Source: Sipunculus nudus (lineage: Eukaryota; Annelida; Sipuncula; Golfingiida; Sipunculidae). Taken from it: a stretch of DNA of 64,000 nucleotides. The position numbers and the translations under genes were made by a program. A model generated the notes under the pieces. It did no database searches. It was not told the origin of the DNA and saw only the letters and a list, made by a program, of their open reading frames with translations. Location of the stretch: contig CM049319.1 of assembly GCA_026874595.1 (NCBI GenBank), positions 67,173,917 through 67,237,916 of the forward strand. Direction: 5' to 3'. The stretch's first letter is position 1; every line of letters starts with the position of its first letter. This document shows, piece by piece, positions 1 through 64,000 of the stretch.

Positions 1-1137
1 TGCGGACGTGTAAACTCCATATGCTTTCTCGACCTTAAAAAAGGTTTTGATTCCCTAAATCACGATATATTATTGGCTAAATTAAAACAGTATGGCGTAA
101 ATGGAAATTCGCACACCTGGTTTTATAATTATTTATACGACCGAAAGCAGTTTGTCTGCTTAAATAACTATAAGTCTGAGGTGAAAACCATCGATACAGG
201 TGTACCACAAGGCACTGTACTTGGACCCATTCTTTTCTTACTATATCTTAATGACTTGCCCGATAATGTAACAGACGCAAAATGCTCGATTTATGCTGAC
301 GACATCACGCTATACGCAGACGGCATCGATCGCGAATCAGCACAACATAAGTTACAGGCTGCTGTAGACCAAGTTACTAAATGGCTTAATAAAAACAAAC
401 TAATTGCAAACGCCACAAAATCAGCTACTATGCTTGTGAGTTCCAAGCAACGCAAACAATCAAATTCATTACAAATAATTATCGATAAAGATATTGTCCC
501 GAATGTCGATGAATTTTCTCACCTTGGCTTGATCATTGACGCCCATCTCACATGGAAATCTCACACTTCTACCGTTTTTAAAAAGCTATGTTGCAAAATT
601 GGACTTTTACATCGGCTCAGCAAATTTCTACCACAGAAGTTTTTAGTCACTATATATCACGCCTTTGTTCAACCCTCAATAGATTATAGCCTAACAGTAT
701 GGGGCAGCTGTCCCAGCACATTCCGTGCCGCAATCCAACGAATGCAGTGTCGTGCGGCTAGGATAATAACAAAAAATTACGACCCAACTCAAAGAAGTTT
801 AGATTTAGTGAAAGAAATAGGCTTAATGACAATTGAACAGCGATATTTGTACCTCCTATCTATTTTAACCTATAAATGCATAAATGATTTAGCCCCTTCA
901 TATTTATGTAAGAATTTTCATATGGCGAAGGGCATTCATAATTATTCGACGCGGTTAACCGAAAACAAAAACTGTATCCTTCCGAAACCGCGTATTGAAG
1001 CCTTCAAGGCTACCTCTTTTTATGCAGGCAGTACTCTATGGAACTCCCTTCCTCGACACATTAAGATTGCTTCTAATTTGCAGCATTTTAAAAAATTATC
1101 ACGTTCGTACTTCTCCGATTTTACAATGATGTCATAA
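1..1137 (+). CDS. Non-LTR retrotransposon reverse transcriptase, 3' part of ORF2 (5' cut by window edge)
   Basis: The frame is open from base 1 to the TAA at 1135-1137, 378 residues with no internal stop. The window edge removes the endonuclease and the start of the RT. Visible RT landmarks in order are FLDLKKGFDSLNH (residues about 9-21), the TGVPQGTVLGPILF box (about 64-77), the catalytic YADD at bases 292-303, then thumb and C-terminal segments typical of Jockey/CR1-like LINEs (HLGLIIDAHLTWKSH, FVQPSIDYSLTVWG, LWNSLPRHIK near the end). The enzyme would copy element RNA at a nicked chromosomal target. The clean frame suggests a young copy. The clade (Jockey, CR1 or Rex1) cannot be settled by eye. 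Confidence 0.93.
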   Translation, partial: CGRVNSICFLDLKKGFDSLNHDILLAKLKQYGVNGNSHTWFYNYLYDRKQFVCLNNYKSEVKTIDTGVPQGTVLGPILFLLYLNDLPDNVTDAKCSIYADDITLYADGIDRESAQHKLQAAVDQVTKWLNKNKLIANATKSATMLVSSKQRKQSNSLQIIIDKDIVPNVDEFSHLGLIIDAHLTWKSHTSTVFKKLCCKIGLLHRLSKFLPQKFLVTIYHAFVQPSIDYSLTVWGSCPSTFRAAIQRMQCRAARIITKNYDPTQRSLDLVKEIGLMTIEQRYLYLLSILTYKCINDLAPSYLCKNFHMAKGIHNYSTRLTENKNCILPKPRIEAFKATSFYAGSTLWNSLPRHIKIASNLQHFKKLSRSYFSDFTMMS

Positions 1138-1431
1138 TCTTATCACAGCACGAAATTGTTTTAGATGTAATCGTTGCTCTTACCGCTGTTAGTACCGTCC
1201 CTTTTATTAATTTTATGATATTATCATTCCTTTGTAATGATTTTACAGTCTCATTATGTCTTTTATATTTCGCATTGTACATGTACTTTTATGTATTTTT
1301 ATTATCATGTTCGATTGTTTATAATATCTTGTATATCTTGGAAGAGGGCCCTGCTTATAACAGAATTCTTATTCTGGTACAGGCCACCCTTCACAATATT
1401 ATAATAAATAATAAATAAATAAATAAACAAG
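1138..1431 (+). mobile_element. 3' UTR and (TAAA)-type tail of the LINE
   Basis: This is the untranslated region after the RT stop. It contains GAAGAGGGCCCTGCTTATAA near 1340-1359 and ends in an imperfect ATAA/TAAA tract at about 1399-1429, the usual 3' signature of target-primed LINE insertions. The sequence immediately beyond belongs to a different, opposite-strand LINE, so this tail marks the insertion junction. Confidence 0.8.
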
Positions 1432-2290
1432 GTGTTGGCCAAGTTTGTACCTCGTTTCCCGCATATGCTCGGCAAAGTTCTCTTGTATTCACACACAGGA
1501 TCCTTTGACTTTAATCCGAGCATTGTCAAGCACTTGGTCACGACCATTGAACATTGTAGAACGCACAATTACAGGTCTGGGTTTACCCGAACTTCTGGAC
1601 GGAAGCCAATGTGCACGCTCAATACCAATATCTATGTCTGGGACTGCCGACAATCCAACTTTCTCTCGAACTATCGTTCTCAATTTACTCTCACAATCTG
1701 TCCCCTTACATTTCTCGTGATTCCGGAATTCCCTTGAATATCAAATTGTCTCGTTTACTGTGTTCCTCCAATTAGTCAGTCTTGTGCTTTAAATTCTTCT
1801 ACTACACTCTTCATGTCCTTTCGTAATGTTTCCAATTGTTGTTTCACTTATTGTGTCATCTCTTGGTATTCTTGATTTGTTGGAACCTCTAGTAGTGTCC
1901 TTTGTCTCATAGTATCTCCTGGTGGCGTTTTATTTGTAGCACCTTTTACCGGCTTTGTGCGACAGTTTTGTCTCTGTTTGGTAATGTAGAGTCCGTTGGT
2001 GGCGACGGCCCCGGATTACTTTCAATACCAGCGACCACAAGCAGTAGGGCCAGCAGTATTACAACACGATGAGACAATTACAATTTTGTTCAGTGTTTAC
2101 GCTCAATGTTTTGCACCGCCATTTTTGCCTTACTGCCCGCTGTACAAACGTACCAATTCTGGCTCTCCAAGTTGTCAAATTAACCCCCATCATTACATAG
2201 TGTTTCAGAGCGTTCCGTGTTGGCTCTTTTCGCGCACATGCACTCTCCAGTGTAATAATATAAATATATGTTATGACCGCTATAATTAGT
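1432..2290 (-). pseudogene. Decayed LINE ORF1 with N-terminal 2A-like motif
   Basis: Read on the minus strand, three ORF1 modules follow each other. At 2073-2006 a hydrophobic stretch (VVILLALLLVVA) is followed by GIESNPGP, a 2A-like ribosome-skipping motif. At about 1890-1780 lies a coiled-coil-like segment (VKQQLETLRKDMKSVVEEF). At about 1720-1489 is an L1-ORF1-like RNA-binding domain with IERAHWLP, GKPRPVIVR and FNGRDQVLDNAR. A stop (TAA at 2077-2079) just before the 2A region, several frame changes, and loss of everything past 1432 make it a fossil. 2A-like sequences at the head of ORF1 are known from APE-type non-LTR elements of sea urchins and other invertebrates; whether this one works is unknown. 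Confidence 0.78.
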
Positions 2291-2299
2291 GTTAATTAA

Positions 2300-3192
2300 C
2301 GCTCAAGGACAAGAAGACGTGCTGGTAAAAGTTTAAAAGAGTCTGATATTACAAAAATATTCAAATGAAAAAGTATTCTTTGCGGTATCCTCTTTGTAAA
2401 AATAAAATTAATTTGTTTACACAAATACAACAACAATCCTAACAACAATTTTGTATTATTAAAGGGGTTAATTTTTCTCTTAAAAGAGTGGATTAAGTAG
2501 TCTTCCTTACAGGGTAACAAGAGTCTTATAGAGCTTGGATATTGAATTTGATACGAAACAGACAATCAACTTTCCATATGAATATGTTAGTTATAATAAT
2601 TCATCTGGCTTTGCCTAGATTTTTATCAGAAGAGACTAAAGAATCGGTTATTTCTTTAGGATGGTAGAATAGTCTGGGTCTGTGTTTTGTTGTTTATTTA
2701 AGGCGAAGGGGACTTTTTTTTTAAAAACAGAGGACACTACGAGATCTAAGTCTTATTGTTTTATTTAGGACAGATGAGACTATCAGGTCTGTATTTTATT
2801 GTTTTATTTAGGTCAAAAGTGACTATGAGGTCTATGATTTATTGTTTTATTTAGGGATATGAGCGGGAAACCGTCGGTTTCTTCAATTTGAATCTTGCCT
2901 TACACTGATAAAATATGATGACTTGCTGTCTTCCAAGGGTTAGGACAGTACCCATACATTTGTAACAGGCACAATTTCTGAGTCTGAGGACAAGCTTAAG
3001 TAGTGGCAGTTCCCGAAAACCGTCAGTTCTCCAACTCATCCCTGATATTCAAGACAGAAGAAACGATGATCGGGTCTGTATTTTGGTCCTTTATTTTACA
3101 CAGAGCATATTATGAAGTATGCATTTTTTTTTCTTTTTTCTTAAGAACAAACGAGCCGGTTAGAAGGCCTTCGTTTTGATATTTTCTATAGG
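2300..3192. repeat. Upstream region with degenerate repeats of about 50 bp
   Basis: Between about 2640 and 2870 a unit resembling GGTCTGTATTTTATTGTTTT recurs three to four times at 50-60 bp spacing, with a weaker copy near 3070-3110. Two similar segments (GAAACCGTCGGTTTC at 2868 and GAAAACCGTCAG at 3015) flank 2880-3020. No ORF is supported. Any promoter of the downstream gene would lie here, but no clear TATA box was picked out. Confidence 0.5.
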
Positions 3193-6100
3193 ATGGAAGA
3201 TACGATGAGAAGATTTGTGTTATGTTTTTTTACCATCGTGGCTGTCCTTGTCCTGCGTACTGAAGGAGGACCAAGGCGTGAAAAAGGGAGGAAGGCAGCG
3301 AAAGGGATTCAGGCAAGTTACTGGTGAGTATTGTAATACTGTAGAAAAACTGACAACTTAATGTAAAAAAAAATATGGATATGGACACTGAATGGCACTG
3401 ATGAGCAATAAAAGTAACACTCTACATATATATTAGGCTCCGCTTAAGAGTTATGAAAACAACATTGTAAACACATATAATGTCTCTATTTCAAATTCAT
3501 GAAAAGTTCATGATTGTGTTAGACTGAAAACACAATCCAGTGGTCGGCATTCAGTAAAACATTTAAGTATAAATGAGAATTATTTTAACACATGGTGATG
3601 CTTTTGGCTACATATTGTCTGACTGAATCAATAAAATCGGAGACATTTGGATTAAAGACACATTAAAAGAATCAGACAAAGAGAAAGAGACGATCTCAGG
3701 TTTCATATTTATTTAATGGAAGCAGAAAAAAGCTGATAAATTCAAGATTTCTCATGTGAATCGGCATGATAGGCTGATTTCTTTCAATCGTTCCGACTCG
3801 CTCCACTCTAGACCGCCTTGGACAATATTTGGTAATGTCCCAAATTGTAAAGTAAAAATGTATATTTTATATCTTCCTGTTGTAGCCCCTAGCCTGTTGT
3901 TCATTTCACAAGACAAAGCAAGGGATCATTCCATATTTTATTTAGATGGAAAGAAACCTTTTTATATGCTTAAAAAGACAAACTTACTATATTTTTTAAA
4001 GGTGCAAGTGTGGTGACCGCTTTCGACGGGGATTCCCGATCAACACCACGTGTGCGGCGATGGGAGATGATTGTCAGGCCGCCTGTGAGGAGAATAGAAA
4101 CAAGATGGAAGAAAGGCTCGACGATGAGAAAAAAGAAAAAATCACACAAATGATCTGTTGCCAGGAAAACAGCACTGAAACTCTTACGGTACGTATATAT
4201 ACAGTATTCTTTTGTTAGGAAAGACACAATATCCAGATCATAAATCTTATTCTTAACAAAAATATGGACAATTTAAACAATAATAATAATGAATAATAAA
4301 AATACAAATAATAATAATAATAGTTATTATTATTATTATTATTATTATTATAATTATTATCTAAATAATTGACGTTTGTTGCACTGTCGAGGAACTCCTC
4401 TGTGATCACACGTCGGATATGCACGTTTTTTCGTCTTGAACTGTCGGAAATGATGGGAAGTCTTTAACTCTATTTCTCAAAAAGTAAAGAGATATCTCCA
4501 ATTATTTCCAAAGGGGTTATTCCAGCGCCACTTGTCGGCAATTAGGGAGTATCAAGGCAAAAGTAGTTTGTTACTCTGAATCAGGAATTTAGGCCATATT
4601 TACGTTTTCTGAGACTCAAAGGGTGAGACATTACAAAATGTTCAGTTGTTCGTAGTGCATCAACAGAAAAATTATTCTATTATAAAAATATGAAGTTAGT
4701 AGGCTTGAAATAAGCTTTTGCATATAAATTTACAAATTTTCTTTAGGCATGTTATACTTTAGCTAGTCTTTATTATATTAAAGCACTATTTGTCGCATTT
4801 GTAAGAAGCAAAACGGTTCTACAAGTTCAAAATAATGAACGGTTAGGAGAAGCAAATAATAATAATAATAATGTCCTTCTTAAATCTATATCATAACTGA
4901 CGGTGGTACCACTTAACTTTTGTCACCCAACTCCTCTGCGGCCATGCCTCGGAAATGATAGATTTTTGTCTTGAACTGTCATACACGATGTCTAAGGGGG
5001 GTAATGTGCTGACAACAGTTATCGATCATCCGGTTTAATGAACAGTTCCAGGAAAATATGGTAACATGGAAGGCTGTACAATTAACCTGCCTTGTCATGT
5101 AGCCAGGGCTCTGCAGTCATTCTTGTCATTGCCATTGATAATAATATTAATCTTTGTAAGCTATATAACTGTATCATTTTTTGTCAGGGTTTTCTTTGTT
5201 AAAGTGTCTTTCAGATTTCATTGGGATATGGTATATCGCGCTTGCCCTACACTGTGCCATCATTAAACTGGGCGCTTACAGTAACTGAGTGCCTACATCT
5301 TCGGTAAAAATAAAATTCTGAACCAATACACTATATTACGGTGGCTGATTTAGGACACAGAAAAAAAAAATATTTATCTCGTGATCTCGAGATAACATCT
5401 CGAGATCTCGACATAGAATTTCGCAAAAAAAAAAAAATTTTAGGAAGCAAAAAAAAAAATTTTAGGAAGCAAAAAAAAATTTTAGGAAGCAAAAAAAAAA
5501 ATTTTAGGAAGCAAAAAAAAATTTTTAGGAAGCAAAAAAAAAAATTTGAGAAAGCAAAAAAAAAAATTTTTAGGAAGCATTTTAGGAAGCAAAAAAAATT
5601 TTTAGGAAGCAAAAAAAATTTAGAAAGCAAAAATAAAATTTTTAGGAAACAAAAAAAAAATTATCTTTCGAGATCTCCATAAAAAATGTCACACTTGTAC
5701 GAACCATTCAAAGCTGAATTGACATAAAGGGGACATTATACGTTAAGAGTGCTTACTATTGCAATTATAAAACAAAGACCATGTATACTGTGTTTAACTG
5801 AACCGTAATACAATATAATTAATTTAAAATCAATCAAGTTTGTATATTCCCTGAGATACGGCGAGTTGAAGAAAAGTTCAATATAAATTCAATATTTAAT
5901 ATTCATATCCGTAAGGAAGATGTCAAAGCCTAAAGAATCTGAAACATTCTACCTGAACGGCGGATTCGGAGCCATGCTGTTAAATCACTCAAATAGAAAT
6001 GTTTAGGTCTGCATGCATGCATTGTGGGTACCTTATTATTTTAAGAATCCAAACAAATATGAGCTTCTTATAGAAACACGCTTTTTGTACAATTTCTTTC

Positions 6101-8088
6101 AGCTTTTGTTTTATTGAAATGGTGTGTCGTTTTATGGAACATGTATTAGACCATCATAAATTAAAATATGCTAAAACTGATTACTGTGTTTTCAGGTAGG
6201 TACGCTGGGGGGGGGGGGGGGTCGGGGAGGAGCGTTGCTTCAGCCCCTAAAGCCCAAGTCTTGATCTACTATAGCTCTTACTATAGCTCAGATTAATTTA
6301 ATCAACCTATCTTCATAAATGTTTTATATTCATAAATAAACGGTTTAAAATTTCGATCATCTCTCATCATGATTTTTCTTCAGCAAAATGCTCTGCTTTG
6401 GTCTTAAAGTCGCTATTCACCTGCCTTATTTATAGAATCTTTGTAAAAACTCTGCATATACATATTAAAGAAGTGAAAGTAATCATAAACATAATCTAGG
6501 TAAACATAATCTATTAATCTTTCATGAAAATGAGCCAATGCCATGGGTAAAGGCGGTGTCTTTGTCTATATCCACATTTATTTATAACATGGGTCGGGGG
6601 GGGGGGGGGGTGCAAAAATTGCCACCGATCGTAATAGAAAGACGTCCGGCAGAAACATCTGGCTTCAATTCAGAGATTACAGATTTCTGTAAATGACAAA
6701 TACTGCATTGCTTCACATGCTCTTACGAATATAAACTAGTGATCTTTCAATAACTCGGTTACATGTTTTTATCTGTATGTTAACACTTGCTCAAGTGGCT
6801 TGTATACAAGTAGCCTTTAGATAAAATGTTTATACGTCAAAGTGACGTTATAAGACCCATTCCAAGCTTGGGTTTCTTCCTAAATTTTTTTTTTGCTTCC
6901 TAATTTTTTTTTTTTTTGCTTCCTAAAATTTTTTTTTTTTGCTTCCTAAAAATTTTTTTTTTGCTTCATAAAATTTTTTTTTTATGCTTCCTAAATTTTT
7001 TTTTTTGCTTCCTAAAATTTTTTTTTTGCTTCCTAAAAAATTTTTTTTTTGCTTCATAAAATTTTATTTTATGCCTCCTAAAATTTTTTTTTTTTGCTCC
7101 CTAAAATTTTTTTTTTTTGCTTCCTAAAAATTTTTTTTTTGCTTCCTAAAAATTTTTTTTTTGCGAAATTCTATGTCGAGATCTCGAGATGTTATCTCGA
7201 GATCACGAGATAAATATTTTTTTTTCTGTGTCCTAAATCAGCCACCGTACTATATAATTTATTAATTTATCTTTTCCCTTACACTTATAAATGTATGCAT
7301 TTTCTTTTTGGAATACGAACTTGTTTCTTTACTAGTGACTACTTGTAACATTCTGTTTCTCAGTTGATGCCATAAAATCATTGAGGACACAGTTACATCC
7401 TTGTCATACCTATCTATATATAAAACGATCATGACTCCTTAACTGGCTTAATTAAGACCATGTTAATAAGACAGGAGCGGATATCGAAACAGGGGTGGGT
7501 TAGGAATATAACCCCCTTTAAGGAAATTGCATTATATGTCCCGTATTTAAGGCTTATTCCCCCCTTCTTGTACTGTGGCCTTAAATGAATCGTTTCTATC
7601 GATGTAATATATATAATATATTAATTTATCCTTTCCCTTACATGTAAACATGTTTGTGTTTCCTATTAGAAAAAAACTCTTTTCTTGTACTGTGGGCCTT
7701 AAAAGAATTTTTGTTTAGTTCTAAGCATAAATCCCTCCATTGCAAAAACCCTTGACCAATCCCCACTAAAATAATGCGTTCCAATCAACAACTTGGTGAA
7801 AATGACCTCTATCATGTCACTTTCTAGATGACCAAACAGGACACGGCTTCATCCAGTGACACAACCTGCGAGGATGTGACTGGCGACCTCCTGCCTGTCA
7901 CGATCAATTGCGATGATGTGACTGGCGACCTCCTGCCTGTCACGATCAATTGCGAGGATGTGACTGGCGACCTCCTGCCTGTCACGATCAATTGCGATGA
8001 TGTGGACTTGGAGAATTGCAGAAAAGGTCACGGCATTGTAAGACGTGGTGGCGGTGAAAGACAAACTGGGGGTGGTTGGGAGACGTAA
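3193..8088 (+). CDS. Secreted cysteine-rich protein with three 14-residue repeats (3 exons, unrecognised family)
   Basis: Exons 3193-3323, 4002-4188 and 7828-8088 join in one frame to give 192 residues. Donors are GTGAGT and GTACGT; acceptors are TTTTTTAAAG and CACTTTCTAG; junction phases are 2 and 0. Exon 1 encodes a signal peptide (hydrophobic core FVLCFFTIVAVLVL, residues 8-21; Met1 or Met5 could start it) and a basic stretch. Exon 2 starts WCKCGDRF and holds seven cysteines (45, 47, 61, 68, 72, 96, 97) around a Lys/Glu-rich helix-like segment. Exon 3 holds three exact-length 14-residue repeats (C-E/D-D-V-T-G-D-L-L-P-V-T-I-N, cysteines 120, 134, 148, 162), then C169 and a Gly/Arg-rich tail. 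I do not recognise the family; a secreted defence or matrix peptide is possible. Exon 3 is the least certain join. Confidence 0.6.
4189..5330. other. First part of intron 2 of the Cys-rich gene
   Basis: This is intronic. It holds a (TAA)/(TTA) microsatellite at about 4279-4363 that inverts polarity near 4322, and a short (AAT) tract at 4853-4873. I see no other feature before the foldback element. Confidence 0.5.
5337..7249. mobile_element. Foldback-type element with long repeat-filled inverted arms
   Basis: The left end reads TACGGTGGCTGATTTAGGAC at 5337 and its reverse complement ends at 7249. The outer 110 bp of both arms is nearly identical and includes clustered TCTCGAGA palindromes. 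Each arm then carries 10-15 tandem copies of a unit of about 20 bp made of TTTTAGGAAGC plus an A-run (5434-5660; mirror at 6875-7163). Arms of about 350-375 bp flank a spacer of about 1.2 kb with no ORF and two 15-G runs. Direct repeats CTATAT at 5331-5336 and 7250-7255 fit a 6-bp target-site duplication. No transposase is present, so it is non-autonomous. It sits inside intron 2 of the Cys-rich gene. Confidence 0.85.
7256..7827. other. Rest of intron 2, with local duplication
   Basis: A segment of about 60 bp (ATTTATTAATTTATCTTTTCC and following) next to the foldback end recurs imperfectly at about 7605-7665. TTGTACTGTGGCCTTAAA at 7567 recurs at 7684. Otherwise nothing is seen before the exon 3 acceptor. 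Confidence 0.45.
7867..8006 (+). repeat. 42-bp coding minisatellite in exon 3
   Basis: Units start with TGCGAGGATGTGACTGGC or TGCGATGATGTGACTGGC at 7867, 7909 and 7951; a fourth partial unit begins at 7993. The period is 42 bp (14 codons), so copy-number change keeps the frame. GAG and GAT alternate at the second codon. Confidence 0.9.
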
Positions 8089-9293
8089 CTGGGGTAAAAG
8101 ACGTAGGGGGTAATTCAAGGACGGGTCAAGGAGGGGGGGAGGGGGATAATCAAGGCGGCCATAGCCCCATACCATACGATTGATGATTAAATTGGCTTGA
8201 TCACAGATATAATACTATTGACACTTTATATAAATACTTAATATTCTTTTATTTATGTTCGAATTTTTTCTATGCATGTAACAGGAAAGGGAGCATGGTT
8301 CATGCAGTAAATGATACTTTATTTTTATTGTAAATTGACTTTTTACCGTGTAATAGTATTTTCTTTTGACGTTTAGGTCTGGTTGTATTTGTTAATGTTG
8401 TGGTTGTAATTAAAAAAAAATAAAATTCCATGTTTAAGAGTATGAGGTAAAGTATTTCATAATTAAATAATTATATTTTCATTATTTCATCTCCCAGCCT
8501 CCTAAATCCCGGTTAGCGCCCCTGTAATTTGAGAACAATGTCAGAGAAAGCCGTGCAATTTGCTCTACAGATCTATCATAAATGAATATGTAGCTTATCT
8601 TAGAAAAAACGGGTATTTTTATCATTTAAGTTTGCTTGTTATCATTCATTTGAATGGCCATTATTTTCCTTTTCCGTTTGGCTCATTACTCACATGTAGG
8701 TATTTGCATAAAGTATATAATCCCGAGCTAAGGCACAGAGATTTTTCATTTTGGTTGTGAACAACATGTGTAAGGTTCTTAGTTGCTACATTTGCAGACT
8801 TATCTAATAAACAGGACATGAAATATATTTAATGTATTTGTTTCCCTTTTGCATCCAAATAAGAGGAAAATACTCGAATATGTGTTTGTGCCCGTATGTG
8901 CGCTCAGACTCAGAATTTAGTCCATAAATTAACTTATTAAATATTTATTTTCTATAAAAGTTAATCTCTGTGTTTTAACAAACAGAAACTTTTAAGACAT
9001 GCGGATCCCCATCACACCTGGGCCAAATAGCTCTCTTCAGTCGGTAGTTTTGCCTCTACATGAAAGAAGAGTGCCATTGGTGGAAGTTTGAGTATCAGAA
9101 CAGATCATTCTCATTTCCTATAATTCCTGGCTATTTAAATGTATTGCGTCACCCCGGACAAATCAGAGTAAAAATATATTTGCAAAAATTCGTTATAACT
9201 TAGCATTTTATGTGCTAATTTTTCCATGTTTCCAATGAGTTAGCCTTAGAATTCAACAGGAAACGTTATCGCCGTACCTGCATATATATACAT
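8089..9293. other. 3' flank of the Cys-rich gene and intergenic DNA
   Basis: A candidate polyadenylation signal AATAAA lies at 8419-8424, about 330 bp after the stop. G-rich sequence at 8105-8155 follows the stop codon. No further gene is seen; short ORFs here have no supporting motif. Confidence 0.4.
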
Positions 9294-9545
9294 GGGGCCT
9301 GGACAGCTGAGTGGGGCCTGGACAGCTGAGTGGTAAAATGCTTGGCTCTCTCCGCTGGCGACCCAGGTTCGATCCCCGGCGTGGCTATGAGAGTGGGTTG
9401 TAGTTGCCCGTCCAAGGCCGGTGGTTTTCTCTGGGTACTCCGGTTTCCTCCACCCCTGCAGACTACTGAACGCCATCAACCGAGCCATGGAGAGTGCCTC
9501 GATTAGTTATAATAACTATTTGTACAATCCATGTAAAATAAATAG
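9294..9545 (+). mobile_element. tRNA-derived SINE
   Basis: A tRNA-like head has an A-box-like CTGAGTGGTAAAATGCTTGG and a B box GGTTCGATCCC near 9367-9377. It is followed by a conserved-type body (GGTGGTTTTCTCTGGGTACT at 9420, then CGGTTTCCTCCACCCCTGCA) and an A-rich end (TGTAAAATAAATA near 9530). The first 19 bp of the head (GGGGCCTGGACAGCTGAGT) is tandemly duplicated at 9294-9312 and 9313-9331. Such SINEs are common in molluscs; the exact family is not assigned. Confidence 0.78.
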
Positions 9546-10297
9546 GTTTAGGTTTACACAACGCATGTTTTCTTTGTGTCAATTTATCACGCAAACTATC
9601 AAGTCTACCGGCTGTAGACATTGTATTATTGTATAACTGTCTTTGGAAGGACTGGTATAGCAGTGCAGTTTTGGGCAGGACACAAAGTTGGCCCTATTGG
9701 TCCTCTTAAAATGACAAAGGACTGGGTTTTTTCCCCAAGGCCAGCTCTCATTGATCTCAGTATTGATCTAGGGTCACCATGGATGGCCTCATGTGTATCA
9801 ATAAAAAGTGACTTAAAAACGTTAATTATGCTAATTAGAAAATTATAATCCTCTCAAGATGTTGGTTATACTGACCTATGTGTTGGGGGGGTTAACCTGT
9901 TCTTAATGTATATTGGGTACAAGCACGTACGCGCGCACGCACCCATTACATCAAGCATTAAACGTTAGCGTATAAACCGTGTTTAATGTTTTCTGAGAAA
10001 ATAGGGTAACACTTAATACGGCCCCGGAGGAGGTGCAGTGGGACAGAAATGCCATGTTCACGTCTATGTCAGCCGGCTGGGAGCTGACACTGCGGTTATT
10101 TGTGTGTGTGGGGTGGGGGTGGGTGGGGGGGGGGTTCCTAAAAATATACCAATTATTTATACATGTACTATGAAATCATGAATAAAGTCCTGCTGTTTTT
10201 GTAGTAAAAATATAAAAGCCTATAGCTGTTAGAACATGGCTCATTGTACACTACATCATGACTTTTCCCACTATAGCGTGTCATTGATTTTATAAAC

Positions 10298-10340
<43 letters not shown>

Positions 10341-10890
10341 GCAAATAATTTTTCAAGAACGTACACATCTAAATGGAAGTAAGCAAAGACACACACTGGT
10401 ATATAAAACGCCTTATGACGTTCTTCAGAGCTAGTATTTTAGTAAGGGATTTCACGCCACAGTGTGCAATAAAATAAAAACTTTATTTGAAAGGATATAA
10501 TTTTAATGAGATAAACGGGGCTACATGTTGTCCTGGTAAAGTAATTGAACCTGGTCTGTCATCGCTTAACTGTCATGTGGTATATTTTATGTTCTAATGA
10601 AGGTACAAATTAGATTATACCTCCAAGGTCCATAAGAATGCACTCTCGTGACCATACAGAATGGTAACTTTAAAAATATTGAAACAATGTGAAGGAATAA
10701 CAGATGTTTGCTCACGTAAATGATCTCCTGAGTGTCATTGACATCAACTTCCTGTACCTGACGACTTTACTTATAATCGAGTTCGGACCAGCATGTAATA
10801 AAGTAAACAGCTATATAGTTCCATAGAATCCCCTAGTGGTTATATACATAAGATTTCATGTTAACGATGACGTCATTAAATAAATACAAC
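9546..10890. other. Intergenic, low-complexity tracts only
   Basis: It contains a GT/G-rich tract at about 10100-10135 and a (TA)n microsatellite at about 10301-10337. No gene is supported. Confidence 0.4.
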
Positions 10891-10894
10891 AGCT

Positions 10895-10988
10895 CCTATT
10901 GGTAAAGGTGATTTTCCGTGTTACCACTACTATATACTATATAACCGACCCGTTCTTGAAGTGTAAGCCACACAGTCCATCTATATAA
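10895..10988 (+). promoter_or_regulatory. Candidate promoter of the crystallin-like gene (CCAAT-type and TATA boxes)
   Basis: CCTATTGG (a reversed CCAAT box) lies near 10892-10900. TATATAA occurs at 10938-10944 and again at 10982-10988. A start site about 30 bp after the first TATA would give a leader of about 160 bp before the coding frame. This is placement by motif only. Confidence 0.4.
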
Positions 10989-11130
10989 GTTAATTGGCTT
11001 ACAAAAGTTGGTTCAACACGGTTCAAACGAAGAAGACCTGAGATTACAACGATAGAGACAGATCAAGCAAAATCAACCGGCTGCCGCATCAGTGTGTCAG
11101 AACTCAAGTCGATCCAGTTAGCTGATGTAA

Positions 11131-11580
11131 AAATATGGGATATCTGCGATATGGGTCTCTTCTGAGAGCCCTTTTCTGGTGGCAAAATCCTTGGTGTCCA
11201 TCAACGCAAAATGCCCCGCCCCATCAGAGATCCCAAGGTCAATCGGAGGCAAAAAATTCTGCGCCATTGCTAATGAACATAGTCATGCAGCGTCGGAGAA
11301 TTCCGGTAACGGACAGACTCGGCATTTTATGGACAGGGACACCGTGATGAAACTAGAGGCGATGGACGATCAGATATCAGCCATCGTAGTGCAATATGGC
11401 TGCTGTTTGAGTGTATACCAACACGCCAGCAGGGCCGGGGACCACAGGACCTACAGGGGAGGCACCCACATGCACCTCCGGTCTGTAAAACGAGGATTCT
11501 GGGGCTTGAACAATTGGAATGACGTCATTTCCTCTGTTGACTTAGTCTGTGACCGAGAGTATGAAGGCAAGATTAATTAA
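11131..11580 (+). CDS. Beta/gamma-crystallin-like secreted protein (start unclear, possibly frameshifted)
   Basis: The frame is open from 11131 (after TAA 11128-11130) to TAA 11578-11580. The C-terminal 80 residues look like a beta/gamma-crystallin Greek-key motif: DDQISAIVVQYGCC, LSVYQHASRAGDHRTYRGG, then NNWNDVISSVDLVC. A conserved VY.H...G...Y.GG...W.D.ISSV pattern is the basis for the call. Single-domain crystallin-like proteins are usually secreted, yet no in-frame ATG with a signal peptide exists. The first in-frame ATG is 11329-11331 and would give 83 residues. An ATG at 11135 begins a hydrophobic start in another frame (MGYLRYGSLLRALF), and a single-base loss near 11176 would link it to LVAKSLVSINA in this frame. 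An upstream exon is the alternative. Confidence 0.5.
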   Translation, partial: KYGISAIWVSSESPFLVAKSLVSINAKCPAPSEIPRSIGGKKFCAIANEHSHAASENSGNGQTRHFMDRDTVMKLEAMDDQISAIVVQYGCCLSVYQHASRAGDHRTYRGGTHMHLRSVKRGFWGLNNWNDVISSVDLVCDREYEGKIN

Positions 11581-12056
11581 GCTTTGCTTAAGACTTCATT
11601 TCCCAATAATCTCTTAAAGATTTATATGATCTCTTAAAGATTTATATAAAGAAATGTCTTTATATATATATATGATAAATAATTATTTATATATTATAAT
11701 TTATATGTTATAATTATTATTCATATATCATAATGTAACTTAATACGAAAACATGAAGAATGGTATATATACTTATATATAATGAAAGAAATCCAGCTCA
11801 GAACATATCTTTGTACACAAAATTACAACAAAAAATATTCAGATGTCATGTTTTTAAATGTTCATGATATGTCCAACCAAGTTAAGCTAGTCAATACATT
11901 TTGGCACCGTAAGAACCCTTGATTGTATCAAAAAAATTTATATGCATCAGACGTAAAATTTTAAAATTAAGCTTGCATTAAGATTTCATTTATACTAGTA
12001 TTTATATTAAAGAATAATATTAGCGTCAAACCTAAATGATACATATATAAATACTA

Positions 12057-12104
<48 letters not shown>

Positions 12105-12430
12105 TATATATATGCATGTACATTGAAGGCGAAGGGCCGCGCCCGTCTATATTCCAAAATAAAATGTAACCGGGGACCCATGGATCTCGAAGTTCAGCTG
12201 AATTTTCTATAAGGATATTTTCAATTTTTTTTTTTATTGATCAAATGTGGATTCTCTGACTTTAACCCTTGGTCTTGTGAGAAAGACAAGGGGTAAAATA
12301 TAAATCCTTGGAGTTACAGCATTTTGATAATCATAATTATATAAAAAAGCCCTGTGAAACCAAAATCGAAGGGAATTGTCCCCTATTGGCAGGTCGGCAA
12401 TATCTTTAAGATAGAAGGTTTGTATTGAAT
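11581..12430. other. AT-rich 3' flank with (TA)n microsatellite
   Basis: A (TA)n tract spans about 12056-12114 and a short direct repeat ATCTCTTAAAGATTTATAT occurs twice at 11609-11647. Nothing else is recognisable. Confidence 0.5.
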
Positions 12431-12499
12431 ACTAAGGCTTGAGACGCCTCCAGGTTCTATTACAAATTTGGTAATGTGACCTTTACCTTTCACCTAATG

Positions 12500-13165
12500 A
12501 CCCAAAAATCACAACCGTTTTGATTAAGTGGTTGGCAATACATTAGTCAAAATCGAAAGTTACATATTTACAAGTATATTATCTGGAAAAACATATCCGT
12601 GGATGGACGGACGAACAGACAGATGGACAGACGAACAGGCGGACGGACTGGGTGACAACTATAGGGAATCCGTTATGATCAATAAAAACACCAGTTTAGG
12701 AACACAAGATAAAACAACAAGCAATATACATGATTGCTCTTATTTTATAGTCTAAAGAAATAGGGTAAAAAATTAAAATTAGAAAAAAATTACAGGTTGA
12801 ACCACCAGTTTCCGGGAATCGCCAAAATTAGCAAATTTTCAAGTAAAAAATCATCACAATTAATTCATTCTTATTAAGACCAAGATACTGGTCAGGAGGT
12901 TTGTTTCAGTTTTTTTTATTATTCAGGGGGTGCTTAAAGAATCATAACTCGGAAGATCCACAGTGATCTAATTTAGGGTTTCTAAGGGGATGATTTCTTG
13001 ATATCCATGGATGTTCACTGAGAAACAACTTTTGTCAGCGGATACAATTTTTGAATTGATGACGGACGACAGGGCGGACGGTCAGACGAACGACGAAAAG
13101 GGGCCACACAAGTCAATACCTCAGTGTTTCACTGATACTTTAAGTGAGCCGAGCTAAAAAAATGA
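12500..13165 (+). mobile_element. Pearl/Helentron-like interspersed repeat, copy 1
   Basis: It has an ACGG/ACAGAC-type microsatellite at about 12601-12650, then ATGATCAATAAAAACACCAG, a body matching the later arrays (TTATTATTCAGGGGGTGCTT, a 'tgatctaatttagggttt' line), a second ACGG tract near 13065-13090, and an end resembling GAGCCGAGCTAAAAA. The same order occurs at 17.4-18.1 kb. Resemblance to bivalve 'pearl' repeats (microsatellite plus core repeats, Helentron-related) is family knowledge; the assignment is inference. Confidence 0.6.
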
Positions 13166-13870
13166 AAGTTTAAGGTATTATATGTTGTTATATGCATTTA
13201 AGCTTTTGACCAGGTAAAACAGTTCAAATGTGTCGATCATGACTAGGTCTAAAATCTGTGAAAGCCATGAAAAATTTTCAGGGACACGGTACAACTTTCT
13301 TCGAAGGAAATTTTATTATTTCATATTATTTTATATTTTTTTAACACTTTTGCGTTTACTTATATATATTTTCGGGATGAACTGAGGGTTGAATTTGCAG
13401 TGGGGTTAGGTATGGCCTGAAACCAAAATGTAGGGGGAGGGTGCGGCCATTCTTTTTTCTTTGTAAAAGCAAGGCGGAGCGCGGCTGATTTCCTTAAGCT
13501 GTGCTGGTCCGGTTTTTGCCATCTTTTTGCTAACTGACGGCACTAAATTCCGGCTCTAATATATAAGATGTTATATATATATATATATATATATTAAATA
13601 TATTATATATATAATATATATATTATTACATTATATATAACATATTTATATATAATATGTAAAATATATGGGTTGGGTGTGGTACGGGCTCAAGCGCCTG
13701 CATGGTTCCGTTAACATGATCTTACTTATATGTATTATTTGTCTATTATAAATATACATGTAACGGTATCCCTTCGAGAAAAAAAAACCTGATGAGTACA
13801 CACTAAAAAGAAAGTGAGCTAACTGAAAAATTCGGGCGTTTCCAAGGGAGACATTTTTTTACAATTTAAG
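13166..13870. other. Intergenic with (TA)n tracts
   Basis: TA-rich low-complexity sequence spans about 13570-13660. No gene motif is seen. Confidence 0.4.
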
Positions 13871-14155
13871 GTGAAAAATAATGCCGTTGTTACCTCACCA
13901 AAATATTATCCAATTTTCCTGACAAAAGCGGAAGGAATAATAAAAAAAATTCAAACTAACCTGATGTATATTGCTGATAAACTCGAAGGTATCCTTAATC
14001 AAGATGCGAAAATTGGTGCCTCAGTTTACCAGATTGGCGAGGGAAAAGACAATCCGTGTACTAGGCCAGGACAAGTAAAGCAAATGTTAAACGGACACTT
14101 CGGCCTAAAAGAGATTAACCGGTCGAAATTAAAAAAAAGGAAATGTCAGTCTTAA
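13871..14155 (+). CDS. Unrecognised candidate terminal exon (about 94 residues)
   Basis: An acceptor-like TTTTTTTACAATTTAAG ends at 13870 and an open frame of 94 codons runs to TAA at 14153-14155. The peptide is basic and mixed in composition (KAEGIIKKIQTNLMYIADKL, then IGASVYQIGEGKDNPCTRPG, ending KLKKRKCQS), unlike the low-complexity ORFs nearby. No upstream exon or domain is recognised. It could be a fragment of a transposon protein. Confidence 0.3.
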   Translation: MKNNAVVTSPKYYPIFLTKAEGIIKKIQTNLMYIADKLEGILNQDAKIGASVYQIGEGKDNPCTRPGQVKQMLNGHFGLKEINRSKLKKRKCQS

Positions 14156-16560
14156 CCTCTTGTAGGGACAAACTTTGAACAGGTCATGGCACCAAAACAA
14201 CCCTCACACTAAGGAAAGTGCCCATCAACGATTACAACATATTCAATCGAATCATTATCTTTAATCAGGTACAATGCATCGCCCGAAAAATGACATACTA
14301 CTGTATATTTGTCAGATAGCGGACACAGTCTCGGTGTCTGATGTTAATGCCTCAACTACAGGACCTTGAGGCTCATGGCGGTTAATTTTTGTTGATATCG
14401 ATATTTTGGCTTCTTTATGGATTAACTTGATTAGGTCCCCGAGTTCAAAACAACCGATTTCATTTTTCAAATAAAATTCTTTTTTTCGAGATTATCTGCG
14501 TTGTATGCAATACGGCTTATATTTCAATAGCTTAATTCTGGGCACAATAGTAGTCCTAGGTCACGTAATTACACTTGATATTTACTCTGATCAAGACATA
14601 ATTTTCACACACTCCATAGCCGAGTCTCCGTAAGACGTTTATGTAAAACTATTCCATTGATAGCTCGGTGACTACATAAATCTATTTGAGGACGTAATGA
14701 ACGGCCCAAGCAAGGAGCATTTGTAGGATATGACTATGTAAGAATATAACTCTGGAATTTATTGATATCTCTTGAGGGAAACAGACACGATAAACGACTG
14801 CACTAACAGTAATCAATCCTTAGATGAAATATGCGCAATCTTCATAAACTAAAAAAAAATCAGCCGGTTAATTAGTTTATTTTTTCGATGTATTGAATAG
14901 TAATGTACTATTAAATCATTACAACTATATAATTAATTAAATATATTAAGTAATTTAAAACTGTACATTTTTAAACCCTGCAGTTACTCTTCAAATAAAA
15001 TAACTAGAGCGTATATATGTGACCTCATTTTTCCGTCTGAACCACGCGCTTGTGAACAAACACACTCAATCAAGACTCACAATAATAACAGAGACCAACA
15101 AATAAGATAAACGCATCTTTACTACGTTTACCCTATCCAGTACATCAAAGGTGTCTACTCTAAAACAAAATTCCAGATCTGTTGGAAATCCTTGGACGCT
15201 CACACGATCCGCTGCAGTCTGACGTAATTACCAAGACCCAATTCTTCTGGACTCGTGCGCCCTTAACCTAACCAGCCGTATCTCGATGCCTCTCGTCACG
15301 TCTCTGACGAACCTCACTCCTCCGCTGGCAACACTTGAGCGTCCTCTCTCGGCTTCGCTGACGATGCCTGTGTCGACCGTGTGGTGCTGGTCTGCGACTT
15401 TGCGTCTTGCCAGACCGAGATACTGGTTAGCGGGATGTCCGCTTGTCCATCAGCTGAACGGTAAACCCCCTCTCTGCGCCCCCTGCGCTCTCGGCCTCTC
15501 AGTAGTATTCTCACCCGGGGAAAAAGGCTTTTCAAAATTACTCACAACTCCTATGGCCATTTCAAGTCAACGGCACGCATACTAAGAAAGGTTTCTATAT
15601 CGGAAACGTAAACATAATACCCTTTGGCTTATGTCCGTTACACACTTAAAGTCGACCATTTAAGATACATATTTATGTTACGTTTCACACTTAAATTATA
15701 CGGTACTTTGCACTTGGAATTACAAATACGCTTACTTCTCGAAACATCAAGTTAATTATTTTTTAAGTGAAGCCATAACCAACCCTCCTTTGAAATAGTC
15801 TACTTTTAGTTTTTACAACCTGTATTCATACCGTGAGATAAAAGTCAAAAGTCTAGGTATTACATTTACAAGCAAGAGACAAGTGAGAACAACTTACGGG
15901 TCTTCCTCCCCAACCTTTCGATGGCACTCTAAGATCTTCGGCTTCTGTCCTGCTGGCGATCTGTCCTCGTTGTCGGCTTCAGTTCAAGTGAGATTTGGAC
16001 ACAAGAATTGAGACCCTTTATAATGGACTCCACTGAAAACTACTGACTATTCATGAGGCATATGCATTACAAACACTCAACAATAAGCAACGTACTTGGT
16101 AGCCCTATCAATATTCATCATCTTCGTCACGCTAGATCAGCCATTTACAAAGGCTTGACCCTTTACCTCTGAACTGATGACCCATGATCTTACTGACCCG
16201 AGCGCTCGAACCCGGTTGCAGAAATACAGGGCTCGCTCAATCATAGCAGTAAAATCAAAGCAAGCAATCGCGCCCATGTGTATTATTGGGCAATTCTGTG
16301 TGGGGAAATGTTGTCGCTTCACAGTATATGCCAATTCTTTTCTTTCTCTATTCTTGCCTAGGTACAAAGTTTCTTCTCCCGCAATTAAGTCTTATGCATT
16401 TTATATACGTGCCTTACTTCTTCTTGCCTTTTCCTCCTCAATAAGCAGTTTTAGGTACTTTACATACCCTGCAGTACATCCCGCAGGTTTAGTTGGTGGT
16501 GGCGGGGGGGGGGGGGGGGAGGGGGGAGGGTAGTTGTGTTAGGCCTCAAAACGTCGCATA
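14156..16560. other. Intergenic, with one GC-richer block
   Basis: Nothing is recognised except a GC-richer block at about 15240-15540 with only short ORFs, and a minus-strand promoter/leader-like signal at 15898-16022, listed separately. A 16-G run lies at 16504-16519. Confidence 0.4.
15898..16022 (-). promoter_or_regulatory. Candidate minus-strand TATA box and leader exon
   Basis: On the minus strand TTATAAAGGG lies near 16013-16022. A leader of about 90 nt would end at 15898 with a strong donor CCC|GTAAGTTG. The downstream block 15314-15535 is open but unrecognised. It could be a host 5' UTR exon or a retroelement LTR and leader. Confidence 0.25.
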
Positions 16561-16839
16561 TTTGATTTTTCAGAAAACGTGAATAAATATGCCTCTAAAC
16601 ATGAAAGGCAATCTCCAATACAAAACGTGAAAACATATTATAGAAAAACGAATTCACGTTTTTGTCACCGGCAACGTTTTGTGAAATCACTGTTTGTGCA
16701 GGACTCAGGATCTATTTGCGAGGAAAATAACTGGTTTCACGGTAAGAGGGTTGTCATGTTTCGTGAAATCACGATTCAAGCTAGCCTCCAAATCGTGAAA
16801 CTAGAGCAATCGTGTATGTCAATCGTGAAAATAACAGCA

Positions 16840-17104
16840 AATAAAATCGATGCTTACTTCCAAACATACAGGTCACCTTCCTCTTGTCTGCTGTTTACGC
16901 TAACAGTTGACTAACCTTCATTTAAAAATGATTTATTGTCTCAAATGATTTTTTTTTTCATATTTATTACATAGTAAAATCTATGAAATTGGAAAAAACT
17001 TCAAGTCGCACCAGAACACCTTGCACATACAATTGCTGTCAAACCCTGCATGCACACGAATAATAATAAATTGATCTGAATAGACTGGTCTCTTTCACAA
17101 AAGG
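16840..17104 (+). repeat. End module, left copy (inverted partner at 22995-23275)
   Basis: GATGCTTACTTCCAAACATA begins this segment, and its reverse complement is found at about 23247-23268. Similarity, roughly 80% by eye, continues through AAAACTTCAAGTCGCA and ACACCTTGCACAT to the start of the pyrimidine tract. The pair forms large inverted repeats about 6.1 kb apart. Confidence 0.75.
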
Positions 17105-17405
17105 AAAGATTTATCAAAGACTTTTCTTCTTCTCCCCATTCTTACTCTGCTTCTTCCTTGTCCTCTCACTGTTTTTCTCCTTCTTCTCACTCTTCTTCTC
17201 TCCTTTTTTCTCTCATCCATTTGCTCATCGCTATTTGCTCATTGTCTCCTTCCCCTTACACTTTTCAACTTCATCTATTGTACTTCTCTTGTCCTCTGCT
17301 CTTCTCTTTACATCCGCATGCCTCTTTTTCTCTCTTCTTTCTTTCTTCATGTCTTTTTATTTTATTCTATTCCTTGCCCTACTTCCTTAACTTCTTTTAA
17401 TTTTT
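17105..17405 (+). repeat. Polypyrimidine tract
   Basis: About 300 bp is almost all C and T on the plus strand (CTTCTTCTCC-like). It directly follows the end module, as does the purine tract at 22.0-23.0 kb in the inverted copy. ORFs in it are low-complexity artefacts. Confidence 0.85.
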
Positions 17406-17439
17406 TTCTCTGTGTATTTACCTTCTTTTGTCTTGCTTT

Positions 17440-18062
17440 TCTTCTCGTGGTGGGCCATACTGAAATCTAGTTTCAAATCCATGTGTCAATCCAACCTAGA
17501 GTTATCATCTGGGAACAAATTTGTGTGGAAGGACGGATGGTCAGTAAGACAGACAGACAAACAAACAGTCAGAGTGATTAGTATAGGGGCATCCAATTAT
17601 GATCAATAAACACACCAAGTTCTGGGACAATAGATGTAATCACAGCTGAGAAACTGACATGATGGTTTTCATATTTTTATATAATTGAAAAATATTCTTT
17701 AAAATAACAAAAATACAGTTAGCGCCATCACCTTTTCGGGAACTGACAAAACATGGTCATGGTCAATATTTAAGGCAGGATTCATGACAATCCATGAATT
17801 AATTACCAAGATATTTGAGGTTTTGTATCAAATTTTTTATTATTCTGGGGCTACGTTCAAGCCCAGTGGCTCGGAGGATATAGGTCGCAGTGACCTAATT
17901 TCAGATTTCAAAGAAGATTTTTCTTGACCTCCCTGGGTATTCACTAAGAAGTTTCTAGGGCCAGCAGTTCCGATTTGTGCCTTGCTAACTGACGGCCGGA
18001 CGGACAACGGACAAAGCGCCATTCCTAAACCTGAGTTGACTTACAGTCAGCTGAGCTTGAAA
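17440..18062 (+). mobile_element. Pearl/Helentron-like repeat, copy 2
   Basis: It has the same order as copy 1: an ACGG/ACAGAC tract at 17530-17572, ATGATCAATAAACACACCA, the core (TTTTTTATTATTCTGGGGCT; 'gtgacctaatttcagattt'), GGACGGACAACGGACAAAGC near 17998-18018, and the hairpin-like end GACTTACAGTCAGCTGAGCT at about 18039-18058. Confidence 0.65.
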
Positions 18063-18119
18063 TGATTTATTCCAAAGAATGTTGTGACAATCCCTCAGTA
18101 TATATATATAAATAAATGT

Positions 18120-18545
18120 AGAGGAACAAGAGTCAACGAAAAAGAAGAAGAAAAGAAAGAAGACTGACAAGAAGAGGACAAGAGGTAGAACAAGTCCGAG
18201 GTTGGACAAAATAGAAGAGAAAAAAGAGGGAGGAGAAGAGTAGGAGGAATAAAAAAGATTAAAAGATGACGATGATAAAGCAGAGTGAGAAGATGAAGGA
18301 GAAAAAAATGTCAGAAGAAGAAAAATAAGTGTAACAGAAATTATACTAAGAAGATAATTGAAAAAAAAGTGAAGAAAAAAGAATATTAAGATATATAGGT
18401 AACAGTAAAGAGTGAAGGTAACAGTTAAGAGGACAGGAAATGTAAGATGAAATGCATGAAGACAAAAAAAAGAAGAATGACAAGGAGAACAGGAGTAAGG
18501 TGGAGTAGTAGAGGAAGTAGAAACAACGAGAAAAACGAAGATAAG
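18120..18545 (+). repeat. Polypurine tract
   Basis: More than 400 bp is strongly A/G on the plus strand (AGAAGAAGAAAAGAAAG-like). Minus-strand ORFs rich in Phe/Leu/Ser here are artefacts of composition. Confidence 0.85.
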
Positions 18546-18834
18546 AAAAAACAAGTGACCCATGGGTCATGACGCTCAGCTGACTGGGAAGAGATTCGCA
18601 AAAGGAAATTTTATCATTAGAATGGTAGTATATACCCATTCAACTGAAGCATCAAACAGATTAACCAACAGGCCAAGATTTAGTCTGTATTTATATATCT
18701 CAAAAATAGAGAAAAATGTGTAAACTTTTAAAACTAGAATACGGGTAACCAACAAGTGACTACATGTATCTGCCAAAATCGGATAGTGAGGCATGGATTG
18801 AGTGGCAAGGGGAAATAGAGTGAGGTATGTTGCA

Positions 18835-19670
18835 TATTAGCATGGATGTCTGCAGCCTAAATGTGTATGTAGGTTGTGCCACCTACCACAAATCCAGAAA
18901 GCTGTCCAAGTTGTATACACCTGCAAAATTTTAGGCAGAAAAGTCAAACCACTACATGTATATGAGCGATTTTTGCCCATGGCAGACAAACAGACAAACA
19001 CTGTGCAAAAATCTTTGCAGGTAACCCCTCCAGTTTTGTGTATGATAAAGACCTATGTGAGATCTAAACACATGCACAATTTTGGCCCAATCGGTCAAAT
19101 GGTTCCTGAGATATGAGCTTGGATGTGTGCAGCGTTAACTAGAATGTAGGTGGCGCCACCTGTCATAAAATCAAGAAAGCTGTCCACGATATAAAACCTG
19201 CAAAATTTTAGGCAGTTATGTCGAACCACTACAGAGAAATGAGTGATTTTAGGCCACGGCAGACTAACAGACAGACGCTGTGCAAACATTGTTACAGGTG
19301 GCGCCACCATTTTTTGTGTATGTTACAGAGCTATCAAAGGGCTACATTTGTATAAATTTTATTTCCTGATCGGTCAAACGGTTCCCAAGATATAAGCTTG
19401 GATGTCATCAGCGTGAACGTGAACGTAGGTGGCGCCACGTGTCATAAAATCAAGAAAGCTATCCTGGATGTATACGCATGACGAATTTCAGGTAAATTAG
19501 TCAATTCACTGCAGAGATATGAGTGATTTTAACCCAAGGCAGATGAACAGATGGACACTGTGCAAACATGGTTACAGGTGGCGCCACCATTTTTTGTGTA
19601 TGTTATAAAGCAATCCAAGGGCTACATTTGTATCAATTTTATTTCCTGATCGGTCAAACTGTTCCCCAGA
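18835..19670 (+). repeat. Tandem array A, three units of about 279 bp
   Basis: Units begin near 18835, 19114 and 19394 with a line like GATATGAGCTTGGATGTGTG. Each holds two GGTGGCGCCACC-type palindromes about 148 bp apart (exact at 19149-19160, 19297-19308 and 19577-19588; one mismatch at 19428; degenerate in the first unit) and an AACAGACAGACGCTGTGC-like line. No coding potential is seen. Confidence 0.85.
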
Positions 19671-19899
19671 TATGAGGGTTTATGAGTGGAAACAGACCCA
19701 CAAATGGACACTGGATAGAGAGGAAAAGTCAGAGGTCAACGCAAATTGGTTAGGCACCAGTTCACATGTGACCCGATAATAGGTGTAAGTTTTGGAAAAA
19801 TCGGTCCATTAGTCTCCGAGGAGCTCTCTGGAAACGAACGCCGCCGCGGTGGAGGAACTCGGTCAAAAACATAGTATCCGCAAAACTTCGTTTTGGCAG

Positions 19900-21990
19900 A
19901 TACAAAAATACAAGTGGCTCCACCAGTCTGCAGAAACTAATAAAAACACTTAATGGTCAATATCCATGCAAAAAATCATGGTGATCTCTGCATTAGGTGT
20001 TCAGATACTTCAGTTTTTGTATCAAATTGTCCATTATTCTGAGGGATACTTCGGAGTCCTATAGCTTGAAGGATATGGGTAACAGAGACCTAATTTCAAG
20101 TTTCCACAGGCACCTTTCATGGGCCTCCTTGCATGACAAGAATGAAGATTCTAGGTCCAGTTGTTGCGATTTGTACCCTGTTGACAGATAACCACATCTT
20201 TAAAGGTCTCAAAAAAAAAGAAAAAAATTCGTAAAAATTTGAAAAAAAAATAGAGGTGGCACACCCAGTCTGCAGAAACTGATGGAACAGCTCATGATCA
20301 ATATGTATGCCGAAAATCATGACCATCAGTGTTGTAGTTATTAAATTACTGCAGTTTTTGTATCAAATTTTCCATTATTCTGGGGGGGGGGGGGGTATTT
20401 TGGACCTATACAGCTTAAAGAATATGGGTAACAGAGACCTAATTTCAAGTTTCCATGGAGACTTTTCATGGGTCTCCCTGTGTGTCAAGAATGAAGATTC
20501 TTGGTCCAGTTTTTATGATTTGTGCCCTGTTAACAGATGTTCATATCTTTAAAGGTCTCAAAAATACAGAAAAATTTCGTAAAAAAAAACGAACAAATAC
20601 AGGTGGTGCCACCAGTCTGCAGAAACTTATGAAACACTCCATGATCAATATCCATGCAAACAATTATGGTTATCTCTGCATTAGTTGTTCAGATACTTTA
20701 GCTTTTGTATCAAATTTTCCATTATTCTGAGCTGTACTTTGGAGTGCCATAGCTCAAAGGATATGGGTAACAGAGACCAAATTTCAGGTTTCCATGGAGA
20801 CTTATCATGGGTCTCCCTGTGTGTCAAGAACGAAGATTCTAGGTCCAGTCGTTACGATTTGTACCCTGTTGACAGATAACTACATCCTTAAAGGTCTCAA
20901 AAATGGAGAAAACAATTCGTGAACATTGAAAAATACAGGTGGCGCCACCAGTCTTCATAAAACTGATGAAACATCTCATGATCAATATGTATGTCGAAAA
21001 TCATGACCATCAGTGATGTAGTTAATGAGATATTGAAGTTTTTGTATGAAATTTTTGACTATTCTGGGGGGTAATTTTGGGCCCCATAGCTCGAAGGATA
21101 TGGGTAACAGAGACCTAATTTCTGGTTTCCATGGAGACTTTTCATAGGTCTCTCAGTGTGTCGAAAATGAAGATTCTAGGTCCAGTCGTTACGATTTGTG
21201 CCACGCTAACAGATGACAGCATCCTCAAAGGTCTCAAAAATAGAGGAAAAAATCGTAAAAAATCAAACAGTACAGGTGGCGCCACCAGTCTGCAGGAACT
21301 GATCGAACATCTCATGATCAATATGTATGCCAAAAATGAAGACCATCAGTGATGTAGTTATTGAAATATTGAATTTTTGTATGAAATTTTTTACTATTCT
21401 GGGGGGTACTTTGGGGCCCCATAGCTCGAAGGATATGGGTAACAGAGACCTAATTTCTGGTTTCCAAGGAGATTTTTCATGGACCTCTCAGTGTGTCAAG
21501 AATTAAGATTCTAAGTCCAGTCTTTATGATTTGTGCCTTGTTAACAGATGTTCACATTTTTAAAGGTCTCAAAAATAGAGAAAAAAATTCGTAAAAAATC
21601 GAAAAATACAGGTGGCGCCACCAGTCTGCAGGAAGTGATGTAACATCTCATGATCAATATGTATGCCAAAAATCATGACCATCAGTCAAGTAGTTAATGA
21701 GATATTGAAGTTTTTGTATGAAATTTTTGACTTTTCTGGGGGGTACTTTGGGGCCACATAGCTCGAAGGATATGGGTAACAGAGACCTAATTTCTAGTTT
21801 CCAAGGAGATTTTTTATGGACCTTTCAGAATCCCAAGTTACAATGTTCTAGGTCCAGCGGTTACGATTTGTGCCTGGTTAACGGACGGACAGACGGACAG
21901 ACGGACAGACAGACAGACGGACAGACGGACAGACGGACGACGGACAAAGAGTGATCGCTATAGCTCAGATGACTTTCAGTCAGCTGAGCT
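19900..21990 (+). repeat. Tandem array B, six units of about 336-347 bp, ending in ACGG microsatellite and hairpin
   Basis: The line CCACCAGTCTGCAG recurs at about 19921, 20263, 20610, 20946, 21283 and 21619. Each unit carries ATGGGTAACAGAGACCTAAT and ATTCTAGGTCCAGT, and the later ones begin with GGTGGCGCCACC (20938, 21275, 21611). The last unit runs into GACGGACAGACGGACAGAC (21887-21935) and the terminal hairpin AGCTCAGATGACTTTCAGTC / AGCTGAGCT (21963-21991). It looks like a pearl-like element whose core has expanded. Confidence 0.88.
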
Positions 21991-21999
21991 AAAAAGGTA

Positions 22000-22994
22000 G
22001 CAAAATTATTAGACTATGAATTAGTTTAAAGAACAAGAATAAGGACATGATGCATAAGACCAATAATAAAAGGAAAAAGAAGAAAACTATTGAAGGGAAG
22101 GAGAAAAAAGCAGAAAATAATAATAAGCAGAAGCAGAAGAAGTAACAAGGCAGATTAGGAAGGGAAAGAGGTCTGAGAAGAAAAGTAAGGAGATTAAGAA
22201 GACGAAGAAGCCTGAGGAGAAATAAAAATAAGAACAAGAGAGAGAAAAAGAAGAAAAAGAAATAAAAAGAAAAAGAGCAAGAGTACGCATGAGAAAATTC
22301 AAAGAAGATTTTAATGAATAATAAGGAAAGTTGGGAAAAGAAAAAAAAGGGATGAAAAACTGAATAAGAAGTAGAGAATAAAGAAAAAAATAGCAAAAAA
22401 AATAGTAAGAGCAGGAAGAAGCAAAAGTAGAACAAGAAGGGTAAGATTAGTGCCAAAGAAGGAGGAAAAGAATAAGGGTATTGAGAAGACGGACAAGCAA
22501 CAGAACAATAAGAAGAGTTAGTAGGTGAAACAGAAGAAGTAGATTGAGAAAATATCTAGGAAGAATAAGAAAAAGAAGAAGGGGAACAACAGGAAGTATG
22601 AGAACACTAGCAAGAGTAAGAGGGAGGAGGATAAAAAGATTTATACGAAAGGGGAAAAAGAAGAAGAAATAAAAGAAGAAGACAAGATGAAAAAAAAGTA
22701 TGAGTAGAACAGGCAGAGGAATGAGAAGCAGAGTAAGATTGAGACGGGAAGAATCAGATAAATATCAACAAATATGAGATTAAGAACAAGATGAAAAGGA
22801 AGGAGAAGGACAGGAAATAGAAACGGTAAAGAAGAAGAATATCAGAAAGAAGAATAAGGGGAAGGGCGGGGAGAAGAGGAACAAAGTTCACAAAAAACAA
22901 GACGAAAAGCAAAAATAAAAAAAGAGAAAAAAAGACAGAGGAGGAGTGAGACGAAGTTATAAAACAGAACCAGTGGAAGAATAGAGAAAAGAAG
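22000..22994 (+). repeat. Polypurine tract of about 1 kb
   Basis: The plus strand is overwhelmingly A/G with rare pyrimidine interruptions. It joins the inverted end module on its right. Minus-strand ORFs of up to 155 codons (nearly all Phe, Leu, Ser, Tyr) are artefacts of composition. Confidence 0.88.
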
Positions 22995-23275
22995 AATGGT
23001 CTTTGCATTCCTTTTTGTAAATAGGGGTCAGTAAGACCAGCTTATTATTAATCACATCCATGCAGGGTTTGCAAGCATTTTGATGTGCAAGGTGTTCTGC
23101 TGCGACTTGAAGTTTTTTACCAATTTCTATTGATTTTAATATGTCATAAATATGTCATAAATAAATGATCTGAGACGTTAAAATATTTTCAAATGAAGAT
23201 AAGTCAACTGTTGCGTATACAGCAGACAAGAGCAAGGTGACCGGTATGTTTGGAAGTAAGCATCAATCTTTTTGC
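22995..23275 (-). repeat. End module, inverted right copy
   Basis: This is the reverse complement of the module at 16840-17104, sharing CTTACTTCCAAACATAC, CTTCAAGTCGCA and ACACCTTGCACAT on the minus strand. Its inner edge passes into the purine tract, mirroring the left side. Confidence 0.75.
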
Positions 23276-23292
23276 TGGTGACAGTATTTTTT

Positions 23293-23770
23293 AGCTCAGC
23301 TGACTGAAAGTCATCTGAGCTATAGCGATCATTCTTCGTCCATTTGTCCGGTCGTCCGGTCATCCGACCGTCCATCCGTTAACAGGGCACAAATTGTAAT
23401 CGCTAGAAATGGAATCTTTCAACTTGACATCCTGGGAGGTCCATGAAAAATCTCCTTTGAAACCGGAAATTAGTTCTTTGTTGCCCATATTCTTCGAGCC
23501 ATGGGTCTCGTAATTGCCCCCAGAATAATAAAAAAAATTAATACAAAAGCTCATGTAGCTGAATATCTACTGCATGGATCACCATGATTCTCGGCATGAA
23601 CATTGATCATGGAATGTTCAATCAGTTTCTGCAAACTGGTGGCGCCAGCTGTATTTTTTTTTCAATTTTTTACGAATATTTTTCTCTAGTTTTGAGACCT
23701 TTTGAGAAGCTGTCATCTGTTAACTGGGCATAAATCGTATCCGCTGGGCCTGGAATCTCTGGAATCAATT
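23293..23770 (-). mobile_element. Pearl/Helentron-like repeat, inverted copy
   Basis: The hairpin terminus AGCTCAGCTGACTGAAAGTC / ATCTGAGCT lies at 23293-23321. It is followed by a CCGTCC-type tract (23337-23380) and one core unit in reverse orientation, ending near GGTGGCGCCAGC (23639-23650). It matches one unit of array B on the opposite strand. Confidence 0.75.
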
Positions 23771-26480
23771 ACATTTGATTTTTCATTCTCTCAATATTAA
23801 ATGTTCAGTCCTATAAGTATTGTTTTAATAAAATATAAATATATACCGTTTATATGACATGTTCTCTATTCAAATGACGAAAGAAATACAATACTCGACA
23901 AAAGAAGGGTATCAGCTTACCATTTAAGATGATTGCTAGGTTTTAATTTTAATTTTCGGTTAGAAATAATTTTCCTTAATAAACATACCTTCAATAAAGA
24001 ATGGTGACACGATATTTACTTTATATAAATAAGAGATACATTAAGAATGTACAAGACAATTACTTCTCTGCCCCGTTCATTTGCTTAAACCGTAGGGCTT
24101 CCATTATTGTAATCATATTTATATCATATTTATTTTTACCAATTTAACAGGTTTTAATGTAAAGAAGTTATAAAGGAAATGAACCGAAGCAATAATAAGG
24201 CGTTCAATGATTTAGAATGTTATAATTTATTTAAGGTTTCTATTTTCCGTAACTTTTTTTACACTTTTACATTTTCGAACAGGTTACATGTTAACAAGAT
24301 CAGAATATAAATGAAAAAAACTTTATCAGAACCTTCAATTCCGATAGTTGAATGGGAATATTCATAAGAGACAAGACACAATTTTGCCGACCACCTGGTC
24401 ATATCCATCAATTGTGCGAAGTGTGCCAGCCAGTGCATACCAATATTAATTTCTTCCTATATGTTCAATATTATGTGGCAAAGTAATTACGCACGAAAAT
24501 AACATTTTATATTATTATTTCTTTCAATAATCCGTGTATCCGATGCAGTGAATAATGAGGAAGAATGAGTCTCAAGGCAAACCTGAATTAAGAAAACCGC
24601 CAAAACCTTCAGCTAACCATTTGAATGTATAAGGATTTCAATCAAAATATAATGCAGGTCTAAGGGATATGGAATACTCATCGGACTGTCGATCAGTGGT
24701 TCGATCCTCCGGCCCGTCTTGGTATTTTTCTTGGTAAGCATTCGAGAATAACCTAACACTGTTGATTTTTTTGTATAATGAATATACCTTATAATGTTAT
24801 ACCTCAAATTCCTTTAAAATTCACATCAAAGACTTTAAAAGCAATAGGGAATAGTCGTACATATTCTCTCGCATTCCCTATTGGAATCATGGCGGCCTTA
24901 TTTCTTCTGTCTGCGGTATTTGGCCGTAACTTTAAAGTGTTTGAGAGACTATAGATAAAGTTATTGATTGGCCTCGCTTTTTGAGGAAAGAAGACTGGGC
25001 TAACATTGAACATGACCGGTCTTTCCTTTGGCAACAAATAAAACGAGGACGACCAGGTGTCGAAAAAACTGCAATGTCCCAGAATTCGGATCCGGGCGAA
25101 GAGGAACTTCATGAAATACTTACATAACACGTTATATTTTATAACAAATAAAGCATTAAACTTTGACACAACCTCGAAAGAAAGAGTAAATTAAGAGATT
25201 AAAAATATATGTCGGTTTATTATAATAGATGCATCTCATTTATTGATAAAGTATACGAACCCCTATAAGCAAGCCTACAGGTAAAACATGTTTTCGTAGA
25301 TATTCTTATAAAATTCTGGTGAGGATATGTCCTTTAAAGTGGCTGTCTCTCATTCTTGTTGTCTGTGCATTAGACCGAATTCATTAAATCTTATGTAAAA
25401 TGTGTAATATGGATTTGAGGGGTTGCCGAGATTTTGAAACAGAACCCAATTTAAAATAAAAACCAAAGAAAATTATGATACGCTTTGATGGAACACCACC
25501 CAAGGAAGAATTCCTCCAATGTTTCTTATCGCGTCTTGTTATCTACCGACATTGGAACGTTTATTGCTATTTCTGGCCATGAAAGATACGAAAATATATC
25601 GTCAAAAATTAGAAACGCGGCATGTTAACAAGCAGAAAGTAAATTTAGTTGAATGAACCGTTGTTTATTTTAGGACGTGTATGCAGTTCTTGAATAATTA
25701 TGTTCTCAAATAATGATTCCAATTTTCTCCAATTAATTGCTTTATAAGTTTCATTTTTTTTATTTTTTTCTATCCATAGCAATTGTTTGTCGGGTAAACT
25801 TGGTATAATATAACGGTTGAACATCACTCAACTTGATAATATACGTCCTCATAAGAACACCAATAAGTGCGTATGTGCATCGTGGGTGATCAGTAGTTAT
25901 TTCTTTTTACTAAGCGGTAGAGAAGCCATAACCATTATTGTTAACCTTGCAAATTCCTCCTGAAACATCAAAGGGAATCGAAGCCAGCAATGTAAGTAGA
26001 AATTGACAAATATCAGTGTAACTTTTGATATAAATCAAATAATAGTGCTATTTCATACGTGGCATTGGTAACAGACTAAGCCAATAGTTTATGATTAGCG
26101 GGCATACTATAAGGTAAACAGGCCGTTCAATATTTACGGCTAAGATCAAAAGTAAATCACTGAGTCGGATGTGTTGTATTTGCTGAAGCGCTTCTGGACG
26201 TTGTAAACTTTCGGGTTCAATCATCAAAGCGACAGGTTATTTTATTGGTTGTCAAGTTTACCTGAATAATAGGGACAGTTTGTAATATATTTGTATGTAA
26301 GGCACCACAGATCACCTAAGAGTAGAATAAACTAGATCAGGAATACAGTGCTTTTAAGAACGAATGTTTCTTTTGGATAACACTGTATGTCTTCTTAAAC
26401 ATCTCATGTGGGCATATGACTTCGGAGAATACGACAATCTGTCGCATTATCGAGATATAAATAAAGAATATTTAAGAAAA
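23771..26480. other. Intergenic, nothing recognised
   Basis: AT-rich single-copy-looking DNA. A lone B-box-like GGTTCGATCCT lies near 24699-24709 without a convincing A box. ORFs up to 121 codons (24804-25169, minus) lack recognisable motifs. Confidence 0.35.
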
Positions 26481-26760
26481 CTAGCAATTACCCGTGCTAC
26501 GCACGGTTTTGGGCGAGCATTTAGTTCTGATGTTAAATAGGCTGTCATGATTTCATGTCTTGGGTGTACAATGTTACTGTCTCTTAGAATCGGACATTTG
26601 GTGAAAGTGCTCTGTCTCTGAGTTAACCTTGTGTCGGAGTCTGAATGACGAATACGTTCTTGTCCGAATGGTGGAATGTCTTCGGACAAACACGGAGCAT
26701 ATGTATGTCAAAAATCACGGCAGACCGTAGTGTCAGAGGAGACATGTATATTCACACATG
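26480..26760. repeat. Interspersed repeat with CCGTGCTACGCACGG hairpin
   Basis: A short perfect hairpin (CCGTGC / GCACGG) lies at 26492-26506. Near the right end, CTTCGGACAAACACGGAGCA and about 70 bp around it (26676-26745) recur in direct orientation at about 28587-28662, 1.9 kb away. Confidence 0.5.
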
Positions 26761-27742
26761 AATCCGCCAGTAAAGGAACCTGTTATCTTGCATGGTAGTA
26801 CAGTACAGCGCTGAGACGTGATCTCGATAATTGCATTCCGGTTATAACGCACAAAAACTTAGCACTCACATGGTCGGGCAATCCCGCTGCGCAAAAGTTC
26901 ATGGTAGCATTATATTATGTGGTACATTTAATGGCTGTATATATTTTTAAATATCACGCACTCCTTTCTGTTTGAAAGCTGAGCCAATGTTTTCAAGTGA
27001 GACAGTCACTGCGTCCAGGCAGTGTGTTAAACCCGGATCCCACCCCGGATCCAGGAACCTAAGAAAAATTTGTAATTCTTAAACTCTCATGGTAATTTGT
27101 CCTGATATTTTAACATAATCGTATCTAAAGACATATTTTATATTATGATTGGTTAAAAAAAAAGGTCTGTTTTGCAAAAAAATTTGATAAATAAAAACCA
27201 CTTAGGGACACTGGGGCACGGACCTCACGGATTACACGGACCCCGTTTTCTCGTTGTTTTACCATTTCTTTAGTACATACATGTATTTGACATCACGTTT
27301 AGCCATGACACATTTGTGATTTATTATTGTGTTTGTATCTGTAATTTTACATTTCTGTCTCAGTTTTTAATCATAATTTTATATTTGCTATTTATTTCAT
27401 TTGTGTAGCGTTTTAAAAAGTTTTATGATTTAAAACATTTACAAAATCATTATTTTGGAACCTGTAGTTGCTTGAAATGCAAGTAATCAACAATTCCTTT
27501 CGGTATTTATATTATTGCCAACTTTAAAATTGCATGGTTGTTATGAACGGAGCACGAAACCTGTTGTTATGTGGAAGTGCTCTGATATATCAGTCTCAGG
27601 TCCGCTCAACTGTTAGTGCACTTCAAATTAAATCTCCCACACTCTGTCCGCACTATTATATTTTCATTTAAAATAACAAATATTATATTTAATGTGTGAC
27701 ATTAGTGCTATTTTTGTCCTCTTTTAGTCATAAATAAAAATA
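26761..27742. other. Intergenic, nothing recognised
   Basis: A doubled CCCGGATCC motif occurs near 27032-27055. No gene or clear repeat is seen. Confidence 0.35.
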
Positions 27743-28236
27743 TGAGCGGTGGTTATTGGGATCCGTCAAAATTGAACAGTCGGCAAATTCAAGTAAATGA
27801 GGTCCGTCTTCATCGAAATATTTTTGTAATTATAAATCATTCAGTGAATCGGTCATTTACAAATGTGCAACATTTAGGGACTTTGCTCTGTCCTAAAATC
27901 AAGAATAGTGGTGTTTTTATCGGTATAAATGATGGAAAATGAGGAAATAGGTATATGGGGTCCGGGGACCGTGGGGTTCGGGTTTGAGCGGTGACCGGTG
28001 GTTACTGGGGTTCGTCAAAATTGAACAGTCGGCAAATTCAAGTAAATGAGGTCCGTTATCATTGAAATATTTTTGTAATTATAAATCTTTCAGTGAATCG
28101 GTCATTTACAAATGTGCAACATTTAGGGACTTTGCTCTGTCCTTACATCAACAATAGTGGTGTTTTTATCGGTATAAATAATGGAAAATGAGGAAATTGG
28201 TTTTTGGGGTCCGGGGACCGTGGGGTTCGGGTTTTA
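27743..28236 (+). repeat. Two tandem copies of a 249-bp unit
   Basis: GTCAAAATTGAACAGTCGGC occurs at 27765 and 28014. The units stay highly similar through ATTTAGGGACTTTGCTCTGT to GGTCCGGGGACCGTGGGGTT, so the duplication is recent. The 66-codon frame in the first unit is not conserved in the second. Confidence 0.9.
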
Positions 28237-29579
28237 CACACTGCCCTGCATTCACTACCGTTTGGAAAATTTTCATTCTTTAAAAACGCCCCCTTTTGAG
28301 CATTCTCCTCACGCGAGATTCCCTTGTGCACAATAGACCTTTTCGCTGCGCGGAGGTTGCCTTTTGAGAAGGGATCACCAATGCGGATTATTTCGGGTCG
28401 GTCACCACGAAATGTGAGAAAACCCCAGATAGGGCCCCCGGAGTAAAACTCTGTCCCGCCATCACACACCCTATGGCCATTGTGTTACCGGGCCCAAAGA
28501 CACAAAGACAAGAGGCGCCCGCGGGGGAGCAACTATTAAAATTATTAATTATGCAGGTAATACGCAAATATTGCAAATAAAAGGGGGCGAAATCTCTTCG
28601 GACAAACCCAGAGCATATGTATGTCGAAAATAACGGCAATCCGTACGGCGGTATCAGAGGAGATACGGAAAATCACAAAAATCGCCTTACGCTATTAATA
28701 TAAAGATTTATTATGCATTTACATAGGACAGCAGGTTAGCATGGTAAGAATATCCTTATTCCGCTCTACTTTGAAAAAGTCGATTGCATTTAACAATCTA
28801 TCATTCCTGAAATATTTTTGTTTTTCACATGCGGCTTGCATTATTTTATACAAATCCAGATTTTATTTCTATAGTTGTGCCTTTTGGTCACTAAGACATG
28901 CAGCAAACGCAATGTGGCTGCCAAAGACTTCCCAAAATGGTAAGATCACGGAAATTGATATGGCAGCAGTGCCCTCTAGTAAAAATTGTTAAAACCAGTA
29001 CAACCAGTGTGACGTTTCACTGGTTGTCTAAGTTATCACATATACGAGTTTATACATGACCTTCGTCTTACCTTAAACAAATGCCAAGTTTCATGGATTT
29101 TCCACTTAATATACCGATACGAAACATTGTATGTGGTTCAGTTATCTTCTCTGGAAACTGTGCAGTGCACATATCTCTCATATATTGAGATAGGAACCCG
29201 TAATGAATGAATCGATAGGTGATTTCATGCGACAATGTAATTAAAATATTTTGTTACATCTGCGTGTTCTGTTTTTCGCAGAAAGTGAAATAATCTTATA
29301 CAAATCTTTTATTTTGTGCTATACGTCCAGATACGGCCAACTTAATCAAATAAATCTGTAATTGAGCGGCTGACAAGGAATATGATTCAATATATCAATT
29401 AAGTTTAACCAAATATATATTAGAGTAACAGAAGCAATACAAGAACAAAACAACACTCACCCCTTTACATAAATGTCTAGATTATATGCGCTGTACATAT
29501 AATAATATCCAATAAAGTCTGTCTATAATGTTACTACTCATCCATGTTTCTTAGTATACTCATAGGCCAATTGGCACTC
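28237..29579. other. GC-richer block and intergenic DNA
   Basis: 28240-28560 is GC-richer with several short ORFs but no recognised domain; it ends at the direct-repeat copy near 28587-28662. Beyond it nothing is recognised. Confidence 0.35.
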
Positions 29580-29582
29580 TAA

Positions 29583-30032
29583 GGCCGTGTCCGCACTAGC
29601 AAATAATCCGGATCGTAAACCGGTTTACTCTGTCCGCACTGGGCTACTAATCCGCATCAGTTAAGTTTACTGTAGTCCGCTTGAAAGGCGGTCTACAGTA
29701 GTCCGGTTTACTTTATTCCGGTTTACAGTAAACCGGTTTCTAGTGCGTACAGGCAAACCCGCTTCTAGTCTGAATGAGTGTTGTTTCAGCGAACGTTCTT
29801 GACCGCTTCCTTTGATGTTGCCTAACATGCGTTGCGCGAGGGAGCGCTCAGTTGCAGGAATGCTTCGGATTACAAACTAAGTGAGGACAACAAACTCAAG
29901 TTGTGTTGTATAAACCGGTTTAGGAATTTGTGAAGCGAACTACAGTGGGGACGCAAAGCGGACTACTTCGAGACTAAAGTGAACTGGTTTAATATAAACC
30001 GGTTTAGATGCGAACCAAGTGCGGATACGGCC
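29583..30032. mobile_element. PIF/Harbinger-like MITE (450 bp) with TAA target-site duplication
   Basis: Terminal inverted repeats GGCCGTGTCCGCACT (29583-29597) and AGTGCGGATACGGCC (30018-30032) match with one mismatch. TAA flanks both ends (29580-29582, 30033-30035), the TWA-type duplication of PIF/Harbinger elements. The interior repeats the palindrome AAACCGGTTT four times. There is no transposase gene. Confidence 0.85.
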
Positions 30033-30237
30033 TAACACGTGCGCTCTCTGTAAAGAACAAAAACACAGGTTCTCGCAGTTTCTTCAAACCAGACGTTCGA
30101 ATAACATACGTGTTGTATCTTCTGTAGTATACTCCTGCAGTGTGCGATCTCATGTGTCCCTCTTGTATTATACAACTTACGGTATCAGCTGAAGTCAGTT
30201 TACATAAGTTACAAATTAAATTGCAATTAGATTTTCA

Positions 30238-33200
30238 CTGTATCTCATGTTCGTAGCCCTCTCTTTCACATATTGGGTAATGTCGCTTCGAACATTTCAC
30301 ATCATTCCACATGTAGAGCAAAAGCCTCTCCACGACCACACAGTTCTGCCTAGCGTTTAATATGTTGTTTGGCTGGCTGTAAGCCCAGTTGGAAAACTCT
30401 ACCTTTTTCCCGGTTGAAGCCCACATCCAGGTGTTCTCGATGTCTGTATTGATGGCACTTGTCCAGAAACTTGAAAAACGTTTCTTCATATCTGTTAAGA
30501 GAGCATATTGATCAATGTTTATACCCCCCATCTGGCCACATATTGGTGTTGCATAATAATAAATATGTTTCTTATTCTTTTTGCTGAATGAGCAATTACA
30601 TATCGTTGATTCAAAGTTCAAACGTAAAAAAACCTGTATTGATTTACCGATCCCACAAAATCACACAAAAAATAAGCTTGTGTTTTTATTAGTTTTCTTC
30701 TCACAAAAAAAGTGGTCAGGTTTGCTAGCTACATAATATGTGCATGATCCTTAATTCAGCCTATCCTAGAGGTACAGACAGGCTACGCACCTACATTTGT
30801 CGAAGGAGATGAGGCTTACATTATCATACAGCGCCAAACTTGGTATTCCTGATACTCCGATAACTCGTTGTGCCACACACACGTTATACTCATTCTATTT
30901 GCAGCAAAATTATACGAAAAAGGTAATTCATGCTCTAAAGTAAACCATTCGACTGCTAATCCAACCAAAAGTTTAAAGTATTTTTTTTTAATTTCAGCGA
31001 TAAGGTAGATGTATAATACAATTTATATGTGTATATATTATTATTATATTTATTATTTATGATCATACGAGCTTTTGAAGCGCTAAGTCTTCTCTTTCAG
31101 GTGGTTAGTGGGAATTATTAGAGATGTTTATAAATTGTACAGTAATAACGTATAATGTTCATAATGCAAAAAAATTGTATTTATATTCTGATTGGATATA
31201 CAGCATTATTTAAACCATGATGCCCTATGAGGGCGTGGTATAAAGCAGTAAGCATCGCCTTTCTCATGAAATTCTTCGGAATGTCATATATGCAAACGTC
31301 ATCCACTTTATGAAGTCTCGGGTCACTCGGTGAAAGGGTCCGAATTTAAAATGGAGGGCCGAACCTTGTACCGAGTGACCCGTGACGTGACGTGATCATG
31401 CTGATGAATTTATTATCATCGGTTTGTAACAACATATTAGATGTATTATAATGTATTACCATGCTGTGCGTCTTTTTTTATGACATTCTCCAGCTGACTC
31501 TGCTCTTCTTTTGATTCAATGCTCACGAGGCTTGCATTCTTCTTCCTGCATTCAGCCACTGCCGCTGACCAAACCATCGCTCTCTGTTCAACAAAATTGA
31601 AGTTTCAAAATAGTACATGACGAGGGGTACTTTACGTTAAAATCCCCCCCCCCCCACACACACACACACACAAATGAATACGTGACAAAGATTTCAAACG
31701 CTTGAAACCAAATTCCTTTCATCATTTAAAAATGCTAATAGTGGGAATTCCAAAGTAAAAGGATAACTGCCATTCAGAAAAAAAAAGGATACATGCACAT
31801 AACATTTAATGTGTTATACACACAAGGCTTTCATTTGTTAATCAGAATGATTAAAATTTGAAAAAATGTAATTATCACTCTGATTATAATAATATAATGG
31901 TATATTTTAATGTAAATGTTTTCCTGATATTGCTTACCTGGATGACAAAATAAGAGGAGAGCGTCTTCTCGTTACGTGTGTGCGAGCTTCCAGGAATTTC
32001 TAGCTCTATGATTTCCAGATAATCTTTGGGAGATAGATATTGTGGAATAACGAACCTTGACATATTAAACGTAGTTTTATTTAGTAGGTTTTATTGCATA
32101 CATTCCGTTCTCTATTGGTCTACAATCTCTTTAAATCTCAGGGTAAAACTGACATAACAATAAAAAAAACTACACTCTCGACTCTGTTCATGGCTGATCT
32201 ACGGCCAATTTTACAAGTTCGGGGGTAATTCAATTAAAATGTGTGTACCATAAAGGGAAATAAAAGATAGATTCTTGAGAAAATAATCCAATCACGTATG
32301 GTGCATAATGAGTCATTTGGAATCGGTCCGTCGACAAATTTAACACAAATGATTTTTTTATTATAATTTAAATAAGCGAACAACTACTTCCCAGAAAATA
32401 TCGAAGACTATCATAGGCGTGTATAATATACGCATAATCTGTAATACCTTTCACCATTTGATATACGGTCGCTCCCTGGAAATGCTCTTTCTTTTTAACT
32501 GGGTTGACAGAAAGCATGCAAGTTCCATTACTGTATAAGGTTACAGTCCCACAGGACGAACGTTCATGACATCTTGCTAAACAATGCAATGCACGGACAA
32601 CAGATAAACCAGATATGTTCACCCATTCTGACGTCATGGATACTACCCTCTCCTCGTGGCTGACATGATACCAGACCATTTGCTGAACAATGGATCCAGC
32701 GGCTATTCAGGATATTCCATACAAATAAATGCTCTTAGCGATACTATGACCAGTCATTATTTAAAGTGATAAATGATTTTCATAATAATTATGACAGCAT
32801 TTGAAAGTCCTATTTTTCCATAATTTTGAAATATATCGTTGTTATATTTTAAAACTAATGAACACAACATGCTATAGAATCTATCAATTTAGTTAAATGT
32901 GAGACATGTATAATGTAAGAAATAAAGGTTAAATGCAAATCGCATATGTATTTAAAACTGCATCTACATTTTCATCTTCACACTATATTTGATTCAAATA
33001 CACTGAAGATCGTTCTCTTAAATCCTATATACTATACAATAATAATCTTATGAAGTATTGAAGCAGATTGTATTCATTCCTTAATAATATGTATTATGTA
33101 AACAAATAATCCCGGATGGGCGGGACGGATTGGCAGCGACAAATCCTAAACCAAATATCATCGTTATTGCGAATCCGTAAATTTTTAAATGATTTGAGTG

Positions 33201-33967
33201 TATAGGTTATTTAACATCCATATAAACGTTTGTGCATAAATGCATGAACTGACAGAAAATGGCCTTTTCCCAAATATAGACGCTAACTTACGTCATTGTG
33301 AAGAGATTGGAGTCTGTTGTATAAATACACAAAATCTCACGTATGCTGATTGACACATGGGTCTTTCAGCAAAGTCACAAATGCATACGCTTGAATTTAC
33401 AAGCGTATATACACATACAAACACATGGGAAAAAATGAAGGTGGAATTAATGTTAAAACCAATTTCTAAATTAATTTAAAAGCTAAAGTCACATATAAAA
33501 GTAAAAGTGTATGTTATCTGATTTAGGGTTCTTTCTAATAGGGATGCATATTGGCACCTGTTTAAAACTAACATGAAAGATACATTATTTAATAATCCAA
33601 CCCAATAAAACCCTACAACAGGCTATTATTAATAGATGTGATTTTTCAAAGATTCTTCCGATTTTGTTTTCAAAATAACAATTATAATAGAGCGGGACTG
33701 AAAAATTGAAAATACTTAAATGACGTTACCTCTGATCATAGATATCAATGGTGCATTGTTCTGTTAAGAATTACCAATGCAGTTCATAAAGTTTCCATCA
33801 GTAAAATAACAACATTTACGACAGTTACTGTAGTATAGGGGCTACTACAGTGGCATATGTCAACGAAGTGAAATTTTACAATGTTACCACCTCATTTAAC
33901 ATGTCTTCTGCAAGATTTTCTTCTTACCTGCTATGATTTCAAGAATTAAAATCAACTTTGTGTTCAT
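30238..33967 (-). CDS. Secreted C-type lectin with PAN/apple-like domain (CTL copy 1, 5 exons)
   Basis: Exons on the minus strand are 33967-33928, 32702-32448, 32023-31938, 31583-31460 and 30491-30238. All junction phases agree and total 252 residues. Exon 1 (40 nt) encodes a signal peptide (MNTKLILILEIIA). Exon 2 is PAN/apple-like (LHCLARCHERSSCGTVTLYS, NGTCMLS). Exons 4-5 form a C-type lectin domain: AAVAECRKKNASLVSIES, FWTSAINTDIENTW, WAYSQPNN, RQNC, MWNDVKC, PICE, with the four core cysteines. The sugar-site triplet is QPN rather than EPN or QPD, followed by WND, so ligand choice is open. Exon 3 (86 nt, no cysteine) and its acceptor CCCAAAG are the weakest part. It heads a minus-strand paralog cluster; the matching 40-nt first exon and 254-nt last exon of copy 2 support the model. 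Confidence 0.72.
31319..31382. repeat. Perfect 13-bp inverted repeat in an intron
   Basis: CGGGTCACTCGGT at 31319-31331 pairs with ACCGAGTGACCCG at 31370-31382 across 38 bp, and the loop-side bases partly continue the stem. It lies in intron 4 of lectin copy 1. It may be the core of a small MITE. Confidence 0.7.
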
Positions 33968-34348
33968 CGTGTTTGGAATCTAAACTTGTGTCAAGAGAAA
34001 TAGGTAGATGTAACCTGTTTAAATTGAATCTGCGACTGAATTCTCTTTACACTGTCCATTCACTTATCGGAAAATCAATATTGGGCTTACTCATATTAAC
34101 ATTAGAAAAGAAACCATTATTCCTGTCAGTCGGGTACGGCCATGACATTATAAAAGGACAACAGAAAGGTGCTGGCTGTGATAGAGCTTTAACGATTGAA
34201 GGAGACAATGTTTCTGAGATATCCTATTGTAACATGTCAGACTTGTAGCAGTGCAAGGCTGCTGTGTACGAACGCATATTGGAGAATAATTGATAGTCAA
34301 TTAACCTGTAAATAACTACACGTTAAAGCTTTCATTGTGCCCCTACAG

Positions 34349-34522
34349 ATCACCGTGTGTATTGTTTCGAGAACGTGTCTAAGCGTTACGGGAGTCGATA
34401 GTGAAATCTTTACTGAAAGAGAAGAAAGTAGGTCAAAACACATGTCAACGATTGAATGTCCCTTCAAAACAATGAACAAGAGAAGTAACTGTAAAGGTGT
34501 CACTTGGGAACAACAGTATTAG
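34349..34522 (+). CDS. Unrecognised candidate exon with four cysteines
   Basis: An acceptor-like TTTCATTGTGCCCCTACAG ends at 34348 and opens a 57-codon frame to TAG (VCIVSRTC, IECPFKTMNKRSNCKG). No partner exon or domain is recognised. It may be chance. Confidence 0.2.
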   Translation: MTVCIVSRTCLSVTGVDSEIFTEREESRSKHMSTIECPFKTMNKRSNCKGVTWEQQY

Positions 34523-34599
34523 TATATTTTGCACAACAGTGAAAATAAATGAAATGATCAAAGTGTTTGTGCAACAGTCATTTTAGTATTTCAATCCAC

Positions 34600-34727
34600 C
34601 AGTGAGCTTATACCTTGGGCCACAAGGTTAACCGTCATCCCTGACGAGCCCCCATTTGTTACCAAGACAAATTGTTCAGGGGAAAATATCGGGCCGATCT
34701 GCAAGCTTCACTAGTCACCCCGTAACA
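34600..34727 (-). mobile_element. TRIM-like LTR fragment, copy 3 (LTR plus primer binding site)
   Basis: On the minus strand, a 71-bp LTR (34727-34657) begins TGTTACGGGGTGAC and ends CTTGGTAACA. A primer binding site TGGGGGCTCGTCAGGGAT (34654-34637) follows, one base off the tRNA-Pro type. The leader CTTGTGGCCCAAGGTATAAG matches copy 1. No second LTR is found, so the copy is truncated. The LTR lacks most of the tRNA-like module but keeps ATCGGCCCGATATTTTCCCC. Confidence 0.8.
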
Positions 34728-35534
34728 ATATATATATTGTAGCCCTCTAACTTTAGAAGGCTGTGACAGAAACCTCCATTTTATGTGGACATTATATTGT
34801 GAATAACATAATTATATAGCACCTAGGTTTCCCCGTAAAACCTTTAGGCTAGTCAAGCCATCCCCTGAAAGGGAATTCATATGGATTTTTGTTCAAAGCT
34901 TGCGACCACGCAGAAGCTAGGTAGAAGTATGGTTCTAGGTTTCAGGGTCATCCTGGTATAAAGCTCTATTTGACCTTCATGGGTAAGTTACCAAATCAGA
35001 ATGACAAATTATTATGCATGCAATAAATGGTTAATTTGAAGGGTAATGTTCATTATTCCCATATTTTTTTGCCTTTAAGAAACATGAACACATTGTTTAC
35101 TTTAATTTAAGAACCCAGTCTCGCTAAGGAGGGTTAAAATGAGTATATGTAAATTTCCAAATTGTTTGATTTTATTATTGTTGAACTATTAATTCAAAAT
35201 TTTATTAATTCGAAAAAACGAAGGCTAATGTGAAATAAATTATAAAAATATAATTAATTCTTTATAGAACGTGAATACATTTAAAGAATCAATTTTGTTT
35301 GAGAACATATGATTTAGGAACAAATTTTTAACCACCCTACTTGTTTAGACAAATTTTTCTCCAGTGGTAGGGCCTGCAACAGTACCAGGGAACTCCGGGG
35401 GAGGCAGTGATGGAAGAAAATTGGCTGATAACGAAATGTTAATCACGGTGTTATGAGGGCCATAAACATGTAATAGCATGTAAAGTAGTCCAGTTGACAG
35501 TGTCCAGGTAAAGAGGACTGGCATTGCAAGGAAG

Positions 35535-35570
<36 letters not shown>

Positions 35571-36049
35571 CGTCCAGTGTTACAAACGAATTCAATATTC
35601 TTCTTAACATTATGTCAACATGTGATGAGTGTCGCAGGTTCTGCATTTCACAGGCAGATATTCATCACGCATGCGTGATCTGTTTATATTAGGTTCCGTA
35701 ACAATATATATATAAATATATAATCATATAAAATATATATATATAGATTTATATATATATATATTTGAATATGTCACTCAGAGACGCTGAAAAAGTATAT
35801 GTGGGTGTATTTAAATATACAAAGTCATCCCCCTACCCTGGAAGAAAAATTGACGCCACTGACTATGCCTACCCATAAACCTTTCTATTCTGCCCTATTA
35901 AAACAAATATACCTGGATACTATCACCTGGAGTTCTTTACTTGCTATTTATTTTTTCATTTAATTTAATTATTTTAAAGTCTCCCATATCAATGTTGGTT
36001 TGAGTTAATATTATTCGTTTCCACAGGATGTCAGAGAAAATGCTTTGTG

Positions 36050-36127
<78 letters not shown>

Positions 36128-36247
36128 GAGAGAGAGAGAGAGAGAGAACAAAAATTTAAAACCTAATACCATTGTTATCATCCGAACTAAAGCGTAGCAG
36201 TTAGAAAAGCTATATATTCCTCAGATATTCCTAAATATCTTCTTCAG
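34728..36247. other. Intergenic with microsatellites
   Basis: A (CA)n tract spans about 35535-35562, (TA)-rich tracts 35703-35765, and a (TA)n-(GA)n compound microsatellite about 36052-36147. No gene is supported. Confidence 0.5.
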
Positions 36248-36431
36248 GACATCGTGGGTCGTATGAAAAAAATTGTCAAGGACCTGCGCTGTTCTAAAGC
36301 TCCTGTTGAGCCAATTTTCAACGAAGGCTACAGCCTTGTTACAGATGACACAGTCACGTGTCAGGCAGTCCTATCCCGGGGTGATGCAGAAAGTGGGACG
36401 CTGGATGGCCCTTGCTTTATTTGTTGTCAAA
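36248..36431 (+). CDS. Candidate internal exon of an unrecognised Cys-containing protein
   Basis: An acceptor AATATCTTCTTCAG (ends 36247) and a donor A|GTAAGG (after 36431) bound an open 61-codon frame starting in phase 0 and ending in phase 1. The peptide has cysteines at positions 15, 38, 56, 59 and 60 (DLRCSKAPVEPIF, DTVTCQAVLS, GPCFICCQ). No signal-peptide exon or downstream exon was found. The strong splice signals and non-repetitive composition argue for a real exon. It lies on the opposite strand to the lectin cluster. Confidence 0.4.
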
Positions 36432-37026
36432 GTAAGGACCTCCCAGTCTCATTCATAAAAAAAACGACATCAGTTTCATGCGGTTATTTATCTATTATAT
36501 ACTTTTATGATTATATAGCACTCTTTTAAACTATATGCTTATTCAAAATAATCAGCACCTTTATAGTAGCCTTAGAGCTTACCATAAGAATGGTCCGAGG
36601 ATCGAATCAGTGAAGCATTATTAGTCTCAAGATGAAGACACTTTAGACTGTTTAGTTTGAACACCAGGCAGCATAATTTATCAATATGGGATACAAGCGG
36701 CAAACAGGGGAGAAACAAATATTAAAGGGCACTAAAATTACACGCATTAATTTACTTGCTCAAGATATCAAAACAGAAAACCACCTCATATCATAATTAA
36801 GTCATTAAGTCATTTTTTAAGGTTTTACGAACTATATATAACGTTGGCTGCTAGATGTCGCTTCTATAGCTCGAAAACGCTCTGGTGGAACAGGTGCGTT
36901 CCAGAAACTGTTTGGATTCAACGTATTGTAAATGAGCAGCTTACCATCGTACGGATTCAGGACACCACCTGCAAGTTCAATTACTGGTTTAGAGCTTCAA
37001 TGTTTGAATATATTTATAGTGGTGAA
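36432..37026. other. Region after the candidate exon, no gene assigned
   Basis: Open frames at 36844-37165 (+) were examined, including one with SGGTGAFQKLFGFNVL followed by a stop and a hydrophobic tail. They overlap the lectin fragment on the other strand and lack clear splice support. Confidence 0.25.
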
Positions 37027-37519
37027 CTATCCCAATTCGCATTTCAGTGGTTCAATTCTGGTTGCACAAGCTACATTGTGGATCTTCTGTGCAATCTTAT
37101 ACAATATGGCAATACTATATGTGTACTTAATGTTTGTTTTGATCCAAAATAAGTGTAAAATATAATGGCCAAGTACTGAATATGCAAATGTACACATATA
37201 TATATACATCTTAATGATTATGAATTAGTAATACATAAGATATATTAAAATGGTAAATGTATATTTGTATGTAAGACATTTATAAGATACATGTATATCA
37301 TCAATAGGTCTTTCTTTTTGTTATCCTAAAAATTATGATATCGATTGTGACGATGAAACTACTAATGCCAAAATAATACCTACATTATTTTAGTTAATAC
37401 ATACTTAAACGTTCCGTGAACTCAGTAATATTAAGTTAATTTGCAGTCCATACTTACTTGTAAAAGATTATAGTCATAGTTGACAGACATGTAAGCACAG
37501 GTCCTACCATGATTTCGCT
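37027..37519 (-). CDS. 3' end of a C-type lectin domain gene (CTL copy 4, last two exons)
   Basis: Exon 37519-37458 (acceptor AATATATTGCAG, donor AA|GTAAGT) and exon 37086-37027 (acceptor AAGATTGCACAG) join in phase 0. They encode GRTCAYMSVNYDYNLLQ followed by KIHNVACATRIEPLKCELG and a stop. This fits the end of a C-type lectin fold (a cysteine, a V-x-C, then P-x-x-CE). The usual WND is HN here, so calcium or sugar binding is doubtful. Upstream exons are not identified; 38227-38082 is a candidate but its phase does not match directly. The intron split inside the last CTLD segment differs from copies 1-3. Confidence 0.42.
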
Positions 37520-38081
37520 CTGCAATATATTTGTAAAATTCTCAAACATAATAGCATTTGCAAATTAAATGTTCTTAGCACTGACTATGCTTAACACGGG
37601 GATTGGTCGTCTGATGTATTGTTGTGGAGTGGTCATTGTCCATAAGATATTCGGTGAAAGTAAATCAAATCAAGAGTTTTCGACGTCAGAGATAGTATGT
37701 CTCCTTAACGCTGTGATTGCGATTCGACATAGTACGGCGTTTCTGTTTCGATGCTCTCGTACCTTACAATTAAATGTTTATCATCTCCTATAGACGACAG
37801 TATTAATCTGTATCTTTTAGGAAAGCAATTATAAATACAAAGATGATGTCAGGGATTATTTCCATCTAGATTTTGCGCTAACATTTTGCTTTGATAAATA
37901 AATCAAAGGGCTATGATTTCTGCAATAACAACGCATCGACTGAAATTTATTTATATAAATTAACTGTCATATTCATAGAATTATATATAGAAAAGCTTTA
38001 TTTCTTTAAAAAGAGATCGAAATAGTTTAACATAGTTTGTTAACATTTCGAAATGAACTTTTAATAATTCGCAAGACTAAC

Positions 38082-38227
38082 CTCAATTTTCGCTGACCAT
38101 TGAAACAGGTAAGGATCAAAGAACCATGAAACACAGGTATTGATTTTACCCGAGGTTAGGTAGCGCTCCGATGTGGAATATATAGTTCGCCTAGTTTTAG
38201 AATCTATCTCAACAGGGAATAATTTAT
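38082..38227 (-). CDS. Unrecognised candidate internal exon
   Basis: On the minus strand, an acceptor CTTACCGCAG and a donor GAG|GTTAGT bound 48 open codons (phase 1 in, phase 0 out) with the sequence PVEIDSKTRRTIYSTSERYL, then INTCVSWFFDPYLFQWSAKI. It may belong to a lectin-cluster gene, but no domain is recognised. Confidence 0.3.
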
Positions 38228-38655
38228 CTGCGGTAAGTATTTCATTCTTTTTTTAAGCGACGAAAATCATGTCCAGCAAATCCTGAAATGAATTTACAAT
38301 TACAAACCAGTTATATCAAATAATTGATATGTTTTGAAAAAAGGGAACAAAATTTAGCTGAGAAATTTAATTATTCCAGGGGTAGATTTTTCAAAAGCTA
38401 AAGCAGAGAGAATTTACATCTTAAAAATTTTTACAAGACGGAAATGGCCTTAAATCACACTTTTTGGGGTTTGTCCTCATTCTAACCCGAGCTGACTTAA
38501 TCCAACAAGTAATCTCCCATGAAGAAAATAATTAACATATAAAAGGGCTCTACCACGGTACGGCCGATGCTGCTTGAAATTGTTTGCAAATGGGAAGGGT
38601 AAGATGATAATAGTTGCTACTACAGAATAAAATAAAACTAAAAATTATCCTTCAC

Positions 38656-38890
38656 TCAGTTCACTTCAATAGACGGGATGCTATACCCAACTGACGTAAG
38701 GGTATACGTGAGCACCTGCCATTGTTTAACCATCCCGAGTGCAAACAGAGTTTGGTCCGCTCCAATGTTTCCTTTGACAGACGATGCGTAGTCTTTGCGA
38801 TAAATATAGCAGTAAATATCACATTCTACGCCGTCAATTAAGTTATAACCACATACTGGCGGTGCTATCCCATTCAAAACAAGGATCCAC
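38656..38890 (-). CDS. Unrecognised candidate terminal exon
   Basis: The acceptor is TTTTTTATTAAG with a long pyrimidine tract. The frame is open for 77 codons to TGA and contains PPVCGYNLIDGVECDIYCYI and ends SVGYSIPSIEVN. Four cysteines and mixed composition suggest coding, but there is no recognised domain. Confidence 0.33.
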
Positions 38891-39390
38891 CTTAATAAAA
38901 AAAAAACACTATTTTTTGCCTGTTCAAATAAATCTACATTTCAAAGTCAACACATAAACCACATGGCATGCCACTTTAAATACTAAATAAAATGCATCCC
39001 GCCCACTACTTCAGTAGCGTAGTAATTATAGCATAAGAAGTAAACAAATTTAGGACAAGGTATTTTTTCATGTAATATTTAAGAGAATATGTTAGACATG
39101 ATTTAATATATAATAGAAGAATAACATGCGTAAACTCCGTTTTTTCGTTGAATATAAAATGTATTACATTGTTAAAACGGAAATGCTTGGGTGTATACAC
39201 TTTGAGACGGGTCGCTGTTTCACTATGACTTAATACATTCAATGCCTATGACGTGATAATTCTACATATATTATGATTCCGCAAGTGGCTTTGACAAATC
39301 TATTCTTCATCCATATAACACTAATTTTAAGAATTCTCCTATATTCAAGGATAATCTTTCCGTCGATGAATGGTGATTTACTTTTTTTAA

Positions 39391-39786
39391 TCATCTTGCA
39401 ACACGAAATGTAACTGTTTGTAAATTAAAGTCCGCTGCATTATTCGAAAAATGGGGTTTCTGTAAAAGGGCAAGAACATCCAAAGCTCTGACAAATTTAG
39501 AGCTCCTGTTATATTTCTGTTGCCACTTCTTTTCAGTAACCGGGGTAGTGTGACCAGGTGTAATATATAGTGCCTTAGATGTGAACTTGATCGAGAATGG
39601 AGGTGAGAGGTCGATAAGTTTTATTGCATCGCGAGGACAACCTAATGCGCAAATAACCTGATTAGCGACCTGATTGACACACAGATGCACAAGGTAACAA
39701 GGACACAGTTTTATCAGATAATTAACTCCTTCGACCCTGATATGTTTGTATGCTTTTATATACAAGAAAGAGATAGGATACTTCAA
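39391..39786 (-). CDS. Unrecognised ORF, possible exon
   Basis: A 131-codon frame on the minus strand, long for this AT-rich region, has mixed composition (LCPCYLVHLCVNQVANQVIC, SPPFSIKFTSKALYITPGHT, ending NLQTVTFRVAR). An acceptor-like CTTTTGAAG precedes it. No start, donor or domain is certain. Confidence 0.3.
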   Translation of the reverse strand: MKYPISFLYIKAYKHIRVEGVNYLIKLCPCYLVHLCVNQVANQVICALGCPRDAIKLIDLSPPFSIKFTSKALYITPGHTTPVTEKKWQQKYNRSSKFVRALDVLALLQKPHFSNNAADFNLQTVTFRVAR

Positions 39787-40425
39787 AAGTTATGAGTTTC
39801 ACAAAAATCCTAGATATCGGCAGATATGACCTTGACGGGGAAATTCTAGGATACAGGTTTCAAACTCTTTCAATAACTTATCATCTGACACATTTTATTT
39901 TGATATTTAGATAGATACATCTATCGACTCGAGAAACAATACCCCCCCCCCCCTCCAATATCAGATTATTCAAGGTCAAGGCCACTCTCGCCAAATATAG
40001 AAATATTCAAAATCAAGGCCACTCTCATAATTAAATTCAAGACCCCAATTTAAATATACCTCATTCAATAACTAATATCTATGCATATGCATAATATAAA
40101 AGAATTCTCAACATTATTTTTGACTTAAATTGCTTACATTACTGTCAAGTGGCAACGATGATTTTTTGAGTTATCCCTAAAAAATTTTTAACTGCGATGG
40201 CGGCGGACCGACATAAAACCATAGTATCCTCCGACTTTGTCTTGGGATACAATTTGAAATTTTGCCTGCTTATACGTAACGCCCATTACAACAGCACGGT
40301 GCCATAACTGTGGAACACCGAAATCATCCCCTCCAGGTTATGGCTGACGTATCGTTAACATTATCAAGTTTGGCTTCATGGCAAGTCCACAACGCATGAA
40401 CGGACAGTATCGTTGAACAACACAT
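39787..40425. other. Intergenic, nothing recognised
   Basis: A C-run lies at about 39943-39954. A short direct repeat TCAAGGCCACTCTC occurs at 39976 and 40013. No gene is seen. Confidence 0.4.
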
Positions 40426-40783
40426 TGTTACGGGGTGACAAAAAGCGGAGCGAACTGTCTCGCTAGTGCAGCTTTCTTTTCTAGCGAAACCATTTGTCTT
40501 CGTAACAAAATGGGGGCTCGTCTAACGTGACGGTAAACTTTGTGGGCCAGGGAATAAGCTCACCAAAGTGTGACTCCTGGGATAATTAGTCTTGTTCTGA
40601 TAGCAGAACGCTCTTAAGAGGGGGTGTGTAACGGGGTGACATAAAAGCGGGCCGAACTGTCTCGCTAGTGGAGCTTGCATTTTTGGCGAAGTGGTTTGGT
40701 ACGCCGGACTTGTACGCCACCGACCTGGGTTCGACTCCCCGTTCGGCCCAGGATTTTCCCCTCCACAATTTGTCTTCGTAACA
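40426..40783 (+). mobile_element. Complete TRIM-like LTR element with a tRNA-like module in its 3' LTR
   Basis: The 5' LTR (40426-40507, 82 bp) and 3' LTR (40627-40783, 157 bp) both start TGT(T/A)ACGGGGTGAC and end CTTCGTAACA. ACAT flanks both sides (40422-40425, 40784-40787), a 4-bp target-site duplication. After AAA the primer binding site TGGGGGCTCGTC (40511-40522) matches the tRNA-Pro type for 12 bases. AAGAGGGGGTG just before the 3' LTR fits a polypurine tract. The interior is about 120 bp with no ORF. The 3' LTR carries an extra segment of about 73 bp with a perfect A box TGGCGAAGTGG (40684-40694) and B box GGTTCGACTCC (40728-40738). It depends on another element's enzymes. Confidence 0.88.
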
Positions 40784-41569
40784 ACATGCACAAGCTGAAA
40801 GCTGAACCCAGGCCGAAGCAGACCACCGGGTTCTTAGCTCGCTTTCACTCATTAATTCATTCCTCTAATGAAAATGTATTAACTACCAGAATAATTACAG
40901 ACCCAAGGTCCAAGGTCGATTGTAGACAGTGTAACAGGAAAAGTACACAAGAAAACCCCACTTCGAATTCCTTTCCTCCCACTGACAATGTAGCTGTTAA
41001 AGGCACAGACACTAGCGTGTAAAATAGCGCAGAAACTGTCAACACACTTAGTATGGACGATATATCAGAAATATCGTTTATATATCCTAATATCAGTAAT
41101 ATCTTTTACTATTGCTATATAGCAAACCAGTGAATAATGCTTGTCAGTAACTTGTTTATATAGGCTCTTTCAATTGCGTTGGGTCCCAGTCTATATATTT
41201 CTTGTTTAAAGTCAATCAAAAGATGACATAAAGTTCTTTGCGGGCCAACCATGAAAGTACCAATTAATTGATACAATCCAGTTGCAAATGAAGATGCCAG
41301 CCTTGTGTATATTTATATAAACAAAATACTGACAAGCATTATTTACTGATTTACCGCTTTGAAAAGGGTAGGGATGGTTTATTGGTTGATTGAAAAATGT
41401 TTAAGCCAAAATTTGTACCAACAACGATTCAAGCGCCTGTAATGTGTCGTACAGCAAGGGGCCTCTCGGCAAGCTGATGGTAAATGTACGTTCACATGCC
41501 ATCCAGTGCATGGATGTGTCTTCGCTACCACTCTCAATATGTTGAATTTAAAGAACGCAGGTCTAGCTA
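40784..41569. other. Intergenic, nothing recognised
   Basis: No repeat or gene motif was identified; the frame overlapping the TRIM end (to 41022) is not supported. Confidence 0.35.
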
Positions 41570-42500
41570 ATTCACAGTAACCACTAGGGCACCACAAGGA
41601 TCCATTCTAGGTTCCTTAATTAATCATATATACATGGATGACACGATACTGCAGTATTTTTTTTTTAATTTTCAATGCAGATGACACAACACTTTTTAAT
41701 CCCCTGCAAATTACAATAAACAAAAAGACCAAGAAATTATCAACAATGAATAAAACAATGTACATAACTGGTTAAATGCAATCAAACTCTGATTAAATGT
41801 AAATAAAGTATAATTTATGATATTTCTCACTCAAACGATGTACATACAAAATATAACGGCTGAAATAACAATTAAAGACACACATAAATAAGGTATAAGT
41901 TTTACTTAGTAATTTTACTAAATTAACATGTGGAATGGCATAATCACACAAACAAAATTGCAATAAAAATATCAAAATATACAGGAATATTTAGATAAAA
42001 ACAGTATCTGCCTGGTAATGTATTGAACATTCCGTGTCATACACTCATTAATTCTATCATACATATTATCTTGTATTGGGCATTGTAATAATTATATTAG
42101 AAAAAAATCCAAAAAAAAAGCTTTATGAGATATCACTAACAGCAATAATAATGCCCAAACTGAACCAATATTTATATAATTAACAATAATAGAAAATAAA
42201 TGATATTTTCAGACTAATTATAATAAAATTTTCCTATGAATATTGCCATGAAGCCCTACAACCATTTCTGCAAACATTTAAATTCCAAACCAGGACAGTG
42301 ACACAAGACATAATGATATCTTTGTTACAAATCAAACCAGAATTTAGATGGCAGACATCTGAGAAACACAAGACCAACAATCATAAATGAGACTGACTAG
42401 ATTATTGATATAATCTCCCACACAATGGTCAAGGAGTGAATTGCTACACAAACAATATTTAATAATTACATATAAATATAAATGCTTTCAGATGAACTCA
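41570..42500 (+). pseudogene. Decayed LINE reverse transcriptase fragment
   Basis: Across several frames the plus strand reads TTRAPQGSILGS (41584-41619), then NADDTTLF (catalytic YADD with Tyr to Asn, near 41678-41701), ITINKK and KDQEIINNE, WLNAIKL, and a C-terminal part with YEYCHEALQPFLQTFKFQTR near 42236-42295. Many stops and frameshifts are present. It belongs to the same broad RT class as the element at the window start but is far older. Confidence 0.65.
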
Positions 42501-43997
42501 AACCATCTGTAACAAAAATTAGCAAAGCAAAAAAAAATCTTTCTATTCATTCAAATTAGATTTTCCCAATGAATAACGACAAATATGATCCCCTCCCCGT
42601 TTGGTACTGTCTTAGTGAAATCTCCGCTCCTCTGCATCCCTGCTGCTGTAAACTATTTACCTAGTCGTACCATCCATTACTTACGATCGCATTGAAAAAA
42701 AAATATGTTCAAAACAAGATTCTCTCTTTTGCATCAACATACATTTAGATGATGTGATGTGTTAAAATTTAAGATATCGAATACGTTTCCTAGAAAAAAA
42801 TGTGAAAGTTAAAAGACATGGTAAGATCAAGGGATCTTATGACCCAGTCATGATATAAAAACATTAAAAACAAATCAACAAATACATAAAAACATCAACC
42901 AAAACAAAATAATGTTATTGAGCTGAATAAGTACACGCACGATAATTTGAAACTGTTGCACATGCTTTGTGTTATTTCTCCAGTTAACAAAAGTTTCACT
43001 TAGTGTGAATATTGTGGTACAAGACACTACTTATCCCATACTGTCTAATGTACTGAGCTTACATTTACAAAGTAATAAAGTTATTTTGTTAATAATTTGT
43101 CTTCAATTTTTCGACAAATACATCACAATATTTCAGATTAATTAGCATAAAACGGATGGGGTATATATCTTAGAGAACAATTATATGATTATATTTTTAT
43201 GATTGCTATATGTTCAAAATGGCTCAAGAGAAGGTTTTCGTTATTATTAAAGCCTGTTAACACCTTCAGGTTTAGAAGAATAACTATTCATATTATTAGG
43301 GAAGCATCACAGTGAGCATTACAGTGAAAATCAACCGCGTCTGTAGAGAAACATGGGACACCACATTCACTTTTTATACAGTTAATATAAAATAAACTTA
43401 ACATATTTATATGTTTGACCATGTTTATATGGTCAAATATTCATAATTTTATTCAAAGGATTTCTAGGAGAGCCAAAATTCAATTTATTGATGCACTAGA
43501 AATTCAAAACTGTCAAAATCGGCCAAAGGAACTTCTGTTGTAAATAGTTCATAGAAAAATGTGTTTAATTCAATATTCTTTCAGGATATTTTATAGGTAT
43601 ATTAATAAATTGCTTAATCAACAAAAAAAAACATAAAATTTGCAAATACAATACAGTTTATTTGAAGTAAATATGTCAAATAATAAGCGAGTTATAAGCA
43701 TTCACGTACCCCTCCCCCTTATCAAGGTTACCTGTCCGCGGGTGCCGTGCGTAATGACGCAGTTGTCGTTAAATGGTCTTAAGGGCAGTGTATCCCAAAA
43801 TAATCAAAGTTAAAATCTTAATTCATTCACTGGACATAATTCGGGAAATAAAAATACCTATGTCATAAAATTTCAGAAGGGTACACTGAGACCCTTCTTA
43901 ACCCAAGATCTACATAAGCAAAATGGCTAAGTATGGTGTAAGGTGGTGTTTCAGAAACGCCGCCGACATCTATATGTACCTCAGTAGTGAAGTACTC
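42501..43997. other. Intergenic, nothing recognised
   Basis: AT-rich sequence without splice-bounded ORFs or repeats that I could identify. Confidence 0.4.
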
Positions 43998-45610
43998 TCA
44001 CTGAAACTTCATTTCCGGACCATGCTTTTCACAAATGGCTCCTTCCTGTTGGATCTGGCATCGAACGTCAAACCAACGCCACTCATGCAGTCGCCACATA
44101 CTGGCACAATGTTCTCCTCCGTAATAGTTGTTTGGATCACCAGCTGCCCAATCAACATGAATCATTTCTTCACCAGAGAAGATCCATCGCAAATCACCCT
44201 CAACATCTAAATCATTTCCCCCAATCTACAATGTCTTCACCCACCGGTTCTCTGAGGAAAGACAGTTTATAACCTCTCTTTACTTACTTATGTTATATTC
44301 TGTGATCACGGTATAAATTTATGACCACCCATTTATAAATTAAACAAAAATATAAGACACTTTTGTGTGTAATTTGTATGAATATGCAGCTTATTTTTTG
44401 CCTTCAGGCAATGCAGTAACCTGACTTACGTTGCCTTTGCTGGATCATGATTTTCAGATGATGACTTTCTTCCCCATTGTCGATAGTCACGAGATCCCAA
44501 TCAATGTGTTCGCATCTTTCTTTAGCTGTATACCAGTCCATGTGATCAAACATCAAATGGTAACAAGACGCCGGCTTCCAGGGCTGGCTCGAGTCCAACT
44601 AAGGATTAGTGTACCCAAAAGGACAGACGCCTATATAAGAAACAACAGGTACTAAGAGGATTGTTCACATGTTATCCAAATGAATCATTTTGTTATTTTG
44701 AGTAAATAGTTCATGCAAATAAGAGTTGCGAAGTGCGTTCCACAAGTATTTTTTCAAGAAAGATCTAATCATCACAAAGAGTTTTACCGAACGTGCTGAA
44801 TATCTTTGGTATACTTCTGATTTCAGCTATGGGCTTGATTAAAAAAAAGACTTATTTTGCTGTTGTACGAGTATATTGCCATGCGAGTCATTATTACCAA
44901 ACGGTTTCCGCATCATATGTTTCAGTTAACCGAGGTTGTAACAACAAGTTCACTCTTAGTATACCTTATATTTAACCTCCTGCTCAATTTCATATAAAAA
45001 AGGGAATGACTGTCGTCACGTGATCGATCTTACAATGACCTTTACTTTTGTATAGGCGAAATAGGGATTTTAATCTGATTATTTTTATTCGGTGCCCTTA
45101 CTTACACGACATGTACGTGGAACTGTACACCCCAAACTTTCAGCAGATGCTTGTGGTATGCATACGTTGGCTTCCGTCTTAATGCCAATGCACTTGGGCT
45201 GTTTAGACATATGACAGATTTCCTGATATATCAGGTGCGTGATTCCTAGTCGGTGCACACGTTTAAGCTGAACCGGATGACTTATCTTCGCATGCAAAGC
45301 ACTTCCCACTGCAATTAGTATTTAAATCATGGGTCAAACTAATATTACAACGCGTCACTATTATGAGGTTACATATAAAGGTTACATATGAGGTCATTAT
45401 ATGCACAATTTATAAAAGGGAATGACCGAAATATGTAACCATTTTATTCACACTATGGGGTTGATTCGTTTATCCTATATTTCTTTCTCAATACAGATAA
45501 CGCACGAACAATCATAAACATTGCAACAAAACCATAATAAAATAATGAACTATGATCCAAACCTTCTTACCTTGTTGAAGATAGAACGCACAGAAAACGA
45601 TAAAATTCAT
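43998..45610 (-). pseudogene. C-type lectin with PAN-like domain (CTL copy 2), disabled by in-frame stops
   Basis: Minus-strand exons are 45610-45571 (signal peptide MNFIVFCAFYLQQ, donor G|GTAAGA), 45308 to about 45108 (PAN-like, QEICHMSKQPKCIGIK, VCIP), 44630-44430 (CTLD first half: CPFGYTN, PASCYHLMF, WYTAKERCEHIDWDLVTIDN) and 44251-43998 (CTLD second half: IGGNDLDVEGDLRWIFSGEE, GDPNNYYGGEHC, FDVRC, AICEK). Exon 1 (40 nt) and the last exon (254 nt) match copy 1 in length. Two TAG codons interrupt the frame: 44228-44226 at the Trp of the conserved WIGG motif (TGG in copy 3), and 44601-44599 in the first CTLD exon. The PAN exon keeps frame only with a GTGTAA donor, not the better GTAAGT two bases later. 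It would be a long-form CTLD with GDPN at the sugar site. Confidence 0.72.
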
Positions 45611-48114
45611 CCTACAAATATAGATAACCCTGATGATGGCATATGACCATGGAAACCAGAACCAACATCCAATCCTTCAACTTCTTTTCAACGTTGTAAT
45701 CATACCCTGTTGATGTTCAGTTATGGGATATATTCATGCGTCAATCTTTCAGGTAACTATTGATTTCTACCAATCACTATAATAAATATTTGTTTCGTTT
45801 AGGTTTGGCTATTTGGCGATTTTTTGGTCATATTACAGTATAAATTGAAAAGCTCAATTATTCGTGGCTGTCAAAACCAGAAACGTTCGAATTCATTAGC
45901 ATTTCTTTTTCAATCAAACAGATAATGTAACGTTTTGTCCTTGAACATACTGGGCGGTTGTGGATGTTGTTAAGGCATTCGCTTTCTAACAAGTGGTCTA
46001 AAATGAATAAAAGAGACAGACTGCCTGATGAATAGGACTGTCGGATCACCAGTATCTTTTGTCTTAGTTTTATCTAAATTGTACAGACAGCATTGACAAA
46101 CATATCTAAATGTGGGGAGACACATCTGAATTCCCACCATTTCTATATCTCAGAAGATCAAAACAGTGAACAAAGCAATACGGTGAATACGATTACCGCA
46201 ACCTGTAATAGCCTAACTATAGAAAGGATGTCCAGGTCACAAAAGACCAAAGAAATGATTAGTTTTTGTCAAATTGACTGCCAAATTATGTGTTTGTCAC
46301 GGGTTCTTTTCTAATCTTGATTACATGAATTGGAAACGATCACAAATTTCGATAAAGTTTAATACAAATAAACGTATAGCTTGGAGACGACGGAAATATG
46401 GCACCGTTTCCACTGTCCAAAAACAAATGCCCTGATTGATCTTAAACCTTTTAAACAAGTTAAGACAAGCTTAGCAGGTTTCTGGTATCATTCATGTACG
46501 CTAAATATATTGTGGAGATCTAAGCCACACAACACAAAAAAAATACATTAAACGGTAGCATTAGCAGATATTAGGGTAATTATTTCTCTCAATCGTTACC
46601 TCATTTCATACTCTGATTGTTTTACAGCTATTTTCATTTTAACCACTTTCATGTTGATGATCAGGCTTTGCCTGAATATGTCACCATATGTTAACATTTG
46701 TAAATAAATGAATAAATAAGTATATTTTCAGTATAAATTTTTTTTTGGGGGGGGGGCACACATTTATTTTAGGTTCCGCAATCTCGAGCGGCGTTGACAA
46801 CATATTACCAGTGCATCTTTAAAATTATGGGGATTGTATTAATAAACAGGTTCTGCAATCAGTGCCTATAAACCTCCGCCAGAATCTTCTTATCAGTCAT
46901 ATGTTCAAGTGAATACTTTTCATGTATAAACACTGTAAAGCTTCAGTAACCGGCGAGTGACACAACAAATACATTCGAAAAGGCGGCTTCTACTGATGAA
47001 AAGGTAATCGTTCTTTGTCGTAATGGCGTTAAGAAAAATATATTTTATGGATTGTTCAAACGGTTTTGTCCAAACCCTCCACAACTTTTCCGCCAAATCC
47101 GTACATTACATGTGTCAGTTTGCTCAGATACAAAGCAAAGAACCACTTATGCCTTTGCTGATGACATACACAACGGTGCCCTATCAATATAAAGGAGAGA
47201 TACAGTTGTAAAGGAATGGATACATCCGCTAGCTCATATTCATTTCTACATTACAGATAAACTAAAAATGTTGATGTTGTGCATGAGTAGGTTATCTCAA
47301 ATAAAACCTTCAGGTCCGGTAACGTTTTACTTTTAGTTTAATTTTATTTTCGATCAAAGTAGGCTTCATCAGGAAACACGCTCGAACAGGAATGTAATGC
47401 TGGTTCTCAAAATATCAGAATCGATCAAGGAGAAAAAGGCTTGCGGGATAAACTTACATTATATGAGCAGTTTGCGCTGTGTTGACACATAAAATGAGTA
47501 AGAAATAAAAAAAAATAATGTCAAGCCAAAGCAAAGGTATGGTTCTTTTTTTACTTTTTTTTTTTTTTTTACCTTTTTTTATGTTTCGATAAAATGTCAT
47601 ATGGTCAGGGAAAAACATGATAATAACATTTTTTTTTTTTTCTTAAAGCACTACATAACAAAGGAAAACTTAAAGGATACAAAAAATGTGTCATTTCAGG
47701 ACAAGGGGACATGTATCTGCTAACTTTTATATGAAAGAGCTTTCATAAAGATCTTCCTGAAAATTAGATATGTGATATCGGAGTGCTTGGTACAATGGGG
47801 ATTATATATACCATGTTAATGAGAAAGATGTCCTCTTAAAGCCATGACAGTATTCCTGAGCGGTAATGAAACAAGCCACTAACTAAGACATTAACATGTA
47901 TTTCAAGCCTTTAAATGTAAACACGTCGCGGGTGTGTTGATGTTTTCACATAATCTGCATTCATCATATACAAAATATAAGCTACTTGACCCAGTTGCTA
48001 TAATGCTTAAAGCATGTACAAAACATTTACAAAAGTCTTTCCGGAATTCTGAAGAAGTGCTTTCAGACATTACGAAAACCATTCGACGCATCTACTTAAA
48101 ACATTCCTTTCAAA
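45611..48114. other. Intergenic between lectin copies, nothing recognised
   Basis: Only poly-T/poly-G tracts (46739-46756, about 47560, 47630) were noted. Short ORFs lack splice or motif support. Confidence 0.35.
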
Positions 48115-48361
48115 TTACACGAGTTGGCAAAGCTTTTCACACACAGCTCCGAGGAGTTTATAGTCACAATACGTATCAGCCTAACTCTACTGTGTCATCA
48201 TCGAACTATAGGCGCAGTCCTCGCCTCTGCCTCTGTACGTATCGTACACATTTGGTTTACCATCTGCTCTGTCATCCTTCCTCCAAATGATCCAGATCCC
48301 CATTCTCCCTCGACGTCTATGTCATTACCACCAATCCACAATGTCAAGATCAAAATGATAT
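48115..48361 (-). pseudogene. C-type lectin last exon, frameshifted (CTL copy 3)
   Basis: The acceptor GTCACTCTTTCAG is in the same phase as in copies 1 and 2. The frame reads TLWIGGNDIDVEGEW, then needs a shift to continue WRKDDRADGKPNVYDTYRGR, EDCAYSS, two stops, and finally CDYKLLGAVCEK before TAA 48117-48115. The intact WIGG codon (48338-48336) shows what copy 2 has lost. The length, 247 nt, is close to the 254-nt homologous exons. No upstream exons were found, so this is a gene remnant. Confidence 0.68.
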
Positions 48362-49309
48362 CTGAAAGAGTGACTTTATTCATGCCTATAGTATTCTGTG
48401 CAACAGGGTGTATGTAAATGTATATCAATCACTTTTAACATTACATAAATTATCAACAAATAATGGCTAACAAAACCACATACATGTGTATGCAATGTTA
48501 ATGAATTTGATGTATGTGACATGCTAAGTGAGCAAAAAGAGAGCCTAATGTTGAGTCACATAAGAAAATGTGTTAAAGCGTACCTGTGTCTTATCATATG
48601 ACTACTTAATACTGTAATATGATGTGATGTATTTTCTGTTTGACAAGACGATAGCATATGTTTATTAAAGGAAGGCGTGCTTCCATTATGTTGGATACAC
48701 GCAAGTTAATAACAGTATTTTAAGCGAAAATCTTTACAGCACATTTGTAATGTATTTCCGGTGTAGCTGAGAAGGATACTTTTCGCTAGGTAATATATCT
48801 GTAATATCGTTATAGTTTCTCCATTTCCAAGGTTATGGAAAAGGTTGACAGTTCACTTTTTTGCTTTTATCTACCGTTTCTGATTCTGGATTAAAAAAAC
48901 ATGAACTGGAATATTGAGAGCTTCAAGCTAGATCTCGAATTTCATTTAAATACATCAGCTACTTTTAAAGGTACATCTGCCATAAAAAGCTACAATATCT
49001 TGAGGTGTGTGGAATTTCAATTTGTAACCCACTAAATTAAATAGATTACAAAAAGGCATAATACTATAGTACTAGTACGACTTTAAAAGTCTATTCGCCT
49101 TCCGTAAAATGAGTTTGAGTACCATTTGTTTGCATTTAAGAAACTGCAGCCTTCGGTTTGATTTTTAGCCAGACAGTGTAATTACTGAGAAGCTTTAACG
49201 TTCATCCATATTTCTAATCATATCCCTAACTTTATTATCATAAATAGTATTCATGTCTTCTAAACTAAAACAAATTATCTTTTCTGCTTTTTATTATCCG
49301 TTCAATTTT
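48362..49309. other. Intergenic, nothing recognised
   Basis: Upstream exons for lectin copy 3 were looked for here and not found. Confidence 0.35.
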
Positions 49310-50105
49310 CTTTATGTTCTGAATAATAAAATTTCCCCACCAAAGCAAAGCTAACATACCACCCTCTGGACCATCGAAGAATAGAGTAAACTAAGTAGTT
49401 CACTATCCATGCTAAACGATTTTAGTTTCCTTAGAAAGTATAAACGCTGCTGCCCTTAACGGTATACTATGTTTACATTATTATCCTATCTAAGCCTATC
49501 ATCTAATACTACCCTTAAGTATTTGTACTGTTGTGCAATTTCTACTTCTGTTCCACCAATAGATACCGGATATTGACAGGTTGGTCTTTGACTAAAATCA
49601 ATTATCAATTCTTTTGTTTTTGAAGGATTATTCTTGCACCAAATTACAAATTACTACTTGTCCGATTTCCATTACTATTTACTTTCATCACACCTGGGAA
49701 TTAATCGTATACCTACAGTCTCATCTGCTGTTCCAAAATTAGACATCCTTGTTTTGTAGCCTGGAAAACGTTAGTATAAATTATGAACAGAAATAGGGAG
49801 AGTACGTATCCTTGCGGGTCCCCTGTGTTCAACCCTAGAACTGATGAATTGCTATTACCAACTTTTACATACTGTATCATTAAGCTGAATGTGATACGTT
49901 TCCTACAACCATGTTTCACGCCTGACCGCTGGGAGCTAGGGCAATGATATATAGCCAACTTGTTAATAATAATAACTCTAAAAGTACTGGAGTTTTTTAT
50001 AATTGATTTTTTTATAATTGAATACGTTGGGGCACATTTCTGGGTCGTACCCAGTCTTTGTTTATGAATAATTAGATGAAATTTATGACATATAAAAAAT
50101 GGCAT
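49310..50105 (-). pseudogene. Decayed LINE reverse transcriptase fragment (L2-like)
   Basis: Minus strand: SVLGLNTGDPQGYVLSLFLF and IIYTNVFQ (RT palm, near 49860-49760), then KTKELIIDFSQRPTCQYPVS (49620-49561), IGGTEVEIAQQYKYLRVVLD, and GQQRLYFLRKLKSF-like residues toward 49410. The order and the 'KGQQRLYFLRKL' type box resemble CR1/L2-group LINEs. Stops and frameshifts throughout mark it as an old insertion. Confidence 0.7.
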
Positions 50106-50843
50106 GACAGTGGGTGATGCTTAGATCTTGTGGCAATAATAATCAGGAGGAAATGCTTGCAATTGTTCTGATGGGACTCACTTTCATACATAAAATAATA
50201 TTCGGGGGGGGATGAGGGCTTTTGTACCATAAAAGTATTTGTGCAAGATTTTTTTTTCTCGAAATTTACCAATTTTTGAGGGGCACAAATTGATTTTAAT
50301 AACATTGAAAATTTTCGTTTCAAATAAATCATCCAGGAAAAGCCAGAGCGATGATATTATCAGGTCAAAAGTCATATCTAGATAGGCCGTTACCTACGTG
50401 GGGAAGGAGGCTCATCGGGGTTGACAAGACAACTTGGTGAATGTTTTATGATTATTACGAAGTGTATCGGGTCATGCGGGCATGCTTTTCCTATTTTGCT
50501 TAATTATGGGTTATCTTTTGGGTTAGGGGTTATGTCTTTAGCTTATCTCTGTATTTGTTGAGAGGAGAGTCAGGGTCATTGTGTCGTTTGACAATAGTTG
50601 TATTCAATTAGGTTCCCTCGGTAGTGCAGGTTGCTATAATAAAATACTACTACTATGCCATGGCAAGGTCGAGCGATCTGAAGGGTAGCGGAGTATTGTT
50701 CCCAGCCCACTTAGTATTAAACGTGCTTATAAATGAAGATGTGCCTTGGTAGCAAAGCGGGTCCCTGGAATTGAATGAGACTTATGACTATGGATGAGCT
50801 GAATCGGGGGGGGGGGCTTACCTATATGGCAGAGTAATCTAAC
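50106..50843. other. Intergenic upstream of LINE fragment, nothing recognised
   Basis: An 11-G run lies at 50806-50816. No exon for the candidate first exon at 50844-50944 was identified here. Confidence 0.35.
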
Positions 50844-50944
50844 CTGTCGCATATCTGACGGGCTTCTGGCGGTGCCCATTGAACAATGGTGATCAAAACA
50901 GCCGACAGTAAACAAAAGGTAGTCAGGCGAAGGCCGCCCGGCAT
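50844..50944 (-). CDS. Candidate first exon with signal peptide
   Basis: On the minus strand, ATG 50944-50942 opens a frame whose first residues read MPGGLRLTTFCLLSAVLITI, followed by VQWAPPEARQIC, a textbook signal-peptide shape. A donor CAG|GTTAGA after 50844 would end the exon in phase 2; the stronger GTAAGC at 50821 lies just beyond an in-frame TAG, which is a caution. An alternative long frame (51197-50727) overlaps it. The 5' flank is unusually GC- and CpG-rich. No downstream exon was identified. Confidence 0.33.
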
Positions 50945-51300
50945 AATGGCAGGCGCCATCCGAATGGATCATTTGGTCTGTCGATGCCCGACACCAGCAC
51001 GGAGTACGCTCGCAGCATGTTCGACTTTGTACAAGTCGGGCGGGATACGGAAGGGGGTCGTTCAAGTTACGTAGGGAGTCCATGCGGCGGCCGGGCAGCT
51101 CTGTCGATCTCCATTCGAATTTTAAAGAAAAAAATCGACTAAAATCGTCTGATGGCTGCCCGTATATCGATCGCAAATTTACGAGCTCTGAGACCATAAA
51201 AAATCGCCATTGGAAAATCGCTGAATAAAGAATAGGTTTCGGTGCCTTGCGATCGTCGGCCGACCCCTAAAAATCGCGGCGGAACCCGCAGTGATCGAGC
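50945..51300 (-). promoter_or_regulatory. GC/CpG-rich putative promoter or 5' UTR
   Basis: This block has many CG dinucleotides in a generally CpG-poor, AT-rich window (for example GGCCGCCCGG and GCGGCGGCCGGG). It lies directly upstream of the signal-peptide-like start on the minus strand. It was judged by eye. Confidence 0.3.
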
Positions 51301-52650
51301 AAACACCGGCCGTATTCCTGTCGAAAATGTCCATTACAGCTAAGTGTATTGTTTGGACGAATGGTGTCAAAGGTAGTACAGGTGATTTGCCAGACTTAAT
51401 CCTGGTTGATTTGGACATATGGACCATAATATTATACGAGATCCGAACTTCTATTTGCTGCAAAGGCTGCTTTTTTTTAAAAGGGCTTCCAAAATGGTAA
51501 TATATGACATTTGTACAAATAATTGATGCATGTCAAATTGATGACTCGGTGATTTAGAAAGAATATAGAGATTTCGTTGCCATGGTAACGGAAATTTTGA
51601 TAGGAAACACTTAAGATTATATTTTAACTTTTAATAAAAGAAAGTTAAATAAAGGATGAATTCTAAGGAAATTATTCATAAAAAATGGTCAATATCATCA
51701 AATAATTCTTGGTCTAAAAGGGTTAAACAAAAGGTGCGCGGTGTGGTTCAAATCTTTGACAATTGCTTCCGTTTCTTAATTAAGTAATCTTGTGTGACAT
51801 GTTGATTCATTAGACGGTAAAGTAGTCCCAATTTTCTTGCCAGCCGTCTTAACAACTTTTTTTAAACGATTCCGTTCCTCAAGATTGCAGAGGCCTATTC
51901 CAATATATGACTACATATAATTCCTTGAATGTTTATAAAAATAGGCCGGAAAACGCCGATTTTTTCTAAAACAGGTTGTTCGTTTTGTTTATATCAAAGT
52001 GTTTATAACAGGGGGGGGGACTTGTAAAAATTATCAAAAGGGCCTCTTGTGGAAAGTTTTGCTTAGGGTGTTTTGTTACTAATGACCTTTCAACTTCCGC
52101 ACATATGCAACCAGACACCTTAGATTACCTGTTTTTATTACATTTGTCACATTGCTAGGAAAAAAAAACCTTGTTAATTAACAAGCTCGTACATCTGTCA
52201 CAGAGGCGTGATAAGAACGTTTCTTAACGTGCAGGCATTGCCTGAGCTCATGAATATTAACGCAGTGAAAGGCAGAAATCACTGAAATCGCCCTGATATA
52301 TAATTTGCGCGCAAACGTCCGATCTGATCCTTCTAAAGATGGGGCAGACCAAATATATACCCGATCATGATCTACTCGTGCATACATATAGCTTTGAATA
52401 AAAAATGAAACGAAAAGATGAGATGAATGATCTCCGTATCATACAAGAGGTATATGTTTCTAATTCTGTGATTTACCGATAAACACCTGCAGCTTTGTTG
52501 GATTGACTGAGGTTTTCAATTTATATCCTCCCAAAGTGACTGTAAATTAAAGGCAAATGCAAATAAAAATTTCTGTCTATATATATTCTCAAATCAACTA
52601 GTAAATAACCTGTCCCTGTTTTGACCTAGACTAGCGTGTTAATATATTTC
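51301..52650. other. Intergenic, nothing recognised
   Basis: No gene or repeat was identified. Confidence 0.35.
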
Positions 52651-52654
52651 TCGT

Positions 52655-53120
52655 TGTGAAAGGTAATGTTAATGGTTGGAACGCTGGACTTGTGTGCTAC
52701 CATAATTAGCGCCATTTCGGCCCTCTAACATTAAAGATCAGAGTCAGTGCAGTAGGAGGAACCACTGAATCGGGTAATCTTGACTACACCATAATGGACT
52801 CGAGTCGGGGATCGGCGCTGTTCTATTTTTCCATGATAAAATAAAATTGTATTTAGGATATGTCCACTTTGCAAATGGGGGGGGGGGGGGGGCTCGTCCG
52901 GGATGGCGCCTTTGAGGCCTAGGGAAAGGTGGTTTGAGTAATAATTACCGCCACCTAGTTCACCTAAATTGTGACAATTGAAGCTTGCTTTATTGACAAA
53001 GCGGTTGGAACGCTGGACTCGTGTGCCACCGACAGAGGTTCGAAATAGGGATGAATCCTACTCTTATTTTCCCCGATAAAAAAAAAAACAACTTTACATT
53101 TAATGTCTGACCATTTGTCA
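52655..53120 (+). mobile_element. TRIM-like LTR element, copy 2, with tRNA-like modules in both LTRs
   Basis: A 5' LTR (about 52655-52873) contains GGTTGGAACGCTGGACTTGT and ends GTCCACTTTGCA. Then comes a primer binding site TGGG..GGCTCGTCCGGGAT with its G-run expanded to 16 (52876-52904). The 3' LTR (52970-53120) starts TGTGACAATTGAAGCTTGC, contains GGTTGGAACGCTGGACTCGT, CACCGACAGAGGTTCGAAA, and ends TGACCATTTGTCA. The 5' LTR has an insertion of about 110 bp inside its tRNA-like part. Ends and target duplication are less clear than in copy 1. Confidence 0.7.
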
Positions 53121-53281
53121 ATAAATAAATAAACACACACACACATATATATATGCAACTGTGTGTAGGACCTATCAGCTCATAATAAATGCTTTGATGG
53201 CATTCCTCAATTAACATATTTATAACTCATAATTAATACAAGGACACACGTGACTCTACAAACATTGTTAAACTTTAATGA

Positions 53282-55549
53282 TTATATCAGCGGTCTGGTG
53301 ATATTGAACAATAAGAAGTCGAACAAATACATGTCACCCGGCGTCATGTAGTGAAATGAAATACTGCTCTCACTCAGAACTTGAAATCTCTGCAAAGAAA
53401 GAATACACATCATCATTATTATCATTATCATCATTAGCTTTCTAATACAAACCGAATTTTTTATTCACTTATATTAACAAATTTCATTTTTAACTAAGAT
53501 AGAAACATGATAGGGTTGGGGGGGGGGAGAGAGAACTGGGTTTTCAGTTATTGTCATACCGTTTAATATCAATCCACTTTAATAGGTTTTGTTGTTACTT
53601 GATTTTTTAAATAGTGTTCCTTTAAATTTTTTGTTATAAAATTGTTAAAATATCATTGCAATAGTAATAATAATTATTATAATCATCATTTTAATTATAA
53701 TAACAATTATCGTTTAACATAGCAATCTTAACAGTTATTTTCAACGTCACAGAAGCTCCTTGTTATTTTGCATGTAGTATATATTTAGATAAACTCACTG
53801 CCTTCGTATTAATGAGGTCCCTGAAGCCGAACCATCGCATTTCTTTATGTCCTTTTTCTTTGTTTAGGAGCGAGATTGGGTTTTCTTTGAAAAACCGCTC
53901 ACGGCCACGTTCATCTTTGGTGTTCTCTGCCGGTATCCCTAGTTTGAGCAGACACCAGCCAACGTTAAAGTCCGCATGCTCCTCGTGACGTTGTCGCTTG
54001 ACCCAGGGCACACATGCGCCGTGGGTGTCGGACGGAACTCCCCGAGAAACTAAGGTCTCGAGTGCAGCTTTACTCAGAACGTAACCTGACCCACCGTGGG
54101 CAAAGCGTAACCGTTGTTTATTAACCATGATCCTGGTCGGATACGGAAATCCCAAATAATGATGCATGGTGGGATCGAAACCTAACAGGAAGTGACGTAA
54201 GTGCTCAATGATGACGTAAGTGTCGTCGTCGGCCACAAGGAACCAATCATACTCTTGCAAATATTGACTACAAATTCGGCGTAACGTCCTAAATAGCCGG
54301 AGTGTTATATATGACTTTTTAGTTTCTGTGATACCAACAGTGATTGTGTCAAAGCCTGAAGCCTCCGTGTTGCTACTGAATAGGAGTTTGTCACAGCGTT
54401 TTCCCCATGTCCCCTTAACAGCTGTTCCTCGCGCATATATCGTGGAATTAAGAGAAAGCACCAGACAGAAGATCTTTGAGGGATTATCGTGGCCTTTTCT
54501 TGTTGAAGGAATTTGCCCAACTTGTACTAGATCATCTTAAATTAAAAAAAAAACATAAATTTCATGAATAGAGTCAACAAAACGTGTTTTCAAAGTGTCA
54601 TACAATTTATTGTTCTGTTTGGAGGACAAATGATAGATATCATTGGTTTTGAATTATTATATGTAAACTGCACGCATGCATATATAAAATATATCTAGAA
54701 GATCTGTATAATATTTCCCTGTTTTTGTGTGGTAGAAATTTTTTTCTATCATTATTACTAATGATATCGGTTCTTATTCAATTACTTTCCATATTTAAGT
54801 AATTGCAGTTTAGTTCTCTGTAACGGTTGTTGATACCTGTATTATTGTATATGGTGTTCTACATTTCCAGAAAATAATATTTTTCCTACTTAAAAGGAAT
54901 CTCACGTGATTCCTCTGCACATTTGAAATTAAGACCTTTATTTTAAAATTCACACATACTCAAACAGCCGAACTGGATATCCAGTGGACCATGCATGTAC
55001 TGAAAGTATATATAGCCGCACGTAATCAAAATGTGAATATTCTGAAGAGAATAAAATTATCCTGTAACAAGAGATCGAAATTGATAGATACATGTGACCA
55101 GTTATTATACTTTGTTCTGTTGAATTATTTAATACAAGTCAAGTGTTTTCACTTGTTTTGGTTACACATAATTACACCAGTGTTACGGAAAGATCCACCA
55201 TTATCATCTGGAGTATTTCTTACTACAACCCCGCACATGCATGTTTAGATTGCGTGCGTGTGAGTATCTTGTGTACATCAGTTAAACCTCCCTAGCCCTG
55301 GACTAGTTATCGACTATTCACTGCATATATGTCAATCCCAAGCAATCACGTCAGTTCATTAAAAACATACATATTCAGGAAAATATAAATATATTGGTTC
55401 AACTCACCTCGACCTGACCATTTCGTGCTATCGCCGTCTTTCCTTCTATCAATTTCAACAGAAACCGTCACTAATGACTGATACAAGTTGAAAATTACTG
55501 AAATAACCAGAAGAGAAAATATCAGAAAGCGACACGTTCGGGGAGGCAT
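53282..55549 (-). CDS. C1GALT1-like beta-1,3-galactosyltransferase (GT31, 3 exons)
   Basis: Exons 55549-55408, 54535-53799 and 53389-53282 join in phases 1 and 0 to give 328 residues. Residues about 6-26 form a signal-anchor (FLIFSLLVISVIFNLY), as in type II Golgi enzymes. The catalytic domain has TAVKGTWGKRCDKLLFSS (about 85-102), the metal-binding DDD in WFLVADDDTYV (150-152), HGGSGYVLSKAAL (about 194-206), GRERFF, and in exon 3 SSISFHYMTPGDMYLFDFL, matching the SFHY end of core-1 synthases. The family transfers Gal from UDP-Gal to GalNAc on Ser/Thr, making core 1 O-glycans. The donor GCA|GTGAGT at 53798 is preferred over reading on to a TAA at 53763, because exon 3 restores the conserved tail. 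The vertebrate enzyme is about 360 residues. The exact orthologue is uncertain. Confidence 0.88.
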
Positions 55550-57999
55550 TTCCTCGCAACCCCATTGTGGTAGCAAGGTAGGTCAGACGGAACGTCAACT
55601 GAGGCGTGACCGCGTGTTATAGAAGTTCACTGATGTGGAACACTGCTGTCACACTGTGATCTGTGCTTGGTTAATTTCACCTCCGCCAGCTGGCATGGCG
55701 TTAGTTTTTTTTTTTTTTTTTTTTAATTTTATCTTGGTTGGTTGTTGCCTGACCATGCTTGGCTGGGTTATCAAGCTTACAGTTTCAAGTTAATTTTACA
55801 CACCCGTGTTTATTCTGAATAACCAGTAGCTTTAGTTACTCTTCCTTGTGTACGGTTACTATATTTATACAGCGTATCAGCTGATGCGCAATTTGATGTC
55901 TGGCATGTATGTCGTGACCAGTTATAAAAACGTGATGATAAATATTCATATATCAATGCTGTGGGTATGTTTAATTTTCATGTCTCTTTTAGAATAGTTT
56001 ATCTACTCACTATCGGCGAGGATAGATACGTTTAACAGTTTGTTCCCCCCCCCCCCCCCCCCCGAAAATTCGAACTGATTTATCCAGCCTCAATCCAGTA
56101 AATTTTTTCAGGGCTTACACCTGCGATATTTTTTTAAAAGAAAAGCATCCACCAAGCATTCTAAGCAAGGTAAAGGACATTCGCTCATCTTTCTTTATTA
56201 GTGACAAAATGTGAATTGTCATATTTTAAGGGTTAGGGTTAGTACCATCATCAATCTCTGTGTCCCAGCGATGGCGATACAATCTCCGTTCCCTATAGTA
56301 TTGTTGAGGAAACCGGAGTGAGAACTATCCCTGCCTCTCAGATATGACCGTTAGCATGGCTGACATGTGAGGGAACCAACGCATTTCGTTCAACTTTGAT
56401 AAATGTATTCCCTCGGCTTATGTACGTTACGCTAAGTCTTTGTCTTGTTTATACTTTACATATGGTTGCCCAGAATTCCGGCGTAGGTAGGCGGGCCCCG
56501 AGTACCTTCTATTAATCCTTAGACCTGCAACAGGTCGAGGAATAATTTTTTTGTTTTCAATTTTTATCACGTTTATTAATGTTTAGTGAGAATTTATAAT
56601 TCATGTATGGGCTCCTTCTGTGGATCGCAAATAGTTTACTTTCTTTCTCAAGGGGGCCCCACTATCACTAAGGAGTAAGGATTACATAAGAATCTATACT
56701 GGTACCCCGTTCTACAATGTTTCTGTACCAATCAATCAATCTATGATCGACTGAAGCCCATAATAGAGTGGGGGTACCAGTCTATTGAGAATCCACGGAC
56801 GTCACCTGTAAGGATAATTGTAAATTACTGGAACTGGTCATGGCAGCAATAGGGCAGCTGGACATAGGGTCACGATGTAACAGTATAGGGGTTGCTTTTA
56901 CTTGGGGTATATTTATATAAGAGCAGAATCTGAGAAAATAGGGACCTACGCAAGTCTAATTTATCCCGTCACACCGAGGTTGGTTTATCAAATTAGAACC
57001 GGGATGTGATATAATGCGGATTCAAGGTCCCGCTGCCCATTAGACCACACGTGAGAACTTTATCAGTTCAGCTTGGATCGAATAGTTCTATACATTGCCC
57101 CTTTTTACTTACTGATACTTTAAGGTTATAACACTGACATCATCAATATAAGTATTAACAGAAAAAAGCTAAATTGAGGGCAAGAGGCCTTTGTTGAACT
57201 TGAACAAGAAAAACAACACACAATATAAATATTAATCTTTGGTAATTCAAGAATATTGAGTGAGTGAAATAAAACATCAGAGGGTGCTCTATTTGGTGCT
57301 GCATGAAGATTATTTCTTACATTTCTTTTCTGAAGTTTTAATAATATAAACAAGGTCCTGTTGTTTGAGCAGATCCAAAAACTTAAATACATCATATCAA
57401 GGTATCTATATATAAAACCGTGCTATCATGAAAACAGACATGACTTCGGTAACACTTTATACGTGCTCTATACGTCAAACTGCTAGTCCTATAGTAAATA
57501 TATTCCTGAACATGTTGATGTAATAAAATCAGTTGAATTTATAGTCAAGATTTATACCTATAAATCAAAATTTATAATTTATCAACATGTACTTCCATTT
57601 TTGACTTTTATTTCCTGATTGTATAAATTAGATCAAATGTGTTTTCGTTATAGATGTATTGAACTATATTTTATTGGCACAAACCCATAGCCAGAATAAC
57701 ATATAAAAGTAGTTTTTGATAGTTGTTGTAAAGACATATTACTTATTAGAATTTAACGTCTTTTATCACATTCTTTTGGTTCTGTTTTCTTTTCTTCATT
57801 TCTTAAATACCGTTAAGTATTTTTTTAATTAATATTCAAAGACAATTTTAATCCATAACCTTTTTTTCAATTTTTTTTTTTTGTGGAGGTAACCGCCTCC
57901 ATTTTTTAAATGCTAACTTAACTACATATATGTACATCTGAAGATTTCCATTCCGGTTTCGGACTACGTGACAGGGCAGTATCACACGCTTCCTTTCAT
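55550..57999. other. Intergenic upstream of the galactosyltransferase
   Basis: A poly-T tract lies at about 55706-55724 and a 19-C run at 56045-56063. An inverted pair ACTGGTACCCC / GGGGTACCAGT lies at about 56699 and 56772. AGGGTTAGGGTTAG at 56229-56242 is only two telomere-like units. No gene is seen. Confidence 0.4.
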
Positions 58000-58276
58000 T
58001 TTATATCCTGGGGTTAACAAGGCCCGGTGACTAGTGCACCTGCGGGCCTTGGGTGCGTAATCGTCCCAATTGCTTGGTCATACCACCGAGGAGCCCCCGA
58101 AAGGCGCACTCGTTTGTGAGTGAAACACGGCCGTTGGGAATGACCTTCCCATTAAGCTTGCAGAGCGCTCACGCTGGTTGGGGGCCGACCGTGAAAAATC
58201 TCACCGCCTCGGCTGAGATTCGAACTCATGATCTCCCGGCTTTGAGTCCTGCGCTCTACCCCTGAGCAACAGAAGA
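58000..58276 (-). mobile_element. tRNA-derived SINE (minus strand)
   Basis: Reading on the minus strand from 58276, an A-box-like TTGCTCAGGGGTAGAGCGCA is followed by a B-box-like GAGTTCGAATCT near 58225-58214. A non-tRNA body of about 180 bp follows (GGTGAGATTTTTCACGGTCG, then CCGTGTTTCACTCACAAACG). The architecture is that of a tRNA-derived SINE. It is a different family from the one at 9.3 kb. Confidence 0.7.
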
Positions 58277-59224
58277 CGGTCTAATCCATATCTTTTAGTA
58301 TATGGCATAGGTTTGACTTATGTTTAAAGTTACCTCGAACGTGGGGCTACTTTAAATGAACACTTGTAAAACTAATAAAAATATATATAATTTTTAGGTT
58401 AAAAAAGATAATCACAGTTTGGATATAAAGTCTTACTTAACCGCCATATGTTGAATGTCATGCCCTTAATGAATATTCAAGGGTTAAAAGTAAGGTTTAA
58501 GAAAACCTTCAAAAATAGCCCCACTTAACGGTATTTCTATTAGGCCTTTATTTACTTATATTCGATAGGGTACATAGGGGTAATATGAGCATGTGGGAAA
58601 TATAAGCGACCCGTGAAAAAATATTTTGAGAGCGTAAACGTGCTGCCCTCTACTGTTTTTTTTTTTTTTTTTGGTGGCAAACGCCCGCACAAGATTGATG
58701 ACAGCGAAGGCCGAGACGCTTTAATACTTCGAATGAAATTTACGTTAAAACCATTGAAAGCACATTTTGCTAAATTGTTGATTTATATGGATTGCTTCAA
58801 TTTGCACATAAGATACATTACAACTCAAATATATATGGGTCACATACAGGGTCTTATTGCTTGTTTTAAAGGGTTAAAGTGAAGGTATATATCGTAACAT
58901 GATTTAGCTTCAAATTAATGTTAAATGCGTCGCTTTGGGGAAAGTATGGCATGGGGTAATATGAGGATATGCCTTAGTGGGTGCCCATATTTTCCTTGCC
59001 ACAGTAAAAGCAATTTATATGCAAATAAAGGGTAAGGAACTCCTGAATTAGGTTGGATATTTATATGTAAATTAAATATTTATGTTTAAGATATACAATG
59101 GTCTCCTATTGTTCACAGTCGCTTAAATTCTTGATTTAAGAGAGTTTCAAAAAACGATAAAGCACAGGAGAAAAAGCATGTCTGAGACACAATCTGTGGT
59201 AAACTGGCACCTTTTTTTTGTGGA
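58277..59224. other. Intergenic, nothing recognised
   Basis: A T-run lies at about 58655-58672. A short phrase 'ggggtaatatga' recurs near 58576 and 58953. No gene is seen. Confidence 0.35.
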
Positions 59225-59225
59225 T

Positions 59226-59288
<63 letters not shown>
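59225..59288. repeat. (TA)n microsatellite
   Basis: TA repeats directly abut the left end of the inverted-repeat element that follows. Confidence 0.9.
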
Positions 59289-59290
<2 letters not shown>

Positions 59291-61422
59291 GTATTTGACG
59301 TAATTAAAACGCCCCTTCCGTAATACCCCCCCCCCCCCCTTTGAGAGGACATCACATTGAGAAAACTAGGGGGTTGATCCATCCTCACCTCACTTTATCC
59401 TGTCTCCGTCAGGCTATATAATAATAATATTAATTGCACACAACCGAATCAGTTGTCAAGTGTGTCATAGATAATATTGACTGACTGTGTCCGTGAAGGC
59501 CGACTCTGCAGGTGGCCATGCTGATCGGGTGACCTAAAATTGGGTACGTATGTGGAATGATCATGCAATGAAATATATTTTCTTGTACTATAATATTTAA
59601 TAATATCTATGTTTTCATTGAAATAATATTAATAAAACAATAAAGACATATTTTGTCCTTATGCTGGCTTGAAATCGCCATCGCTCTGTTGTGTATAATG
59701 ACCGTCTCCTAACGATGATAATCCCCGTTGAATTCAGGTACGTATGTGGATGTGTAATTGAATAAAATACATTTATTTGGATTTTGTTATTTTCCATAAT
59801 TTATATACTCTCTTTGAAATAATATTATTAAAACAATAGAGACGTAGTGTGTCCATATGCCGAATGACTGACCGAAACGGCTGTGTCGTGCAAGGTCTGT
59901 CCTCTGACAATGATAATCCTCGTGGAAATCAGGTTTGTAAGTGGATGTATTATTAAAAAAATATATATTTACCTGTGTTTGTTATTTCTCATAATTAATA
60001 TGTTTTCTCTTAAATAATCGTAATAAAACAATAAGTCGTCTTTCAAACTATATGCCGCCTTTGTTTAGGAAGATGCCGTGAAACTAATTACATCTAAAAT
60101 AATGTCCCAATTGACCATTTACAAATCATCAGTAATCAACGCGTTGCACGGTCTTTTACTTTATCGTTGCAATTTAATGTGAGAGTTTTATAATACACCG
60201 GTATATATGGCATAAAAATGCAAGTTATCCCGCCTGCACAGGCTGCTATCGCTGCAAGAATCATTAATAATGAATTCTGACACGTGTGTATCGTACGTCC
60301 GCGCTTTATGTGAATGATTCATTCACAGGTAATTTTATGTATCGCTTTACGTCTCATTCAAAACGATTAAAAACAAAATTTCTTCCTTGTTTCGGGAGCG
60401 GTAAACGACGACGTGATCTCATTATAACAACTGGCATAAAACCTGTCGGGTCGACCGCGGAATGTCGGAAATGACCTGCGGCTTTTGGGATGCAAATTCT
60501 AAAGCAAGACGAGGTCAAGGGTCAGAGGTTATTCGGGCGACTCATAGAAACATGCACAGCAATGATTTCGATACGACTCAATTCAATTTTAACTGGGACC
60601 TGATTTAGAAATTATTAATGAACAAGGAGCAAAGGATCCAGGCACCATATATTTTTCTACAAGGATACACAAATCGTATAGGGAAGGTTATATGAAATGA
60701 TTGGCGCGAGTTTCTCGACATATTACTAGCGTGTATACAATAGCGACAGACATCGACGTGTGCATGTCGGCAGTAAATTGTTAATTGTTATAAAATGATA
60801 GTCCCTGCTGGTAGTGAAGTTAATGTAATACGCTGGAGTCAAAGGGGCCAGTATTTTCTTTTTTAACTTTTGCATGTAATATCATACACAATGAGAGACA
60901 GAAAAGATAATTATTGGCGATGCCATTCCATGCCATACGTGGACTCATCAGTCAAGGGTATGTGCCCAAGGCGACTAACATAATCGTGGTACTGACGTCC
61001 GGTATCATACTTTTTCATCTAACAAATAAATACTGTTTTACATATCTTTATATGAATATTTATATATTCTACCACCTTATTAGGTGGTGACTTTTATAAA
61101 AGAGTGCATTATTACCATCTTATTTTTCCTCTTCACCTGGAAAGGAAATCTCAAACTGCAATCATGCATACATTTCACTCGCATACAACACAATAAAATC
61201 GTCTGCACATAGTATCACTTTGATAAGCTATTTTATTTTCCAAACTTCAGACAACCATCGCTAACGATCGTAGGTTTTTCCAAATTGCCCTTAATGTGCC
61301 GGATAATCAAAAACGCGTACACAAGCCGCAGTGTTTTAGGGGGCCAGATGTGGGGGGGGGGGGGTTAATAAGGTATAAAAAAATTTGAAAAATTCATTTT
61401 GAGAGCTTATTACGTCAAATAC

Positions 61423-61424
<2 letters not shown>
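59289..61424. mobile_element. TA-flanked inverted-repeat element (2.1 kb, non-autonomous)
   Basis: CCGTATTTGACGTAAT at 59289-59304 is exactly inverted at 61409-61424, and TA dinucleotides flank both sides. A C-run (59326-59339) lies inside the left end and a G-run (61352-61364) inside the right end, so both arms carry the tract in the same sense relative to the terminus. The interior has a tandem repeat but no transposase ORF. A TA target fits Tc1/mariner-type insertion or simply insertion into TA repeats. Confidence 0.65.
59530..60060 (+). repeat. Tandem repeat, about 2.7 copies of a 196-bp unit
   Basis: GGTACGTATGTGG near 59541 recurs as CAGGTACGTATGTGGATG near 59737 and CAGGTTTGTAAGTGGATG near 59930. 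Each is followed by a 'taatattaataaaacaata' line. Copies diverge noticeably. Confidence 0.75.
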
Positions 61425-61490
<66 letters not shown>

Positions 61491-61515
61491 GGTGGGTGTG
61501 TGTGTGTGTGTGTGC
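61425..61515. repeat. (TA)n-(TG)n compound microsatellite
   Basis: It abuts the right end of the TA-flanked element. Confidence 0.9.
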
Positions 61516-61734
61516 GCCTTGAGTGCACAGTTTCGTCCATTTCATGTCACTTGGTTTTATTAAATCACATCCACACATCGGGATTCACGTATAGTGACTG
61601 TGGAATTTATTAAATATGTTTATAGGGGGCGGTGGAAATAAATTTAAGGTCACTGGTACCTTAACATGGGATTGTGTTTGACCCGCTTAATCAGTAACTG
61701 TATCTGGAACAGATGTAGGTTAAATGTCAAAACA

Positions 61735-62195
61735 ATTGGCCCATGGGTTATGATGCTCAGCTGAATTGACATACAGTTGATCGACGTCTGCATTGATTAT
61801 CGATGTTATGATTTCTTTTAAATGTTTTGATAAAGACCATGAACATATGGGTAGAATGACTTCCATAGTAATCAGAATCATAATTTTTGTCAATCTACCT
61901 CTGAAAATAAGTGACGGTGACCTTATTTAGGGTTTCCTAGAAGATTTTAAAAGGACCTCCCTGGATGTCAAGTTTGAAAAATATAGGTACAACGGTAAAG
62001 TTATGTGTCCTGCCGGACAGTCTAGGTGCTTATAAATTATGTTTTACGACTGGTAATTCGAAAATACATAGGTCACTGTGATCCAATTTCAGTTTACAAG
62101 GAGATATGCCTAGGACGTCCCTGGATGTACAGTTAAAGGTTACTAGGTCTAACGGTTACGGATTACGGTTATTTACACACAGGTTGTCATTCAAG
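61735..62195 (+). mobile_element. Pearl/Helentron-like repeat, degenerate copy
   Basis: GCCCATGGGTTATGATGCTC followed by AGCTGA matches the edge at 18558-18585 (CCCATGGGTCATGACGCTCA). The core phrases 'gtgaccttatttagggttt' and 'cctccctggatgtcaagtt' match the arrays at 17.8 and 20-21.8 kb. The ACGG tract is lost. Confidence 0.55.
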
Positions 62196-62584
62196 TTAAT
62201 TAAAATACATCAGCATATTATAAATATTGGTATATTATCATATAATTCTTTATAGCACCGGTATGGCAGAAGTCTGGAATGCAGTGGACCCACTTCGTAC
62301 TCTACCTGTGGGAGTTAATCCTCCGATAATGCACTTATACTTTCCTCTGTATGAAAGATTAGAGAAATACATGGGTAGGCCTACATATAAACATATATAG
62401 GCCTTAATGTGCGTTGCTCATATTTCTAATACGTTAATTGATTTTTTTGTGCATTTATTTTTACGAGGTGTATATATATACCTCATCAGTGGTGTAAATT
62501 TATCTCCAAGGGGTAGATGGAAGTGCGGGGGGGGGGGGGGGGCACTGTGTGGGGCAACCTTTTTTTGTTTGTGTGACACATTGA

Positions 62585-62587
<3 letters not shown>

Positions 62588-62645
<58 letters not shown>

Positions 62646-62690
62646 CATATATATATATATACATATATATATGTATATATATATATACTC
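62588..62690. repeat. (TA)n-rich microsatellite with ACAT interruptions
   Basis: Long TA runs with CATACATATA-type interruptions produce Tyr/Ile ORFs in several frames that are not genes. A 16-G run lies just upstream at 62527-62542. Confidence 0.9.
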
Positions 62691-64000
62691 TGACAGGCAT
62701 AAACTGCCAACAGAAACTACCCATTCTACCCGATGTCACAGCGGCACACTCTGACAGCAGAGACTCTAATATATTAGTTATGGTCATAGTACCCGATGGT
62801 CAGAGAGGCACACTCTGACAGCTGATACTCTAACCTATGAGTCATGGTCATGGTACCCGATGGTCACAGAGGCACACTCTGACAGCTGATACTCTAATAT
62901 TTGAGTTATGGCCATGGTACCCGATGGTCACAGAGGCACACTCTGACAGCAGATACTCTAACCTATGAGTCATGGTCATGGTACCCGATGTCACAGAGGC
63001 ACACTCTGACAGCAGAGACTCTAATATATGAGTTATGGTCATGGTAGCCGATGGTCACGGAGGCACACTCTGACAGCAGAGACTCTAATATATGAGTTAT
63101 AATCATGGTACCTGATGGTCAGAGAGGTCCATTCTGACAGCTGATAATCTATGCTCATGGTACCAAATGGTGACAGAGGCATAATCTTACAGCAGATACT
63201 CTAATCTATGAGTCATGGTCATGGTACCCGATGGTCACAGAGGCACACTCTGCAGATACTCTAATCTATGATCATGGTACCTGATGGTCACAGAGGTCCA
63301 TTCTGACAGCTGATAATCTATGCTCATGGTACCAAATGGTGACAGAGGCATAATCTTACAGCAGATACTCTAATCTATGAGTCATGGTCATGGTACCCGA
63401 TGGTCACAGAGGCACACTCTGCAGATACTCTAATCTATGATCAAGGTACCCGATGGTCACAGAGGCATACTTTGACAGCAGAAACTCTAATCTATGATTA
63501 AGGTACCCGATGGTCACAGAGGCATACTCTGACAGCAGAAACTCTAATCTATGGTCAAGGTACCAGATGGTCACAGAGGCATACTTTGACAGCAGAAACT
63601 CTAATCTATGATCAAGGTACCCGATGGTCACAGAGGCATACTCTGACAGCAGAAACTCTAATCTATGATCAAGGTACCCGATGGTCACAGAGGCATACTT
63701 TGACAGCAGAAACTCTAATCTATGATCAAGGAACCAGATGGTCACAGAGGCATACTCTGACAGCAGAAACTCTAATCTATGATCAAGGTACCCGATGGTC
63801 ACAGAGGCATACTTTGACAGCAGATACTCTAATCTATGATCAAGGTCCCGATGGTCACAGAGGCATAATCCGACAGCAGAAACTCTAATCTATGATCAAG
63901 GTACCCGATGGTCACAGAGGCACACTCTGACAGCAGAAACCCTAATCTATGATCAAGGTACCAGATGGTCACAGAGGCATACTTTGACAGCCGATACTCT
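62691..64000. repeat. 57/64-bp minisatellite running off the window
   Basis: Units contain GATGGTCACAGAGGCA, ACTCTGACAGCAG and CTCTAATCTATGA. Spacing is 64 bp at 62809, 62873 and 62937, 63 bp to 63000, then 64 bp again to 63064; toward the end it is 57 bp (for example 63579 to 63636). A block of about 169 bp is itself duplicated (63107 and 63276), giving a higher-order repeat. The 57-bp period equals 19 codons, so both strands stay open by chance. Confidence 0.93.

Follow-up and report, generated by a model that had tools for sequence, protein, structure and literature searches.

The element at positions 40426-40783 of the window, by which we mean the whole 64-kb stretch of Sipunculus nudus DNA that was analysed (G000:C14:67173917-67237916), is with a probability of roughly 0.93 a Helenus-type TRIM copy with a predicted tRNA-like Pol III promoter in its LTR and a 5′ LTR damaged by deletion. 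Helenus elements are TRIMs with tRNA-like LTRs (TRIMp3), which Kojima (2024; PMC10886601) reports from fungi, one plant and six animal phyla, and the window element has each of the testable structural features given in that description. The earlier note on this DNA had read it as a miniature LTR element carrying a tRNA-like Pol III promoter module and as a parallel to plant Cassandra. The anatomy of the element upholds this view, with the promoter predicted from its boxes. The further suggestion that it may be an undescribed solution was anticipated by the description of Helenus (PMC10886601).

Direct reading of the window revealed a complete non-coding LTR mini-element of 358 bp. The LTRs, ACAT duplications, primer site and purine tract claimed by the earlier note are all present where it had placed them (Table 1). 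The primer binding site TGGGGGCTCGTC is of a type that we take to be tRNA-Pro. The 3′ LTR was scored with general A-box and B-box consensus patterns, and matches beginning at 40684 and 40728 agree with the two boxes that had been claimed. The two LTRs differ in length by 75 bp and are 86% identical across the 64 bp preceding the module. Their alignment gives a 73-bp deletion in the 5′ LTR, which corresponds to the extra 73 bp noticed before in the 3′ LTR. The claimed lack of coding capacity is borne out, since the single listed stop-to-stop frame of at least 110 aa that overlaps the element begins in the 3′ LTR and exits into the flank.

Table 1. Features of the window element, its relatives in the window and two places where a Helenus-type LTR joins leader and gag region. 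Positions refer to the window unless a locus or contig is named.
Feature	Position	Strand	Basis
Target-site duplication ACAT, left copy	40422..40425	+	sequence
5′ LTR, 82 bp, TGTTACG..CGTAACA; most of tRNA-like module deleted	40426..40507	+	sequence, alignment
TAGCGAA, remnant of A-box start within short 5′ LTR	40482..40488	+	alignment with other LTRs
Internal region, 119 bp, without TTTT run	40508..40626	+	sequence; similar in other copies
Primer binding site TGGGGGCTCGTC	40511..40522	+	sequence
Polypurine tract AAGAGGGGGTG	40616..40626	+	sequence
3′ LTR, 157 bp, TGTAACG..CGTAACA, with tRNA-like module	40627..40783	+	sequence
A box TGGCGAAGTGG	40684..40694	+	consensus match, family alignment
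B box GGTTCGACTCC	40728..40738	+	consensus match, family alignment
TTTT run 3′ of B box; candidate Pol III terminator	40754..40757	+	sequence
Target-site duplication ACAT, right copy	40784..40787	+	sequence
Decayed relative: LTR head and box-less module tail, with the same primer site and the first part of the internal region	34601..34727	-	alignment
Diverged relative: two tRNA-like stretches flanking primer site with long G run	52665..53043	+	alignment
Helenus-type LTR joined at primer site to leader and gag of probable Gypsy element	L077 1347-1620		
Helenus-type LTR joined at primer site to leader and gag (L107 = first 163 bases)	G000:C6:10617200-10618252		

The window also contains two open frames on the minus strand, one matching a Fringe-like family (53763-54536, E 5.1e-16) and the other a C-type lectin family (30235-30660, E 3.2e-8). 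A 73-nt inverted repeat with 100% complementary arms located 1,718 nt apart (5362-5434 / 7153-7225) adjoins tandem repeats of 21-23 nt and is possibly a DNA transposon. Tandem arrays occupy positions 62658-64000 (unit of about 57-64 bp) and 19935-21931 (unit of about 335-349 bp).

Relatives of the window element are common in the 1.43-Gb genome. A search of the assembly with the element listed at least 91 matches, drawn from the best 40 of 2,959 first-look candidates, with other copies reaching E-values down to 3.6e-121, and the element is therefore far above chance. The 41 loci of the first set (30 loci and 11 further stretches) contain LTR-internal-LTR units, many of them about 431 bp long with repeats of about 156 bp, and frequent tandem arrays. 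Among 38 of these loci, the outer ends of which were placed by hand, the outer flanks carry exact 4-bp duplications in 25, duplications with three of four bases equal in six, and neither in seven; several of the duplications are ATAT and sit in flanks rich in AT, in which a match by chance is more probable. Arrays of at least two internal units enclosed by one exact 4-bp duplication were observed in L004, L005, L007, L017, L035 and L038. The LTR pairs of 21 units, four of which sit in two arrays and share LTRs, have a mean identity of 0.929 within a unit (range 0.891-0.994) and of 0.900-0.919 between units, and the internal regions across the 21 units have an identity of 0.947. The slightly greater likeness of LTRs within a unit is expected for copies of one template that drifted later. 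The LTR pair of L026 is nearly identical (0.994). The long internal part of L051, judged by eye, resembles an inserted DNA transposon.

The module in the window element is not a full tRNA. ARAGORN (bacterial code) identified no real tRNA gene in the window or in the 41 loci, and Rfam gave no match at gathering score anywhere within the window. The four Rfam matches at E of at most 10 in positions 40600-40800 included the tRNA-like mascRNA below threshold (23.1 bits versus 42.5), the others being at chance level, and none was to 5S rRNA; 11 other loci had zero Rfam matches at E 0.1. The Pol III promoter is predicted from the A and B boxes. Across copies, conservation is not clearly higher in the A box (0.933) and the B box (0.942) than elsewhere in the LTR, where the values are 0.964 upstream of the boxes, 0.930 between them and 0.913 after them. 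The T run occurs in both LTRs, with some copies in the LTR alignment lacking one, and its presence in both should end some transcripts early.

The asymmetry of the window element is best read as a deletion of 73-75 bp in one copy, because a remnant of the A box persists in the short LTR, LTRs with both boxes are common, and deletions elsewhere have different breakpoints. The LTR alignment covered 71 loci (the 41 and 30 further ones, two of which were repeats) and contained 181 segments, 166 of them with both LTR ends; a box was scored as kept at 9 or more of 11 aligned bases. From the 95 units seen, 13 with an unrecognised LTR end, four duplicates and one reaching beyond the stretch were left out. 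The earlier note had described the module in one LTR only and had advised scoring both LTRs genome-wide. This was done for the 77 scorable units, 63 of which keep both boxes in both LTRs, so that a module in one LTR only is not the rule. Ten of the 77 units (the window copy included) have an incomplete A or B box in their 5′ LTR alone, two in the 3′ LTR alone and two in both LTRs; a surplus of 5′ defects is expected from the use of two queries that both start with the short 5′ LTR, since sampling by similarity to the window element biases the set toward such defects.

Internal deletions of at least 8 bp are present in 32 of 146 distinct LTRs. Those LTRs in which both boxes are wholly or mostly gone (L001, L014, L043, L045, L047 and L054) differ in their breakpoints. 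The deleted LTR positions are 64-136 in the window copy, 58-138 in L045, 30-108 in L054, 37-115 and 119-139 in L014, and 53-103 and 108-145 in L047, and L043 has three deletions. A search with the 5′ LTR gave at least 60 matches (from the best 40 of 1,854 candidates), and the deletion of the window copy was found in none of the six other loci that cover nearly all of the query. The short LTRs thus look like separate deletions, not one-sided design. A module-free subfamily was also considered and rejected, as none appeared among the matches listed, and the short LTRs of L043, L045, L046, L047, L049 and L022 (= L044) break elsewhere. The lopsided window copy is a caution against inferring a mechanism from one copy.

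The short 5′ LTR could instead represent an ancestral promoter-free LTR, with the module being a SINE inserted later into the 3′ LTR. One LTR in the window is without the module, and Kojima derives Helenus from SINE insertion into the LTR of a TRIM (PMC10886601). The short LTR, however, retains TAGCGAA, which is the first seven A-box bases of other LTRs, and the ACAT duplication encloses the entire element. The earlier note had raised the case of a SINE with its own duplication that is absent from other LTRs, whereas the module was found at the same place in most of the LTRs aligned. Secondary SINE insertion was rejected on the A-box remnant together with the module in most LTRs, and we regard it as extremely improbable.

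Another element may also have donated the 5′ LTR, through recombination of one copy with another or inside tandem arrays. Such LTR-internal arrays are frequent among the loci fetched, recombination among bivalve TRIMs has already been proposed (PMC6934838), and the 86% identity of the window LTRs over 64 bp is below that of all 21 within-unit pairs. Nevertheless, the outer ACAT duplication is intact, and zero of the six loci nearly covering the 5′ LTR query (among at least 60 matches listed) has this deletion. We consider this origin unlikely.

A deletion in the window copy might have occurred during reverse transcription, by slippage at a hairpin (TCGCTAG/CTAGCGA) or by faulty plus-strand transfer, in which case the LTRs would have been unequal from the start. 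Deletions are frequent among the distinct LTRs, and the unequal L014, L016, L022 and L036 are single insertions with exact duplications. The left breakpoints of 13 of the 32 deletions fall within 7 bases. None of 20,000 random placements produced such a clustering, in a test that ignores sequence context and shared ancestry. The clustered breakpoints lie at LTR positions 28-34, upstream of the A box near the TCGCTAG/CTAGCGA hairpin, and belong to L002, L003 (two), L016, L017, L028, L036, L054, L056, L059, L064, L065 and L069. The window deletion lies outside this cluster, and an ordinary deletion after insertion would be indistinguishable. We consider an origin during reverse transcription possible, if doubtful, and retain the broader reading of a deletion in the window copy.

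A candidate for a partner that would mobilise the family was found through the 18-base site TGGGGGCTCGTCCGGGAT, the first 12 bases of which are matched by the window copy. The site occurs 529 times in the genome, and its reversed control 0 times. The 30 loci fetched were the first ones on contig C1 and hence non-random. Ten of the 30 have a short non-Helenus LTR and downstream sequence like that of L098, itself one of the ten, and in seven of the ten the short LTR ends in CCGTAACA. A Helenus-type LTR is present in 14 loci (including L077 and L081), only a Helenus internal region in two, and neither in four. A 292-aa piece from L098 contains a SCAN domain (E 1.8e-13); its zinc knuckle match fell below the cut-off. 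The SCAN-gag element is probably a Gypsy element, judging by the type of its gag, the shortness of its LTRs, a primer site of tRNA type and the reported link of animal Helenus to Gypsy. The earlier note had suggested looking for an autonomous gypsy-like element with the same primer site: the SCAN-gag element answers to the primer site and probably to the Gypsy assignment, and no pol region was seen in its copies or in the junction copies.

In L077, a Helenus-type LTR (85% over 151 bp) abuts the primer site of the SCAN-gag element, behind which come its leader and gag region; the stretch from the primer site on is 91% identical over 898 aligned columns, and the gag frame is broken. L081 also has a Helenus-type LTR, and its likeness to the leader is limited to the first 35 bases. 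With a 268-bp query across the L077 junction, all 40 scored places (the best 40 of 2,666 candidates, one being L077) cross the junction and reach more than 100 bp on each side, primer site included. A 1,030-bp query that continued as far as gag had matches covering both the LTR and gag in two of the best 40 of 3,063 candidates, L077 and C6:10617216, and the other 38 matches begin at the primer site or leader. Most junctions are probably without contiguous gag, since the best junction copies (C12, C8 and C5) are missing among the 1,030-bp matches listed. No partner LTR was found within 10 kb of L077, L102 or L107 among the matches listed (best 40 of 808, 1,818 and 3,164 candidates, respectively). 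On C3, a pair of Helenus LTRs separated by 9.4 kb was set aside, because they have the purine tract and flanks in common, which indicates a segmental duplication. Near position 1500 of L079, L080, L084, L085 and L090, the primer site continues straight into LTR sequence, forward or inverted, via CCGGGAT, which is common to the T-arm part of the module; these joins may reflect template switching.

The LTR-leader junctions suggest a mobilising partner, and the SCAN-gag element would be a likely source of reverse transcriptase and integrase, because its leader and primer site are shared with the Helenus-type junction copies. Sharing of internal sequence has a fungal precedent in LTR-1_PTrit and Copia-9_PGr (PMC10886601). 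According to the same paper, autonomous partners are expected to use Pol II promoters and to share no long LTR stretches (PMC10886601). Kojima (2024) calls it not known how the dependence of a TRIM on its autonomous partner is kept up (PMC10886601), and the LTR-leader junctions at 40 scored places, together with the common leader and primer site, make one answer testable. We speculate that Helenus and the gag-bearing probable Gypsy element swap parts at the primer site, and that a coding element has in this way taken on a tRNA-promoter LTR at its 5′ end; we hold this to be quite unlikely. If it were true, and if the same LTR were present at the 3′ end and the element were mobile, it would be a protein-coding LTR retrotransposon driven by a tRNA-like, Pol III-type LTR. 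The S. nudus genome offers many Helenus-type copies along with a concrete partner candidate that has a SCAN-type gag, and it is the junctions with the probable Gypsy leader that merit further attention.

Based on these observations, a replication cycle can be proposed. Transcription by Pol III would start in the 5′ LTR, about 10-20 bases before the A box, cross the internal region, enter the 3′ LTR and terminate at the T run that follows the B box there. Reverse transcription of the RNA would be primed by tRNA-Pro, and proteins of a Gypsy-type partner would carry out reverse transcription and integration, the latter producing the 4-bp duplication. Copying and integration by the partner proteins would thereby bring the module into both new LTRs. 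In the window copy, a deletion of 73-75 bp that reaches from within the A box almost to the tail of the LTR would have shortened the 5′ LTR, either after insertion or during reverse transcription.

Cassandra is a small, non-coding plant TRIM with a 5S rRNA Pol III promoter in its LTR. The window element follows the same scheme, being short and non-coding and having a predicted Pol III promoter within an LTR, and differs in that its module is tRNA-like, with no 5S match at gathering score in the window. Ajax, a nemertean TRIM, is described as having a 5S-derived module and 5-bp duplications (PMC10886601); its architecture is similar, whereas the S. nudus element has a tRNA-like module and a 4-bp duplication. 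The biv-TRIM elements of bivalves are likewise animal TRIMs with tandem forms, reported to have repeats of 202-218 bp, an inner domain of 77-80 bp, the polypurine tract GGGGAGA in most, and no clear primer binding site (PMC6934838). In contrast, the window element has LTRs of 82 and 157 bp (about 156 bp in the family), an inner region of 119 bp, the tract AAGAGGGGGTG and a clear primer site.

Among the open-licence PMC articles listed in the literature searches, the only reports of tRNA-like LTRs were Kojima (2024; PMC10886601) and a meeting report that repeats the Helenus result (PMC12859917). Kojima describes Helenus elements of 311-1263 bp, with 51 families in Pteriomorphia bivalves, where primer sites include tRNA-Pro; in animals they have 4-bp target duplications and are said to be mobilised by Gypsy, with which they have the primer binding site in common, and their transcription by Pol III is called unvalidated by the paper itself (PMC10886601). 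The S. nudus elements share with Helenus two LTRs, a primer binding site and a polypurine tract in a short non-coding element (358 bp in the window copy and about 431 bp in many others). They further share A and B boxes in the LTRs, found here in the 3′ LTR of the window copy and in both LTRs of most scored units, the 4-bp duplication, which is ACAT in the window and exact in most loci compared, and the tandem arrays reported for LTR-11_DR (PMC10886601). The window copy departs from Helenus in its 5′ LTR, which lacks most of the module and shows a remnant of it, and the genome does so in also having Helenus-type LTRs joined to a leader that is probably of Gypsy type.
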